64,000 bases of DNA from Thermostichus vulcanus str. 'Rupite'. GTDB taxonomy: Bacteria > Cyanobacteriota > Cyanobacteriia > Thermostichales > Thermostichaceae. A program made the translations under genes and the position numbers. Positions 1 through 64,000 of the stretch are shown one piece after another. Location: contig NZ_JAFIRA010000003.1 in assembly GCF_022848905.1 (NCBI RefSeq), forward strand, positions 62,001 through 126,000. The letters are read 5' to 3'. The notes under the pieces are model-generated. The model saw nothing but the letters and a program-made list of their open reading frames with translations. It was not told where the DNA came from and searched no databases. Each line of letters starts with the position of its first letter. Within the stretch, counting starts at the first letter, position 1.

Positions 1-352
1 TGGGGGGCATGGGTTTGTACTTGAGCATCAGCTCACCCAAGCTGTGGCCGGTCAGATACTCCATCACCAGATAGGGGTGATTGCTTTCCAAGCCATAGTC
101 GAGCACTTTGACAATGGAGGGATGCTCCCCCAGCAAAGTGCTGATGCGGACTTCCTGCCCGAACCGCTTGCGCAATTGCTGCTGAGTCTTCTCGTCTCCA
201 GCCAAGTTTTGGTGCAAGAGCTTCACCGCCACTGGACGATTAAACAGGCGTGTGTCGATTGCTTTAAACACTTGGCCCATGCCACCCGCTGAGATGCTTT
301 GAACCAGTTGATAGCGCTGACCGATCAACTTCCCAGGAGCAAGCTGGTTCAT
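1..352 (-). CDS. Serine/threonine protein kinase, N-terminal part (runs off window)
   Basis: The gene starts with ATG at 352 and leaves the window at base 1, so only the first 117 residues are visible. They form the N-lobe of a Hanks-type kinase: a glycine-rich loop reading SAGGMGQVFKA, the ATP-anchoring lysine in PVAVKLL, a helix-C region, and the hinge YLVMEYLTGHSLGE. The GGMG variant is typical of bacterial PknB-like kinases. The catalytic loop and any sensor or membrane part lie outside the window. It is divergent from the antiporter gene at 533, with about 180 bases shared between them. Confidence 0.88.
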   Translation of the reverse strand, partial: MNQLAPGKLIGQRYQLVQSISAGGMGQVFKAIDTRLFNRPVAVKLLHQNLAGDEKTQQQLRKRFGQEVRISTLLGEHPSIVKVLDYGLESNHPYLVMEYLTGHSLGELMLKYKPMPP

Positions 353-532
353 AAGCGGCAGAGGAGCTTTTACCCTCCGATTCTAATGCGTGCGGCTACT
401 AGACGGTCTGTATTCTGCCTGACGGTCTTTTCAAGGTGTGAATGGACGGTTAAAAGCCGCTTGTAAGAATCTGATAGACTCATGCGGGCACTTTGTCCCG
501 TTCGGGTGTATTCGCTGTTTGTCAGGTGATCT

Positions 533-2614
533 ATGTTTGCCAAGTTCGCCAACTGGACCCAGATGCATGGGGATCCTCTGGCAGTAGCCATTGGCCCGGT
601 GGAGAATCCGGTGCTGGTGTTTTTGATCATCATGACGATCATGCTGGTGGCCCCCTTGCTGTTTGAGCGGGTACGGTTGCCGGGGATCATCGGGTTGATC
701 TTGGCCGGCTTGGTGGTTGGCCCCTACGGCCTGGGCATCCTGCAGCGGGACGACACCATTATCCTGCTCGGCACAGTGGGGCTGTTGTTCCTCATGTTTA
801 TGGCTGGGTTGGAAACCAGCCTGGAGGATTTGAAGTTGAATGCGGGCAAGGCCAGTATTTTTGGTGCCCTCACTTTTTTGTTACCAATGCTGATTGGCAC
901 CGGGGCCATGCTGGCGCTGGGTTACAACTTTTTGGCGGCGGTGCTGGTAGCCTCCTGTTTTGCCTCCCACACCCTGATTGGCCTGCCGATTGTCTCGAAG
1001 CTGGGTTTGATGCGCCTACAAACGGTGACCGCAACCCTGGGGGCAACCCTGATCACCAATGTTTTGGCGCTGTTGGTGCTGGCGGTGGTGGTGCGGGCCC
1101 ATCAAGGGGAACTGACGCTGCAATTTTGGCTTACCCTGATCCCTTTGCTCACCCTCTACACCTTTGCCACCCTCTGGGGAGTTCCGAAGCTGGGAGGTTG
1201 GTTCTTTCAGCGCTTCGGGCACGATGAAGGGGCGGAGTTTACCTTCGTCATCGCCACCCTATTTGTGGTGGCCTATGGGGCAGAACTGATTGGCATTGAG
1301 CCGGTGGTGGGAGCCTTTCTGGCGGGTACCGCCATTACGCCGATCATCCCGCAGCTGAGTCCGCTCATGAACCGGATTCAGTTCATTGGTAATACCCTGT
1401 TTGTGCCCTTCTTTTTGATCTCGGTGGGGATGCTGATCAACCCCGGCATTCTGTTGGGGGAGCCGCGATCTCTGCTAGTGGGGGGGGTGATGATCGGGGC
1501 GGAGGTGGTGAGCAAGTTTGGGGCTGCTTGGATCCCGGCACAACTGTTTGGCTGGCGCTTCTCTAGCACGATGGTGATGTTTGGCCTGTCAATGGCTCAG
1601 GCGGCGGCAACGCTGGCGGCAATCACGGTGGCCTTTGAGGTGGAGCTGGTGGATGAGCTGACGGTGAATGGCACCATCGCCATGATCCTGGTCACCTGTG
1701 TTGCTTCTCCTTGGATTGTCGCCCGCTGGGGGGAACAAATGCAGCCGACGGAAGTGCTGGCAGAATCGACGGAATTACCGAAGCCTCGATGGGGAAGCCG
1801 GGTCTTGGTGCCGGTGGCCAACCCGGATACCGAGAATAATCTGCTGCGGCTGGCTTTAATTCTGGCCAAAAAAGAGGGTGGAACGCTGCTTCCCCTCCAT
1901 GTGCTGGTGGATCGCACCGGCATTTCACCGGGAGCGCTTTCCCAGCAGGAGCAGTTGTTGGCTTTTGCAGAAGCCTTTGCTCACAGTGCCCTGACCCAGG
2001 TGGAACCGATTCGGCGGGTGGATGACTCTATTGATAAAGGGATCGTCCGCTCGGCAGCAGAACGGCAGGCCAGCTTGGTGGTGCTGGGGTGGAAGGGCTA
2101 CTCCACCTATGCAGAGAATTTTTTCGGCAGTGTCATCGATGCAGTAGTACGGCAGGCCGGGATCCCGGTGCTGATCACCCGCTTTCCGGTGGCGATCGAA
2201 ATGACCCGACGCATTCTCTTGGCTGCTGCTGAGCCGGAGGTATCTGCCCGTTCCCTGCAGGAGACGGTGGGATTGGCGCAAACCTTGGCCAACGAGTTGA
2301 AAGCCGGTCTGCAGGTTCTCTTGGTGCAAACCCGACCGGGAGGGGAACGAGCAGTTCCTAAGCCGAAGTTGGACGAAACAGACTTCCCGAACTTACCGAT
2401 TCAACGGGTGCAGGGGGGTGTGGTGGCGGAAGTTCTCAAGGCACTGCAGCCGGGAGATCTGTTAATGTTGATCCCCAGCGAAGGTCGCAATCCATCCCGC
2501 TTAGGGCGAGAACCGGAGATCATCGCCCGCAATCGACCCACCCTTTCCATGATCGTGGTACATGTGCCACGGGATCCCGCCCATCGGGTGCCGACGGAGC
2601 AAAGCTGGTATTAA
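533..2614 (+). CDS. CPA2-family cation:proton antiporter with C-terminal universal-stress domains
   Basis: This is a 693-residue membrane transporter that should exchange Na+ or K+ for protons. Residues about 20 to 400 hold about a dozen hydrophobic segments of the KefB/CPA2 type, with the family signatures LPGIIGLILAGLVVGPYGLG and PVVGAFLAGTAI. After the membrane part, residues about 425 to 555 form a universal stress protein (USP) domain with the nucleotide-binding pattern VVLGWKG...FFGSVIDAVV. A second, more diverged USP-like unit follows to the C-terminus. Fusion to USP domains suggests nucleotide control of transport, which is inference. ATG at 533 is taken as start; no strong ribosome site is visible, and the next ATG is at 563. 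Confidence 0.88.
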   Translation: MFAKFANWTQMHGDPLAVAIGPVENPVLVFLIIMTIMLVAPLLFERVRLPGIIGLILAGLVVGPYGLGILQRDDTIILLGTVGLLFLMFMAGLETSLEDLKLNAGKASIFGALTFLLPMLIGTGAMLALGYNFLAAVLVASCFASHTLIGLPIVSKLGLMRLQTVTATLGATLITNVLALLVLAVVVRAHQGELTLQFWLTLIPLLTLYTFATLWGVPKLGGWFFQRFGHDEGAEFTFVIATLFVVAYGAELIGIEPVVGAFLAGTAITPIIPQLSPLMNRIQFIGNTLFVPFFLISVGMLINPGILLGEPRSLLVGGVMIGAEVVSKFGAAWIPAQLFGWRFSSTMVMFGLSMAQAAATLAAITVAFEVELVDELTVNGTIAMILVTCVASPWIVARWGEQMQPTEVLAESTELPKPRWGSRVLVPVANPDTENNLLRLALILAKKEGGTLLPLHVLVDRTGISPGALSQQEQLLAFAEAFAHSALTQVEPIRRVDDSIDKGIVRSAAERQASLVVLGWKGYSTYAENFFGSVIDAVVRQAGIPVLITRFPVAIEMTRRILLAAAEPEVSARSLQETVGLAQTLANELKAGLQVLLVQTRPGGERAVPKPKLDETDFPNLPIQRVQGGVVAEVLKALQPGDLLMLIPSEGRNPSRLGREPEIIARNRPTLSMIVVHVPRDPAHRVPTEQSWY

Positions 2615-2738
2615 AGCTGGTATTGAGTGAGGCATCTTACCTGAACTGCTGCCCCAGCCCGCCTGCTAGACTAAGATGTCCTGAATTTTGGGGCAAAGAA
2701 TCCGTGATCGTCACACAGTTGGGATAAATGGGATAGCT

Positions 2739-4925
2739 ATGGTTGCCTATTTGCTGGAAGTCGGCTGCGAAGAACTCCCGGCCAGCTTTGTGGACTCAGC
2801 TTTGCAGCAGTGGCAAACCGGGATCCCGGCCTCTTTGACAGAGGCTCATTTGCAAGCAGAGCAGATGCAACTTTTTGGAACACCACGCCGCTTGGCCGTT
2901 TTGTTGCAGGGATTACCGAATCAACAACCGGATCGCACCCTAGAAGTCAAAGGCCCGCCTGCCCAGATCGCCTACCAAGATGGCCAACTCACCGCCACCG
3001 GCGAGAAATTTGCCCAGAAGCAGGGGGTGGATCCCGGCAGTCTTGAGGTGCGGCAGGTGGGCAAGGGATCCTTTGTGTTTGCGGTGCAGAAGGTGCGGGG
3101 ACGACCGACGGCGGCAGTGATTCAAGAGTTGGCTCCCAGCTGGATTACGGGGCTGAGCGGCGAACGGCTGATGCGCTGGGCCTGTGGGGATTTGAAGTTT
3201 CCCCGTCCGATTCGCTGGTTGGTGTCTCTCTGGGATGATCAGGTGTTGCCCTTGTTGTTACCCACCCATGAGGGGAATACCAAGCCGGGATTGGTGGCAG
3301 GACGGGTTAGCCAAGGGCACCGGGTTTTGGGGCCAGGAGCGGTCATCCTGAAGCAAGCCGAGAGCTACAGCGAGCAGATGCAAGCCGCAGGGGTGAGTCC
3401 GGATCCGGCGGTGCGGCAGGCATCCATTCAGACAGAGGTGGCCAAGCTGGCGACCCAGGTGAATGGAGAGGCCCAGATCCCCCCCGCTTTGCTGCGGGAG
3501 GTGGTGCAATTGGTGGAATGGCCAACGGCAGTCTTGGGGCGGTTTGAACCGGAATTTCTCCGCTTACCGGCTGCGGTGATCGAGACGGTGATGATCACTC
3601 ACCAACGCTACTTTCCAGTCCGAGATCGACGGGATCCCCAAAAACTGTTGCCCTACTTCATCACCATCTCCAACGGTGACCCTGAACAGTCGGAACGAAT
3701 CGGGGCAGGCAATAGCCGCGTGGTGCGGGCGCGATTGTCGGATGCTCGCTTTTTCTACGAAGAAGATCTGCGGATCCCGTTGGCGGAGAAAGTGGATCGT
3801 CTTAAGGCCGTTACCTTTGCGGAAGGGCTGGGATCCATGCGGGACAAGGTGGAACGCATCCGCCAGATCAGCCGCCAGATTGCCCTAGCCTTGAACCTAG
3901 AACCGCAGGATCAGGCGCTGGTGGATCGCACCGCCCAACTGTGCAAAGCAGACTTGGTTACCCAGATGGTGTACGAGTTCCCAGAGTTGCAGGGGATCAT
4001 GGGGGCCGACTACGCCCGTCAGGATGGGGAACCGGAAGCCGTAGCAGACGGGATCGAGCAGCACTACTGGCCTCTGGGGGCGGGAGAGGCTCTGCCTACA
4101 ACCTTGACGGGTCGAGTAGTGGGTTGGGCGGATCGCCTGGATACGTTGGTGGGCATGTTTCGCTTGGGGCGGATCCCGACTGGATCTTCTGATCGGTTCG
4201 CTTTACGGCGGGCGGCCAATAGCTTGGTGTTGATCGCTTGGGATGCTGAGTGGGCATTGGATGTGAATCAGCTGCTGCAGAGACTGGTTCAGGAGTATGC
4301 GGAGGGCGATGCCGATACCCTGAGAGCGCTGCAGGAGTTCTTGGCCCAACGGCTGCAAACCCTTTTACAGGAGGAAAAACAGATCGATTATGATCTGGTC
4401 AGGGCAGTGTTGGGGGATCCTGAATCCCTCAGGCTTTCAGATGGGGACTCCGTAAAGTCAGAACAGTCCGATCTCCCTTTGCGAGCCTTGAGCAATTTGC
4501 CGCTGACTCTCTTGCGCGCTGAGTATCTGCAACATCTGCGGGCAACCGGGGAATTGGCAGATCTGTACCCCACCTTGAATCGCTGTGCCCGGCTGGCGGC
4601 GCAAGGTAGCTTAGACTATGACGTTGTGGATCCAGCGGCAGTGATCGATCCCCAACAGTTGCAGGATCCGGCAGAAATTCAACTTTACGAAGTCTGCCAA
4701 AGGATTTACCGCCGCGGTGTGGAGCCCGCCCTTCAGGGAGACTTTACCCCGTTGGTGGAAGCCCTGCAGGAAGCAGCCCCGCAGGTGGCACAGTTTTTTG
4801 AGGCAGTTTTGGTGATGGATCCCGATCCTGTCCTCCGAGCCAATCGCCTTAATTTGCTAGGTTTGCTGCGCAACCAGTCCCGCCTTTTGGGAGATATGGG
4901 GGCCGTTGTCATGCCAGGAAGCTAA
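2739..4925 (+). CDS. glyS: Glycine--tRNA ligase beta subunit
   Basis: The protein is the beta chain of the bacterial alpha2beta2 glycyl-tRNA synthetase, which binds tRNA while the alpha chain (glyQ, not in this window) activates glycine. The N-terminus MVAYLLEVGCEELPASFV is the family signature, and the C-terminus carries the DALR-type anticodon-binding region ending in RLNLLGLLR. Length is 728 residues, normal for the family. The frame is open upstream to a TTG at 2688, but those 17 residues do not resemble GlyS, so ATG 2739 is preferred. Its 3' end overlaps the convergent fructosamine-kinase gene by 17 bases. Confidence 0.95.
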   Translation: MVAYLLEVGCEELPASFVDSALQQWQTGIPASLTEAHLQAEQMQLFGTPRRLAVLLQGLPNQQPDRTLEVKGPPAQIAYQDGQLTATGEKFAQKQGVDPGSLEVRQVGKGSFVFAVQKVRGRPTAAVIQELAPSWITGLSGERLMRWACGDLKFPRPIRWLVSLWDDQVLPLLLPTHEGNTKPGLVAGRVSQGHRVLGPGAVILKQAESYSEQMQAAGVSPDPAVRQASIQTEVAKLATQVNGEAQIPPALLREVVQLVEWPTAVLGRFEPEFLRLPAAVIETVMITHQRYFPVRDRRDPQKLLPYFITISNGDPEQSERIGAGNSRVVRARLSDARFFYEEDLRIPLAEKVDRLKAVTFAEGLGSMRDKVERIRQISRQIALALNLEPQDQALVDRTAQLCKADLVTQMVYEFPELQGIMGADYARQDGEPEAVADGIEQHYWPLGAGEALPTTLTGRVVGWADRLDTLVGMFRLGRIPTGSSDRFALRRAANSLVLIAWDAEWALDVNQLLQRLVQEYAEGDADTLRALQEFLAQRLQTLLQEEKQIDYDLVRAVLGDPESLRLSDGDSVKSEQSDLPLRALSNLPLTLLRAEYLQHLRATGELADLYPTLNRCARLAAQGSLDYDVVDPAAVIDPQQLQDPAEIQLYEVCQRIYRRGVEPALQGDFTPLVEALQEAAPQVAQFFEAVLVMDPDPVLRANRLNLLGLLRNQSRLLGDMGAVVMPGS

Positions 4926-5832
4926 GGCACTGCTGCAGGGCTCGGCTAACCGAACCCATATAGCCTTCTCCAAACAAGTTGAGATGGTTAAGCCAGTGGT
5001 AGAGCTGGTAAAGAGGTTTGCGTCTGGGGTAGCCCGGATCCAAAGGATAGGCCCACTGATAGGCTTGATAAAACTCCGCCGGGAAACCCCCAAACAATTC
5101 CGTCATTGCCAGATCCGTCTCCCGATCCCCGTAGTAGAGGGCCGGATCAAAAATGACTGGCGTTCCATCCGGCAGAGCCCCATAGTTGCCGCCCCACAAA
5201 TCCCCATGGAGCAAGGCCGGATCCGGTCTGTAGCCCTGGAAAAATGCCTCCAGCTCCGCCATCACCCTTTCTACTTGGGTGACCCACTGACCGCGATAGC
5301 CCTGTTGACAAGCCAGCTTCACCTGGTAGAAGAGCCGATGCTCTCGATAAAAGTCCAGCCAATCCTGTTCCCAAGGGTTCATCTGGGGCGTTGAGCCAAT
5401 CGTGTTGTTGCGCTCCCAGCCATAGCGACCATTGGGGGAGAGGGTGCGGTGCAACTGGGCCAACTGGGATCCCAGTAAACTGGCGGTCTGGGGACGCGGT
5501 GAGGTCAAATCCAAGTACTCCAACACCAGATAGGCTTGCTCTTCAGCGGATCCCCAGACCAAGGGTTGGGGCACCCGAATGGCATTGGCAGCGGCCAAGG
5601 TTTGTAATCCGGCGGCTTCGGCAGCAAACATCTCCAAGGCCCCCATCACCCCAGCTCTGCCTCCACGGGCCAACTTGACAAAGTAGTCTTTTGGGTAGTC
5701 TTTTTGACCACAGGAAAGCCGATAGGTGGCGTTGATGCTGCCACCACTGACAGAGCGATACTGCAAGGTTTGCAAGGGATCCCCTGTCGCTTCCGACAGG
5801 TGCTGAGCAATGGCTTGCCAAATGGGCTGCAT
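4909..5832 (-). CDS. Fructosamine-3-kinase family protein
   Basis: This 307-residue protein belongs to the fructosamine/ketosamine-3-kinase family (aminoglycoside-phosphotransferase fold), which phosphorylates sugars attached to protein amines so that they fall off. Visible motifs are the nucleotide lysine in DYFVKLARGG, the catalytic HGDLWGGNYG and the metal-binding DPALYYGDRETDLAM. An in-frame GTG at 5850 would add six residues; ATG 5832 is chosen because MQPIWQAIAQHLSEATG matches the family N-terminus. The real substrate in cyanobacteria is not known from sequence. Confidence 0.85.
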   Translation of the reverse strand: MQPIWQAIAQHLSEATGDPLQTLQYRSVSGGSINATYRLSCGQKDYPKDYFVKLARGGRAGVMGALEMFAAEAAGLQTLAAANAIRVPQPLVWGSAEEQAYLVLEYLDLTSPRPQTASLLGSQLAQLHRTLSPNGRYGWERNNTIGSTPQMNPWEQDWLDFYREHRLFYQVKLACQQGYRGQWVTQVERVMAELEAFFQGYRPDPALLHGDLWGGNYGALPDGTPVIFDPALYYGDRETDLAMTELFGGFPAEFYQAYQWAYPLDPGYPRRKPLYQLYHWLNHLNLFGEGYMGSVSRALQQCLSFLA

Positions 5833-5885
5833 AAAAGCTGAAATCAGCACTCCAAATTATTTTTCAGAACCTTTCAGGTGGCCCT

Positions 5886-6338
5886 CTACTCGCTTTCCGT
5901 AACGGTTTTTGCCTTGGGATCCAACGCTGCCCCGGCCCCGTAGGAGTCGATATCGATGGCCTGGGATCCACCCATCACCAGCAGCTCCAACAGGGATCCC
6001 ATCTGCCACCACACCAAACCCCCGGTGAACAGCACCAGGATCCCGCCCACCAGACCGGCCAAAGCCAGGGATAGCCCAAATACGTACAGACAAGCGGCCA
6101 CAAAACCAAAGGTAAACAGACAACAAAGGCCGTAGGTGAGGATAACCCCAGGGGTGCGGTAACGAATCTGCGCCTGGCTATCCCGGTTCAGATGCCAAAA
6201 GGCCACCTGATATTCCAACTTGTCTTTGAAAATAATGCCGAAAATGATCGCAAAAAAACTGAACAGGGCAATAGCAGAGTAGATCGGAGGGTTAACAAAG
6301 GTGTAGGGAAAGTCGCTGCCGCTGTAAACCGATTCCAT
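5886..6338 (-). CDS. Small integral membrane protein of unknown function
   Basis: I do not recognise a family. The 150-residue product has about three hydrophobic segments: residues about 18-38 (YSAIALFSFFAIIFGIIF), about 63-85 and about 88-110. A short polar C-terminus ends in KAKTVTESE. ATG 6338 is preferred over the upstream GTG at 6347 because an AGGTGG ribosome site sits at the right distance before it. The gene lies between the fructosamine-kinase gene (same strand, downstream) and the divergent gatA. Confidence 0.7.
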   Translation of the reverse strand: MESVYSGSDFPYTFVNPPIYSAIALFSFFAIIFGIIFKDKLEYQVAFWHLNRDSQAQIRYRTPGVILTYGLCCLFTFGFVAACLYVFGLSLALAGLVGGILVLFTGGLVWWQMGSLLELLVMGGSQAIDIDSYGAGAALDPKAKTVTESE

Positions 6339-6518
6339 AGCGCCCACCTGATTTCAGGATGCAAACCTTCTGCAGCTTAACATTTCTTAGTGTCTCTGGT
6401 GTCCCTGGTTGTCAGACCCACAGTCGAAGAAGTCGCCGGGAAGGGATCCCATCTGGATTACCCTAGAGAGGGCTTTGTCTAGCCCCATCCGCGTTTGCCT
6501 TTCCCTGCGAGTTGGTCT

Positions 6519-8045
6519 ATGTCCGTGATCCGTGCCCTGCATACCCAGTTGGTGAAGAAAGAGCGCTCTGCCGAAGAGATCGCCCGTGAATACCTGGATC
6601 GTCTCACCCAACTGGAGCCGCAGCTGAAAAGTTTCATCACAGTGACGGAGGAGCTGGCTCTCCAACAGGCTAGGGCTGTGGATGCCCAGATTCAAGCTGG
6701 GGAAGAGATTGGCCCTTTGGCAGGGATCCCGATTGCCATCAAAGACAACCTCTGTACGCGGGGGATCCCCACAACTTGTGCCTCCAAGATCCTGCAGGGG
6801 TTTATTCCTCCCTATGAGTCCACAGTGACGGCGCGACTGGCGGCAGCAGGCATGGTTACAGTGGGCAAAACCAACCTGGATGAGTTTGCCATGGGCAGTT
6901 CCACTGAGAACTCTGCTTTTCAACTCACCGCCAACCCCTGGGACTTAACTCGTGTACCAGGGGGATCCTCCGGCGGATCGGCGGCGGCGGTAGCTGCCGA
7001 TCAAGCCGTGGTGGCTTTGGGTTCCGATACCGGTGGGTCGATCCGTCAGCCGGCAGCCTTCTGTGGGGTGGTGGGCCTGAAACCCACCTACGGACTGGTG
7101 TCTCGCTATGGATTGGTGGCCTTTGCCTCTTCTTTGGATCAAATCGGGCCGTTCGGACGCACCGTTGAGGATGTGGCGTTGCTGCTGCAAGGGATCGCCG
7201 GTCACGACCCGATGGACTCCACCAGCCTCAAGGTACCCATTCCCGACTACAGCCAGGCTTTGATCCCAGAGATCAAGGGCTTGAAGGTGGGGGTGATCCG
7301 CGATCTGTTGGGGCAGGGGTGTGGTGATGAAACCCGTGCCGCTGTCCAAGCGGCCATTCAACATCTGCAAGAGTTGGGAGCTGAGATCCTCGAGATCGAT
7401 TGCCCCAGTTTTCAGTACGGTCTGGCCACCTACTACATCATTGCCCCGTCGGAAGCCTCCGCCAATTTGGCCCGCTACGACGGCGTGAAATACGGGCTAC
7501 GGGCACCTGCCGACTCGTTGGTGCCTATGTATGCCAAAACTCGGGAGCAAGGCTTTGGGCCTGAGGTAAAACGCCGCATTATGATCGGCACCTATGCCCT
7601 TTCCTCCGGCTATTACGATGCCTATTACCTAAAGGCCCAGAAGGTGCGTACCCTAATCAAGCAAGACTTTCTCAAGGCCTTTCAAAAGGTGGATGTGCTG
7701 GTCAGCCCCACCACGCCGACCCCAGCCTTCAAAGCAGGTGAGCGGGAGGATCCCCTCAGCATGTATCTGTGCGACCTGATGACCATCCCGGTGAATTTGG
7801 CGGGTTTGCCGGGGCTAAGCTTGCCCTGCGGGTTTGTGGATGGGCTACCGATTGGCCTACAAATTGTGGGTAATGCCCTCCAGGAGAGCAAAGTGTTACA
7901 GGTTGCCTACGCTTACGAGCAAAGCACCGACTGGCATAAACGTCGTCCCAGTCTTACCCAGCAACCCGTTGAAAAGCCCAAGGGATCCGACTCAACTTCT
8001 TCCTCGGGTCACTCCAAATCCAAAAAGACCCAAAAGAAGGGCTAG
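6519..8045 (+). CDS. gatA: Asp-tRNA(Asn)/Glu-tRNA(Gln) amidotransferase subunit A
   Basis: GatA is the amidase subunit of GatCAB, which makes ammonia from glutamine so that mischarged Glu-tRNA(Gln) or Asp-tRNA(Asn) can be amidated. The Ser-cisSer-Lys triad is visible: Lys75 in PIAIKDN, Ser149 in the glycine/serine-rich loop [11 protein letters not shown], and Ser173 in [15 protein letters not shown] 6519 gives 508 residues and the family-like start [11 protein letters not shown]; the frame is open to 6495. The last 30 residues are a low-complexity Ser/Lys-rich tail, an unusual add-on. gatB and gatC are not adjacent. Confidence 0.96.
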
Positions 8046-8151
8046 TTACAGCCCTTTCGCGGGTTTGCTACAACAACTGTTGTGTCCTGACCCCATTTTG
8101 AAAGGGCTCCGGGGATTCCCCCGTGCTAGGTGACTAGCGAAAGGGCTGTAA
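8046..8151 (+). other. 106-nt inverted-repeat element with switch-like internal repeat
   Basis: Directly after the gatA stop codon, 8046-8060 (TTACAGCCCTTTCGC) is the exact reverse complement of 8137-8151. Inside lie two small hairpins: 8070-8083, with a five-pair stem and AACT loop, and 8110-8123, with a GC-rich five-pair stem and ATTC loop. The core GAAAGGGCT occurs twice, at 8100-8108 and 8139-8147, and both copies can pair with AGCCCTTTC at 8050-8058, so two exclusive folds are possible. A run of T follows at about 8164-8170. It could be a gatA terminator, a structured RNA or a MITE-like element with 15-bp terminal repeats. Confidence 0.55.
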
Positions 8152-8464
8152 ACGGCTTTCCTGTTTTTTTATGGTGACAGCCTCAGGTATTCCAAATGTC
8201 AACACCCAATCGGGTAAGGATCCCAGGACAAAAACGCTCCCTCCCGACCATCTTTCCAGGAGAGCCGTTAAACAATAATTCCAGAAAATGGGATTAAACT
8301 TATAAAGATTGCCAGGAAAACTCTATCCCCTTGTGAGCGCGGTCGTTGACCTTGCTTGAATTCCGTAGTTTTGCGCATTTTCCTCAAGCAGCTTTTAACA
8401 TAAAAATAGAATTGATTCATAAATTGATCCATGATTGATTGCTTCATAATTGCGCGAATTGGAA
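8152..8464. other. Gene-free stretch upstream of the photoreceptor kinase
   Basis: No convincing gene is present. The first part holds a T run after the inverted-repeat element. The last 80 bases are AT-rich. They contain three copies of ATTGAT starting at 8411, 8423 and 8434, spaced 11-12 bases apart, about one helical turn. This looks like a regulator-binding region just before the kinase start, but no clear promoter hexamer pair could be fixed. Confidence 0.4.
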
Positions 8465-11191
8465 ATGATGCCTATGACTCAAGGCTCTGGATGGGTTCCA
8501 CCCTTGGAGCGGTTCCTTGAGCCAGTTCCCCTATTGGTAAGTCCTACCCACTCCGTCATCTCTGTCGTTAAATTTCTGGCTCAGAGAGGGTCTCCCTTCC
8601 GCTATGCCCTGGTAGGGGATCCCCACAAATTGGTTGGCATCCTGACGGCTACAGATGCATTGCGATGGCTGGCTCAGGGTGAGGGGGCGACGGATATCCC
8701 GGTTCAGGAGGTGATGACCACGCCTGTGCTGACCTTTGCTGCCCGCGACTATCGGGATCCCTTAACGCTGGTTCAGTTCATGCAGGCCCACGGAGTTCAG
8801 CATTTGCCAGTCGTGGATGCAACGGGATCCCTGCTGGGGGTTGTCAATCAAGAGGATCTCTGCCTGAACCTGATTCTGGAACACCGGCCATCCCAGCCTC
8901 CCTTGCCGACAGAAGCCCAGCAAGCGCTCACCACCTTGTGTCAGCTAGAAGAGGAAATCCTCACCGAGGAACTGCAAAAGGCCCTCAATCTGCGCATCGG
9001 CATTGAACACTCCATCCCCTTGGGCATTGCCGCTGCCGATTTTCAGGGCAAACAAATCTACGTCAACGATACCTTTGCCAAAATGGTGGGCTGGCCCAAA
9101 GAAGCCCTGCTTGGGCGGGATCCCCCCTATGTTTATTGGCCACCCGAGGAATTGGAGACTATTTTCGCAGCCTTCACTCAAGGCTTGAATCAAAGTCGGC
9201 CTTTGCAGGGATGGGAACTGACCTTTATGCGCCGCAACGGGGAGCGGTTTCCGGTACGCATTTTGGATGCTCCCTGGCGAGATGGTAAGGGAAATCTAAT
9301 CGGCATGATTGCCAGTGTGCAGGACTTAACCCCAGAAAAACATCAATTACAGCAAACCCATCTGCTCAGCCGCATCACGCAAGGGATCCGACAGTTCTCA
9401 CAAGTCGAAGACATTTTGAACTTCACTGTGCGGGAGATTCGCCACTTGCTACAGGTAGATCGGGTGGTTATTTACCGTTTTTTACCCAACTGGGCCGGAG
9501 AAATTGTTGCAGAATCTGTCAGTCAATCGAAATTCAGCCTGCTGGGTCGAGTCATTGAAGATCCCTGCTTCATGAGCGGGTGGCACCACCCCTATCAGCA
9601 GGGCCGCATTTCAGCCATTGAAGATATCGACACCGCTTCAGTTCAACCCTGTCACCGGGAGTTGCTAGCGAGTTTACAAGTGCGGGCAAACTTGGTGGTG
9701 CCCATTCTGCAAGCGGATTCCTCCCACACTTCTACCGAGCAAGAGTGCCTCTGGGGTCTGTTGATCGCCCATCACTGCACGGCCCCCAAAAGCTGGGATC
9801 CCTGGATGCCCGAATCCCTGAAGCAATTTGCGGATCAACTGGGTCTAGCGCTGCAACAGGCGGTTCTCGTCCAACGACTGCAGGCCACCAACGCCGAGCT
9901 GCAATACCAAGTGGAAGTGCGCAATGCCGAGCTGCGTCAACTGGTGAGCTATGAGCAACTGTTGCGATTGATCAGTGATAAAGTGCGCTCCAGTTTGTCT
10001 GAAGAAGACATCCTCACTACCGTTACTCAGGAACTCACCCAATCCCTACACCTGGGCGTTTGTGGGGTTGCTCTTCTTGAGGCAGAAACCCACACCTATA
10101 CTCTGGCTTATGAATTTGCAGGCTCTATGCCGAGCATTGGCAAAGTCTCACTGCCGATGGATCCCGTCCTTCTAAAACAACTGCAGCAGGGTCAAACCCT
10201 CTGTTTCAGCACCAATCATCCCCTGCGCGGTTGGTGTACCCTTGTCGCTTGCCCCTTACACACAGAACTCCAGGATCGGATCCCCTCGGAAGCCTCAGTG
10301 TCACAGACCCCATCCAAAACAACAACCTCACTGCTGGGTTTTCTGAAGTTAATTCGTCTCCCCCATGAAGGGTTTACTCCTGCCGAGATCCGCTTTGCGG
10401 AACAAATAGCCATCCAATGCAGTATCGCCATTCGCCAAGCTTGCCTTTACCAAGAAACTCAGAATCAGCTACAGCAGTTGATGAAGCTAAACCAGCTTAA
10501 AGAAGATTTTCTCAATATGGTCTCCCACGAGCTGCGCACTCCCCTCACCAGCATGAAAATGGCCCTAAAAATGCTGGAGGTAAGCGGCATTACCGAGAAG
10601 CAAATCCGCTACTTTAACATTCTCAAGCAAGAGTGGCAAAAAGAGCTGGATCTGGTCAACGATCTCCTGGATTTACAACGTCTGGAATCTGGTAGCCGTC
10701 AACTGGAAGTAACTCGCTTTTGCGTACAGGATCGGCTTACGGAAGTATTGGAGCCGTTTGCCTTGCGTTTTCAAGAACGTCAACTCACTTTCATCCCCCA
10801 AATTCCTTCGGATCCCTTTATCTTCACTACTGATGCAGGGTTATTGACTCGCATTCTGAGTGAATTGCTCAACAATGCTGTCAAATACACTCCTGCCGGC
10901 GAACAGATTCACTTATTGGTTTCTGGCTCCTCACTCCATTTACACTTACAAGTCACCAATACAGGGGTGCAGATCCCATCGGAGCATTTATCCCGTATTT
11001 TCGAGAAGTTTTATCGGGTTCCACAGCTGGATCAGGCACAACAGGGAGGCACCGGATTGGGTCTGCCGCTGGTTAAAAAAGCGGTGGAACTGTTGCGAGG
11101 AGACCTGCGGGCGGAAAGCCAAGAAAACCGTACCGTTTTTGAGGTAAGCCTGCCCAACTTATCGACAGACGGGAGCTCCCGCAATCCATAA
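8465..11191 (+). CDS. CBS-PAS-cyanobacteriochrome GAF-GAF sensor histidine kinase
   Basis: This 908-residue soluble sensor kinase has, in order: two CBS domains (about 20-145), a PAS domain (about 185-290), a phytochrome-type GAF domain (about 300-480), a second GAF (about 505-670), a dimerisation/phosphoacceptor domain with His688 in SHELRTPLTS, and an ATPase domain with GGTGLGL near 860. The first GAF has the bilin-binding cysteine Cys396 in PCHRELLASLQVRANLVVP. It also has a second cysteine, Cys368, in a DPCF motif 28 residues earlier, the layout of DXCF-type cyanobacteriochromes. It is therefore probably a light sensor, perhaps also reading adenylates through CBS. No partner response regulator is adjacent. 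Start choice is ATG 8465 or 8474. Confidence 0.9.
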   Translation: MMPMTQGSGWVPPLERFLEPVPLLVSPTHSVISVVKFLAQRGSPFRYALVGDPHKLVGILTATDALRWLAQGEGATDIPVQEVMTTPVLTFAARDYRDPLTLVQFMQAHGVQHLPVVDATGSLLGVVNQEDLCLNLILEHRPSQPPLPTEAQQALTTLCQLEEEILTEELQKALNLRIGIEHSIPLGIAAADFQGKQIYVNDTFAKMVGWPKEALLGRDPPYVYWPPEELETIFAAFTQGLNQSRPLQGWELTFMRRNGERFPVRILDAPWRDGKGNLIGMIASVQDLTPEKHQLQQTHLLSRITQGIRQFSQVEDILNFTVREIRHLLQVDRVVIYRFLPNWAGEIVAESVSQSKFSLLGRVIEDPCFMSGWHHPYQQGRISAIEDIDTASVQPCHRELLASLQVRANLVVPILQADSSHTSTEQECLWGLLIAHHCTAPKSWDPWMPESLKQFADQLGLALQQAVLVQRLQATNAELQYQVEVRNAELRQLVSYEQLLRLISDKVRSSLSEEDILTTVTQELTQSLHLGVCGVALLEAETHTYTLAYEFAGSMPSIGKVSLPMDPVLLKQLQQGQTLCFSTNHPLRGWCTLVACPLHTELQDRIPSEASVSQTPSKTTTSLLGFLKLIRLPHEGFTPAEIRFAEQIAIQCSIAIRQACLYQETQNQLQQLMKLNQLKEDFLNMVSHELRTPLTSMKMALKMLEVSGITEKQIRYFNILKQEWQKELDLVNDLLDLQRLESGSRQLEVTRFCVQDRLTEVLEPFALRFQERQLTFIPQIPSDPFIFTTDAGLLTRILSELLNNAVKYTPAGEQIHLLVSGSSLHLHLQVTNTGVQIPSEHLSRIFEKFYRVPQLDQAQQGGTGLGLPLVKKAVELLRGDLRAESQENRTVFEVSLPNLSTDGSSRNP

Positions 11192-11330
11192 AAAACCGGT
11201 GCTGGCCAAGGACATGGCAGCCGATGACAACGGTTGAAGCTGTGTTAATATTTTGCATAACTTACACAGTTTGGGGTAGCTGACCCTTTTTGGATCGGTT
11301 TTTGGGATCCTGTCAGCGGTGCGTAGCACT

Positions 11331-11861
11331 ATGGGCAAAGTTTTGGTTTTGAATGCCTCCTACGAGCCGCTCAACATTACCAGTTGGCGTCGGGCAGTCA
11401 TTCTTTTACTCAAGGGCAAAGCGGAACAAATCGAGCACAACGGCAGAGTGGTCTACGGCAACATGCCTTTGCCCACTGTCATTCGTCTGCGCCACTACGT
11501 CCACATTCCCCACAAAGAGATCCCCCTCACCCGTCGCAATGTTCTGTATCGGGATGCCCACCGTTGTCAGTACTGCGGCTGTTCTGGAGAGGATCTCACC
11601 CTCGATCACATTATTCCCCGTTCCCGTGGCGGCGGAGACACCTGGGAAAATGTCGTCAGTGCCTGTGTGCGCTGCAATGTCAAAAAGGGAAATCGCACCC
11701 CCCGTGAGGCCGGTATGCCTTTGTTACGCCAACCCCGTCGACCCCATAGCACCCTTCATTTTGAAATTTCCAAAGCGGTCGGCAGCGGCACCCACCGAGA
11801 GTGGTCGAAATACACCATCGGGTTGGAAGGGGGTTCGGAGGAGGAGCTGCCAAACAGCTAA
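11331..11861 (+). CDS. HNH endonuclease family protein
   Basis: The 176-residue protein has an N-terminal region beginning MGKVLVLNASYEPLNITSW and a C-terminal HNH nuclease domain. Paired zinc cysteines are seen in CQYCG and CVRCN, and the HNH core is DHIIPRSRGGGDTWENVV. Stand-alone proteins of this type are common in cyanobacteria and actinobacteria; their substrate is unclear. A GTG at 11319 would add four residues, but ATG 11331 matches the family start. No intron or restriction gene is adjacent, so a homing or defence role is not supported. Confidence 0.88.
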   Translation: MGKVLVLNASYEPLNITSWRRAVILLLKGKAEQIEHNGRVVYGNMPLPTVIRLRHYVHIPHKEIPLTRRNVLYRDAHRCQYCGCSGEDLTLDHIIPRSRGGGDTWENVVSACVRCNVKKGNRTPREAGMPLLRQPRRPHSTLHFEISKAVGSGTHREWSKYTIGLEGGSEEELPNS

Positions 11862-11871
11862 GGATGTGATG

Positions 11872-12807
11872 TTAGGGAGGTGATTCTGAGACAGAGGCAG
11901 CCTTAGAAATCGGGGGCGATGTGGTGGCCGGGAGCCCGGTCTCAATCCAATCGCGAATCAAAGGATTCACCAGTTCTGGGCGCTCATCGTGAGGGCAGTG
12001 GCCGGCCTCTATGAAATGCTCCACCAACTGCGGGTAATGGGCGCGGTACAACTTGGAGCGTTCGCGGGCCCGCATCCAGGGATCCCGTTCTCCCCAAATC
12101 AATAACAACGGACGCACCAAACTGCGCAGCAACTCATCCACATAACGGCCTTTCTGGCCTCCTCGCATCAGAGCCGCAAACACATCCGCCGCCCCCGGAT
12201 CCATGCTGGGGCGATGGATATCTTCAACCAACTGATCCGTCACCGCTGCCGGATCATAGTAAACCTGTTTTAACTTTTCTCGAATCACCCGGGGCTGCCG
12301 CAAATACAGAAACAGCAGGTACGACACCAGGCGCTGGCGCAACCCCCAACCCACCAGGCCACCCAACCATTGTTTCCATCCCGTTGGGGATCCCCCCAGA
12401 GTGGAAAAGCCACCCGCCCCATTGAGCAGAACCACGCCGCGAATCCACTCCGGCCACTCTGCCGCCAAACTCAGCACCACATAGCCCCCAAGGGAGTTGC
12501 CAATCCCCACCACGGGCCGACGCACCACCTGTTGGCAAAAGTCCCGCAGTTGATCCCGCCAAATCTCGGTGCGGTAATCCCAGTTGGGCTTGGCAGAACG
12601 ACCAAAACCCAGCAAATCGATGGCGTAAACCTGATAATGTTGGGCCAATTCGGGGATGTTTTTGCGCCAGTGGTCGGTGGAGGCCCCGAAGCCATGTACC
12701 AAAAGCAAAGGCTGCCCGTGCTCACCCTGTTTGACGTAGTGAACTGACTGCCCTCGCCAAATCCAGCGCGCCGAGGTAGGAGTGGCCGATGCCGATGTTG
12801 AAGTCAT
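11872..12807 (-). CDS. Alpha/beta-fold hydrolase
   Basis: The 311-residue product is an alpha/beta hydrolase. The oxyanion region is LLVHGFGASTDHW, the nucleophile Ser lies in GIGNSLGGYV, the acid in LIWGERDPW, and the histidine in EAGHCPHDERP. Related cyanobacterial and plant proteins include chlorophyll dephytylases and pheophytinase-like enzymes, but nothing here fixes the substrate. ATG 12807 is preferred to the TTG at 12822. It is convergent with the HNH gene and divergent from ruvA. Confidence 0.85.
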   Translation of the reverse strand: MTSTSASATPTSARWIWRGQSVHYVKQGEHGQPLLLVHGFGASTDHWRKNIPELAQHYQVYAIDLLGFGRSAKPNWDYRTEIWRDQLRDFCQQVVRRPVVGIGNSLGGYVVLSLAAEWPEWIRGVVLLNGAGGFSTLGGSPTGWKQWLGGLVGWGLRQRLVSYLLFLYLRQPRVIREKLKQVYYDPAAVTDQLVEDIHRPSMDPGAADVFAALMRGGQKGRYVDELLRSLVRPLLLIWGERDPWMRARERSKLYRAHYPQLVEHFIEAGHCPHDERPELVNPLIRDWIETGLPATTSPPISKAASVSESPP

Positions 12808-12917
12808 AATGACCGTCCGCAAGCCTCTTTCATTCTAGATTCTCCTTGGCGCTTCCCCTAGGGGCTGATCCGGAGTCTTGGCCTGGCAGTATCCTAAACA
12901 CGGGTTGGATTGACAGC

Positions 12918-13532
12918 ATGATCGCGTTTTTAATGGGCCATCTGGTAGCCATCGAGTTGGGGGAACGGAGCAACCTGACCGTTGAGGTGCAGGGGATCGG
13001 CTATCGGGTCAAAGCACCGGAGCGGTTCCTCAAGCAATTGCCTGCTTTGGGAGAGTCGATCCAGGTGTTTACCCACTTGGTGGTTCGAGAAACGGAGTTG
13101 GTGTTGTATGGATTTGGCTCCGGCGCCGAGCGAGACTTATTTGTGGAGCTGATCAAGGTTTCGGGAGTGGGGCCGGCGCTGGGATTGGCCCTGCTCAATA
13201 CCCTCAGCCTGCCGGAATTGGTGCAAGCCGTGGTCACCGACAATATACGAGTGCTTTCCCGCACCCCCGGCGTGGGCTACAAAACTGCCCAAAGGCTGGC
13301 TCTAGAACTCAAAACCAAATTGGCCAACTGGCGACAGGGGGCGGGAGTGAGTGAACAAATCTTAGCTGGAGGCCCCCCTATGCCCATCCGCGAAGAAGTA
13401 GAAATGGCCCTCCTTGCCCTCGGCTACAGCGCCAGCGAAATTTATACAGCTCTGCAAGCCCTGCCCCCGCAACCCCAACAAACGGAAGACTGGCTGCGCG
13501 CTGCCATCACCTACCTGAGCCAGCAACCATGA
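12918..13532 (+). CDS. ruvA: Holliday junction branch migration protein RuvA
   Basis: RuvA tetramers bind four-way DNA junctions and load the RuvB motor. The 204-residue product shows the OB-fold N-terminus MIAFLMGHLVAIEL, the helix-hairpin-helix segments LIKVSGVGPALGLALL and LSRTPGVGYKTAQRLALELK, and the C-terminal RuvB-contact domain (EVEMALLALGYSASEI). The frame is open to 12846, but the RuvA signature begins at ATG 12918. Its stop overlaps the nadD start as ATGA, so the two are translationally coupled. Confidence 0.96.
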   Translation: MIAFLMGHLVAIELGERSNLTVEVQGIGYRVKAPERFLKQLPALGESIQVFTHLVVRETELVLYGFGSGAERDLFVELIKVSGVGPALGLALLNTLSLPELVQAVVTDNIRVLSRTPGVGYKTAQRLALELKTKLANWRQGAGVSEQILAGGPPMPIREEVEMALLALGYSASEIYTALQALPPQPQQTEDWLRAAITYLSQQP

Positions 13533-14146
13533 GTGCTTCCATCCTCAAATCCCGGCGGGTTGCCATTTTGGGAGGTACCTTTAACCCCGTCCACCAGGGG
13601 CACCTGATCATGGCGGAGCAGGCCCTTTGGCAGTTCCACCTGGATCAAGTCCTGTGGATGCCTGCCGGGGATCCCCCCCACAAGCCCTTAGCCTCTGGTG
13701 CCACCACCGCCGACCGCCTGGCTATGGTGAAGTTGGCCATTGCCGATCACGAGCGCTTCGCCTGCTCGGAGTTGGAGATTCACCGCCAAGGGCGCTCCTA
13801 CACCATCGAAACGCTGCGCAGTCTCATCCAGGAGCAACCCGACACCCAGTGGTACTGGATCATCGGTGTCGATGCCTTGCGGGATTTGCCCCAGTGGCAC
13901 CAAGCGCAGGAATTAGCCCAGATCTGCCACTGGATTGTTGCTCCCCGCGTCGATGCCGGTGATGCACTGCAGGTGCTGCGGGCAGTAGCTGAAAAGCTAC
14001 CGCTGCAGGCAGAAGTGCTAGAAGCACCGACCCTGACGCTATCGTCCACCTATCTGCGGGAACAAATCCGCAAAGGGGGATCCATCCGCTACCTAGTACC
14101 CACCGCTGTTGAGCAGTACATTCGCCAACACCAGCTGTATCGCTAG
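13529..14146 (+). CDS. nadD: Nicotinate-nucleotide adenylyltransferase
   Basis: NadD joins nicotinate mononucleotide and ATP in NAD synthesis. The 205-residue protein has the nucleotidyltransferase motif GGTFNPVHQGHLIMAEQA near the N-terminus and the SSTYLREQIRKG motif (ISSTxIR type) near the C-terminus. It starts with the ATG that overlaps the ruvA stop by four bases, so it depends on ruvA transcription. It converges on psaC. Confidence 0.94.
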   Translation: MSASILKSRRVAILGGTFNPVHQGHLIMAEQALWQFHLDQVLWMPAGDPPHKPLASGATTADRLAMVKLAIADHERFACSELEIHRQGRSYTIETLRSLIQEQPDTQWYWIIGVDALRDLPQWHQAQELAQICHWIVAPRVDAGDALQVLRAVAEKLPLQAEVLEAPTLTLSSTYLREQIRKGGSIRYLVPTAVEQYIRQHQLYR

Positions 14147-14156
14147 TGCAACCACG

Positions 14157-14180
14157 AAAAGAGGGGGAATGGATCCCCCC
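14157..14180 (-). terminator. Probable intrinsic terminator of psaC
   Basis: Read on the minus strand, a GGGGG/CCCCC stem with a seven-base loop (14163-14180) is followed by TCTTTTC. It lies about 30 bases after the psaC stop and in the short space between the convergent nadD and psaC genes. The stem is short and the T run is interrupted. Confidence 0.5.
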
Positions 14181-14208
14181 AGTATAGGTTTGCAGCCGAC
14201 TGCCAGAC

Positions 14209-14457
14209 TTAGTAGGCCAAGCCCATGCTGCGGGTGGTTTCAGGGCCTAGGTAAACCCGAATACTAAGGAAATCAGTGGGACAAGCAGTTTCACAGCGTT
14301 TGCAGCCAACACAATCCTCGGTGCGAGGGGAGGCCGCGATCATCCCGGCCTTGTTGTTACCCTTCCAGGGCACCATCTCCAACACATCGGTGGGACAAGC
14401 CCGCACACATTGGGTACAACCGATGCAGGTGTCGTAGATCTTGACCGAGTGAGCCAT
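14209..14457 (-). CDS. psaC: Photosystem I iron-sulfur subunit PsaC
   Basis: PsaC carries the terminal 4Fe-4S clusters FA and FB of photosystem I on the stromal/cytoplasmic side and hands electrons to ferredoxin. Both CxxCxxCxxxCP cluster motifs are intact (Cys11/14/17/21 and Cys49/52/55/59). The protein is 82 residues, one more than usual. The loop after VPW reads [13 protein letters not shown] instead of the common DGCKAAQIASSP, so the extra non-ligand cysteine of most PsaC proteins is absent. ATG 14457 gives [14 protein letters not shown]; upstream codons are not PsaC. The 235-base region upstream, shared with a divergent gene, should hold its promoter. Confidence 0.97.
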
Positions 14458-14692
14458 TAGCGTTCTCCAGTCGAGCAGGTCGAAAAAAGCGTTTACTGAA
14501 TTGGCGTGGCAGCAACACCACTGCGCAAGTGCCCTCAGTGTACTGTAGTCCCGCGAAGCCTCCAAAATCTCAGATTCAAATGTTCAAACAAATTTACATC
14601 CGCGCAGATGACCCCGTTTGGCTTTGGGTTTGGTTTTACAAGCGGCGGCTGGGGGTGGGCTAGGATAGGGCTGAAGCTGGCAAGGGATCCTT

Positions 14693-15088
14693 ATGGGGCG
14701 CTCGATGCGGGATTTTAGGACACAAACTCAGGGGAACTTGCGTCGCCTAGGGCCAATTTTGCAAGAGATCTTCGAAGAGAGCAAACCGCGCCTGCGGGAA
14801 TGGGATCAACGACTCACCGATTGGGTGCGCAGCCGACATCTGGGGGTCGATCCGGCCCTGCCAAAGGTGGCCATCTACGTTGGGATAGCGATTGTGGTCT
14901 TGGTGATTCCGATTCTCACCTTGGCGGTGTTAGTGGCTCTGATTGCCTTTCTCGCCATCCAAATCGGCCAAAAATGGCCCCGGTGGCAGCAGCCGGATCC
15001 CTATCGCCGTACCGAGCGTCGCTATCTGCGCAGCGCGGCTGAGGATCAGGAATACCAGGAATACGATGACGACCCCGACCTGGGCTAG
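14693..15088 (+). CDS. Hypothetical single-span membrane protein
   Basis: No family is recognised. The 131-residue protein has a charged N-terminal half, one strong hydrophobic stretch at residues about 62-86 (VAIYVGIAIVVLVIPILTLA onward), and a tail rich in Asp, Glu and Tyr ending YDDDPDLG. An AAGGG ribosome site sits a suitable distance before ATG 14693, at the end of a GGGATCC repeat. The stop overlaps the convergent DUF3493-like gene by four bases. Confidence 0.65.
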   Translation: MGRSMRDFRTQTQGNLRRLGPILQEIFEESKPRLREWDQRLTDWVRSRHLGVDPALPKVAIYVGIAIVVLVIPILTLAVLVALIAFLAIQIGQKWPRWQQPDPYRRTERRYLRSAAEDQEYQEYDDDPDLG

Positions 15089-15480
15089 CACTCAGGTTCA
15101 TCAGGTTCAGAAGAGACCAGTGGGGCAGAAGATTGAGAAGGGTTAATGCCCAAACGCTGCTCCACCCGCCCAACCAACCGTTTACGAGCCCGCCCTTCCC
15201 AATGATTCAGGCCGAGCATAGCGGCTAGGATCCCCAATTGCAGGGCCAAACTGGGCAAGGTCACACTCAACTCTCGACCTGCCAAGGCCCGAAAGAAAAA
15301 CACAAATGCCCCGATGGTGGCCGAGGATCCCACCGCCAGGTAGATAAAGCGGCGCAAGCTCCGGTAGGGAGAGGCCAACTCGGTTAATAACCTCACCCGA
15401 TCCGCCTGGGAAAGATCGCTGCGCCGGAGCAGGGGGGACAGGCGAGGGGAAAACTGAGGACGACGATCCGATTCAGCCAT
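15085..15480 (-). CDS. DUF3493-like membrane protein
   Basis: The 131-residue protein has the pattern ASPYRSLRRFIYLAVGSSATIGAFVFFFRALAG, which resembles the DUF3493 family found in cyanobacteria and chloroplasts. Two hydrophobic segments follow each other at residues about 45-65 and about 75-92. Its start lies four bases after the ccmP stop on the same strand, so the two are probably one transcript. Function is unknown. Confidence 0.7.
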   Translation of the reverse strand: MAESDRRPQFSPRLSPLLRRSDLSQADRVRLLTELASPYRSLRRFIYLAVGSSATIGAFVFFFRALAGRELSVTLPSLALQLGILAAMLGLNHWEGRARKRLVGRVEQRLGINPSQSSAPLVSSEPDEPEC

Positions 15481-15484
15481 GGGG

Positions 15485-16126
15485 TTACACCTCTGCCTCT
15501 ATCAAAAGGGGATCCCGACCGGAAACCCCCGCCAAAATTTCCTCAGAAGCCCGACAAGCGGCCAAAATATCCCGTTCTTCTCCCCCCAAATAAACACGGC
15601 CAAAGCTGCCGAAGGGCATCACCTCCAAGATGTTGATCTGGGCGGATTTTTCCGCTTCGTTGGCGGCCAAGGGCGCATAGCCCGCCGGTTGCACCTCCAG
15701 AATGTAAAGGGTTTGCCCCGACAACAGCATCTGACCACGGCGGGAACGGTTAATCAACTGGGTCTGGTGGGGGTCGATGTTGCGGATGATCTGGCTGGAG
15801 ATGATGCGGGGCCGGAGGCGTTCCTGTTCTCTCACCCCCAAAGCCGCCAAAATGGCACGACCAGCGGTGCGGGTATCCCCTTGGTTGCTGGAGTGCACCT
15901 CCAAAAGGCCATAAAGGCGCTCCACCACCTGTAGCCCCGGCTTCACCGACGTGGACTTGAGGGCAACATCCATGATGCGGTTAATCTCAATACCCGGAGA
16001 AATCTCGATCCACAGGGAGGTATCGCCGGGGAGGGGCAAAAACCCATAGGCTACCGTACCCAGATAGGCAGCATACTGTGGCTGTAGCCGATCCAAAAAT
16101 ACATAACTGCGCAGGTCAATCCCCAA
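15485..16126 (-). CDS. ccmP: Carboxysome shell protein CcmP (tandem BMC domain)
   Basis: CcmP is a tandem bacterial-microcompartment (BMC-T) protein whose trimers form gated pores in the beta-carboxysome shell. The 213-residue length and sequence match my memory of Ccm[21 protein letters not shown], then [42 protein letters not shown] and [14 protein letters not shown]. Translation seems to begin at TTG 16126, after a GGGAG ribosome site, because no ATG or GTG precedes the conserved start. No other carboxysome gene is nearby, consistent with ccmP standing apart from ccmKLMN in many cyanobacteria. Confidence 0.92.
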
Positions 16127-16217
16127 AAACGTGCTCCCTTTGCAAACTGGACGCTGATTGGTTCTTTGGCAGGCAGATCATCTCTGCAGGACGGGCTTGG
16201 GCAAGAGCTCGGCTCCC

Positions 16218-17573
16218 TCACCACAAGCCACCTTGGGCGACCACCTTCACCGTTGTCAAGGCTTCGACATCAATCGGGCCACGCACGTGCAGCCGTTGGA
16301 TCGAAACGCCCAGCGATAAATCCCGAAACGCCCCTAAGGTTGGGATCCCGGCCCCTCGCCCCGCCGACAGAGGAGAGGTATTGATGTGGATCAGAGCTGC
16401 ATCCACCTCCTGTAGGAAGCGCTGCGCTGCCGATTGGCTATCGGTGAGGATCGTTTCTGATTGATGGTAGCCGTTTTTATTAATCCAGGTGATCGCCTCC
16501 GCCAGATCGGAGATGGGTTGTAGGCGCAGGTGGGGCCGTTCTGTGGAATCAAACCCTTCCCCAATCGGGTGCAACTCGGGATAGTGTTCCAGGATTGGGG
16601 CTGCCGCTTGAATATCGATCCCTTGGCTGAGTAATGCCTCGATCAGCTGAGCCAAATGAGCCGCCGCCCAGTCGGGGTGGATCAACAGCCAGAGGGTGAG
16701 GGGTTGGTAAATCGGGATCCCTTCCGAGCCGTACTGAGCCAGATGATCCAGCAAGACCGACTTCACCAAAGGCCAGGGGGCAGTGCGATCCAGATAAATA
16801 TGGCCATAGCCCAAGTGGGTCATCAAGATCGGCACTTTGCTTGCTTGCAACAGAAACTCCACCCAGCCGGGACGACCGCAGGGAATCACCAGATCCAGAT
16901 AGCGGGTTTGCTGCAGTAGGGGTAACAGGGGGGAATCCTCTTGTGAATCCGCCATCAAATCCTGAGGGGATAACGAGGATCCTCCAGTTCGTGCAGGGCA
17001 AGATTGAATCGCTCCTTCGGGGATCCCGTGTTCGTAGGCAGTCTCTGCCAATAGCTCCACGATGGCTTGGTGGGTTTTTTGAATTGGGCCACTCCCCGCC
17101 ACAATCACACCATTCCCGGTTTTGAGGGCCATACCAATGCCATTCAAGGCAAATTCCGGATAAATCTCGTAAACGAGGGCGATTAACCCCAAAGGCACCC
17201 GGTAACGGCTCAGGAGTATCCCATTTTCCTGCCGATACCCCCCCTCCAATCGGCCGATCGGATCCGGTTGTTGGGCCAAACGGGCCAGCAACTGGGCTGC
17301 TCGTTGCAGGCGTTCGGGGGTGAGCTTCATGCCATTCAGGATCCACTCCGGCAGGGTTTGCTCGCGGCAGCTTTCCAGATCCAGAGTGTTGGCCTCCAGC
17401 AACAGATCAGAACGCTCCAGCAACGCTTCAGAGAGGGCCAACAGCGCCTGACGTTTGATTTGGCTACCCAGCCGCTGCAACTGCGGCAACAGACGACGTA
17501 TCTGTCGCAGCGTGGTGCCTAAGTCAAAATCTTGACCGCTCGCGTTAGCGGGCCGGAGACCATAATCTGTCAC
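16218..17573 (-). CDS. ProA-like (glutamate-5-semialdehyde dehydrogenase) protein lacking the catalytic cysteine
   Basis: The 451-residue protein aligns along its length with gamma-glutamyl phosphate reductase, the second step of proline synthesis. The C-terminal GVSIQRLHVRGPIDVEALTTVK is the clearest match. At the active site, where ProA has GxCHxYxD, this protein has GYGHIYLD: Gly257 replaces the thiol nucleophile. The nearby INASTRFTDG region is also altered to INTSPLSAGRGAG, and the N-terminal cofactor region has diverged. It is therefore unlikely to be the working ProA; a canonical copy may lie elsewhere. It sits upstream of ccmP on the same strand with a 91-base gap. Confidence 0.82.
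   Translation of the reverse strand: MTDYGLRPANASGQDFDLGTTLRQIRRLLPQLQRLGSQIKRQALLALSEALLERSDLLLEANTLDLESCREQTLPEWILNGMKLTPERLQRAAQLLARLAQQPDPIGRLEGGYRQENGILLSRYRVPLGLIALVYEIYPEFALNGIGMALKTGNGVIVAGSGPIQKTHQAIVELLAETAYEHGIPEGAIQSCPARTGGSSLSPQDLMADSQEDSPLLPLLQQTRYLDLVIPCGRPGWVEFLLQASKVPILMTHLGYGHIYLDRTAPWPLVKSVLLDHLAQYGSEGIPIYQPLTLWLLIHPDWAAAHLAQLIEALLSQGIDIQAAAPILEHYPELHPIGEGFDSTERPHLRLQPISDLAEAITWINKNGYHQSETILTDSQSAAQRFLQEVDAALIHINTSPLSAGRGAGIPTLGAFRDLSLGVSIQRLHVRGPIDVEALTTVKVVAQGGLW
17537..17552. repeat. Short dispersed repeat of CGCTAACGCGA type
   Basis: CGCTCGCGTTAGCGGG within the ProA-like gene is the reverse-complement form of a repeat also seen at 26344-26360, 26421-26438, 35338-35364 and 35661-35672 (core CGCTAACGCGA, with CTGATGCGA and CTGACGCGA variants). 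Similar short repeats are widespread in cyanobacteria. Confidence 0.5.
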
Positions 17574-17692
17574 TGCAACTTCTCCCGGTGGAGACCGATC
17601 CGCTGTTTTCCCCAGACCACTGCTAACAGGAAATGACCCGCTTCACAAGTGCTGAGGACACAGAGTCCCGCTTTGCTGCGATACGTGAAGCC

Positions 17693-18178
17693 TCAAGGCC
17701 GCCGCAAGAGCAGGATTGCCGTCACCATCAACAGGGTTAACAACAGGCAAAGAATGATGAACCAACTGAGCAACTGAGTTTGAGTGGGGAACAACAGGGC
17801 GCCGATGAAGCCCACCACCAGCACCACCCCCAAGCTGAGGGTCAGGCCCAAGAGAGCGGATCCCTGGGGGGTATTTTCCCGCCGCAGCACCCACTGATAG
17901 CCGTTCCAAAACCAAATTTTGCGATAGGGATAGGACACCGCCAGTTGCTCAATGTGCAGCTGATCGGGGGTAATGGCAAAAATGTGTTGACAACGGCTAC
18001 AACCAAGCGCCTCCGTTAACGTAATCAAACGTAACTGGCCCTGATGACAACAGGGACAGGGGTAAGTTTTGGTGGGCTCGATCGCTTGAGCGACACGCAG
18101 CACCGGTTTTTGGCGGGGAAACTTGCGGGGAGAAGAAAACGCCACAGGTCTCGGTGAGGAGGAGTCGGGATCCCTCAC
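17693..18178 (-). CDS. Zinc-ribbon membrane protein of unknown function
   Basis: The 161-residue product has a zinc-ribbon-like pair of CxxC motifs (CPCC and CSRC, residues about 40-60) followed by an aromatic segment (YPYRKIWFWNGYQWVL). Two transmembrane helices follow at about 108-130 and about 136-158. The topology suggests a cytoplasmic metal-binding head and a membrane anchor. I recognise no named family. Confidence 0.65.
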   Translation of the reverse strand: MRDPDSSSPRPVAFSSPRKFPRQKPVLRVAQAIEPTKTYPCPCCHQGQLRLITLTEALGCSRCQHIFAITPDQLHIEQLAVSYPYRKIWFWNGYQWVLRRENTPQGSALLGLTLSLGVVLVVGFIGALLFPTQTQLLSWFIILCLLLTLLMVTAILLLRRP

Positions 18179-18252
18179 ATCCTATCTCCACAGTCTCCGC
18201 CAGATCCGAGCTTGAGGACGGATCCCTGACAAAACCCGCCAAACGGATCCCA

Positions 18253-18915
18253 TTAGGGTGCTGAAGAGGCTTGCAGCGAGGCTCGAAATTCCCGCAACAT
18301 TTGGCTGGTACCCACTTCGAAAGCTCGTTCCACCCGTTCCGGAATCAAGGTGAGGATATCCACCTCTGGAAACACCAGGCTAACGGTAGAGTCCCGATAG
18401 CCCTCCGGAGTTAAGAGGTAAATTCGTAAACGGCGATTTTCGTAAATCCACAGCTCCGGCACCTCTAGGGTGGCATAGGCATCAAACGTGGTTTTGGAAG
18501 TAACATCCGTTTCAATGGCTAGATCCGGCGGCGGATCCACTTCCATATCCATACGCATGTGGCTGCACACCTGAGGGGCATGTTGGATGTAAAAGCACGT
18601 ATCCGGCTCTAAGCCCGCTCGTTTCGGTTTCCTGAAGGTGGTGGAGCCAAAATCTTCCCAAGCTCGTTCTTGGGCATCCAGTAGAGCCACGAGGATGTGG
18701 GCAATGATCCTGTGGGGGCGTTCGTGAGCTGGCAAAGGCGACATCAGTTCCAGGATCCCATCGCAGTAGTTGATGCGGGGTACCCGCCGCTCTTCCCCCA
18801 GCTCCTCCAAAAACGCCTCGTACTGCTCCCAGCTCACCCCTTCGATGAGCAAGTGGCTGCCAGGGGAAAGGTGTACCTGGGTGAGAGCTACAGGGGGCAG
18901 AGTCGAGATGGCCAT
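18253..18915 (-). CDS. Uma2 family (DUF820) nuclease-fold protein
   Basis: The 220-residue protein has the restriction-endonuclease-like core of Uma2/DUF820 proteins: LEPDTCFYIQ, PPDLAIETDVTSKT and VPELWIYENRRLRIY. These genes occur in many copies in cyanobacteria and their role is unsettled. A GTG at 18945 would add ten residues; ATG 18915 has AGGA shortly before it. No transposase or methylase is adjacent. Confidence 0.85.
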   Translation of the reverse strand: MAISTLPPVALTQVHLSPGSHLLIEGVSWEQYEAFLEELGEERRVPRINYCDGILELMSPLPAHERPHRIIAHILVALLDAQERAWEDFGSTTFRKPKRAGLEPDTCFYIQHAPQVCSHMRMDMEVDPPPDLAIETDVTSKTTFDAYATLEVPELWIYENRRLRIYLLTPEGYRDSTVSLVFPEVDILTLIPERVERAFEVGTSQMLREFRASLQASSAP

Positions 18916-19072
18916 GGATCCTGTGGTTGAAAGCACTCCCTTCACGTTCCAGGGTAGTTCTGGACACTTGTCTGGGCACCTGTATGGGTCTATACGAACT
19001 CTAGGGTCTTTGGGATCCTGACCTGTTTAGACCGACAAGATTGACAGCTGCTTAGGATCTACCAGGCTAATT

Positions 19073-20164
19073 TCACAACCAGGCTTTCAGCAGCTCTGCC
19101 GAGTGGCGCACTGTCTCGAAGAAATGATGCACATTTGCTTCTGGGGTGGTTTGGTGAATGCCATGGCCCAAGTTCATAATGTGGCCCTGAGGGCCCGCTT
19201 TTTGGATAATTTCCAGGGTGCGTTGTCGAATCAACTGCGGGGATCCCAACAACACCATCGGGTCAAGATTCCCCTGTACCGCCAGGGATCCCAGGCGAGT
19301 CCGTGCCTCGGCCATATCACTCATCCAATCAAGGCTGAAAATATCGATCCCGGCCCGACCGACTCGTTCTAGCAACGCGGCACTGCCATTGATGTAGAGC
19401 ACCAGCGGCACCTGTGGATATCGGGCTTTCACGTAATCGACGATTTGCTTTTGGTAAGGCAAAGCCCAAACCTCGTAATCGGTAGGGCTAAGCTGCCCGG
19501 CCCAGGTATCGAATAGCTGCACCACCTGGGCACCACACTCGATTTGGTACACAACGTAACGGGCAATGCTATCCGCCAGTTTACCGAGCAATTGATGCAA
19601 CAGCTCCGGTTGCGTAAAGGCCAGACCCTTGATGTGGGCATAGTCTTTCGAGCTGCGTCCCTCGACGGCATAACAGGCCAACGTCCAGGGGGATCCGACA
19701 AACCCCAACAGGGTGGCTTTCCCTTCAACCTCCTGTCGCAACGTCTTCAAAATGGTCTTGATGAAGGGCAGACTTTCTTCCGGCTCCAATAACCGAATCT
19801 GGTCAATTTGCGCCTGTGAGCGAATCGGCGGGTCAATGATCGGCCCTTGGTGCTCCACCAATTCAAACGGGATCCCCATCCCTTCCAGGGGGGTAAGGAT
19901 ATCGCTAAACAGGATCACCCCATCGGGGGCAAAGGCCCGGAAGGGTTGCAACGAGATTTCAATCGCCAATTCCGGGATCTCACACCGCTGCTTAAAGGTG
20001 TATTTGCTCTGCAACTCCCGATAAACGGCCATGTAGCGACCCGCCTGCCGCATCATCCAAACGGGGGGACGATCCAATACTTCTCCCCGAGCTGCCCGCA
20101 GCAAACGACCGCCATCGCTGGCGGTGGAAAGGGTGGCACTGGACATGGCGGGTGAGTGCGACAT
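19073..20164 (-). CDS. hemE: Uroporphyrinogen decarboxylase
   Basis: HemE removes four carboxyl groups from uroporphyrinogen III to give coproporphyrinogen III, on the route to heme, chlorophyll and bilins. Signature segments are [14 protein letters not shown] near the N-terminus and the active-site aspartate in [14 protein letters not shown]. The 363-residue length includes a short extra N-terminus; ATG 20146 is an alternative start nearer the usual length. It could supply pigment precursors for the bilin-binding kinase and psaC-linked photosystems in this window. Confidence 0.96.
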
Positions 20165-20413
20165 GGGAAGGCAATCCGGGTAAAGGGCCTTACGAATCGT
20201 GACATTGCAGGGGCAGCAGTCGCAAGTTTTCGGCAGGGGATCCCTGCGGTTTCTTCATGGCTTGCAATCTGCTGTTACAGCTCTGTATGGCTCTGTCATC
20301 ACGTAGTCACGTAAGTGTTGTAGCGCATTGGCGTTGTAGAGTATAGGACAGGTTAGGCCACCCTGGTTTCTGAACAACCCTCCCTGGGTTTGGGAGGATC
20401 CTCGGAGAGGGTT

Positions 20414-20677
20414 CTAGTCTAAGGGGCTGTACTGCCAGGCACCATAATGATCAAGAATGCGCTTGATCTGCTCAGGATCCGCCTCAGGAGATTGATGAAT
20501 AACCAAGGCTTCAACTTGGCTATCCTGGTACCGAAAGGTAGATCCTTTTTTCCACTCCAACTCGGTTTCCACACCCACAACACAAGCCAGATGGGCAGCC
20601 AATTCCCGATAAACCATCAAGGGCATGGCATCGAAACGAACCGCGTAATGTTTCAATTTAGCAATGGGCACAGACAT
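20414..20677 (-). CDS. Conserved small cyanobacterial protein, function unknown
   Basis: The 87-residue product (KLKHYAVRFDAMPLMVYREL; ETELEWKKGSTFRYQDSQVEALVIH) resembles a small protein I associate with cyanobacteria, but I cannot name a function. It is soluble, has no signal peptide and has one internal cysteine. It lies downstream of the PedR-like gene on the same strand with a 93-base gap. Confidence 0.7.
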   Translation of the reverse strand: MSVPIAKLKHYAVRFDAMPLMVYRELAAHLACVVGVETELEWKKGSTFRYQDSQVEALVIHQSPEADPEQIKRILDHYGAWQYSPLD

Positions 20678-20770
20678 TGCAAAGAATAAGGCAACAGAAA
20701 ATTTTCTAGTGATTAGGAAACCCGAAAAAGAGTGAATGATTGGGGAGACAGCTCAGGGGAAAGCCATAGC

Positions 20771-21034
20771 TTAAGCAATTTTGTCATCCACCAAGGTGCA
20801 GCAATTCACTTCATCCAGACAGACTTTTCCCCACTGCAAGGCCCAGCGAACCAAAGCAACCCGGTTAGTCGTTCGCGTTTTGCTCAAGATGTTGCTGATG
20901 TGATTATCAACGGTGCGTTTGCTAATTTCCAAATGTTCCGCGATGTCTTGATTGGTCATGCCCGCCGCGATCAACTCGATGACTTGCAATTCCCGCTCCG
21001 ACAACAAATCCGCGGAATGATAGTCGGTACCCAT
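20771..21034 (-). CDS. pedR: PedR-like small LuxR-type transcription factor
   Basis: The 87-residue protein is almost only a LuxR/GerE DNA-binding domain: LSERELQVIELIAAGMTNQD, then IAEHLEISKRTVDNHISNIL. The C-terminal segment KVCLDEVNCCTL holds three cysteines. This size and cysteine tail fit PedR, a cyanobacterial regulator controlled by the redox state of photosynthetic electron transport through thioredoxin, acting on chlorophyll and light-stress genes. A receiver domain is absent. The nearby hemE and sensor kinase are separate units on the same strand. Confidence 0.75.
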   Translation of the reverse strand: MGTDYHSADLLSERELQVIELIAAGMTNQDIAEHLEISKRTVDNHISNILSKTRTTNRVALVRWALQWGKVCLDEVNCCTLVDDKIA

Positions 21035-21177
21035 TCCGAATGCCTGTGGTGTGGAGTGTAAAGATTACCTAGTTCAATTCTAGGGGATCCCTTGCGAGAT
21101 GAATAGCCCTAAATGCAACCGATCCCGGGCACTTTTCAACGGAACCCCATCCTGATGTTCTCAGTTAGACAACGGAT

Positions 21178-22437
21178 TCACAAGGGATCCAGTCGTTTTT
21201 GCGGCAGTTTCACCCGGATCCATAGCCCACCTGTCTGGAAATGATTGGATAATTGAATCGTGCCCCCATGAGCCTCAACAATTTGTCGCACGATCGCCAG
21301 CCCTAGGCCAGTGCCTCCCTTGCTGCGAGCGCGGGCCGTATCGGTGCGGTAGAAGGGTTGAAACACCGACTCGAACTGATCGGCGGCCAATCCTGGCCCG
21401 TGATCGTATACCTCCAGGCCTACCTCGGATCCCGCTTCGGCCAAAACCACATGCACTGGGGATCCTGGCTTGCCGTATTTGATAGCGTTGTCCAGCAGGT
21501 TCAAAATCAGTCGATACAGACGTTGTTCATCGCCCCAGAGGCAGGCTTGTTTCGTGCCCGTCAGATGCAGTTCCTGCTGGCGGGGCTTAGCCAGAGGTTC
21601 CAGACTTTGCCAGGCTTCTCGAACCAAAACAGCCAAATCCACCGAATGCAGTTGCAACTGGGATCCCGCCCCCAAGTTGAGGGCACTCAGTTCCAGTAAA
21701 TCCTCCACTAAGCGGATGAGGCGCAGCGTTTCGTTGAGTAGGCGGTCTACCCAAACCGCTTGGGCTGAATCAACGCGGCTCTGTAGGGTTTCCGCCAGCA
21801 AGCGAATCGAGGTCAGGGGGGTTTTCAGTTCGTGGGCCACATCGGAAGCCCAGCGATCCCGTTGTTGGGTTAGCATTTTGGCTTCCAGCCGATCCTCCAA
21901 GAAAATGGCCACATGAGACCGGGGCAGCGGCAGACCCCAAGCTCGGAGCGGAATCGGTTTGCCATCCCCCCCTGAAGGATAAAAAATCCACTCCCGGCTC
22001 TGGGTGGGACTGTCAGCCTGCTGCTGACGGGTGGCTTCGATCAGCTGATCCAATTCATAAGAACGCACCCATTCTAGGAGCAGCTTGATGCCTGGTTGCC
22101 ATTGGTTGATGCGCAAAAGGCGCTGGGCCACCGGGTTGCAGTCCAGGACAACATTGTTCTCATCCACCCGCAAATACCCCCAGGGGAGGCGCTGACTCAG
22201 GTATTGCCAATCTTGCAGCTGCTGGTTTTGACTGACCCAATCCAGTTGCTGTTGGCGGAGCTGGCGACTGAGCAGACTGAGCATTTCCTCCGGAGAATGA
22301 GGCGCCAAAGGGCTATTGACCAGGGATACCAGCCGTTGCAACTCCCGTTTGAAGCGACGATGACTTTGCCAGAGCAGGAGCAGAGCACACACCAACCCGA
22401 CTCCCAGTCCGATTAGGATCCCGGCTGCCAATCCCAT
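21178..22437 (-). CDS. Membrane-anchored PAS histidine kinase (SphS/PhoR-like)
   Basis: The 419-residue kinase has one N-terminal membrane helix (residues about 3-25), a linker, a PAS-like region (about 85-190), a phosphoacceptor domain with DVAHELKTPLTSIRLLAETL, and an ATPase domain with NLLDNAIKYGKPGSP and GGTGLGLAIVRQIVEAHGG. The layout and the H-box resemble SphS, the cyanobacterial phosphate sensor. No sphR-type response regulator is adjacent, so that assignment is tentative. ATG 22437 is used; GTG 22443 adds two residues. Confidence 0.85.
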   Translation of the reverse strand: MGLAAGILIGLGVGLVCALLLLWQSHRRFKRELQRLVSLVNSPLAPHSPEEMLSLLSRQLRQQQLDWVSQNQQLQDWQYLSQRLPWGYLRVDENNVVLDCNPVAQRLLRINQWQPGIKLLLEWVRSYELDQLIEATRQQQADSPTQSREWIFYPSGGDGKPIPLRAWGLPLPRSHVAIFLEDRLEAKMLTQQRDRWASDVAHELKTPLTSIRLLAETLQSRVDSAQAVWVDRLLNETLRLIRLVEDLLELSALNLGAGSQLQLHSVDLAVLVREAWQSLEPLAKPRQQELHLTGTKQACLWGDEQRLYRLILNLLDNAIKYGKPGSPVHVVLAEAGSEVGLEVYDHGPGLAADQFESVFQPFYRTDTARARSKGGTGLGLAIVRQIVEAHGGTIQLSNHFQTGGLWIRVKLPQKRLDPL

Positions 22438-22527
22438 CCGCACTTCACTCTCTTTGCTGCCATTGTCGCTTAGGACTGCGGAAATGGGTGCTGAAGTCGG
22501 TGAGGGATCCGTAGCTATGCTACAGCT

Positions 22528-22713
22528 GTGTTACAGATTGGCGAGGTTGCCCAGCTTAGTTGCGGTTCCACCAAGGCCCTACGGGTTGATGACCACCTCA
22601 GCTGGCTCAAGCCTTGCCAAGCGGATACGGCAACGGACTACCGTTTTGCGACCTACAGTACAAGTGGGGAGGGGATCCCAGCAGTAGGCGAGCAGGAGCT
22701 AGGTAGCCGTTAG
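22528..22713 (+). pseudogene. Decayed MerR-family regulator N-terminus
   Basis: In the 334-base gap between the kinase and tig genes, one frame reads LQIGEVAQLSCGSTKALRVD, then DHLSWLKPCQADTATDYRFA. This follows the MerR winged-helix consensus (IGEVA-LSGVSTKALRYYD-LGLLKP-R...YRFY) but with several core residues changed (YY to VD, GL to SW). The frame stops at 22713, before the effector domain. I read it as a remnant: the start codon would be GTG, there is no clear ribosome site, and only the DNA-binding part remains. The rest of the gap shows nothing else. Confidence 0.55.
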
Positions 22714-22771
22714 CAAGAGGCAACTCCAGCCTGTTCAGAGTACTCAGAGTATAAGCGAGAGTACAAGCGGT

Positions 22772-24505
22772 TTATTTCCCTTTCTTGCCCTTTTTGTTGG
22801 GTTTGGTTTCGTCGGGGATGGCCTCTGATGCTGGAGTTGCACTCTCGTGCGCTAAGGGAGGTGCCGGGTCAGAGGCTAAGTCTACTGACTCTACCTCAAC
22901 AGGGACTTCTGGCTCTGAGCTATCTTCAACCCCAGATGCAGAGCCTTTCCCTTCATCAGCATCAATATCAACATCAACGGCAGTGGCCTCTGGAGGAGCA
23001 GCCTCCTCTACTTTTGCCACATTTTCTTCAGTGACTTCTGTATTGACTTCTGTCGTTTCCTCTATTGTTTCTAATCTTTCTGGTTCATCGGCCCCAAACT
23101 CTGCTTCGGGCACTTGCGAGGCTTCAGGTTCACCCCTGTCTTCATCAGCTACAGAGAAGAGAGGCGCTTCAGTGGGGTTACCCTCGCTATCTACCCAGTT
23201 GACTGTGGTTTGGGACTTTAACCAGGCAATGGCTTTTTGGGTGAGCAATTCCTCATGAACTGCCCGTCGTACCCGTTCTGGATCCAAGCGGGTGCCCTGC
23301 TCTGCATAGGCAGACATCACCTCTTGTACTTCCACTGCCAATTCAGTTGAACCGACCGCAATTTGCTCCTGCCGAATGATAGCGCCCAAAGCCAGGGTGC
23401 GCCGCAGCCGATCGATGGCTTCTGGACGGTAGCGATCCATCAAACTGTTCAGGGTCTCTGGGGGCAACTGCGACAAAAACTTGCGAATGTCTCCCACCTG
23501 CATCCCTTGCTGTTGCAGGGTATTGAGGCTTTGGGCCAACAGTTGTGTGGTTTCCTGTTGTACCAGAGTTTCGGGCAATTCCACCTCAGTGGTTTCCAGA
23601 ATGGCGTTGAGAATGGCAGTTTCTAAGTTATTCTCCGATTGTGTTAAGGCATCCTCTTCAAGGCGTTTTTGCAGATGTTCCCGCAGTTCGGCCACGGTTT
23701 GGAAGCTGCTGATCTCCTGCACAAAGGCATCATCTAGCTCGGGCAGCTCTTTGGTTTTGATCTCGTTAAGGCTGACGGTAAAAGTTGCCGTTTTCCCAGC
23801 CAACTCTTCTTTGAAGTAGTCTGGGGGGAAGGTGGCTTCAATTTCCTTAGTTTCGTCCAGCTTCATGCCGACAATGCCCGCCACAAAACCAGGAATAAAG
23901 TTGTCTTCTTTGAGTTCCAATTGGAAGTCTTGGGTGGCAATCTCTTCTAGGGGATTGCCTTCTGCGTCGCGGGCTTTGAAGTCGATCATCACCACATCCC
24001 CCCATTGGGCGGGCCGATCTTCTACCGGCAGTAGGGTAGCCCGTTGATCTCGCCAGCGATCAATGGCTGCATCAATTTGCTCCGGTTTGGCCTCTGCACG
24101 GGTGACAGTGACTGTCAGACCTTTGTATTGGCCAACGCGGGCTTCGGGATACACCTCGACATACCCCGAGAAGCTGAATTCCCTTTCGGGATTGAACTGG
24201 GCTAGCAGCTCCGCAACCTCATCATCCAGCTCAAATTGGCTGAGAGGGTTCAGTTTGGTTTCCTTGAAGGCTTGTTTGATGGCATCGTTGATCAGGTCAT
24301 CGACAGCACTGGCCATGACACGCTCACGGCCCACCTGATGCATAACAATGTTGCGGGGGGCCTTGCCCTTACGAAACCCTTGAATTTGGATATTCTGCAC
24401 CAGTTGACGCAGGGTTTTTTCGTAGGAGCGCTTTACCTGGTCGGCTTCTACCACGATCTTGAGGCCAACCCGGCTGCCAGGACGTTTTTCTTGTGTGACC
24501 TGCAT
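22772..24505 (-). CDS. tig: Trigger factor with long acidic C-terminal extension
   Basis: Trigger factor is the ribosome-bound chaperone and prolyl isomerase that meets nascent chains. The ribosome-docking signature is GFRKGKAPRNIV, followed by the FKBP-like domain and the helical chaperone arms. After about residue 445 there is an added tail of roughly 130 residues, dominated by Glu, Asp, Val, Pro and Ala, closing with the basic KPNKKGKKGK. The total is 577 residues, longer than the usual 430-480. The frame is open to 24553, but ATG 24505 begins the typical MQVTQEKRPGSRVGL. Confidence 0.93.
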   Translation of the reverse strand: MQVTQEKRPGSRVGLKIVVEADQVKRSYEKTLRQLVQNIQIQGFRKGKAPRNIVMHQVGRERVMASAVDDLINDAIKQAFKETKLNPLSQFELDDEVAELLAQFNPEREFSFSGYVEVYPEARVGQYKGLTVTVTRAEAKPEQIDAAIDRWRDQRATLLPVEDRPAQWGDVVMIDFKARDAEGNPLEEIATQDFQLELKEDNFIPGFVAGIVGMKLDETKEIEATFPPDYFKEELAGKTATFTVSLNEIKTKELPELDDAFVQEISSFQTVAELREHLQKRLEEDALTQSENNLETAILNAILETTEVELPETLVQQETTQLLAQSLNTLQQQGMQVGDIRKFLSQLPPETLNSLMDRYRPEAIDRLRRTLALGAIIRQEQIAVGSTELAVEVQEVMSAYAEQGTRLDPERVRRAVHEELLTQKAIAWLKSQTTVNWVDSEGNPTEAPLFSVADEDRGEPEASQVPEAEFGADEPERLETIEETTEVNTEVTEENVAKVEEAAPPEATAVDVDIDADEGKGSASGVEDSSEPEVPVEVESVDLASDPAPPLAHESATPASEAIPDETKPNKKGKKGK

Positions 24506-24616
24506 AGGGACGTTATTTGTTGAGTAAGATGTGATGTGCGGACGGAGGTTCAATGATACCTCAATAGCCCGTAGGCCATCCTAACCCACTCCCAGGTCTT
24601 TCTTAAGGATATGCCA

Positions 24617-25000
24617 TTAAGCTGGGGATCCCTCGGTGGTCACTTCTTCCACCGCCTGGATTTCCTCTTGTGGTTCGGCGCGTTTGCTAGGGGGCAATTG
24701 CTTCACTTTTCCCTCGAGTTCCACCACCATTTCCTTCAGTTCTGTGATGGCCACCTCTTTTTCTTGCAGTTGTCGATTTTTCTCACGGGCCTCAACGGTA
24801 AATTGCACCCGCATCCAGAGGCTGTAGAGCCAGGCTAGAGTGGCACCAATTCCAGAGGCAGCCAGCAGCTCCATTACCAGAGGGCTTTCGATGCTCACGC
24901 CAGGGGCAAAGGTAACGGTGACAGGGGTGGCGTTTTGCATGGCAAAGAGAGCAATGGCCAGGAGGGCCGAAAACAAGATCAGGTAGTTGAACAGTCGCAT
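24617..25000 (-). CDS. LapA (DUF1049) family membrane protein
   Basis: The 127-residue protein has two N-terminal membrane helices around NATPVTVTF, the LapA-domain pattern. A cytoplasmic coiled coil follows (EKNRQLQEKEVAITELKEMV), then an acidic tail. Related LapA/LapB proteins help lipopolysaccharide assembly in proteobacteria; in cyanobacteria the role is not established. It lies just upstream of tig on the same strand with a gap of about 110 bases. Confidence 0.8.
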   Translation of the reverse strand: MRLFNYLILFSALLAIALFAMQNATPVTVTFAPGVSIESPLVMELLAASGIGATLAWLYSLWMRVQFTVEAREKNRQLQEKEVAITELKEMVVELEGKVKQLPPSKRAEPQEEIQAVEEVTTEGSPA

Positions 25001-25097
25001 CGCTTTTCTCCTCGAAGGGATCCACTACGGCTTGCCAGCACCAGAATACCTGTAAACCTGGGTCAGTTTGCCCGAAAATCTGCTGCCAACCAAGCCT

Positions 25098-26126
25098 TTA
25101 GAAAAACCAGCCGTAGCTGTGTAAGCCTTTGCCCAACAGGTTCACCCCCAGATAACACACCCAAACCACCACAAACCCGAGGCTGGCCAAAAGGGCGGGG
25201 CGTCTTCCTTGCCAACCCTTGGTGATGCGGGCGTGGAGATAGGCGGCAAACACCAACCAAGTGATTAAGGCCCAGGTTTCTTTTGGATCCCAGCTCCAGT
25301 AGGTACCCCAAGCTTCGTTGGCCCAAACGGCCCCAGCAATGATGCCGATGGTGAGCAACGGAAACCCCAACCCGATGAGCCGGTAGCTGGTGTTGTCCAA
25401 AATTTCCGCTAGAGTGAGGCGCTGCAACGGGATCCCTGCCGGTTCAAGGGGTGGGCTAGGTTCAGACAAAGAGGCTGCGGCGGAGCGAGCAGAGGGGATC
25501 CCAGCGGTGGCATAGGCCAACTCTGAGACATGGGCTGGGGTAGGATTCTCCGCCCATTCGGGATGGGTTGAGCGCTGCGGAGCACGAAATTGAAGACCGA
25601 GAGAGTTGCCCTTCAGTTGTACAGCTTGGCCACGAGTCACGATTAAAAAGCTCACCGAGAGCAGGGATCCCACCAACAGGGCGGCATAGCTGAGCAACAT
25701 CACCGTGACATGCATCATCAACCAGTTGGATTGCAGAGCCGGTACCAAGGGTTGGGCCATCTGCATATCTTCAGGCAACACCAAGGCGGCAAACGCAACA
25801 ATCCCTGTCACCACCGGAGCCGTCATCACTCCGACCCAGCGGCTACGGCTCCAATGGAGCGCCACCCAATGGAGGGTGGTGATCCCCCAAGCCAGGAAAA
25901 ACAAGGATTCGTAGAGGTTGCTCAAGGGGAAGTAGCCCGCATCGATCCAACGGGCCGCCAACAGGGCCGCGATCGTCAGGTTAGCCCCGATCATCCCCGC
26001 CAAACCCAATTCTGCCAAGAGCTTTACCTGTGGGAAGGTTGCCCCAGCCCAGTAAAGCAACATCGCCCCAAAACAGATGGCAAACGCCGCATTGTTCAGC
26101 AGACTTTGCAACTGGGTGAGATCCAT
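25098..26126 (-). CDS. ccsA: Cytochrome c biogenesis protein CcsA (ResC-like)
   Basis: CcsA with Ccs1 forms the system II machinery that carries heme across the thylakoid/plasma membrane and attaches it to c-type cytochromes such as cytochrome f. The 342-residue protein has about eight membrane segments and the heme-handling tryptophan motif [19 protein letters not shown] near the C-terminus. A loop of about 75 residues around 175-250 is rich in Ser and Pro. ATG 26126 gives the family-like [19 protein letters not shown]; the open frame extends to 26294 without resemblance to CcsA. Confidence 0.92.
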
Positions 26127-26343
26127 ACCCCAAGGGGCCGCGAGCGCCGACAGAACCATAGACAACCTCAAAAAATTACCCATCCCATATTGGACAAGCC
26201 CATTTGATTCCATTCTAGGGGCGCAGAAGGGATCCTCCCCAAAGGACACATGCTGGTAATGTGGGGATGGCTTGTCTGCAGCTCGGCGGAGCACAGATTT
26301 TGCTGACTCTTGAATTGGCTCAGGATAAACGCGACAGAACTAC

Positions 26344-26360
26344 GTTCCGCTAACGCGACC
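26344..26360. repeat. Short dispersed repeat of CGCTAACGCGA type
   Basis: GTTCCGCTAACGCGACC lies just upstream of the Pro/Thr-rich lipoprotein gene, and a variant GTTCCGCTGATGCGAAG spans its chosen ATG at 26431. The two are 78 bases apart. Confidence 0.55.
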
Positions 26361-26430
26361 GTGTTGTTGGGATGTGAGGCTCATGCAAGAACACACTGGA
26401 AACGCCAGAACAAAAAACTCCGTTCCGCTG

Positions 26431-27786
26431 ATGCGAAGGGGTTTGGGGTGGTGGTTGTGTCTCTTGGTCGTCCTCTTTTTGGTGTCCTGTGGGGGCTCCC
26501 CGACCGAAGCGGAGGAACCGCTACCCCAGCTGGAACGTGTGCCCGTGCCGACGGAGATTGCCAAGCTAGACGCCTACCTTGAATATTGTCATCCGCAGGT
26601 GCAGATCCTCAACCCGAAGCCGGGGGAAGTGCTGTCTGAGGGTCAGGTGACGGTGCGCTTTGCCGTGCAGGGGTATCCGCTTTTTAAGGATCCCCAGTTA
26701 GGACTCGGCCCCCATCTGCATGTGGTGTTGGACAACCAGCCCTATGTGGCTTACTACGATCTCGACACTCCCCTCATTTTCAAGGATTTGGAGCCGGGAT
26801 CCCATACCTTACGGGTCTTCGCCGGAAAACCCTGGCACGAAAGCTTCAAAAATTCCGAAGCCTATGCCCAAGTCAGCTTTCATGTGCTGGCCCCAACACC
26901 GGAATATGTGCCTCAACCACAACTGCCCCTGCTCACCTACAACCGACCCAAAGGGAGCTACGGAGCCGAGCCGATTCTGGTGGATTTTTGGCTAGCCAAT
27001 GCGCCGGTGCGGGAAAGTCTCTTAGCGGATCTGCCCCGAGATTGGCGGGTGCGCTACACCTTGAATGGGCAATCGGGCTTACTGGATCGTTGGGAGTCCT
27101 TTTATCTGAAGGGCTTTAAGCCCGGCCGCAATGTGATGGTAGTGGAACTGGTGGACGGCAAAGGGGATCCCATCCGCAACGTGTTCAACAGTGCTGCCCG
27201 CGAGATTATCTACACTCCTGGTGGTCAGGATACCCTCTCCCGCCTGACGCGGGGAGAACTGCGCGCCGAAGATGCCCTTGGGATCGTTCAGCCCAAACCT
27301 CCAGCCACGCCTACGCCTATGCCAACGGCGACCCCCAGTCCTACACCTATACCGACCGCTACGCCGACTTTAGAACCTAGCCCAACCCCAACACCCACCC
27401 CCGAACCCACCGCAACTCCTACTCCTGTCCCAACTCCTACTTCTACTCCCACAGCCACCCCTACCGCCCCACCCACCCCTACTCCTAGTCCAACCCCGAC
27501 CCCCGCCCCGCGTCGGCAGCCCCGTTTTCAATTGAGTCGGCCTCGCCCTACCCCAGAACGGATCCCGACGGAGCTATCCACTCCTGTCCCGACCCCACCA
27601 CCCGTAGTAGCTACCCCCAAGCCCACTCCAACCCCAACACCCGTACCCGTTCCAACTCCCTCACAAACCCTAGCGACTCCGCTGCCACGGGTCACTCCCC
27701 TACCCCTAGAAGCGCGCCGATCCATTAAGCAGCAGGGATTGCGGCTCTTACCCCCTGGCTTCCATAGCCCAGCAGATGACCTCTAG
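26431..27786 (+). CDS. Putative lipoprotein with Pro/Thr-rich repeat region
   Basis: The protein starts with a lipoprotein signal peptide (MRRGLGWWLCLLVVLFLVSC) with lipobox LVSC and acylated Cys20. Residues about 55-300 form an extracytoplasmic region of likely beta-sandwich type (QVQILNPKPGEVLSEGQVTV; GSHTLRVFAGKPWHESFKNS). From about residue 308 comes a low-complexity stretch of PTPT, ATPT and PSPT repeats of about 120 residues, then a basic C-terminus. Such stretches span cell-wall peptidoglycan in other proteins. Starts at ATG 26383 or GTG 26374 are possible but would push the signal peptide inward. Function unknown. Confidence 0.75.
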   Translation: MRRGLGWWLCLLVVLFLVSCGGSPTEAEEPLPQLERVPVPTEIAKLDAYLEYCHPQVQILNPKPGEVLSEGQVTVRFAVQGYPLFKDPQLGLGPHLHVVLDNQPYVAYYDLDTPLIFKDLEPGSHTLRVFAGKPWHESFKNSEAYAQVSFHVLAPTPEYVPQPQLPLLTYNRPKGSYGAEPILVDFWLANAPVRESLLADLPRDWRVRYTLNGQSGLLDRWESFYLKGFKPGRNVMVVELVDGKGDPIRNVFNSAAREIIYTPGGQDTLSRLTRGELRAEDALGIVQPKPPATPTPMPTATPSPTPIPTATPTLEPSPTPTPTPEPTATPTPVPTPTSTPTATPTAPPTPTPSPTPTPAPRRQPRFQLSRPRPTPERIPTELSTPVPTPPPVVATPKPTPTPTPVPVPTPSQTLATPLPRVTPLPLEARRSIKQQGLRLLPPGFHSPADDL

Positions 27787-28439
27787 GGCTGACAGGGTGG
27801 AACACGAACGTTAACACTACAGGTAGTGTCTCAATTAAGTACTGGCGCTAAGTTTAGTAGTGTTCAGAAGGATGGGTTCCATAGGGATCCCATTTCTGGG
27901 CTTTGGTGTGGCGATAGGAACGACAGCTCGGATTTAAGCAGGCCAAAATTGCTTTCAGGGATCCCTGTGTTCCTTGTGGTGCAAGCCTTGAGTAGCTTTC
28001 AAGGAGTTAGCGCTGACAGAAGTTTTTGTATAAATCAAGATTTTTGGTATCAATCTAAGAGCAAAAATACAAAAATTTTTCTTGGAAAATGTTTTAAGTT
28101 ATGATTAATTTTACTGGTTTTTAAGAACACAGAAAATAACTCTTTTGGTGATAGCTGCAACTCCCGAGTCTTCCTTATATAGTGTAACAAGACTGCAAAA
28201 AACCACTGTAAACACTACTGGTAGTAGTCAAGAGCGCTTGACTCAATATATTTAGTGAATCAAATCCTCGATGTGAATTCTGATTTTTTAGGGTCAAAAC
28301 CTTTACGAAAAGCCTTATCTGTTGGTATGAATAAGATGCTGTTTGCCGAAAGGTCAACTTCGCCAAAGGGAAGAGGGCCTCACGCAGCAGGAGGAGTGAA
28401 AGTCCTGACAGGGCGTGCATTTATGGTGTGGGGTTGGAT
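27787..28439. other. Gene-free, AT-rich region upstream of the sigma factor gene
   Basis: No believable gene lies in this 650-base stretch; the short open frames have no family resemblance. It contains two related inverted repeats. One is ACACTAC-AG-GTAGTGT at 27814-27829, a perfect 7-bp arm pair; the other is the near copy ACACTAC-TG-GTAGTAG at 28212-28227. A single half-site GTAGTGT lies at 27857-27863. The last 400 bases are clearly richer in A and T than the genes on either side. The region probably holds the sigma gene promoter and operator sites. Confidence 0.5.
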
Positions 28440-29396
28440 ATGTCGGACAATCTTGATCTGCAAGATGCGGTGGGACGTTTCTTAAAAACCATCGGTCGTT
28501 ACTCGTTGCTGACTGCGGAAGAAGAATTGCGTCTGGCTCACCAGGTTCAACAGATGATGCTGCTGCTGGAGCAACGCCAGAGCTATGAGTCCGTGGAAGA
28601 CTGGGCCAGACGGATGGGGATCCCTTTGGGAGAGCTACAGCAAATCCTGAGGCAGGGGGAGGCGGCCAAAAAGCGGATGGTGGAATGCAACCTGCGGCTG
28701 GTGGTGTCGATCGCTAAGCGCTATCGCAATCGTGGCTTGCCCTTTTTGGACTTGATTCAGGAGGGTACCATCGGCCTCACCCGAGCGGTAGAAAAGTTTG
28801 ATCCCACCCGAGGTTATAAATTTTCCACCTATGCCACCTGGTGGATCCGGCAGAGTGTGAACCGCGGGATCCAAAACAAAGGCCGCATGATCCGACTGCC
28901 GGCCCACATGTATGAGAAAGTCTCGCAGGTAAAACGGCGCTACCGGGAGTTGTCTTCCGAAAAGGGATCCCGTCCGCAAGCTGAAGAGGTGTTTGAGTCT
29001 CTGGAGATTGGCGATAACTACCGGGATTTGATTACCCGTCACATGGCAGAGATGCGCTCCCTCAACGTGGGGGTAGGGGATGAAGACGGCACGGAATTGC
29101 AACACTTTATTCAAGACGAAGACAACGATCCTGTCGAACATCTCAATCGCGTCGCCCATCGGGAGGAAGTGCGTGCCCTAGTGGGTCAACTGAGCGACCG
29201 GGAACAACAGGTGATCGTGGCTCGGTATGGATTGGATGGATCGAGTGGCCTAACGCTGCGGGAAATTGGCGAGCATATCGGTCTTTCTCGGGAGCGGGTA
29301 CGGCAAATTGAGCGGCGGGCTTTACGAAAATTGCGGCGATTGCAACAGGAATACTCCACCCCCAAAACCAGCAAGCGGCTTAACCCCTTGAACTAA
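28440..29396 (+). CDS. Group 2 RNA polymerase sigma factor (RpoD-like)
   Basis: This 318-residue sigma-70 family factor has region 1.2 (DAVGRFLKTIGRYSLLTAEE), the core-binding region 2 (NLRLVVSIAKRYRNRGLPFL; YKFSTYATWWIRQSV), region 3, and the -35 recognition helix in LTLREIGEHIGLSRERVRQI. There is no long N-terminal region 1.1, and the length is shorter than the principal SigA. It is therefore a non-essential group 2 factor (SigB/C/D/E type); which one cannot be told here. ATG 28440 is chosen over GTG 28428. It has a long AT-rich upstream region, as expected for a stress-controlled gene. Confidence 0.92.
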   Translation: MSDNLDLQDAVGRFLKTIGRYSLLTAEEELRLAHQVQQMMLLLEQRQSYESVEDWARRMGIPLGELQQILRQGEAAKKRMVECNLRLVVSIAKRYRNRGLPFLDLIQEGTIGLTRAVEKFDPTRGYKFSTYATWWIRQSVNRGIQNKGRMIRLPAHMYEKVSQVKRRYRELSSEKGSRPQAEEVFESLEIGDNYRDLITRHMAEMRSLNVGVGDEDGTELQHFIQDEDNDPVEHLNRVAHREEVRALVGQLSDREQQVIVARYGLDGSSGLTLREIGEHIGLSRERVRQIERRALRKLRRLQQEYSTPKTSKRLNPLN

Positions 29397-29489
29397 CCCA
29401 CTGGGATCCGGAAGCATGTTTAATAGAGTCAGCGCCCGCTGCGACTAGGCTAGAACCCTATCTTGTCTTGGCTAGAGGGCTGACCTGGT

Positions 29490-30581
29490 GTGGAGTTGTT
29501 GAAAGTTTTAATCCCATTCTCCCAGCGTCGACGTTGGATGCGCAGCTGGGTGCGGTGGCGTAGGCGAGTGCGGCGATTTTGGTGGAGCAGCAGTGGGGAT
29601 TGGCGTTGGCTGGGGGAAAAACCCATTCCAGTAGCCAGCTTGAACCGCTTGGTCTGGAGAGACTCGGTTCCTTCCCTCAGTTTCTTTGTCATGCTCAGTC
29701 TCTCCGGCATTATTTCTACCTTAGGTCTGTTGGCAGATAGTACGGCAGTGGTGATCGGGGCAATGATCATCGCGCCTTTGATGGGCCCCATTTTGGGTAT
29801 AGCCTATGCTGCGGCTGTGGCCAATCGTCGGTTATTGAAACGGGCTGCCCTAACACTACTGATCGGCAGCTTAACCACGGTCCTCAGTGCCCTCCTGATT
29901 TGCCAAGTTGCCGGATTGCGGGACTTGAACGATGAGATCCGGATGCGCACTCAACCAACGTTGCTGGATCTGGGGGTAGCTTTGGGGGCGGGGGTGGCGG
30001 GGGCCTTTGCCAAATCCCGTAAGTCGGTGGCGGATGCTTTTCCAGGGGTCGCGATTGCGGTCGCTTTGATTCCGCCCTTAAGTGTGATGGGTATAGGGTT
30101 AGCTCTTTCCGATTGGGAAACGTTGGGGGGATCCTCTCTGCTGTTTATCACCAATCTGGCAGGCATTATTTTCAGTGGCATCCTCACTTTTCTCTGGCAA
30201 CGCTATGGATCGTTGGAGCGGGCACAGGGAGGGATCGCCTTTGTGGGAATGGTTATAGCGTTGATCGGGATCCCGCTGGGGATTTCACTGCGCAATTTAC
30301 TGCTACAGTCCAATATCCGTCAGCAGGTGCGAGAACTGCTGGAAAATCAATTGGATCCCTTTGAAAAGACTCACTTGCGCTCGTTGCGGGTGCGGCAGCG
30401 GCGACAGGGATTGGAAGTGGATATCGAAATCTCTGCGCCCCCTCAGCAAATGACGGAAGCCGATTTGCAAAGGGTGCAAAACGTTTTGCAGGATACTCTT
30501 GGGCAACCGGTGGCGCTGCAGGTGAGTTTGATCCCGGTACAGCAATTTCAACTGTCTACGGATCCAGAAGGTCAACCTTAA
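29490..30581 (+). CDS. DUF389 family membrane protein with Trp/Arg-rich N-terminus
   Basis: The 363-residue protein has about six membrane segments and the DUF389 core (DSTAVVIGAMIIAPLMGPIL; FAKSRKSVADAFPGVAIAVA). A cytoplasmic C-terminal domain of about 90 residues follows. Residues 12-42 are very rich in tryptophan and arginine (RRRWMRSWVRWRRRVRRFWW), which is not part of the family core. Translation starts at GTG 29490. The stop overlaps the convergent gcvT gene by four bases. Function unknown; a channel or transporter role is often supposed. Confidence 0.82.
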   Translation: MELLKVLIPFSQRRRWMRSWVRWRRRVRRFWWSSSGDWRWLGEKPIPVASLNRLVWRDSVPSLSFFVMLSLSGIISTLGLLADSTAVVIGAMIIAPLMGPILGIAYAAAVANRRLLKRAALTLLIGSLTTVLSALLICQVAGLRDLNDEIRMRTQPTLLDLGVALGAGVAGAFAKSRKSVADAFPGVAIAVALIPPLSVMGIGLALSDWETLGGSSLLFITNLAGIIFSGILTFLWQRYGSLERAQGGIAFVGMVIALIGIPLGISLRNLLLQSNIRQQVRELLENQLDPFEKTHLRSLRVRQRRQGLEVDIEISAPPQQMTEADLQRVQNVLQDTLGQPVALQVSLIPVQQFQLSTDPEGQP

Positions 30582-31699
30582 GCCTGAGGGCGATAAAAAG
30601 GTCGTTTCACCACTTCGGCAGGCCAGTGCTGGCCGCGAATCTCAATCTCCAACCGGGATCCCACCTTTGTCCAATCCGGATTCACGTACCCTAGGCCAAT
30701 GCCGTAGCCCAGACTCGGCGAATGGGTGCCACTGGTCACCCGGCCAATGGGATCCGAACTGCCGGCGGCCCAAATGGCATAGCCTGTGCGGGGGATGGCC
30801 CGTTCCAACATGCGAAAGCCCACCAAGCGACGTGGGATCCCCTGATTTCGCTGGGCCTCTAGAGCCAATTTACCGATGTAGTCCCCCGGATTGTTCACCA
30901 ACCAAGCCAAGCCTGCCTCCAGCGGGGTTGTGGTTTCATCCATATCCTGCCCGTACAGATGCAGGGCTGCCTCCAACCGCAGCGTATCGCGGCAGCCCAA
31001 TCCACAGGGTTGCACCCCCGCTTGCATCAACTGCTCCCACAAAAAAATCCCATCCTCAAGGTTGAGCATCACCTCAAACCCGTCTTCGCCGGTATAGCCG
31101 GTGCGAGCCACAAAGATCGCCTCTCCCGAGAATCCTTCCTTTCCCTTAAACTGGCCATGCTGAAACCGCCCCAAATCTACCAGGGATCCCCGGAGATAGG
31201 GTTGTAGGGCTGGCTCTGCCTCTGGCCCCTGCACCGCCAACAGCACGCGGGTGTCGGAGTGATCCTGCAGGTTGACCCCTGGGATCCCGCTCAAATGCTG
31301 GTGCAGCCAATCCCAATCCTTCTGGCGAGTGGCGGCATTGACGATCACGCTCCAGTGTTCCCGCTCCACTTGGGGGGGATGCTGATAGAAAATTACATCA
31401 TCCACAATGCCCCCCTGGGGGTTTAGCAGGACCGTGTAGCGACCGGATCCCGCTGGTAAGGGGCGCAGATCTGTAGGCAGCAGACGGTTCAACTGGGATC
31501 CCAGCTCAGGTCCCCAGAGGGTGAATTTGCCCATGTGGGAAATATCAAACACCCCTACCTTCTCCCGAACAGCCCGATGCTCCGCCACCACTCCTTGGTA
31601 CTGCACCGGCATTTCCCAGCCGGAAAAAGGAACAAACCGGGCCCCCAAAGCTCGATGAAGGGCAAACAGAGGGGTGCGCTGCAGTGGAGTGGAACTCAT
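30578..31699 (-). CDS. gcvT: Aminomethyltransferase (glycine cleavage T protein)
   Basis: GcvT passes the methylene group of glycine to tetrahydrofolate in the glycine cleavage system, important for clearing photorespiratory glycine. The 373-residue protein has the N-terminal FVPFSGWEMPVQYQGVVAEH and VGVFDISHMGKFTLWG, the folate-site region ARTGYTGEDGFEV, and the C-terminal beta-barrel (GRVTSGTHSPSLGYGIGLGY). gcvH and gcvP are not in the window. It is divergent from gloA with only 67 bases between. Confidence 0.95.
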   Translation of the reverse strand: MSSTPLQRTPLFALHRALGARFVPFSGWEMPVQYQGVVAEHRAVREKVGVFDISHMGKFTLWGPELGSQLNRLLPTDLRPLPAGSGRYTVLLNPQGGIVDDVIFYQHPPQVEREHWSVIVNAATRQKDWDWLHQHLSGIPGVNLQDHSDTRVLLAVQGPEAEPALQPYLRGSLVDLGRFQHGQFKGKEGFSGEAIFVARTGYTGEDGFEVMLNLEDGIFLWEQLMQAGVQPCGLGCRDTLRLEAALHLYGQDMDETTTPLEAGLAWLVNNPGDYIGKLALEAQRNQGIPRRLVGFRMLERAIPRTGYAIWAAGSSDPIGRVTSGTHSPSLGYGIGLGYVNPDWTKVGSRLEIEIRGQHWPAEVVKRPFYRPQA

Positions 31700-31766
31700 G
31701 ACGGGATCCCCGAAAAGGCAAGGACTAGAATAAATTCACCGTCGCATATCTTTTGGAGCCGATACC

Positions 31767-32198
31767 ATGCGTCTTCTCCACACCATGATCCGCGTTGGCA
31801 ACCTGGAACGCTCCCTACAGTTTTATTGCGAGGTACTGGGGATGCGCCTGCTGCGCAAGAAAGACTACCCAACCGGAAGATTTACTCTCGCCTTCGTCGG
31901 CTATGGCGATGAATCAGAAACGGCGGTGATTGAACTGACCCACAACTGGGACACCGACCACTACGATCTGGGCAATGGCTATGGCCACATCGCCTTGGGC
32001 GTGGAAGATATCTACGGCACCTGTGAAGCGATCAAAGCTCGGGGGGGCAAGGTAGTGCGCGAACCCGGCCCGATGAAACATGGCAGCACGGTGATCGCCT
32101 TTGTCGAGGATCCGGATGGCTACAAAATCGAGTTAATCCAGACCCAATCCTTGGCTGCTGAACTGGAAAAAGTGGCTGCGGTGGGTAGCACTGCCTAA
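31767..32198 (+). CDS. gloA: Lactoylglutathione lyase (glyoxalase I)
   Basis: Glyoxalase I converts the methylglyoxal-glutathione hemithioacetal to S-lactoylglutathione, removing a toxic by-product of sugar metabolism. The 143-residue protein keeps the four metal ligands at the positions of the E. coli enzyme: His5, Glu56, His74 and Glu122. The short form without the inserts of zinc-type enzymes suggests nickel dependence. ATG 31767 is the clear start. Confidence 0.95.
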
Positions 32199-32224
32199 GC
32201 CAGTTTGACCTGGGATCCTGAGCT

Positions 32225-33388
32225 TCAGTTGGCGGATCCCCCCACCGTCAACTGACCCAACACATTGATATCAAAAGTGAAATTGATGGTGACAGAGTTG
32301 CCGTCGTAGGCTTCGGGCAAGGGTAGGAAGGGGGCTGCCCTCTGAATTGCCGTCAACGCCGCATCGTCGGTTTGCTGGCTACCGGAGGTGCGCCCCAAAC
32401 GAATATTCTGCAAATCTCCACCTCGACCGACCGTGAAAATCACCACGGTACGGCGGGAAGTTCCCGTCTGACCAGGGATCCAATTTTGTTCCACTTTTCG
32501 CTGCAGAGCCGCTAACCAGGGGCCCCAGTCCACATTGGCGCGGGCAGCCACGCTGGGGGGGTTGGGAGCCGATTGGGTGGGGTTGGCCAGCCCACTGGCC
32601 CCACTGCCTTGAACACCCGCCCCGTCACTGGGAGCAGAGGCACTGACTGGCGGGCCCAATTGGGAAGAATCGGAGGGGCGCTGGGCTGGGGGTGCTTCTG
32701 GTAACGGTTGGGGAGCAGGCGGAACGGGAGCCAATTGACTTAAGTCTGAAACCCGCTCGCTCGGCTGCACCGGCAAAGGCTCGGCAGTTGGGGGGGGTGT
32801 AGGGGGCGGAGTGGCTGGAGGAGCCGCCGCTACAGGAGGTGGAGTCGCCGTTGGGATGGGAGTGGGGACAGGGGTGGGAGGCGGGGGTGCCGGAGTCGGG
32901 GTTGAGGTAGGTTGAGGGGGCGCTGGAGTGGGGGTCGGGGTGGGCGTAGGGGTCGGGGTCGGTGGGGGTGTTGGAGTAGGTGTTGCCAGGGCAACTTCAG
33001 CAGGGGCTGGCGGTGGGGGTACAGGGGCCGGCTGCTCGGGCTGAGGCGGTTGCGGTTGCGGAGGGGGCGGGGCAGGGGCTTCTTGAGGAGGAGCGGCCTG
33101 GGATTGGGGTGGGCTACCTTGAGAGGGAGGCGCTTCGATACGCTCACCCCCATCGCGGGAATCCACATCGGAAATCAACTCAGCCTCATCCGGTGGCTCC
33201 AGATCCTCGGGATCCAGAAGAATAAATTCAATGGCCTCTTGCTCTGGCTCTCGAATTAGCCAAAGACGGCCTAAATAGAGGAATCCCAGCAACAGCAGCA
33301 AATGCAGCAGCAAGGACAGCGCCACCATCCAAAAAAAGTTGCGAGATTCATCCTCGCGGCGGCGTTGTTCAACCAAAGTGCTGGTCAT
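32225..33388 (-). CDS. TonB-like energy transducer with Pro/Thr-rich linker
   Basis: The 387-residue protein has a short cytoplasmic N-terminus and one membrane anchor (residues about 20-42, MVALSLLLHLLLLLGFLYLG). A proline-rich periplasmic linker of over 200 residues contains PTPTPT runs. The C-terminal domain is of TonB/TolA type (ALQRKVEQNWIPGQTG; TVVIFTVGRGGDLQNIRL; AAPFLPLPEAYDG). It should span the periplasm and pass energy to, or hold, an outer-membrane partner. No ExbB/ExbD genes are adjacent. Confidence 0.85.
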   Translation of the reverse strand: MTSTLVEQRRREDESRNFFWMVALSLLLHLLLLLGFLYLGRLWLIREPEQEAIEFILLDPEDLEPPDEAELISDVDSRDGGERIEAPPSQGSPPQSQAAPPQEAPAPPPPQPQPPQPEQPAPVPPPPAPAEVALATPTPTPPPTPTPTPTPTPTPAPPQPTSTPTPAPPPPTPVPTPIPTATPPPVAAAPPATPPPTPPPTAEPLPVQPSERVSDLSQLAPVPPAPQPLPEAPPAQRPSDSSQLGPPVSASAPSDGAGVQGSGASGLANPTQSAPNPPSVAARANVDWGPWLAALQRKVEQNWIPGQTGTSRRTVVIFTVGRGGDLQNIRLGRTSGSQQTDDAALTAIQRAAPFLPLPEAYDGNSVTINFTFDINVLGQLTVGGSAN

Positions 33389-33456
33389 GGCCAGGATTGC
33401 CCTCTTGTGTTCTCAACTCTCTCAACACACCGAGTTGTCCTCTCGAATACTCGGCC

Positions 33457-33470
33457 ACACTAGCTAGTGT
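33457..33470. promoter_or_regulatory. Perfect 14-bp palindrome ACACTAGCTAGTGT
   Basis: This palindrome is in the 243-base space between the divergent TonB-like gene and the VOC gene, about 70 bases before the TonB-like start. Its location and symmetry fit a dimeric repressor site. It shares the ACACTA/TAGTGT half-site with the repeats upstream of the sigma factor gene, though with shorter spacing. Confidence 0.35.
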
Positions 33471-33631
33471 TATAACATCCTGCCAGTTTTGCCCCCTGCG
33501 CAAAGGCGTACTGTCCATCTCCGGCTTGAGAAGGGATCCCTCAGTGCAGCACCCACCCCAAGATCGCCTACTCTGAAAAGAGCAGGGATCCGAGTGGACA
33601 GGATCCCTGATGTGCCGGTTTGGAGGGTGTC

Positions 33632-34066
33632 ATGGAGCCGATCCGCTTTCATCTTGCTTTTCCGGTTGCGGATATTCCCCTGACCAAAACCTTTTACGGG
33701 GAGGGTTTGGGCTGTGAGATAGGCCGAGAAAGTCCGGCTTCTGTCATCCTCAACCTGTACGGACATCAGCTGGTAGCCCACCTCACCCACGAAGAACTCA
33801 CCCCACAACGGGGCATTTACCCCCGCCACTTTGGCCTGATCTTCTCGGACCAAGCGGATTGGGAGTCCTTGGCCGCCCGTGCCCAGGTACGAGAGTTACC
33901 CTTCTATCAAGAACCGCGCTGGCGGTTTGTCGGCTCTCCGCTGGAGCATGGCACCTTCTTTTTGCAGGATCCCTTTTACAACCTGCTGGAGTTCAAATAC
34001 TATCGCCATGCCTCCGCCATCTTCGGGGAGCGGGAATTGGCCTTGATTGGGGATCGGGAGGGTTGA
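33632..34066 (+). CDS. VOC (glyoxalase/dioxygenase superfamily) protein
   Basis: The 144-residue protein has the paired beta-alpha-beta-beta-beta units of the VOC fold. It begins FHLAFPVADIPLTKTFY and ends with FFLQDPFYNLLEFKYYR, including the usual metal-site His and Glu. Related cyanobacterial proteins are annotated only as glyoxalase-like. ATG 33632 follows a GGAGGGT ribosome site. It is followed after three bases by the Tab2 gene, so the two form an operon. Confidence 0.85.
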   Translation: MEPIRFHLAFPVADIPLTKTFYGEGLGCEIGRESPASVILNLYGHQLVAHLTHEELTPQRGIYPRHFGLIFSDQADWESLAARAQVRELPFYQEPRWRFVGSPLEHGTFFLQDPFYNLLEFKYYRHASAIFGERELALIGDREG

Positions 34067-34069
34067 TCC

Positions 34070-34924
34070 TTGGCACAGGAAACTCGCTTGGCAAGCTCCG
34101 GGCGTGGCCCCATTTGGCAAATGGACTTTACAGCCGTTCCGCTACGGGATGAACAGGATCGGCGGGTTTGGGAGCTGCTGGTGTGTGATCCGTCTGGTCA
34201 GTTTCGCCAAGCGCAGTATTGCAGCAACCAAGAGGTAAACAGCACCTGGGTGGCGCAACAGTTGCGGCACTATCTGGAGATCGCCCCCCAGCCTCCTTCC
34301 GCCATTCGCGTGTTTCGGGCCCGCATGAGTTCCATCTTGCAACGGGCCTGTGACGCGGTCGGGATCCCGATGTTGCCCAGTCGGCGTGTTTATACTCTTA
34401 ATGCCTGGATGCGGGAGCGGGCAGAACAGGTGTATCCCAACGAAACCCAGTTCCGCTATTGTCCTGAACCGCTGGTGGAGCCGGAGCCGCCGGATCCCGC
34501 CCGCCTACCCGACAAATTGCAAGGGGAACGCTGGGCCTTGGTCACTCTACGGGCGGCAGATTTACAAGAAGCGGAGAGCTGGCCCACAGAATTTGGAGAG
34601 CTTTTCCCTGTTGCCTGGGATACCTTAGCGCCAGACACGATCATTCCCGGTCTGGTGATTACCTCTCGGCGGGCTTTACCTATGGCCGCTTGGATGACGG
34701 GGCTTGAACCGGCCTACCTCAGCGTTGTTCAGGAGCAACTGATCTTGGAAGCAGGTTTGAATGATCGCTATCTCTTTGCACCCCTGAAGGCGGAAAAACT
34801 GCGGGCAGAAGCTGAAGGCTTTGCCAAACGCCAGCACCTAGCCCAAGGGATCCATTTCTTGGCCATTCAAACCGATCTCAAAGCCCAATCCTTCGCCGGT
34901 TTCTGGCTGATGCAACACCCCTAA
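34070..34924 (+). CDS. Tab2/Atab2-family RNA-binding protein
   Basis: The 284-residue protein belongs to the Tab2/Atab2 (DUF1092) family. Plant and algal members bind the psaB leader RNA and promote photosystem assembly; cyanobacterial members are thought to act similarly. Matching segments are IWQMDFTAVPLRDEQDRRVW, ELLVCDPSGQFRQA and ALPMAAWMTGLEPAYLS. Translation seems to begin at TTG 34070, three bases after the VOC stop, with GGGAGG in the end of the VOC gene as ribosome site. The next ATG (34120) would remove the conserved N-terminus. Confidence 0.87.
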   Translation: MAQETRLASSGRGPIWQMDFTAVPLRDEQDRRVWELLVCDPSGQFRQAQYCSNQEVNSTWVAQQLRHYLEIAPQPPSAIRVFRARMSSILQRACDAVGIPMLPSRRVYTLNAWMRERAEQVYPNETQFRYCPEPLVEPEPPDPARLPDKLQGERWALVTLRAADLQEAESWPTEFGELFPVAWDTLAPDTIIPGLVITSRRALPMAAWMTGLEPAYLSVVQEQLILEAGLNDRYLFAPLKAEKLRAEAEGFAKRQHLAQGIHFLAIQTDLKAQSFAGFWLMQHP

Positions 34925-34949
34925 GTGCTCCTTTATCTCCTGACACTGA

Positions 34950-35321
34950 TCACGGCACTGCGCGAGCCGATAGCGCCAGACAGGCCCAGCCGATTAAAAA
35001 AGCCACTCCACCTACGGGTGTAATCGCCCCCAGCCAGCGGATCCCTGTGAAAGCCAGGGCGTAGAGACTGCCAGAAAACAACAGCACCCCCGCCCCAAAG
35101 GCCCACCCCGCTGCCCACAACACCCCTGCACTGGGCAGCCGTGTCAACAGGATCGCCACCAATCCCAAGGCCAGCGCATGGATCATCTGGTAGCGCACGG
35201 CAGTCTCCAACAGTTGCAGGGATCCCTCGCTGAGGTAGGTTCGTAACCCATGAGCGGCAAACGCCCCCATGCCCACCCCCAATCCCCCGAAAAGACCAGA
35301 CAAAGCCAGAAAAATGTTCAT
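34950..35321 (-). CDS. DUF423 family membrane protein
   Basis: The 123-residue protein is nearly all membrane, with four hydrophobic segments. It carries the DUF423/YgdD pattern GVGMGAFAAHGLRTYLS and ETAVRYQMIHALALGLVA. ATG 35321 begins MNIFLALSGLFGGLGVG; the frame is open to 35348 without family resemblance. Function unknown. Confidence 0.88.
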   Translation of the reverse strand: MNIFLALSGLFGGLGVGMGAFAAHGLRTYLSEGSLQLLETAVRYQMIHALALGLVAILLTRLPSAGVLWAAGWAFGAGVLLFSGSLYALAFTGIRWLGAITPVGGVAFLIGWACLALSARAVP

Positions 35322-35337
35322 ACTACTGCTCCTGAAC

Positions 35338-35364
35338 GTGCTCCGCACCGCTGACGCGAAAAGG
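35338..35364. repeat. Short dispersed repeat of CGCTAACGCGA type
   Basis: CGCACCGCTGACGCGAAAAG, just upstream of the DUF423 gene, is a variant of the same repeat. A further copy, CGCTAACGCGAG, lies at 35661-35672 inside the next gene. Confidence 0.5.
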
Positions 35365-35488
35365 CATTCCTACCTCTTTTCTAGCTTTGCTGCATCATCA
35401 CGGTTTTGCGCCGAATTTGCCCCGCTTTTCAGCTCCGTTGCTCCAATGGCAGAGCCAACAGTTACAGTAAAAGCGGAATCGGTGTGGG

Positions 35489-36253
35489 TTGCAGGTGGCA
35501 CAACGGTCTGGCAAAAGGTTTCCCTTTGGGGTGCTGATCCTCTGGACTGGGCTCCTGTTGGAATGGCCGGTTTGGGCCAATGCATCAGTATCCATGAGCG
35601 GAGAGGGGGATCCCGTGCCCACCCCCCTCTCCGCTACTTCTGCTACTCAGGATCCCGTCTCGCTAACGCGAGTGGATTTGGGTTTGGATGGACAGGTGGT
35701 AGAAGATAGCCCTGTCCTCCGCCGTTGGCTTCAGAATCCGCCCAATCTCCTCGACGAAATCCGCAATACTCCTGTTGTGCCAACGCGCCTACAGGCCAAT
35801 TTCGAGTCCTCCTCCCACTGGCGTATTGGTCTTCAGGATCTGCGCTTGGCGGATCGCCTCACCCTCAGCGGTGATTATCGACAGTCTTCTCAAGACCCAG
35901 ACATGCGACAGTATGGGTCGGAAATACGGTACTTCTTGGCCCCGATGGGATCCCTATTTAACTTGGCACCCCAACTGGGGTACCGGGCCTTGGAACAGGA
36001 GAATCGCAGCCTCAGTGGAGTCAGCTACGGCGCCTTTGCGGTTCTAGCTCTAGCCCCTGGAGCCGCAGATTTAACAGGTAGCTACAGTTGGGTCGCCCCT
36101 AGAGAACCCCAAGAAGGACAAGCCACCTTGGCTGAGGTTACGGCTGCCTACGCCATTAGCCCCTCCTTTCGCCTCTCCGCCCGTTACAGCCTGCGCAACT
36201 CAACCCTAACTCGGGAATCCAGCCTTGGTTTTGGGGTGGAGTGGATCCCTTAG
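35489..36253 (+). CDS. Exported protein, likely beta-rich (outer-membrane-like), unknown
   Basis: The 254-residue product has an N-terminal signal-like segment (FPFGVLILWTGLLLEWPVWA) with a likely cleavage after VWA. The mature part has alternating polar and aromatic strands typical of beta-barrels (WRIGLQDLRLADRLTLSGDY; FRLSARYSLRNSTL). It closes with SLGFGVEWIP, a barrel-like end. The start is uncertain: TTG 35489 or GTG 35495. No family recognised. Confidence 0.6.
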   Translation: MQVAQRSGKRFPFGVLILWTGLLLEWPVWANASVSMSGEGDPVPTPLSATSATQDPVSLTRVDLGLDGQVVEDSPVLRRWLQNPPNLLDEIRNTPVVPTRLQANFESSSHWRIGLQDLRLADRLTLSGDYRQSSQDPDMRQYGSEIRYFLAPMGSLFNLAPQLGYRALEQENRSLSGVSYGAFAVLALAPGAADLTGSYSWVAPREPQEGQATLAEVTAAYAISPSFRLSARYSLRNSTLTRESSLGFGVEWIP

Positions 36254-36476
36254 CCGTACCTGTTGCTCAGATACGCCACAAACCCCATAATGTGTGCTTA
36301 TATCTTTTTCCAACGGTTCTCTTTTGGAAGAAGGAGCCTACTTAACCGCAGACCTCACCATGAAATCGGAAAAAGCTGTAACTTCGGTGTCTGGCCCCTG
36401 ACCCTTGCTTGACGGATGCTGTTTCGGGCCGCAGTATCCTATCGAACTTTACACTTACCATCTAGGAGGGGGATCC

Positions 36477-37418
36477 ATGGTTCAACGCCCAATTATTCTT
36501 GGCATTGTCGGCGATAGTGCTGCTGGAAAAACCACCCTCACCCGTGGTATCGCCCAAGTCTTGGGGGAAGAAAATGTCACTGTTATTTGCACCGACGACT
36601 ACCATCGCTACGACCGTAAACAACGGGCCGAGCTGGGGATCACTGCCCTGCACCCTGATTGTAACTATCTGGATATCATGCAGCAGCACCTAACGTTGTT
36701 GCGTACCGGCCAACCTATTCTGAAACCGATATATAACCACAGCACTGGCACGTTTGATCCACCGGAATACATCAAGCCCAACAAATATGTGATTGTTGAA
36801 GGGTTGCTGGGCTATTCCACTCGTGGCATGCGGGATAGTTACGATGTCAAGGTTTACTTGGCTCCCCCAGAAGATCTGCGAGCTCTTTGGAAAATCAAGC
36901 GGGATACTCGCAAGCGGGGATACTCAGAAGAACAAGTGCGAGAAGAACTGCACAAGCGAGAACCGGATTCAGAAGCCTTTATTCGCCCGCAACGGCAATG
37001 GGCCGATGTGGTGGTTAGCTTTTACCCGCCTCCAGAGGGATCCAACCAAGACGAATTATTGCTGAATGTGCGTTTGGTGCTGCGCCCTACCATCCCGCAC
37101 CCAGATTTTTGGCAAATTCTCAACGCCGGCAACAGCCACCTCCGCTCTGCCATCCGCCTCGAGCTGGATCGGGATATGGGCAAGCCTGTCGATGTGTTGG
37201 AGATCGATGGCCACGCCACAGCTAGTCAGGTGGTGGAATTAGAGCGAATGCTTTGCAATGAGATTCCCTATTTGGGCAAGTTTTGCAGTTTAGATACCAA
37301 CCCCAGCATCGGCAAATTGATCGGCACAACCGGTGAGTTGCTGCAAAGTTATCCCCTCGCCCTGACGCAGTTGTTAATCACCTACCACATGCTCAAGGCT
37401 GCCAACATCTACCAGTAG
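36477..37418 (+). CDS. Phosphoribulokinase/uridine kinase family protein (non-canonical PRK)
   Basis: The 313-residue protein is in the PRK family: P-loop GDSAAGKTT at 12-20, VICTDDYHRYDRKQRAELGI, KPIYNHSTGTFDPPEYIKPN and RPQRQWADVVVSFYPP. It differs from the Calvin-cycle enzyme of most cyanobacteria. The redox cysteine of the P-loop (Cys16 in GCGKS) is Ala16, while the second one is kept as Cys38. The length is shorter by about 20 residues, and the C-terminal half is unlike the usual one. ATG 36477 follows a perfect AGGAGGG six bases earlier. It may be a second PRK-like kinase rather than the main one. Confidence 0.8.
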   Translation: MVQRPIILGIVGDSAAGKTTLTRGIAQVLGEENVTVICTDDYHRYDRKQRAELGITALHPDCNYLDIMQQHLTLLRTGQPILKPIYNHSTGTFDPPEYIKPNKYVIVEGLLGYSTRGMRDSYDVKVYLAPPEDLRALWKIKRDTRKRGYSEEQVREELHKREPDSEAFIRPQRQWADVVVSFYPPPEGSNQDELLLNVRLVLRPTIPHPDFWQILNAGNSHLRSAIRLELDRDMGKPVDVLEIDGHATASQVVELERMLCNEIPYLGKFCSLDTNPSIGKLIGTTGELLQSYPLALTQLLITYHMLKAANIYQ

Positions 37419-37468
37419 CAGCCAGCAGAACGAACAAATAGAACTCTCTAACTCATCTAACTAACTCA

Positions 37469-38320
37469 CTAACTCAACAGATGCTCAAGCCCGTAAACCA
37501 ACCCCTTCAGCTCCAGCACCCGGCGAATGGCCAAAATCACCCCCGGCATAAAGGCCACGCGGTCGGTCGTATCGTGACGTAGGGTGAGAGTTTGTCCCAT
37601 GCCGCCAAAGATCACTTCTTGATGAGCCACTAAGCCGGGTAAGCGAATGCTATGAATGCGGATGTTGTGCTCAGGGATCCCTCCCCGAGAACCCGGCAGG
37701 AATTCCTTTTCTTCCACTTGAGGAGGGTTAAAGTCTTTCCCCAGTCGGCCCAGGAGTTGTGCCGTTTGGGCTGCAGTCCCACTCGGAGCATCGACTTTGC
37801 GGTTGTGGTGCAGCTCAATAATTTCCACATGATCAAAATATTGCGCTGCCTGAACGGCCATCTGCTGGAGCAAAATCATGCCAATGGCGAAATTGGGCGC
37901 GATCACACAACCCATACTGGATTTCTCAGCAAACTCCCGCAGCCGCTCCACTTGCTCTGGGTTTAAGCCCGTTGTCCCTACCACCGGACGCACTCCGAAA
38001 GCGATGGCTGAGCGAATGTTTTCAAAGGCGGAACGGGGATGAGTGAAATCCACCATCACACCGCGGTTACTGTTTTGAGATAGTTTCAGGAGCTGCCCTG
38101 AGAGATCATCTGTAATCTCCACCCCCAGGGATCCCAGACCCAGTACCTCACCAATATCAAAGCCAACCTGAGCACGAGCCACCGCCCCTGCCAGGGTCAT
38201 TCCGGGGGTTTCGGCTACTGTCCGCACCACCTCTCGCCCCATCTTCCCCAAAGCACCGACCACAAGAACTGGAATAGGGGAAGCCTCTGTTGCTGCATCG
38301 AGATTGACTAACTCTGTCAC
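37469..38320 (-). CDS. dapB: 4-hydroxy-tetrahydrodipicolinate reductase
   Basis: DapB reduces the DapA product with NAD(P)H in lysine and diaminopimelate synthesis. The 283-residue protein has the nucleotide-binding start [18 protein letters not shown], the active-site [12 protein letters not shown] (usually HHxxKxDAPSGTA) and the C-terminal [12 protein letters not shown]. It follows rpsJ on the same strand with an 84-base gap, so it might be read from the ribosomal operon, though no evidence fixes this. Confidence 0.95.
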
Positions 38321-38404
38321 CCGTTGGCACCTCTATCCAAAAAATCCTTGCATGGGCTGTTGAAAATGAGAGGGACCCCAGTCTGAGATCACACCCCAAT
38401 CCTG

Positions 38405-38722
38405 CTACAGCTTCACCTCAATATCTACACCTGCCGGTAGATCCAACTTCATCAAAGCATCGATGGTTTTGGAAGAAGGAGAGTAGATGTCAATAATCCG
38501 ACGATGGGTACGGGTTTCAAAGTGCTCCCGAGAATCTTTATCGGTGTGGGGAGACCGCAACACACAGTAGATGCGACGACGGGTGGGTAACGGAATCGGA
38601 CCGACAGGCACCGCCTCGGTACGCCGGGCTGTATCCACGATTTTGTCGCAGGAGGTATCTAGCAACCGGTGATCGTAGGCTTTGAGGCGGATGCGGATTT
38701 TCTGTTGGGTCAGGGTAGCCAT
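38405..38722 (-). CDS. rpsJ: 30S ribosomal protein S10
   Basis: S10 is part of the small-subunit head and also NusE in antitermination. The 105-residue product has the signature [20 protein letters not shown] and [20 protein letters not shown]. It is the last gene of the str cluster, but a strong intrinsic-terminator hairpin separates it from tuf. Confidence 0.97.
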
Positions 38723-38760
38723 AGCTGGGAAATGGTAAAAGGAGACTGAACAAACTGGAC

Positions 38761-38814
38761 AAAAAGCGGCAGGGATTGAGTCAGTCTGGGGTAACCAGCG
38801 CTCAATCCCTGCCG
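38761..38814 (-). terminator. Intrinsic terminator/attenuator between tuf and rpsJ
   Basis: Read on the minus strand, a perfect 14-bp stem (38814-38801 with 38780-38767), starting CGGCAGGGATTGAG, closes a 20-base loop. It is followed at once by GCTTTTTG. It lies 14 bases after the tuf stop and about 40 bases before the rpsJ start. This is the strongest terminator-like structure I saw in the window. Confidence 0.8.
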
Positions 38815-38827
38815 AAAGAAATCGGAC

Positions 38828-40057
38828 TTACTTCAAGATCTTGGAGACAACACCCGCTCCAACTGTACGGCCACCTTCGCGGATGGCGAAACGCATCCCT
38901 TGTTCAATGGCAATGGGCTGGATTAACTCCACCGTCATCTTGATGCGGTCACCAGGCATCACCATCTCTGGCTGGGATCCATCATCAGCGGTAAATGAAG
39001 CAATGGTACCCGTCACATCGGTAGTACGCACATAGAACTGTGGACGGTAACCGGAGAAGAACGGGGTGTGACGGCCTCCCTCTTCTTTTTTGAGAATGTA
39101 CACCTCAGACTCGAAGTTGGTGTGGGGAGTAATGGACTTGGGTTTAGCCAACACCATACCCCGCTCAACCTCGTTTTTCTGGATCCCGCGCAGCAGCACA
39201 CCAACGTTATCCCCTGCGATGCCCTCATCCAGAGTTTTCTGGAACATCTCCAGACCAGTGACCGTGGTAGACCGGGTATCGCCTAGACCCACCAATTCCA
39301 CCGTTTCGCCCACTTTCACCTTGCCTCGCTCGATCCGGCCTGTGGCTACTGTGCCCCGACCGGTAATCGAGAAGACATCTTCCACCGCCATCAGGAAGGG
39401 CTTATCCACATCCCGCTCAGGGGTGGGAATGTAGGAGTCCACTGCATCCATCAACTCGTAGATTTTGTCCACCCAGGGATCCTCACCCCGTTGCGTCTTG
39501 GGGTTGGCAGTCATTTTCTCCAGGGCTTTCAGGGCGGATCCCTTGACAATCGGGATGTCGTCGCCAGGAAAATCGTAGTTGGAGAGCAGCTCTCGCACTT
39601 CCAACTCCACCAGCTCCAGCAGCTCTGCGTCATCCACCATGTCTTCTTTATTCAAGAAAACCACCAAGCTGGGTACACCCACCTGACGAGCCAGCAGGAT
39701 GTGTTCCCGCGTTTGGGGCATAGGGCCATCTGCCGCAGACACCACCAAAATGGCACCGTCCATTTGGGCCGCACCCGTGATCATGTTCTTCACATAGTCA
39801 GCGTGGCCAGGGCAATCCACGTGGGCATAGTGACGATTGGCAGTCTGGTACTCAACATGGGCGGTATTGATGGTGATACCGCGAGCCTTTTCCTCCGGCG
39901 CTGCGTCGATCTCATCGTACTTTTTGGCGGTAGCCTGTCCCAATGCCGACAGGGTGCTGGTGATGGCAGCTGTCAGCGTGGTTTTGCCATGGTCAACATG
40001 GCCGATGGTGCCAATGTTGACGTGGGGTTTGGTGCGTTCAAACTTAGCGCGTGCCAT
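38828..40057 (-). CDS. tuf: Elongation factor Tu
   Basis: EF-Tu brings aminoacyl-tRNA to the ribosome as a GTP complex. The 409-residue protein has GHVDHGKTT (G1), the switch-region [40 protein letters not shown] (G3), NKEDM (G4) and the C-terminal [20 protein letters not shown]. The length is the normal cyanobacterial one. It is 25 bases after fusA and ends before a strong terminator. Confidence 0.98.
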
Positions 40058-40082
40058 GAATCGTCACTTCCTTTTCAGTTAG

Positions 40083-42206
40083 CTACTCATTTCCTTTGTT
40101 TTTAGCAATGATGGCTTCGGCAATACTGCGAGGAACTTCCTCGTAGTGGCTGAATTCCATCGTGAAGGTGCCCCGCCCCTGGGTTTTGGAGCGGATATCG
40201 GTGGCGTATCCAAACATCTCCGCCAAAGGAACCTTGGCATTGACCTTGGAAATACCGCCCTCCGTGTTCATCCCTTCCATCTGCCCACGGCGGGCATTGA
40301 TGTCCCCAATCACATCGCCCACGAAGGCCTCGGGAACTTCCACTTCGACCTTCATCATCGGCTCTAGCAAGGCGGGGCTAGCTCTGCGGACGGCCTCCTT
40401 GAGAGCCATCGAACCGGCGATCTTAAAGGCCATTTCGTTGGAGTCCACCTCGTGGTACGAACCATCCACCAGGGTGGCACGTACATCGATAAGGGGATAG
40501 CCCGCAATCACACCGGATTCGCAGGCTTCCCTCATCCCCTGCTCGGCAGGCCCAACATACTCCTTGGGCACCACGCCACCCACAATCTTGGAGACAAACT
40601 CAAACCCAGTTCCCGGTTCAGCAGGCTCCAGATCGATGACCACGTGACCATACTGGCCACGACCACCACTTTGGCGAACAAATTTGCCCTCAACGCGATT
40701 GACCGGTTTGCGAATGGTTTCGCGGTAGGCCACCTGCGGATTGCCAACATTGGCCTCCACATTGAACTCCCGCAACATCCGATCCACCAGGATCTCCAGG
40801 TGCAGCTCACCCATCCCAGAGATGATGGTTTGGTTGGTTTCCGGATCCACCGCTACTCGAAAGGTGGGATCCTCTTTAGACAGAGACTGCAAGGCTTTGG
40901 AGAGCTTGTCGATGTCAGCCTTGGTCTTAGGCTCTACCGCCACCGAAATCACCGGCTCGGGAATGAACAGAGACTCCAGGATGACTGGAGCATTTTCATC
41001 ACAGAGGGTATCGCCAGTGGTGGTGTCCTTCAGGCCCAGCACCGCCCCCAGATCCCCAGCCCGCAGCTCATCCACGTCTTGGCGCTCGTCAGCCTTGAGC
41101 ACAACCAAGCGAGAGATGCGCTCCTTCTTGTTCTTGGTGGAGTTGAGGACGTAGGTACCTTTGGTTAGTACGCCAGAGTAAACGCGGATGAAGGTAAGAT
41201 CACCATACTTATCGCTCATCAACTTAAAGGCCAAAGCGGAGAACGGCTCATCATCACTGGCATGACGAGATACTTCCGAGCCATCTGGCAGCAAGCCTTT
41301 AATCGCTGGAATGTCGATGGGGGCAGGTAGGTAATCAATCACTGCATCCAGCAGCATCTGCACGCCTTTGTTTTTGAAGGCAGAGCCACACAGCATCGGT
41401 ACAATTTGGCCGCTGATCGTCCCTTTGCGCAGGCCAGCCATCAAGTCAGCTTCACTGAGGTCTTCTTCGGCGAAATACTTCTCCATCAAAGCTTCGTCAG
41501 TTTCGGCCACTGCTTCCACTAGCTTGGCGCGATACTCGGCCACCAACTCCTTCATGTCTTCTGGAATGGGAGCCGGACGAATGTCTTTGCCGATCTCATC
41601 CATGTAGATGCGGGCTTGCATCCGCACCAAATCAACAATGCCCTGGAAACCGTCTTCGGCCCCAATCGGTAGCTGAATCGGTACCGCATTGGCCTTGAGG
41701 CGATCCCGCAGTTGACCATAAACCTTAAGGAAATTGGCCCCCATGCGATCCATTTTGTTGACGAAGGCAATACGGGGGACGTTGTAGCGGTTGGCTTGCC
41801 GCCAGACAGTTTCCGATTGGGGTTGCACGCCGCCAACCGAGTCAAACACTGCGATCACTCCATCTAGCACCCGCATGGAGCGTTCCACCTCAATGGTGAA
41901 ATCCACATGCCCAGGAGTGTCGATGATGTTGATGGTGAATTCAGGTGCATCCGGCAAGGGCTGAGAGGGATCCTCTGGGTTCCGTTTCACCCAACGGGTG
42001 CTGATCGCAGCCGCGGTGATGGTGATGCCCCGTTCCCGCTCTTGAGCCATCCAATCGGTGACAGCAGTTCCGTCATGAACCTCGCCAATCTTATGCACCA
42101 GACCGGAGTAGAAGAGAATCCGCTCTGTGGTGGTGGTTTTACCTGCATCGATATGGGCCGCGATCCCAATATTTCGGACTCGTTCCAGGGGAACTGTGCG
42201 TGCCAC
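40083..42206 (-). CDS. fusA: Elongation factor G
   Basis: EF-G drives tRNA and mRNA movement on the ribosome using GTP. The 707-residue protein has [19 protein letters not shown] (G1), [30 protein letters not shown] and the domain IV/V segments ([20 protein letters not shown]). The frame is open to ATG 42245, but GTG 42206 begins [20 protein letters not shown], the family start. It has a perfect GGGAGGT ribosome site (42211-42217), so the shorter form is chosen. Confidence 0.97.
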
Positions 42207-42343
42207 GTTGACCTCCCAATCCTCGTCGTTCTGCGACTCGGGCAAACTAAAAAAACCTTTACAATTCTAATCGTTTTTGTCGAATAGTCTCTTCACAGGC
42301 GCAGACAATTGATCCAAGTTCCCACCGTCGCGCCCCATCAACC

Positions 42344-42814
42344 TCAATAGCGGTAGTGCGCAAAGGCTTTGTTGGCTTCCGCCATGCGATGCATCTCCTC
42401 CCGACGACGAATCGTGCTGCCGGTTTCGTTGGCAGCATCCAGCAACTCATTGGCCAACTTGGCAGCCATCGTGCGACCTGGGCGCGTCCGGGAAAAGTTC
42501 ACCAACCAGCGCAAAGCCAGTGAAGTTCCACGTTCCCCCCGCACTTCCACTGGCACTTGGTAGGTGGCTCCGCCCACCCGGCGGGCTTTAACTTCTACCA
42601 AAGGGGTTGCATTGCGAACGGCATTTTCCACCAAGGGCAATGGTTCCTCACCGGTGCGCTCCTGCAAAATCGCCATGGCATCGTAGAGGATGTTGGCGGC
42701 CAAAGAGGCTTTGCCCCGCAGCATCAGCTTGCGGATCAGCATAGTAACCAGTCGGCTTCCATATTTGGGATCCGGGGGGACATCGCGGTGGGAGGCACGG
42801 TTGCGGCGAGACAT
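42344..42814 (-). CDS. rpsG: 30S ribosomal protein S7
   Basis: S7 binds 16S rRNA in the head of the small subunit. The 156-residue product begins [20 protein letters not shown] and includes [18 protein letters not shown] and the C-terminal [13 protein letters not shown]. It lies between rpsL and fusA, the standard str operon order. Confidence 0.97.
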
Positions 42815-42862
42815 AGGTGGTGTTGTAAGTCGGGGTACGAATAGGTTGGATATCGGTGAGGA

Positions 42863-43270
42863 CTATTTCTTCTTGCCAGCAGGGGCTGCAGCTTGACCCG
42901 GTTTAGGCCGTTTTGCCCCATATTTGGAGCGACCTTGTTTGCGGTCTTTCACCCCAGCCGCATCGAGGGTGCCGCGAATGATGTGGTAGCGCACACCCGG
43001 CAGATCCTTAACCCGTCCACCGCGAATCATGACGACGGAGTGCTCCTGCAGGTTGTGGCCAATGCCAGGGATATAGGCGGTAACCTCAAACCCCGAGGTG
43101 AGGCGAACCCGTGCCACCTTGCGCAGGGCTGAGTTGGGTTTCTTGGGAGTTGTCGTGTACACTCGGGTGCAAACTCCGCGGCGCTGAGGACAGGCCTTCA
43201 GTGCAGGAGATTTGGTCTTGCGAGTGGCGACGCTGCGCTCCTCTCGAATCAGTTGCTGAATGGTGGGCAT
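42863..43270 (-). CDS. rpsL: 30S ribosomal protein S12
   Basis: S12 sits at the decoding centre; changes in it give streptomycin resistance. The 135-residue protein has [40 protein letters not shown] and [20 protein letters not shown]. The lysine in the [10 protein letters not shown] loop is the normal sensitive-type residue. It is the first gene of the str operon, and a well-placed promoter lies upstream. Confidence 0.98.
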
Positions 43271-43314
43271 GGGTTAGATCAGAAGGTCAGAACTCAAGTA
43301 GTCGGCAGTATCAG

Positions 43315-43343
43315 ATCCTAGCAAGGCGGGATCCCAGCGTCAA
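43315..43343 (-). promoter_or_regulatory. Sigma-70 type promoter of the str operon
   Basis: On the minus strand TTGACG (43343-43338) is separated by exactly 17 bases from TAGGAT (43320-43315), 45 bases before the rpsL start. The spacer contains a GGGATCCC palindrome. Both elements fit the vegetative cyanobacterial promoter. This is a pattern call only. Confidence 0.6.
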
Positions 43344-43344
43344 C

Positions 43345-43653
43345 TTAGGGATCCCCGTCCAGGCTTGTGGCTTGAATATCAATGGTTTGGTTAGAGGTGG
43401 GCTCAGCTCTGTTAGGGGAGTTTGGCTGGGGTTGAGGGCGAAAGGGATCCCCGAGGGCCATTTGGGCCAGTTCCGTCAGCAGTAGGCCCAGTAAAACCAG
43501 ATCATCCATTTCCCCAACAATGGGTAAGACCGAAGGAATAAGATCAATGGGGCTGAGGAGATAGGCCAAAATGCCCAACAGAATCCAGGGGCGCAAGGAG
43601 GGGTTGCGCAAACCCAGTCGGAAGCCTTGATACAGAAATGGGGTGGCGCGCAT
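43345..43653 (-). CDS. DUF1232 (YkvA-like) membrane protein
   Basis: The 102-residue protein has two hydrophobic segments with the DUF1232 signature LAYLLSPIDLIPSVLPIVGE followed by MDDLVLLGLLL. A polar C-terminal tail of about 35 residues follows. It lies upstream of the str operon promoter on the same strand. Function unknown. Confidence 0.88.
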   Translation of the reverse strand: MRATPFLYQGFRLGLRNPSLRPWILLGILAYLLSPIDLIPSVLPIVGEMDDLVLLGLLLTELAQMALGDPFRPQPQPNSPNRAEPTSNQTIDIQATSLDGDP

Positions 43654-43773
43654 TGAGTGAAAGGGTTCCAGGGGAACGGATCGCTTGTCTTGATCATAAT
43701 CCTCCCAATTTCTCTTATTCGGTGTCGGCCTTGGTTAAGCTAGAGGACATTGGCAGCCATTGGGGAGCCTGCT

Positions 43774-44457
43774 ATGGGATGGCTGGATTGGTGGATTTTG
43801 CCTCCCTGTCCACTTTGCCAACGCACTGCTCAGGCTGTGTTCTGTCAAGATTGCCAGCGCAAGTTACAGGCGGATCAGGTTGCCACTTGGCCCATAGAAA
43901 CCACCCCCTGGCCTCTTTACGCCTGGGGGCTCCATCGAGGTGGATTACGTCGGGCAATCTACCAATTGAAATATGAAGGGCAACGGCGGATTGGCTCGGT
44001 GTTGGGGGAATGGCTGGGATCCTGCTGGAGAAAACACAACCGACAGCGACAACCCTTTACCGTTCTGCCAATCCCTCTCCATCAGGAGCGGTTGCAGCAA
44101 CGGGGCTACAACCAAGCGGCTCTGATCAGCCAAGCCTTCTGCGAGCAGACAGGGTTACGCCATCTTCCCCAGGGGTTGGTGCGGATTCGCGCCACAGCAG
44201 CCCAACATGAACTAAACCCTCTACAGCGGCAACAGAATCTTTTGGGTGCCTTTGCTTTGCAAAGCATCCCCTCCACACCCGTATTGTTGGTAGATGACAT
44301 TTACACCACCGGCTCCACCATCCGGGCAGCAGAACAGGCACTGGCAACTGCCGGGATCCCTTTAGTCGGCGTGGTGGTGGCGGCCCGAGCCCAACCTGCA
44401 GCGACCCAAGCTCAGATTCCAACGCCTCTCTGGCCTACTCCGCTTCCACTAAATTAA
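43774..44457 (+). CDS. ComF family phosphoribosyltransferase-like protein
   Basis: The 227-residue protein has the N-terminal zinc-binding cysteines of ComF proteins (CPLCQRT, CQDCQRK), the PRTase segment TVLPIPLHQERLQQRGYNQA and the PRPP-binding VLLVDDIYTTGSTIRAAEQA. ComF proteins take part in DNA uptake; cyanobacterial homologues are linked to natural transformation. ATG 43774 is preferred over TTG 43750. The 3' end overlaps the convergent HD-GYP gene by 23 bases. Confidence 0.88.
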   Translation: MGWLDWWILPPCPLCQRTAQAVFCQDCQRKLQADQVATWPIETTPWPLYAWGLHRGGLRRAIYQLKYEGQRRIGSVLGEWLGSCWRKHNRQRQPFTVLPIPLHQERLQQRGYNQAALISQAFCEQTGLRHLPQGLVRIRATAAQHELNPLQRQQNLLGAFALQSIPSTPVLLVDDIYTTGSTIRAAEQALATAGIPLVGVVVAARAQPAATQAQIPTPLWPTPLPLN

Positions 44458-45460
44458 AGGCCGTTACAAACATAAAGTCACAAAACTCACGCACTAAGTT
44501 GGGATCCCGCCAGCCTTGACGAGTTTCTTCCCGCAGCACTTCCAGGGCCTGTTCAACACTGAGGGCCGCTTTGTAAGGACGCGAGGAGGTTAAGGCATCG
44601 TAAATATCGATCACTTGAAAAACGCGAGCCAAAAGCGGGATGTCCTCCCCCGCCAGATGATCTGGGTAGCCACTGCCATCCCAACGCTCATGATGGTGGC
44701 GGATAATGGGCAGCACATCCTGCATGGTACGCAAGCCCTGGCAAATTTCTTCGCCGATCAACACATGGGACTTCATGATTTCCCATTCTTCGGGGGTATG
44801 TTTGCCCTGTTTGCCCAAAATCGCATCCGGGATCCCGACTTTGCCAATATCGTGCAGGTAACCGCCCCAACGGAGCGCCTTGATTTGCTGACGGGGCAAG
44901 CCTAGATAGCGCCCAAACCGTTCCCCCATAGCCACCAGCCGTTCGCAGTGGTCACCTGTGGTGGGATCCCGGCTTTCCACAGCACGGGCAATGCCGAACA
45001 ACACCTTAGCGGCATGATCCAAATCTTCGTTCAGGCGCTTTTGATGGATAGAGGAGCGAACCCGCGCTAGCAGCTCCACTTGATCGAAGGGCTTGGTTAA
45101 AATATCATCGGCTCCCACCCCCATCCCCTTGACGCGATTGGAGCGATCCGTCAGGGCAGTAATTAAAACAACGGGAATTAAGCGGGTCAGATCGTTGGCT
45201 TTTAATTGGCGACAGACATCAAATCCATTGATATCTGGCATAAGGACATCCAACAAGACCAAGTCCGGCTGCAAGTGCTCTACCGCTTCCAGGGCATCTT
45301 CGCCATTGATGGCCTCACTGACTCGAAAGTGGGCTGACCGCAATAGTTCACTGATGTAGAGGCGGCTGCTGGCCTGATCATCGACCACCAAGACATGATC
45401 CGACTCCACTAGCTTCAGATTCGGGCGCGGAAAAGGGGTGTGGGTCACGCGGGAATTCAT
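44435..45460 (-). CDS. Response regulator with HD-GYP phosphodiesterase domain
   Basis: The 341-residue protein has a receiver domain (HVLVVDDQ; phosphoacceptor Asp in LVLLDVLMPDINGFD; Lys in LTKPFDQVELLARV) joined to an HD-GYP domain. The metal-site LHDIGKVGIPD and the signature HHERWDGSGYPDHLAGEDIP are intact. HD-GYP enzymes degrade cyclic-di-GMP, so phosphorylation probably tunes that messenger. No kinase partner is adjacent. Confidence 0.92.
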   Translation of the reverse strand: MNSRVTHTPFPRPNLKLVESDHVLVVDDQASSRLYISELLRSAHFRVSEAINGEDALEAVEHLQPDLVLLDVLMPDINGFDVCRQLKANDLTRLIPVVLITALTDRSNRVKGMGVGADDILTKPFDQVELLARVRSSIHQKRLNEDLDHAAKVLFGIARAVESRDPTTGDHCERLVAMGERFGRYLGLPRQQIKALRWGGYLHDIGKVGIPDAILGKQGKHTPEEWEIMKSHVLIGEEICQGLRTMQDVLPIIRHHHERWDGSGYPDHLAGEDIPLLARVFQVIDIYDALTSSRPYKAALSVEQALEVLREETRQGWRDPNLVREFCDFMFVTAFNLVEAE

Positions 45461-45504
45461 GGCAGCCGGTACTCAGTCTACAGCGAGTTTTGCCAGTTGG
45501 ACTG

Positions 45505-45531
45505 CTCAAATACACATCTCTCAAATACACA
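45505..45531. repeat. Tandem 12-bp direct repeat
   Basis: CTCAAATACACA occurs at 45505-45516 and 45520-45531, a 15-base period. It is in the 207-base gap upstream of the HD-GYP regulator gene. It may be a duplicated binding site or a slippage product. Confidence 0.6.
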
Positions 45532-45667
45532 GCTAAGGATCCCTGCTCAAACCTCTCAACAGGGATGGTCGGTTGAGGATGGAGCCACGGGTAGTCTTTA
45601 TGGATCCAACTTGTAGATACACTCTATGGCAGGACTCCTCGGCCTGTACACCGCAACTTTGCTGAAC

Positions 45668-46606
45668 TTATTGCGCTCTTTGTAAAGCAGCCTGATGGGG
45701 ATCCACATTTAAGAAAAGGGTTGAATCCCCTTCTACACGGATGATCCGCAAAGGAGGCGCAGCGCCGGTTGGGTTTTGAATACGCTCCTGTAGGGTTTCG
45801 TAAAACAACAGATCCGCCAGTTGTGCATTTTGGGCTGCCGCTTGCCCTTTCAGTTCAATGGCCCGTTGGTTGGCCGCTGCCAAGATCAACAGCCGCTCCG
45901 TTTCTTTCTCCTGAATTTGAGCCCGTACTGCCGCCGTTTGGGCAGAAATTGAGGCCACCTGTTTACGCTCAATCGAATCCTTTAGGGCCTCTGGAAAATC
46001 GGGATTGCCCAGGAACACACCCTCCACTTGCAGCAAGGAAAGGGTTTGACCATCTCGCTCTATATGGGGCATTTCCTGCTGGATCAAGGCCAAGGCTTGT
46101 TGTTCGATTGCAGTCCGCTGGCTTTTGCGGTAGAAATCTTCCGAATCGAAAGAAGCAGAAATATCCCGAATTTTGGAGCGCACCACCGGTACTACCACTG
46201 TGGAGAGGTAATTTTCGCCGATATTGGCGTGCAGTTCGTCCAAGGTGTCGGGGTTGGGTTTGAGGGCAATGGCTACATCGATGGCAAAGGCTTGCCCATC
46301 GGCAGTGTTGACGGTGATCCCATTGCTGATGCTGTTGACGGAGGCAGGATTATCGGTAAACTCCCAGACGCGCGTTAGCACCGTGTAGGTGATTGGGGTA
46401 TCGATGCCAGGCACCACGAAAATCACCCCTGGTCGTTCCACTCGCCCTTTTTGCAGGCCGGAAAAGGTATTAAATACAACAGTGGCATGTCCGGGAGGAG
46501 TGACGTAGAGACAGGAGCGGCCTAACCCCAAAGCCACCAAGAGGCCGATCCCTCCAGCCATCAGCCAACCGGTCTGCCGCCATTCCGTTTCCTCTGTTCT
46601 GGGCAT
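45668..46606 (-). CDS. SPFH/prohibitin (band 7) family membrane protein
   Basis: The 312-residue protein has one N-terminal membrane helix (about 14-34), a band 7 domain (about 40-215) and a C-terminal helical region (AAVRAQIQEKETERLLILAA). Such proteins form large rings in membranes that organise proteases and lipids. ATG 46606 is preferred; the frame is open to 46678 through a repeat region that is probably not coding. It follows a second SPFH gene on the same strand, so the two are an operon and perhaps a hetero-oligomer like HflK-HflC. Confidence 0.88.
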   Translation of the reverse strand: MPRTEETEWRQTGWLMAGGIGLLVALGLGRSCLYVTPPGHATVVFNTFSGLQKGRVERPGVIFVVPGIDTPITYTVLTRVWEFTDNPASVNSISNGITVNTADGQAFAIDVAIALKPNPDTLDELHANIGENYLSTVVVPVVRSKIRDISASFDSEDFYRKSQRTAIEQQALALIQQEMPHIERDGQTLSLLQVEGVFLGNPDFPEALKDSIERKQVASISAQTAAVRAQIQEKETERLLILAAANQRAIELKGQAAAQNAQLADLLFYETLQERIQNPTGAAPPLRIIRVEGDSTLFLNVDPHQAALQRAQ

Positions 46607-46641
46607 GCTTCTGTATCCTCTGAGATGAGTGGTGCCGATTT

Positions 46642-46682
46642 GGAAACATCTATTGGAAACATCTATATTTGGAAACATCTAT
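46642..46682. repeat. Triple direct repeat GGAAACATCTAT between two SPFH genes
   Basis: Three exact copies lie at 46642-46653, 46655-46666 and 46671-46682. The last includes the stop codon of the upstream SPFH gene. The rest fill the 72-base space before the downstream SPFH start. Confidence 0.8.
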
Positions 46683-47461
46683 TTAGTAACCAAGGTTTCC
46701 AGCCGCGATCCGAGTACCGCCGCTTTGACCACTTCCAAATACTGAGGGTTTTGAGTCAGGGCCCGTGCTTTGGCTTGCAACTGCCCTGCTTCTGCTTCCG
46801 CTTGAGAAATCACCGTTCGGGCATCTTGGCGAGCCTGTTCAATTTCAAATTGCTTTTGGGCCAGGCGATTTTCGGCAATGGTCTTCGCTTCAATGGCAGC
46901 CACAAAATCGGGGTCGAAATCCACATCCCGCAGCAGTAGATCCAAAACTTCGATGCCGTATTCCCGCAGCAAATTGGCCACCTGCTCACGAATTTGCCCC
47001 TGCAGCATCGGGCGTTGGGTGGAATAGAGAGCCTGTGCGGAAAACCCGGCGGTCTCGTTGATGATCACAGATCGGACAATCGGAGCAATACGATCCAGAT
47101 AGCCTTCACCCAGTTGGGTGTAAACCTTGGGGGCATCAAGAATGCGAAATTGCAGGGTCGCCTCAACGCGAATTTGCTGGCCATCCTGAGAGAGGGCCAC
47201 CAATCGTGGGGCATAGGCATGGGTATCCCCATCTTTCCAGGTCAGGGCCTGGGTTTTCATATCGAAGAGCACGGTACGGGAAACGAAAGGAGGCACCCAG
47301 TGCAACCCCGGTTGTAGAGCCGTTGAGTTGACGCCGCCAAACCAGGTGAATACCACCAGATTTTCTCCGTTTCCCACCAATCGTAATGGCCTGCCAATCC
47401 CCACTAAGAGCAGCACTGCTCCGGAGAAGGTGGCCTGGGGCAACCAGCGACCCACTCCCAT
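46679..47461 (-). CDS. SPFH/prohibitin (band 7) family membrane protein
   Basis: The 260-residue protein has an N-terminal membrane helix (about 8-28), a band 7 domain (FTWFGGVNSTALQPGLHWVP onward) and a C-terminal coiled region with alternating Ala and Glu (QFEIEQARQDARTVISQAEA). It ends GSRLETLVTK, its last codons inside a direct repeat. It is upstream of and similar in plan to the next SPFH gene, suggesting an old duplication and shared assembly. Confidence 0.88.
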   Translation of the reverse strand: MGVGRWLPQATFSGAVLLLVGIGRPLRLVGNGENLVVFTWFGGVNSTALQPGLHWVPPFVSRTVLFDMKTQALTWKDGDTHAYAPRLVALSQDGQQIRVEATLQFRILDAPKVYTQLGEGYLDRIAPIVRSVIINETAGFSAQALYSTQRPMLQGQIREQVANLLREYGIEVLDLLLRDVDFDPDFVAAIEAKTIAENRLAQKQFEIEQARQDARTVISQAEAEAGQLQAKARALTQNPQYLEVVKAAVLGSRLETLVTK

Positions 47462-47696
47462 TTCCCGACCCTCAAGCCTATGCCGCCATTGTGACGGATA
47501 GGGTGGCGCAAGACTGGAAAATCGCTGCCATCTTTTAAGCCTTACGCAGCAAGGGATCCCTGCTCGATCCAGCCCTTCTGCAAACCAACATTCTTAAGTA
47601 TTCACAAAAGATCACTTAATGCTTTGCAAAAAACCTTGGCGGATGCCCTCAAAACAGAAGAAGATTAAGACATCCTAAAGATTTGGGTTGCCGTTC

Positions 47697-47972
47697 ATGC
47701 TATCTATCCCCGATTACGAGCGGCGGGACGTACAAGTGCCCCGATCCTGCATTGCCATTGCAGCCCAGGCCTTAATCCAGCAGGGGGTATCGGTGCGCTG
47801 GTCTGAAGAAGGGTTATCCGCCTTAATTCGTCTGGGATCCAAGGGATCCGCTGACCGTGCGGCCCTTCTGCTGGTGGAGATGGGTCTTGCCGGTCAGCCC
47901 CAAGAGCTGAGGGACTGGTTGGAGATGTGCTGGCAACTGCCCGCCTATCCAAGACAACCCCTGCAGGTGTAA
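47697..47972 (+). CDS. Small hypothetical protein
   Basis: The 91-residue open frame (MLSIPDYERRDVQVPRSCIA; ADRAALLLVEMGLAGQPQEL) has codon use and GGGATCC content like its neighbours. I recognise no family. It lies 51 bases before the exonuclease gene on the same strand. The start could be ATG 47697. It is supported mainly by its composition and position. Confidence 0.5.
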   Translation: MLSIPDYERRDVQVPRSCIAIAAQALIQQGVSVRWSEEGLSALIRLGSKGSADRAALLLVEMGLAGQPQELRDWLEMCWQLPAYPRQPLQV

Positions 47973-48023
47973 GGGATCCTGACCGGGCGCGAAAATGGGT
48001 TTGGCCTTTGTCTCTATCCGGTT

Positions 48024-48833
48024 GTGCGTTCTCGAGATCTTTTGCAGCAGTACCGCCATTTGTGTGGTCAAACTCTGACGGTTGTAGATGTAGAAACAAC
48101 GGGCCTTTGTGCGCCTGGACAGCGGGTGATCGAGATTTCACTCCTCAAAGCCAGTTTAGACCAAGGGATCCTCGACCATCGGGCTTGGCTACTGAATCCG
48201 GGTATTCCGATCCCGCCTGCGATCGTGCGCTTGACGGGCATTAGTGCAGAAATGGTCGCTCAGGGATCTGACCCAGCACTCCTTTGGCCGGAAATTCAAG
48301 CGGATCTGGAATCCGGGACGCTGACGGCCCACAATCTGGCTTTTGACTACGGCTTTTTACAAATGGAATACGGGCGGTTAGGGATCCCCTTTTCCCGTCC
48401 GAAAACTGAGCAGCTGTGTACGGTGCAGTTGGCGCGACTGTTATTGCCGGATTTGCCCTCCCGCAGTTTGCCTGCTCTAGTGGAGCATTTCCAGTTTCAG
48501 TTGGAAGGGCCATTGGTGGCTCCGGGACGACGTTCTCATCGAGCTGCCGCCGATACCTTGGCCTGTTGGCTATTGGCAGAACGCCTCTTAGAGCAATTGT
48601 GTTCGCAGCCGGAGGAGCAGATCCTGGCCCGTTTTGGGCGGCAGTGGATCCCGGTTAATCAGGCGGCCCAGATCTTGGGCTGTTCGGCGCGCCAAGCTCG
48701 CGCCCAGATGGAAAATGCAGGTTTGATGGCACGCACCAGTCGCAGTGGAGCCTATCTGTATCGTCGGGATGAAGTGGAGGATCTGGCAGATGCGTTGGCA
48801 GAGAGTGGTCTTTCTGTGGAAGTAAAGGGTTAA
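48024..48833 (+). CDS. DnaQ-like (DEDDh) 3'-5' exonuclease with C-terminal HTH-like domain
   Basis: The 269-residue protein has the three exonuclease motifs: VVDVETTGL (Exo I), AHNLAFDYGFLQMEYG (Exo II) and SHRAAADTLA (Exo III with the His). This places it with the DNA polymerase III epsilon proofreader family, here as a stand-alone enzyme. After about residue 215 comes a helix-turn-helix-like segment (PVNQAAQILGCSARQARAQM) resembling excisionase/MerR-type DNA binding. That is unusual for a proofreader and suggests a repair or processing role. The start appears to be GTG 48024. Confidence 0.82.
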   Translation: MRSRDLLQQYRHLCGQTLTVVDVETTGLCAPGQRVIEISLLKASLDQGILDHRAWLLNPGIPIPPAIVRLTGISAEMVAQGSDPALLWPEIQADLESGTLTAHNLAFDYGFLQMEYGRLGIPFSRPKTEQLCTVQLARLLLPDLPSRSLPALVEHFQFQLEGPLVAPGRRSHRAAADTLACWLLAERLLEQLCSQPEEQILARFGRQWIPVNQAAQILGCSARQARAQMENAGLMARTSRSGAYLYRRDEVEDLADALAESGLSVEVKG

Positions 48834-48983
48834 CAGAGATATCCAGGTCAGCCAAAAAAACAAGAAATTGAATCCAGCTTGAGCGGGTTCTGGGATCCAG
48901 ACACAAGGAGCCAGCTTGACTTTTTCACGGAAATTAGAATTTATTGAGAGAAGTCAAAAACTCAATATCCGCGATTTACAGCG

Positions 48984-49079
48984 ATGCTCAATTTAGCCGC
49001 CCCGATTTTTTCCACACAGTTGCAAAGCCAAGGCTTATTGGTTCTGCTGCTGGGGCTGCGACTGCGCCTTTGGCGCTAA
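48984..49079 (+). CDS. Putative leucine-rich leader peptide
   Basis: The 31-codon frame encodes a peptide starting MLNLAAPIFSTQLQSQG and ending LLVLLLGLRLRLWR: eleven leucines of 31 residues, seven of them in the last 14. It precedes a gene of the 2-isopropylmalate synthase family, whose product leads to leucine, and inverted repeats lie between them. A classical attenuation leader is therefore plausible. No strong ribosome site is visible, and a short membrane peptide would look similar. Inference only. Confidence 0.4.
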   Translation: MLNLAAPIFSTQLQSQGLLVLLLGLRLRLWR

Positions 49080-49215
49080 TCCTTTTTCCCCTACAACTTT
49101 CACAACTTTCATGGTCTTGGCTGCTCATCCCCTGAGTTGCCTGTCCTAGGCCAGATGGAGCTTTATTCTAGGCGTTGGTTTGGGCTACAAAAGCGCCCGT
49201 CTGCGCTCTCACAAG

Positions 49216-50512
<1,297 letters not shown>

Positions 50513-50555
50513 CTTGAGGATTTCCCTCAGCCTAAGTCCCTGTTGACACCGTAGG

Positions 50556-51884
50556 ATGGGAGGGACTGTGTGCAAGGAAGCCCTTTTTGTGAACGAAGCG
50601 GATATCACCCTGGCGGTACAGGCCCAGTACGAAACCTTTCCCTACCCTCCCGTTCCCTACGATCAACCCTTTGAGGGGTTCTCCAGTCTGGGCAGCTATA
50701 CCTTGGCGCAGTACGCCCGCACCCGCACCCTCAAGGAACCGACTGGGGCCAAGTTCCTGGTGGCAGGTTGTGGGACGGGCTGGGAAGTCCATGGCATCGC
50801 CGCCAGCAATCCTGGTTATGCCTCGGTGGTGGGGATCGACATCAGCCGACCTTCCCTCGAAATTGCCAACCAGCGTCTCAAGCATCACGGTCTCAGCCGC
50901 TGCTCCGTCCAATATGGGGATTTGTTGGATCCCTCCACTTGGCCTGAGGGCAGCTTTGACATGATCAGCTCCTATGGGGTGATTCACCACACGGCGGATC
51001 CCGTCAAGGCTTTGGGGAATTTGGTGTCGCGGCTGGCGCCAGATGGGGTGATTGCCCTGATGCTCTATAACCGCTCAGGTCGTTGGCACATTTATCGCAT
51101 TCGCAAGGCTTTGGAATTGTTGGGCATTACCCCACCGGCCACCCCGGAAAAGATTGCCTTTGTGCGCCAGTTGTTGAATGGGGCCAATCCTAATTCCCTT
51201 TTGGCCAAACACGCAAGTGCCAATAAAGAGTATTACCTACAGGATGAAAATATCGTTGACAACTTCTTTCATGCCAACGACATTCCCTTTGACATTGGAG
51301 AAATTCCAGGTTTTGTGGCTCAAGTGGGTTTGGAGTTTATTGATGTGGCTCCCCATCGAGACGACTGGAATGCCAAGCCTTTGGTAGCCTCTACCCACCC
51401 TGAGTTTCACCAACGGTATGAAACTCTTTCTCGAATTGAACAACTGCAGGTGGTGGAGTGTTTGGAGCCTCTGTATCACACTCAAAATTTATTCTGGTGT
51501 TGCCATCAAGGCAAGAAAATTGCTCATTGGGATCCCTTTACGGCTGAGTTTTTTAAAAGCTCCAGTTGGCAGTTGAACCCCTTGTTTATCCAGCATGGCA
51601 GTGTACGCTATTTGGATCAAAAGATTCCTTTTTCAGATCTACTGGGCAAACTTGATCCCAATCAAATCCCGACGCAAAAAATGGATATTTTCTGGCAAAT
51701 CGCCCAGATCCCCGGTAAGGTCATTACTTCTAGCCGTTATCAAGTGCTGGATCTGCTGTTGCCCTTGGCTCAACAGGCGCGTTCCGGTGCTGAGATTCTG
51801 GCTGAACAAGAAGAGAGAGGGGATCACGTCCTCAACCTGTTCCGCCAATGGGAGGCGGATCGACTGGTGTTACGGGTGGAATAA
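50556..51884 (+). CDS. Class I SAM-dependent methyltransferase
   Basis: The 442-residue protein has a family-like lead (AVQAQYETFPYPPVPYDQPF), then a Rossmann SAM-binding core: FLVAGCGTGWEVHGIAASNP (motif I), VVGIDISRPSLEIANQRLKH, YGDLLDP and FDMISSYGVIHHTADPVKAL. A C-terminal region of about 250 residues is not recognised. The substrate is unknown. The start is uncertain: ATG 50556, GTG 50571 or GTG 50589, the last with AAGGA upstream. It follows the leuA-like gene after 43 bases on the same strand. Confidence 0.8.
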   Translation: MGGTVCKEALFVNEADITLAVQAQYETFPYPPVPYDQPFEGFSSLGSYTLAQYARTRTLKEPTGAKFLVAGCGTGWEVHGIAASNPGYASVVGIDISRPSLEIANQRLKHHGLSRCSVQYGDLLDPSTWPEGSFDMISSYGVIHHTADPVKALGNLVSRLAPDGVIALMLYNRSGRWHIYRIRKALELLGITPPATPEKIAFVRQLLNGANPNSLLAKHASANKEYYLQDENIVDNFFHANDIPFDIGEIPGFVAQVGLEFIDVAPHRDDWNAKPLVASTHPEFHQRYETLSRIEQLQVVECLEPLYHTQNLFWCCHQGKKIAHWDPFTAEFFKSSSWQLNPLFIQHGSVRYLDQKIPFSDLLGKLDPNQIPTQKMDIFWQIAQIPGKVITSSRYQVLDLLLPLAQQARSGAEILAEQEERGDHVLNLFRQWEADRLVLRVE

Positions 51885-51927
51885 GATAGGCGATGCTTAG
51901 TTTCAGGGGTTGCTCTCAGCCGCCTTT

Positions 51928-53073
51928 TCAGGGATCCCGTGGATCCAGAGCATCCCGCAGGCCGTCCCCGAGCAAGTTAAAGGATAGGGAACTGAGAACG
52001 ACCATCAGGGTTGGTGCCAGCACCAGCCAAGGTTGCAGGATGATCACGGAAGCGTTGGTGGCCAGGGAGAGCATATTGCCCCAGGAGGCATCCGGTTGTT
52101 GGATCCCCAAGCCAATCAGGCTCAATACCGACTCCGCCACAATGTAGCCCGGAACCGCCAGGGTAGCGGAGATCACCACATATGTGGCTGTTTGCGGCAA
52201 AATATGGCGCACCATCAAATACAGGGATCCCGCCCCTGCCACCCGTGAGGCTTGCACAAAGTCTCGATCCCGCAACGACAGCACCTGCCCGCGAATCACC
52301 CTGGCCAAACCCGCCCAGCCGACAAACGAGACGATCACCACAATCACCAGAAAACGTTCTGCATTGGTAAAAGGTACGCCCGTCAGGGGGTTCCGCTGCA
52401 ACACCGCCGCCAAGGAGACTAACAGGTAAAGGGTGGGAATCGACATCAACACTTCCGCCAGCCGCATCAACAGTGTATCCACCCAACCGCCGAAATAGCC
52501 GGATATTGCCCCCACCAACAGACCCATTGGGAAAGAAATGCCGATCCCCACCAAGCCAATAAACAGGCTGATGCGTCCGCCGTAAATCAGACGGCTGAAA
52601 TAATCACGGCCTTGATCATCGGTGCCCAGCAGGTTCAACCGACCCACCCGGAGATCTTCTGCGGCTGGGGATCCCTCTTCTGGTGAATCCGGTAAATCTG
52701 GCTCAGGACGCAGTGGAATGGTTCCGAATAAGTGGCGATTGGATGGGATCAAGCCCAACCAACGGTAGGGAGCCCCCTCTACAAAAAAGCGGATCCCGGC
52801 AGGACGGCTGGTATCCACCAAAAGAGGACGTTCGCCCGTTTGCAAATCCACCGGCCCCTGGCGGGTTGGATACACATGGGGCCCCAGCCAAGTGCCAGAC
52901 TCATCCCAAAAGTGAATGGCAGTAGGGGGCAGCAGGGATCCCTGTGTTTGGGATTGCAAGGGGTTATAGGGGGCAATAAACTCGGCAAAAATGGCACAAG
53001 TGTAGAAGAGCAAAAGAATCCAGGCTCCGATTTGGGCCCATCGATTTTGGCGAAGCCGTTTCCACCACTGCAT
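51928..53073 (-). CDS. ABC transporter permease, oligopeptide/dipeptide (OppC) type
   Basis: The 381-residue permease has an N-terminal helix, an unusually long periplasmic loop (about 45-160) and a five-helix core. The binding-protein-dependent transport signature is FVQASRVAGAGSLYLMVRHI, and the family segment LNLLGTDDQGRDYFSRLIYG is present. Such permeases pair with OppB, OppD/F and a substrate-binding protein; none is adjacent, so this is an orphan. Its substrate (peptide, nickel or other) cannot be told. Confidence 0.88.
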   Translation of the reverse strand: MQWWKRLRQNRWAQIGAWILLLFYTCAIFAEFIAPYNPLQSQTQGSLLPPTAIHFWDESGTWLGPHVYPTRQGPVDLQTGERPLLVDTSRPAGIRFFVEGAPYRWLGLIPSNRHLFGTIPLRPEPDLPDSPEEGSPAAEDLRVGRLNLLGTDDQGRDYFSRLIYGGRISLFIGLVGIGISFPMGLLVGAISGYFGGWVDTLLMRLAEVLMSIPTLYLLVSLAAVLQRNPLTGVPFTNAERFLVIVVIVSFVGWAGLARVIRGQVLSLRDRDFVQASRVAGAGSLYLMVRHILPQTATYVVISATLAVPGYIVAESVLSLIGLGIQQPDASWGNMLSLATNASVIILQPWLVLAPTLMVVLSSLSFNLLGDGLRDALDPRDP

Positions 53074-53155
53074 GAGGCAAGGATCCCGTGAGCGCTGTTA
53101 GCCAGCCTAAAACTGGTCTTTTGGTCTTTACTGTAGCTGAAGTTGAGAAGTCCCT

Positions 53156-53653
53156 CTAACCTGCCAAAGAGTAACTGGGGCTGTAGAGGGCCATCATTTC
53201 CATCCGGGCAGCAGTGATCGTCTGCGGCAACACCCCCACTAGACGGGCCAGGATATCGTCCGGCAACTGGCTGACCAGATCAGTGGAGAAAAACTCTTCT
53301 AAGCTAAACAGCAATACGCGGGCCCGCTGAGCTGGGAGAGGATTATCCGTAATTTGTTGTAACCAGCGCATCCAATGTAGCCGCTTAGAATAAGCATTTT
53401 GCCGTTCCTGATGATTTTGCGGATGCAGCAACGCCACATCTCCAATCGGCAGAACAGTTCCAGATTCCACATCCAATGGCCCCCCGACCGCCGCCCCTGG
53501 CCCAGCAAACTCAGCATGAAAGGTTTTGCAGATAATCAAGGCATTGGGCCGCTGTGGATCCAGCATCAGCAGCTGCCCACTGCTGAGGCTCCGAATTAAC
53601 TGCCCTGGCTCAACCCGCTTAACCAGGCTGTGGTTGGGAGAAGGTTCGCTCAT
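53156..53653 (-). CDS. Conserved cyanobacterial hypothetical protein
   Basis: The 165-residue protein has two recognisable parts: PGQLIRSLSSGQLLMLDPQR and a helical C-terminal region (RARVLLFSLEEFFSTDLVSQ). I remember similar unnamed proteins from cyanobacteria but no function. It has no signal peptide or membrane helix. ATG 53653 is preferred to the longer frame to 53677. It lies between opposing-function neighbours and appears to be a single unit. Confidence 0.7.
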   Translation of the reverse strand: MSEPSPNHSLVKRVEPGQLIRSLSSGQLLMLDPQRPNALIICKTFHAEFAGPGAAVGGPLDVESGTVLPIGDVALLHPQNHQERQNAYSKRLHWMRWLQQITDNPLPAQRARVLLFSLEEFFSTDLVSQLPDDILARLVGVLPQTITAARMEMMALYSPSYSLAG

Positions 53654-53781
53654 AGTGTCTAGGATACCCCACCCCACTCTCTCTTTACATGAAACCTTTA
53701 AGTTCTGAGGAGCAGCTTAACGCAATCTTCATTTAGGGAGGAGCCAGACTTGATTTTTCCTTCTTTTATCCTACTGATTGG

Positions 53782-54843
53782 CTATAAAGTTGCCGCGAAG
53801 TCCTTGCCAATTGTATAGATTCTTGCATCCCCTGCTTCGCAACGGCCAATGTGGCGGGCTTGGGAATATCCGGCAAGTTGGAGTTCCTGGAGTAAGGCTG
53901 AGGTATAGCTCGGATCCACCGCCAACAGGAGACCGCCGCTGGTTTGGGGATCCGCCAACAGCAATTGCTGCCACTCGACAAGGGATTCTGCCTGTACACC
54001 CTCGTAACCCTGCCAGTTGCGACGAGCGGCTCCTGGAAAGATCCCTGCTTTGGCAAGGGAGATCGCTTCCGCTAAGCAAGGGATAGAGGACAGATCCAGC
54101 GTTGCCCCCACTCTCGAGCCGCGACAGACTTCGAGCAAATGGCCCAGTAGCCCAAACCCTGTTACATCCGTCATGGCGTGGATCTCGGGTCGCTGTGCCA
54201 ATTGGGATCCGATGCGATTCAGTTGGGTCATCACCTGCAACACCTGCCCATAGCCTGCATCGCTCAATTGGCCTTTTTTCAGGGCTGTGGTCATGACGCC
54301 AATCCCAAGCGGTTTGGTCAAGATCAGATCATCCCCCGGTTGTGCGGTGGCATTGCGACGAATGTGGTCAGGATGGGCCAAGCCTGCTGCCACCAACCCA
54401 AAGATCGGCTCAGGAGAATCGATGGAGTGTCCTCCCGCCAAGGGGATCCCGGCCTCCTGACAGACCTTGATTCCCCCCGCCATGATCCCTTGAATGGCCT
54501 CCATCGGCAGGGTGTTGATCGGCATACCCAAAACCGCCAAAGCCAAAATCGGTGTCCCCCCCATCGCATATACATCGGAAAGGGCGTTGGTGGCGGCAAT
54601 GCGGCCAAAATCCACCGGATCATCGACAATCGGCATGAAAAAATCGGTGGTCAAGATCAGGGCCTGGGTGTCGTTCAGCCGATAAACAGCAGCATCATCG
54701 CTGGTTTCGGATCCCACCAGTAGCGCCGGGTTGGGAGCCAACAAAGGCATATCTTTAAGAATCTGTTGCAACTGAGCGGGAGCAATTTTGCAACCACAGC
54801 CGCCGCCGTGGGAGTACTGGGTGAGGCGAATGGGGGCATCCAT
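53782..54843 (-). CDS. selD: Selenide, water dikinase
   Basis: SelD makes selenophosphate from selenide and ATP for selenocysteine or 2-selenouridine tRNA. The 353-residue protein has the catalytic YSHGGGCGCKIAP with Cys16 and Lys19, the ATP-site aspartates in SDDAAVYRLND and TTDFFMPIVDD, and ALSDVYAMGGTPILALAV. A Cys, not selenocysteine, occupies the active site. It is the short single-domain form, not the fusion to a flavoprotein seen in many cyanobacteria. ATG 54843 is chosen; the open frame to 54909 is not SelD-like. It is divergent from dnaE. Confidence 0.93.
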   Translation of the reverse strand: MDAPIRLTQYSHGGGCGCKIAPAQLQQILKDMPLLAPNPALLVGSETSDDAAVYRLNDTQALILTTDFFMPIVDDPVDFGRIAATNALSDVYAMGGTPILALAVLGMPINTLPMEAIQGIMAGGIKVCQEAGIPLAGGHSIDSPEPIFGLVAAGLAHPDHIRRNATAQPGDDLILTKPLGIGVMTTALKKGQLSDAGYGQVLQVMTQLNRIGSQLAQRPEIHAMTDVTGFGLLGHLLEVCRGSRVGATLDLSSIPCLAEAISLAKAGIFPGAARRNWQGYEGVQAESLVEWQQLLLADPQTSGGLLLAVDPSYTSALLQELQLAGYSQARHIGRCEAGDARIYTIGKDFAATL

Positions 54844-54953
54844 GGGGATTCTGGGAATAAGGATCGGCTCTACTCTAGTGAGCTTGGCATGCTGACGGGG
54901 GGTTCGCAAATTGGGTTAACGTTGAGGGGGATCCCACTATCCATAGCGTTGAC

Positions 54954-57900
54954 ATGACCTTTGTTCCCTTGCACTTGCACAGTGAATACAGTCTGTTGGA
55001 CGGGGCTAGCCAGTTACCCCGCTTGATTGAGGAAGTGGCGGCCATGGGCCTACCTGGTATTGCCCTCACCGACCATGGGGTGATGTACGGAGCTATAGAA
55101 CTGGTGAAACTGTGCAAAGCCAAAGGGATCACCCCGATCATCGGCAACGAGATGTACGTGATCAACGGCGACATCACGGATAAGACGCGAAAATACCCGC
55201 GCTATCACCAAATTGTCTTGGCCAAAAATACTCAAGGCTATAAAAACCTGGTCAAATTGACCACCATTTCTCATCTGCAAGGCACCCAAGGCAAGGGGAT
55301 TTTTTCTCGTCCCTGCATCAACAAAGAATATTTGGTGCAGTACAAAGAAGGGCTCATCGTCACCAGCGGTTGTCTAGCGGGAGAAGTTCCCCAGGCGATT
55401 TTGCAGCGGCGAACCGAAATTGCTCGTGAAATTGCCGCTTGGTATCAGGAGCAGTTCGGGGAGGATTACTACATTGAGCTTCAGGATCACGGATCCCAAG
55501 AGGATCGCTTTGTGAATGTGCAATTGGTGCGCATTGCCCGTCAACTAGGGATCCCGCTCATTCTTACCAATGATAGCCACTTCATCTCCTGTCTGGATGT
55601 GGAAGCCCACGATGCTCTTCTCTGCATTCAAACCGGCAAATCTATTACGGAAAGCAACCGACTTCGTTACAGCGGCACCGAATATTTAAAGAGTCCAGAA
55701 GAAATGCGCCTGTTGTGTCGGGATCATCTCGAACAAGCTGTTATTGATGAAGCGATCTCCAATACTCTGAAGGTGATGGAGAAAATTCAAAGCTATGACC
55801 TATTCGGAGAAATGCGCATTCCCGACTATCCTGTCCCAGAGGGTCATTCTGCCGATAGCTACCTGACTGAACTGGCCTGGCAAGGATTACAACAGCGCAC
55901 GGGATCTGAACAACCGGATCAAATTCCCAAAGAGTATCAAGAGCGGCTACGCTTTGAGCTAAACATCATTCAGCAAAAAGGATTTTCTACCTATTTTTTG
56001 GTGGTTTGGGACTACATTCGCTATGCCCGTGAGCAAGGGATCCCAGTGGGGCCGGGGCGAGGTTCAGCAGCAGGATCCCTGGTAGCTTACGCCCTAAAAA
56101 TTACTAACATTGATCCTGTCAAATATGGGTTGCTTTTTGAGCGCTTTTTGAACCCAGAACGGAAATCAATGCCGGATATTGATACTGATTTTTGCATTGA
56201 ACGACGTGGAGAGTTGATCGACTATGTTACCCGAAAATACGGTCAGGAACGGGTAGCCCAGATCATCACCTTCAACCGCATGACTTCTAAAGCAATTCTT
56301 AAGGATGTGGGGCGAGTTCTGGATATTCCCTACGCAGAAGCAGACAAAATGGCGAAGTTGATCCCAGTTTCTCGGGGTAAACCCGCCAAGCTAAAAGAAA
56401 TGATTAGCGAGAATACTCCTGCCCCCGAGTTCAAGGAAAAATATGAGAAGGATCCTAAAACCCAGCGCTGGATTGAGTTGGCTTGCCTACTAGAGGGTAC
56501 CAACAAAACCTTTGGAGTTCATGCTGCTGGGGTTGTCATTGCCAAGGATCCCTTGGATGAGATTGTGCCGTTGCAGTACAACAATGAAGGCCAAATTATT
56601 ACCCAATATTCGATGGAAGATATTGAGTCCTTAGGTTTGTTAAAAATGGACTTTTTGGGGTTGCGAAACCTGACGATGATTCAGCGCTCAGTGGAGCTGA
56701 TCAAAGAACACAATGGTGTTGATATAGATCTGGATAACTTGCCTCTAGACGACGAGAAAACCTACCAAATTTTGGAAAAAGGTGAGCTGGAGGGGATCTT
56801 CCAACTGGAGTCTTCGGGCATGAAACAGGTGGTTCGAGATCTCAAGCCTTCTAATTTAGAAGATATTTCTTCGGTGTTGGCTTTGTATCGACCAGGTCCT
56901 TTGGATACGGGCATGATCCCGGACTTTATCGATCGCAAACATGGGCGCAAACCGGTCACCTATGCTCATGATCTTCTCAAACCCATTCTTCAAGATACCT
57001 ACGGAGCCATTCTCTATCAGGAGCAGATCATGCGGATTGCCCAGGATATGGCTGGCTATACCTTGGGCCAAGCGGATTTGTTACGGCGGGCAATGGGGAA
57101 AAAGAAAGTTTCTGAGATGGAAAAACACCGTGAGCAATTTGTGCAAGGGGCTGCCGAGCGCGGTGTTAGCAAATCAGTGGCTACAGAACTGTTTGATCAA
57201 ATGGTTGCCTTCGCAGAGTATTGCTTTAATAAGTCTCATTCTACAGCCTATGGTTTCATAACCTTCCAAACGGCTTATCTCAAGGCTAACTACCCCACAG
57301 AATATATGGCAGCTTTGCTCTCTTCGGTGGGAGGGGATCAGGATAAAGTTCAACGATATATTACTTATTGTCTATCGATTGGGATCCAAATTCAGCCGCC
57401 GGACATCAACCGCTCCGGGCTGGACTTCACCCCCCAAGGCAGCAGTATTTTGTTTGGTTTGGGCGCCGTGAAAAATGTTGGGGAAGGTGCTATTCAAAAT
57501 ATCCTCGCTACACGTCAGGTGGAAGGGCCTTTTGCTTCTCTGGCCAATTTCTGTGAGCGAGTTGATCTCCGCACTGTTAACCGACGTGCTATAGAGGCTC
57601 TGATTCATTCAGGCGCTTTTGATCAAATTTCCTCCAATCGGAAACAGTTGATCGCGGATTTGGATCCGATCCTGAGTTGGGCAGCAGACAGAGCCAAGTC
57701 TAAAGCCATTGGTCAAGCCAGTCTGCTTGATCTATTGGGGGGGGGTGGTAGTAATGGTAATGGATTCGTTGAGGCTCCCCGTGGACCAGCTACGGAAGAT
57801 TTTCCCCCACAAGAAAAGCTCAAACTAGAGCGGGAACTGCTGGGCTTTTATGTTTCGGATCACCCTTTGCGTCGGATTCAAGAGCAAGCACGGTTATTGG

Positions 57901-58451
57901 CGCCAGTTAACCTATCTGACATTGGAAATTATGCCGCTGATGCTACTGTTAATATTATTGCTTTAATCACCTCTATTAAAAATATAACAACCAAGAAAGG
58001 GGATCGCATGGCCATTTTGCAATTGGAAGATCTGACCGGCAGCTGTGAAGGGGTGATCTTTCCCAAAACTTATGAACGCTTACAAAATCTCCTAGCGATA
58101 GATCAACGACTGTTGTTTTGGGCGAAGGTGGATCAACGGGATGAACAGGTGCAGCTGATTGTGGAGGAGGTTCAACCAGTTGAGTCAGTGGATTGGGTGA
58201 CGGTAGAAATTCCTTTTCACTCTGCCGGAACCTTGGAAGATCGCTACCGTTTACAAACTTTGATTAGTCAACAACGCTCAGAAGTTAAGGAAGAAAACCG
58301 TACACCTGTTGTAGCTGCTATCTCCGCTAATCCACACAAAGTTTGGGTACGGATGGGATCCCAATTTTGTGTCAAGAATGCTCAAGCTACCGTTGAAGCC
58401 TTACGGCAGGCCGGATACACTGCCCGTAGAGAATCGTTGCTATCGAGTTGA
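54954..58451 (+). CDS. dnaE: DNA polymerase III alpha subunit, intact single gene
   Basis: DnaE is the replicative polymerase catalytic chain. The 1165-residue protein has the PHP domain ([24 protein letters not shown]), the polymerase palm aspartates in PDIDTDF (residues 407-413), the fingers and a C-terminal OB-fold region ([20 protein letters not shown]). In many cyanobacteria dnaE is split by a trans-splicing intein between Tyr and Cys of the segment [11 protein letters not shown]; here Tyr756-Cys757 is continuous and no intein is present. A small Gly-rich insert lies near residue 930. The start region is short, with selD in the opposite direction. Confidence 0.97.
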
Positions 58452-58468
58452 TTGGGAAAGTAGAAAAC

Positions 58469-58864
58469 ATGAATCGAATATCTGGCTGGATAATCGGATC
58501 CCTGTTCGCCATCAGTGCTTGTTCTTCCTCTACTGGAACCGTTAGCCCCAGACCGGATATTCAGGGTTTAGCCACGGTCAACTCCGTTGAAATTTTTATC
58601 CTGACATCCGAACCTCCTCAAGTTACGGTAGAAGTGCAAGGTTTTGTTGGGGATCCCTGTACTCAACTGCAAGAGCCCATCATCACTGCTGCACCAGCGA
58701 CTCGGGAGTTTACCGTTACCTTGGAAACCCTTCGCCCTGCTGATGTGGTGTGTATCCAAGTTTTAGCCCCTTTTGAAGTTGCCTTCCAGTTGCCGATAGA
58801 AGGATTACCTCGTGGGGAGTATACCGTGTCGGTAAATGGGGTTTCGGAAACTTTTCTCTACTAA
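58469..58864 (+). CDS. Small putative lipoprotein
   Basis: The 131-residue product has a lipoprotein signal (MNRISGWIIGSLFAISACSS) with lipobox ISAC. The mature domain is of beta-sheet character (VEIFILTSEPPQVTVEVQGF) with two cysteines that could pair (DPCTQ and VVCIQV). It begins 18 bases after dnaE ends. TTG 58448 would extend it, but ATG 58469 begins the signal peptide cleanly. Function unknown. Confidence 0.7.
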   Translation: MNRISGWIIGSLFAISACSSSTGTVSPRPDIQGLATVNSVEIFILTSEPPQVTVEVQGFVGDPCTQLQEPIITAAPATREFTVTLETLRPADVVCIQVLAPFEVAFQLPIEGLPRGEYTVSVNGVSETFLY

Positions 58865-58890
58865 GCTGAGCCTTGAGAGCTGAGTAGATT

Positions 58891-59535
58891 TTAGTAAATC
58901 AAGGTGCGAATGCACTGGCGAATTTTGAGATTCGATTGATCCAAATTTTTGAATCCTCCAATCGGGGATCCCTCTCCATCTAGGAGGAGCAAAGCCGCCT
59001 GTTGTCGCAAATCGATTCCTGGAATAGCTTCTGAGACAACTTCCTGGATTCCTTGAACGGTTTCTCCCTCAAAATCAACTGCAACATATACATATTGAGA
59101 AACCAACCGGGGATCCGTCGGTACGCTCTCGCGGATGAACTGCAACACAAAGTCCTGTAAGAGAACCAATCCTCGGCCATCCACCAAAACAATTTGTCGT
59201 AGACGCGGGTTTTGCCCAAACTCCAACGCCAAACTTTTGGAAAGAGATTCCGATTCGGATCGAGTACGGCCATTGGTTAGAATCAAGGCTTGTATACCAT
59301 CGTACTGACCCAAATCTACTGTGCCTCCGAATACATTTTCTATCGTAAAGGTTAGGGATCCCTGACTACCCTTATTTGGGCAACTACTGGCGCTAACAGG
59401 TTGTGCTGCGACCCACTGAAGTAAGGTCAAACTTGCTAGCAAATGAATAGGGCATCTAATCCAATGATTTGGGGCTCGGAGGAAATTTTGATACCAGCAG
59501 AGGATGGGTTGACACCTTTTCAAAAGTAAGTTCAT
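58891..59535 (-). CDS. Exported hypothetical protein
   Basis: The 214-residue product has an N-terminal hydrophobic segment (IHLLASLTLLQWVAAQPVSA) likely to be a signal peptide, preceded by a longer than usual n-region. The mature part has an alternating sheet/helix pattern (IQALILTNGRTRSESESLSK; LRQIVLVDGRGLVLLQDFVL). No family is recognised. ATG 59535 is used; the frame is open to 59601. Confidence 0.6.
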   Translation of the reverse strand: MNLLLKRCQPILCWYQNFLRAPNHWIRCPIHLLASLTLLQWVAAQPVSASSCPNKGSQGSLTFTIENVFGGTVDLGQYDGIQALILTNGRTRSESESLSKSLALEFGQNPRLRQIVLVDGRGLVLLQDFVLQFIRESVPTDPRLVSQYVYVAVDFEGETVQGIQEVVSEAIPGIDLRQQAALLLLDGEGSPIGGFKNLDQSNLKIRQCIRTLIY

Positions 59536-59683
59536 GGCAATCGAACAGGGATCCCTGACTACAACCGGCCAAATCTTAACGCATCTTCCCTGAGGATCCA
59601 CTGGATGGGAGCCTCTTTTTGTGGTTGGTGGCCCTGGAGGCTTATGCCCATAATAGAAGGCAGTTTCCGGTATGCTCTACGTC

Positions 59684-62041
59684 ATGACTCAAGTCTCTCT
59701 GTTGGATGCCCTCAATCCCTCTCAACGCCAGGCGGTGCAACATTTTTGTGGCCCATTGCTGGTAGTGGCTGGGGCAGGTTCCGGCAAGACACGCGCGCTC
59801 ACTCACCGTATTGCCCATCTGGTTCGCCAACATCAAGTGGATCCGGCAGAAATTTTGGCGGTGACCTTCACCAACAAAGCAGCCCGTGAGATGAAAGAGC
59901 GCATTGAGCAGCTTTTTGCGGAGCAGGAAGCCCATGAACAATTCGGGATCCCTTTGGCGCAGTTGGAGCCAGCTCAGGCAACCCGGCTCAAATCCAGGGT
60001 TTACCAACGGATCATCAAACCCCTCTGGGTTGGCACCTTTCATAGCTTATTTTCTCAGATCCTACGGCTGGATATTGAAAAGTATCAGGATCCCAAGGGA
60101 CGCAAATGGACACGTAATTTCTCGATTTTTGATGAATCAGACGTACAGTCACTGATAAAAGAGATCGTGACGAAGCAGCTTAATTTAGATGACCGAAAAT
60201 TTGATCCAAAGTCAGTTCGCTACGCCATCAGCAATGCTAAGAATCAAGGCTGGACTCCTGCCGATCTAGAACATCATCAACCCAATTTCCGCGGTCGTAC
60301 CATTGCTCAGGTCTACGAGGTTTATCAGGATCAGCTGGCTGCCAATAATGGTCTCGATTTTGATGATCTGATCTGGATCCCTGTGCAACTGTTTCGCCAA
60401 AACGAACAGGTATTGGCCTACTGGCATCAACGTTTTCGCCACATTCTAGTGGATGAATACCAAGACACCAACCGTACTCAGTATGAACTGATTCGACTCC
60501 TGACCACCAACGGCGAGATGCAAAAATCAAAGTTGAACTGGCAAAACCGCTCCATCTTCGTGGTGGGAGACGCAGATCAAAGTATCTACAAGTTTCGCGG
60601 GGCTGACTTCACGATCTTGATGGAGTTTCAAGAAGCTTTTGGCGATGGTTTACCGGATGACGATACCCGCACAATGGTGAAGCTTGAGGAGAATTATCGA
60701 TCCACAGCCACAATTTTGCAAGCAGCTAATGCCTTAATTGATAACAACACCGAACGGATTGAGAAAGTCCTTAAACCCACACGTTCTCAAGGGGATCCGA
60801 TCTTTTGCTATCAAGCGGACGACGAGATGGCGGAAGCAGAATTTGTAGTCAATGCCATCAAACGTCTGGAAAATAAGGATCCCGATGTCTCCTGGGGAGA
60901 TTTTGCTATCCTCTACCGTACCAATGCTCAATCCCGTCCTTTTGAGGAAGTGTTGATGCGCTGGGGGATCCCTTACATTGTTGTGGGTGGTCAGCGGTTT
61001 TACGATCGCAAAGAAATCAAGGATGTGGTGGCTTATTTGCGGGCGGTGGTCAATCCAGCCGATTCTCTCAGCCTATTGCGAATCATCAATGTGCCCCGAC
61101 GGGGAATTGGCAAATCGACGATTGATAAATTAACCCAAGCCGCTGCCACCTTAAATGTGCCCTTGTGGGAAATCCTTAGTGATGAGACTTCAATTCACAC
61201 ATTGGCAGGGCGTTCAGCCAAACCTGTCATCCAGTTCGTTCAACTGTTGGAACACTGGCATCAACAGCTTGCTCAGGCGAAGGCTACGGAGATTTTGGAA
61301 GGGCTGTTACGAGATTCTGGATACCTGGAAGATTTGAAAGCTCAAGCCACAGAAGAGGCAGAAGAACGAGCCCGAAATGTGATGGAACTCTACAATGCAG
61401 CTCGCCAGTTTGAAGAGGAACAAGGGGATCCCAGTCTGGAGGCATTCTTGAGCAATGTGTCTCTAGCTTCTGATTTGGATAACTTACAAGAAGGTTCGGA
61501 AAAAGTCTCTCTAATGACCTTACATTCTTCCAAGGGGTTGGAGTTCCCAGTGGTTTTTCTGGTGGGCATGGAGCAAGGGCTTTTCCCCAATTTTCGGGCT
61601 TTGGAGGATCCCGCTGCTTTGGAGGAAGAACGCCGACTTTGCTATGTGGGCATCACCCGCGCAAGAGAGCAACTGTTCTTCAGTTACGCCAGTGAACGAC
61701 GCTTGTACGGTAATCGAGAAGCCGCTATCCCTTCATTGTTTTTAAGTGAGCTGCCCAAGGAATTGATCGAATTGGACAAACCGGGTGCCATTCCCCGTCC
61801 ACTCTCCCGCGGCACTACCCTCCCCATCTCCGCTACACCCAAAGCACGGCCAGCAGCGCGGCATTCTCGCTCGGAACAGTGGTCGATCGGGGATCGCCTG
61901 GAGCATCCGCAGTTTGGGCGGGGACACATTACCCATGTCTTTGGCAGCGGCGAACGGGTCACGATTGCGGTGAAGTTCCCAGGGATCGGTCAGCAGAAAA
62001 TTTTGGATCCCCGGATTGCCCCGATTCAAAAGCTTAACTAG
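59684..62041 (+). CDS. pcrA: UvrD/PcrA-type ATP-dependent DNA helicase
   Basis: This 785-residue superfamily 1A helicase unwinds DNA during repair and replication. It shows the Q motif LNPSQRQAVQ, Walker A GAGSGKTRALTHRIAHL, Ia VTFTNKAAREMKERI, Walker B ILVDEYQDTNRTQYELI, motif III VGDADQSIYKFRGAD, motif IV region ILYRTNAQSRPFEEVLMRWG, V LMTLHSSKGLEFPVVF and VI CYVGITRAREQLF. The C-terminal Tudor-like segment (GDRLEHPQFGRGHITHVFGS) is present. ATG 59684 gives MTQVSLLDALNP; ATG 59672 would add four residues. Confidence 0.95.
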   Translation: MTQVSLLDALNPSQRQAVQHFCGPLLVVAGAGSGKTRALTHRIAHLVRQHQVDPAEILAVTFTNKAAREMKERIEQLFAEQEAHEQFGIPLAQLEPAQATRLKSRVYQRIIKPLWVGTFHSLFSQILRLDIEKYQDPKGRKWTRNFSIFDESDVQSLIKEIVTKQLNLDDRKFDPKSVRYAISNAKNQGWTPADLEHHQPNFRGRTIAQVYEVYQDQLAANNGLDFDDLIWIPVQLFRQNEQVLAYWHQRFRHILVDEYQDTNRTQYELIRLLTTNGEMQKSKLNWQNRSIFVVGDADQSIYKFRGADFTILMEFQEAFGDGLPDDDTRTMVKLEENYRSTATILQAANALIDNNTERIEKVLKPTRSQGDPIFCYQADDEMAEAEFVVNAIKRLENKDPDVSWGDFAILYRTNAQSRPFEEVLMRWGIPYIVVGGQRFYDRKEIKDVVAYLRAVVNPADSLSLLRIINVPRRGIGKSTIDKLTQAAATLNVPLWEILSDETSIHTLAGRSAKPVIQFVQLLEHWHQQLAQAKATEILEGLLRDSGYLEDLKAQATEEAEERARNVMELYNAARQFEEEQGDPSLEAFLSNVSLASDLDNLQEGSEKVSLMTLHSSKGLEFPVVFLVGMEQGLFPNFRALEDPAALEEERRLCYVGITRAREQLFFSYASERRLYGNREAAIPSLFLSELPKELIELDKPGAIPRPLSRGTTLPISATPKARPAARHSRSEQWSIGDRLEHPQFGRGHITHVFGSGERVTIAVKFPGIGQQKILDPRIAPIQKLN

Positions 62042-62160
62042 GTGGTTTTAACTAAAAAATCTACAACAAAACCAGAGATTCAGAGAAATAGCGTAGGAAT
62101 CTACACTTCAAGGCGAAGGAAGTTCCGCCTATAATCCGATCAGCGTCTGTGGTGGTCTCT

Positions 62161-64000
62161 ATGTCTGTAAAGCTCCTGCCTCAGTGTGAGAACTTGAAAG
62201 AGCAGGTTGAAACCATCCTGCAACTCTGGCACCAGGATCCCATCCTTCAAGGCAAGCAAGATACTACCCGGATTCAATCCTCCCTTAGTAAAGCCATTTC
62301 TCCAACGTTCGAGATCGTCTTCGCAGGTGCTTTCAGTGCGGGTAAATCCATGCTGATTAATGCCTTGTTGGAAAGGGAGCTTCTGTATAGTGCGGAAGGC
62401 CACGCGACCGGAACTGAGTGTTACATTGCCTATGCAGAGCCCTCTGAGGAGAGGGTTGTTCTCACTTTTCTGAGTGAACATCAGGTGCGCGAACAAATCA
62501 CGGCCTTTTGTACACGGTTAAATTTGTTGTCTCCTCCGGCCCAATTGGAAAACGCAGCTCTCAAGTCGCTGAAAGAGCAAACTGAGACCATCATTCAACA
62601 GGAGGGTGGCAAGAGTAAGTCAGAACGAGCTAAGCAGGCGGATGCGCTTGGCCTGCTCATTGAGGGTTTTCAACAGAACCGTGCAAGCATCCATCCTACT
62701 GAGAACAAAATTTTCTCGATGGAGCAATTTAACTTTAGCAACCTAAAGGAAGCTGCAAGCTTTGCTCGGCGCGGGGCAAACAGCGCAGTCCTTCGGAAAG
62801 TAGAGTACTACTGTCATCATCCATTGCTCAAGGATGGCAACGTTATAGTCGATACTCCAGGAATAGACGCTCCGGTCAAAGCCGATGCTGAGAGAACCTA
62901 TCAAAAGATTGCAGATCCAGATACTTCAGCGGTAATTTGTGTTCTAAAGTCTGCAGCAACCGGGGAGTTGACACAGGAGGAAACTGATCTAATTGAACAT
63001 ATACAAGCTAATGCTAGTATTCGAGATCGAGTGTTTTATGTATTTAATCGAATTGATGAAACCTGGTACAATGCCCAACTTAGGCAAAGACTGGATAGTA
63101 TTATTAATCAACAGTTCCGACAACTTCGCATATTTAAGACCAGCGGTCTGCTTGGATTCTATGGATCCCAGCTAAAGACAACTACTCCCGAGGATCGTTT
63201 TGGATTAGACACTATCTTTGCAGAAAGCATCAAGGGATTGGGTGGGGAAGAGGAAACGCCACAATTCGTCAGTGAGTTCAACAAGTACTGTGGCTCAGGA
63301 AAATTAGTAGGATCCATATTTCGACCTTCGATACATGGATACGAAACACCTTTGGACAACTATGTCCGAATTTTAAGGGAATGGGGCAAGCCTTTGATTG
63401 AACACATGATTAAAGATAGTGGTATTGAGGAATTCCGTTTGGGGATCACTCGTTACCTTACCGAAGAGAAGCGCCCGCAGTTATTTTCAGCACTGGCGAA
63501 TGACTTGCAACCCTTATGTATTGAGCTAAGAAAGTCTTACTTAGATTTATACCGAGATTTGGATAGCAAGCCTCGAGAAGTGGAAGGCATGATTGCACAC
63601 GAACTGATGCTAATCAACCAGGAGCTGACAAATATTGGGCGAGAATTTAATGAACATATTCAGATTATGGTCAATGAGGTTATTGATGGCACAGATAAGG
63701 AATTTGAGGCTGACTTCCGCAAGTTGCAATCTAAGATGGTGCGTAGGCTAGATGAACTTCTAGACACCTTCTCAGTAGATGATGTTTACAGTCGGGCTAT
63801 TCGTAGTCATCCTCGTAATTCTACAGCTCCATTATTGGCGGTGTTAGTCGAGGCTTTTTACTACTTATCCAACGAACTAGAAGATATTCTAGTGGAATCT
63901 GCTAATACTGTTGTTGAGAGTTTTTTCCGTCGCCTCAACGATCGAGTTCGCAACTCCAACTACTATAAGCAATTATTCCGTCTATTGGGATCCGACAATG
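62161..64000 (+). CDS. Dynamin-like GTPase (runs off window)
   Basis: The gene starts with ATG 62161 and is still open at base 64000, giving at least 613 residues. Visible are the P-loop GAFSAGKSMLINALL, the G3 VIVDTPGIDAPVKAD and the G4-like VFYVFNRIDETWY. Between G1 and G3 lies an insert of about 110 residues. After the GTPase head comes a long helical region expected of the bacterial dynamin stalk. Bacterial dynamins remodel or protect membranes. It is 119 bases after pcrA on the same strand but appears separate. Confidence 0.85.
   Translation, partial: MSVKLLPQCENLKEQVETILQLWHQDPILQGKQDTTRIQSSLSKAISPTFEIVFAGAFSAGKSMLINALLERELLYSAEGHATGTECYIAYAEPSEERVVLTFLSEHQVREQITAFCTRLNLLSPPAQLENAALKSLKEQTETIIQQEGGKSKSERAKQADALGLLIEGFQQNRASIHPTENKIFSMEQFNFSNLKEAASFARRGANSAVLRKVEYYCHHPLLKDGNVIVDTPGIDAPVKADAERTYQKIADPDTSAVICVLKSAATGELTQEETDLIEHIQANASIRDRVFYVFNRIDETWYNAQLRQRLDSIINQQFRQLRIFKTSGLLGFYGSQLKTTTPEDRFGLDTIFAESIKGLGGEEETPQFVSEFNKYCGSGKLVGSIFRPSIHGYETPLDNYVRILREWGKPLIEHMIKDSGIEEFRLGITRYLTEEKRPQLFSALANDLQPLCIELRKSYLDLYRDLDSKPREVEGMIAHELMLINQELTNIGREFNEHIQIMVNEVIDGTDKEFEADFRKLQSKMVRRLDELLDTFSVDDVYSRAIRSHPRNSTAPLLAVLVEAFYYLSNELEDILVESANTVVESFFRRLNDRVRNSNYYKQLFRLLGSDN

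Follow-up and report, generated by a model that had tools for sequence, protein, structure and literature searches.

Does the reading frame at 8465-11191 of the window (the whole 64 kb stretch of DNA that was analysed) encode a photoreceptor for short-wavelength light, and does the CBS pair at its N-terminus provide a second, energy-related input? The frame specifies a sensor histidine kinase in which Pfam recognised two stretches of CBS, a PAS domain, two stretches of GAF, HisKA and HATPase_c, each family scoring above its curated cut-off; the same scan found no PHY domain in the protein. The open frame reaches five codons further upstream, to a TTG at 8450 (ORF listing), and the ATG at 8465 is a reasonable assignment for the start of the 908-residue kinase.

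8465..11191, + strand: CBS-CBS-PAS-GAF(DXCF)-GAF-HisKA-HATPase sensor histidine kinase, 908 aa from ATG 8465 (translation, Pfam)
8522..8689, + strand: CBS1, about aa 20-75, motif G-I-L-T-A-T-D (Pfam, sequence)
8699..8872, + strand: CBS2, about aa 79-136, motif G-V-V-N-Q-E-D (Pfam, 80-133; sequence)
8981..9352, + strand: PAS, about aa 173-296 (Pfam PF00989, E 1.5e-13)
9353..9889, + strand: GAF1, predicted cyanobacteriochrome chromophore domain, about aa 297-475 (Pfam, phmmer, AlphaFold2, Foldseek)
9566..9568, + strand: Cys368, second (DXCF) cysteine, equivalent to C494 of TePixJ (translation, alignment)
9650..9652, + strand: Cys396, the canonical cysteine for bilin attachment, with His397 directly after it; counterpart of C522-H523 of TePixJ (translation, alignment)
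9977..10444, + strand: GAF2, divergent, without the bilin cysteine motif, about aa 505-660 (Pfam)
10499..10693, + strand: HisKA, with the phospho-acceptor His688 in S-H-E-L-R-T-P (codon 10526-10528; Pfam, motif)
10832..11155, + strand: HATPase_c, with N, F and G2 boxes and a G1 box reading N-T-G (Pfam, motif)

The case for a photoreceptor rests on GAF1; the sequence of GAF2 lacks a DXCF/CH signature. The preliminary description had located Cys368 in DPCF (D366-P-C-F369) and Cys396 in PCHRELL (P395-C-H-R-E-L-L), 28 residues apart, and had stated an equal spacing for TePixJ. Translation bears out the former statement, and the latter agrees with the use of C494 and C522, likewise 28 apart, by TePixJ (PMC6955287). 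The pattern D.CF-26-C[HY] matches only once in the six-frame translation of the entire 64 kb window and occurs once per 50,000 residue shuffles of the 908-aa kinase; hence, the two-cysteine motif is not due to chance. The spacing itself, considered as special evidence, had to be rejected, as it is the norm of the family (131 of 136 DXCF GAFs collected for comparison). At the level of sequence, it supports membership in the DXCF family and nothing finer; blue/green, blue/teal and teal/yellow sensors cannot be told apart by it.

Cyanobacteriochromes were the top matches when the GAF1 region was compared with the PDB by phmmer. The alignment with the TePixJ GAF domain (3vv4; E 1e-17) is ungapped from DPCF to CH and pairs D366, Cys368, Cys396 and H397 with D492, C494, C522 and H523, residues whose roles in TePixJ have been described (PMC6955287). 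The pocket motifs of GAF1 (IEDPCF, W, YQQGRI, CH, RANLVVP) are likewise TePixJ-like. An AlphaFold2 model built from an alignment of 44 sequences, among which the canonical cysteine is invariant and the DXCF cysteine is conserved in at least 90%, reached a mean pLDDT of 88.8 and a pTM of 0.86. Foldseek matched this model to 6oap, miRFP670nano and the TePixJ structures 4fof, 4glq, 3vv4 and 6p58 with E values from 1e-14 to 9e-20 (3e-16 for 4fof), and VIA-align yielded Z scores of 21.6-23.5 against these bilin GAFs. Structure prediction against TePixJ, which the preliminary description had proposed as a check, gave a bilin-type GAF fold whose best matches are bilin-binding GAFs, and the model and the ungapped alignment both speak against a location of the two cysteines away from the chromophore pocket. 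GAF1 and the TePixJ GAF (PDB 3vv4, 4glq, 4fof, 6p58) thus share the DPCF and CH cysteines, the pocket motif and the fold; they differ in that TePixJ is a protein of the methyl-accepting chemotaxis type and not a kinase, and in Q526, the position of which is taken by Leu400 in GAF1, a substitution that we count against our preferred explanation. Judged by both cysteines, the TePixJ alignment and the fold model, GAF1 is very probably a dual-Cys DXCF-type short-wavelength sensor domain, as had been proposed, with colours that lie beyond what the sequence alone can tell.

These colours are uncertain, since some DXCF-like domains keep PCB or show unusual colours. A bilin might accordingly be held by Cys396 in the absence of an adduct between Cys368 and C10, which would give, for example, a DpxA-like yellow/teal or a green/teal sensor and not a blue/green one. 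The spectral variety of short-wavelength cyanobacteriochromes is in keeping with this alternative: DpxA of Fremyella diplosiphon, a teal/yellow member of this group with measured kinase activity, switches between 494 and 568 nm (PMC4937213), and the second cysteine is missing from the solved GAFs closest to GAF1 in sequence, 6oap and the miRFP670nano series. However, the surroundings of the motif are TePixJ-like in GAF1, and TePixJ does form the C10 adduct (PMC6955287), so that we regard a sensor devoid of the adduct as unlikely.

The genome can supply a suitable chromophore. It encodes a single heme oxygenase and a single bilin reductase, a PcyA equivalog scoring above the cut-off, and phycocyanobilin can therefore be made. 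Two further DXCF GAF proteins are encoded in the same genome, one with DNCF/CH in a 945-aa frame (L017; G000:C6) and one with DDCF/CH in a 1564-aa frame (L066; G000:C12); since at least these two accompany the present kinase, several short-wavelength sensors are probable in this organism.

On the output side, a motif check found the H (His688), N, F and G2 boxes all in place, while the G1 box (about aa 832-835; window 10958-10969) reads N-T-G instead of the usual D-x-G. The latter is not strictly needed for membership in the histidine kinase family. Because the same change is present in relatives (L010, L012 and L048), it is a trait of the GAF2-HisKA-HATPase subfamily and not the decay of one copy. 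For its possible effect on the use of ATP, we count it among the points against our preferred explanation. The neighbours of the kinase gene are:

6495-8045: amidase
11319-11861: HNH protein
11872-12822: alpha/beta hydrolase
12846-13532: RuvA

Since no response regulator gene is found among these neighbours (6495-13532), the kinase looks like an orphan, which we also list on the opposing side. Elsewhere in the window (533-2614) lies a gene for a fusion of a Na+/H+ exchanger with a universal stress protein (Usp) domain.

We consider the protein to be an orphan cytoplasmic sensor histidine kinase under the control of its dual-Cys DXCF cyanobacteriochrome domain, and assign a probability of roughly 0.83 to this reading, the light mechanism included. 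For this kinase, we infer bilin binding, the photocycle and its colours, and the direction of kinase control; the light-switch part of the proposal follows the TePixJ mechanism (PMC6955287; PMC11284453). Cys396 would permanently hold the A-ring of phycocyanobilin or of its isomer phycoviolobilin, and in the dark 15Z state Cys368 would additionally be bonded to C10, resulting in the absorption of blue light. Blue light would then isomerise the C15=C16 bond, the bond between C10 and Cys368 would break, and a 15E state absorbing at longer wavelength (green, teal or yellow) would form. The signal may run through the helix between GAF1 and GAF2 to HisKA. There, the autophosphorylation of His688 would be altered, as would phosphotransfer to a response regulator whose gene lies elsewhere in the genome. 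We take the CBS pair, the PAS domain and GAF2 to be accessory modules, perhaps with a modulatory function.

Is such a kinase maintained in the genus? Of the five other genomes of the genus that were searched, only two contain a clear orthologue (L010 and L011), and this patchy occurrence, together with an architecture in flux, might suggest that GAF1 is degenerate or does not sense light, its cysteines having been kept by descent. L010 (genome G007) has 1054 aa and is 67% identical over aa 187-905; it shares both CBS domains, both cysteines, GAF2, HisKA and HATPase with the 908-aa kinase but possesses a second PAS domain. Since L011 shares this second PAS, it was probably lost from the 908-aa kinase. 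Purifying selection is evident in the comparison with L010, as dN/dS is well below 1 in each domain that yielded a dS estimate, namely CBS2 (dN 0.22, dS 0.78), PAS, GAF1 (dN 0.13, dS 1.2), GAF2 and the kinase part (dN 0.17, dS 1.7); CBS1, with 55% identity, is the least conserved domain. GAF1 and both of its cysteines are strongly conserved in all three orthologues, and the bilin-synthesis genes are present in the genome. Both observations argue against a degenerate GAF1, which we hold to be highly improbable; the protein is very probably a real, functional DXCF photoreceptor kinase.

In L011, from a sister species (genome G003), a mobile element of 276 bp splits CBS1 in frame, and a deletion has removed most of CBS2 as well as about half of PAS1. 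GAF1 and the kinase part of L011 are intact, 69% and 76% identical to those of the 908-aa kinase, and their dN is far lower than their dS. Either the core function does not require the CBS pair, or the L011 copy has taken on a different role. The 276-bp element ends near a CCCCGTACTTTAGTACGGGG hairpin, and another copy is located in L162. G003 contains several near full-length copies of at least 90% identity and many others confined to its two ends; the element therefore has the look of a derivative that arose from a larger insertion sequence by internal deletion.

The preliminary description had also regarded the order of the domains as unfamiliar, a view that the architecture search did not sustain. 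A combination of CBS, DXCF GAF and histidine kinase is widespread in cyanobacteria, and the domain order of the present kinase is common, not new. A nearly identical order, CBS-PAS-PAS-GAF(DPCF/CH)-GAF-HisKA-HATPase with both cysteines, is found in a 1026-aa protein from another family (L048; genome G018), which differs by one extra PAS and a second CBS that is weakly recognisable. Novelty of the architecture was rejected, as CBS-(PAS)-DXCF GAF-histidine kinase proteins occur in several other cyanobacterial families, with the orders CBSx4-PAS-DPCF GAF-GAF2-HK (L072), CBSx4-PAS-DTCF GAF-GAF-PAS-GAF-HK-receiver (L063; Pfam) and CBSx4-DPCF GAF-HK (L158). These three proteins and L048 were read directly within a targeted collection that holds several dozen ORFs with CBS and a D-x-C-F GAF; its loci were picked for likely matches, some being truncated or duplicate, and its motifs were identified by pattern, so that this number is not a frequency. 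Among the loci L163-L232, CBS tandems of three or four copies are N-terminal in many cyanobacterial sensor proteins of 1000-2750 aa, where they often immediately precede a bilin-type GAF.

The CBS-PAS-DXCF GAF arrangement also forms the input half of a 775-aa protein of Thermosynechococcus-type genomes (L060/L054) that consists of CBS repeats, PAS, a DPCF GAF and GGDEF. Numbering from the initial Met places its DXCF cysteine at residue 499, in agreement with the published position in Tlr0924 (PMC4067208), and by this position, its GGDEF output and its genomic origin we identify it as Tlr0924/SesA. SesA, a DXCF blue/green diguanylate cyclase from Thermosynechococcus, shares the N-terminal CBS domains followed by PAS and the DXCF GAF (DPCF), but its CBS domains number four and its output is GGDEF, whereas the 908-aa kinase continues with GAF2-HisKA-HATPase; its histidine kinase output (Pfam) sets it apart from SesA/Tlr0924 orthologues. 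Among the papers covered, literature searches combining cyanobacteriochrome and CBS returned none that describes the pairing. The CBS domains in histidine kinases of thermophilic cyanobacteria have been tabulated as adenosine-nucleotide binding, with a count of zero for the Thermostichus strains examined (PMC9953108).

Whether the CBS pair is a true second input, with the putative binding of adenine nucleotides gating the light response, is a separate matter. In favour of such a role, the CBS region gives matches to CBS proteins of known structure, CBS1 carries a motif (G-I-L-T-A-T-D) that fits the ribose-binding consensus G-h-x-T-x-x-D (also written G-h-x-[TS]-x-x-D) and is retained in L010 (G-I-F-T-A-G-D), CBS2 is the subject of the purifying selection noted above, and the pairing of CBS with photoreceptor-like domains recurs in many cyanobacterial proteins. 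Against it stand the low conservation of CBS1 relative to L010, an Asn in CBS2 (G-V-V-N-Q-E-D) where the consensus has Thr or Ser, and the disruption of both CBS domains in L011 next to an intact GAF1 and kinase. Furthermore, not all CBS pairs bind a nucleotide. We find a dual input doubtful for this kinase. In a broader reading, elaborated from the preliminary description, adenine nucleotides bound by the CBS pair would adjust either the photocycle or the kinase, so that light colour and energy charge are joined in one protein; this is in our view rather improbable. Should it be true, such a light-plus-energy input would be a general but unrecognised trait of cyanobacterial light sensing, given how widely CBS-DXCF proteins occur with a kinase or a GGDEF output.

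The protein is a further likely light-sensor kinase of the blue/green type in its cyanobacterial lineage. The wider point is that CBS tandems often precede cyanobacteriochrome GAFs, both in kinases and in diguanylate cyclases. A modulation by adenine nucleotides would be directly testable in SesA, since this protein has reportedly been purified and assayed in other work.
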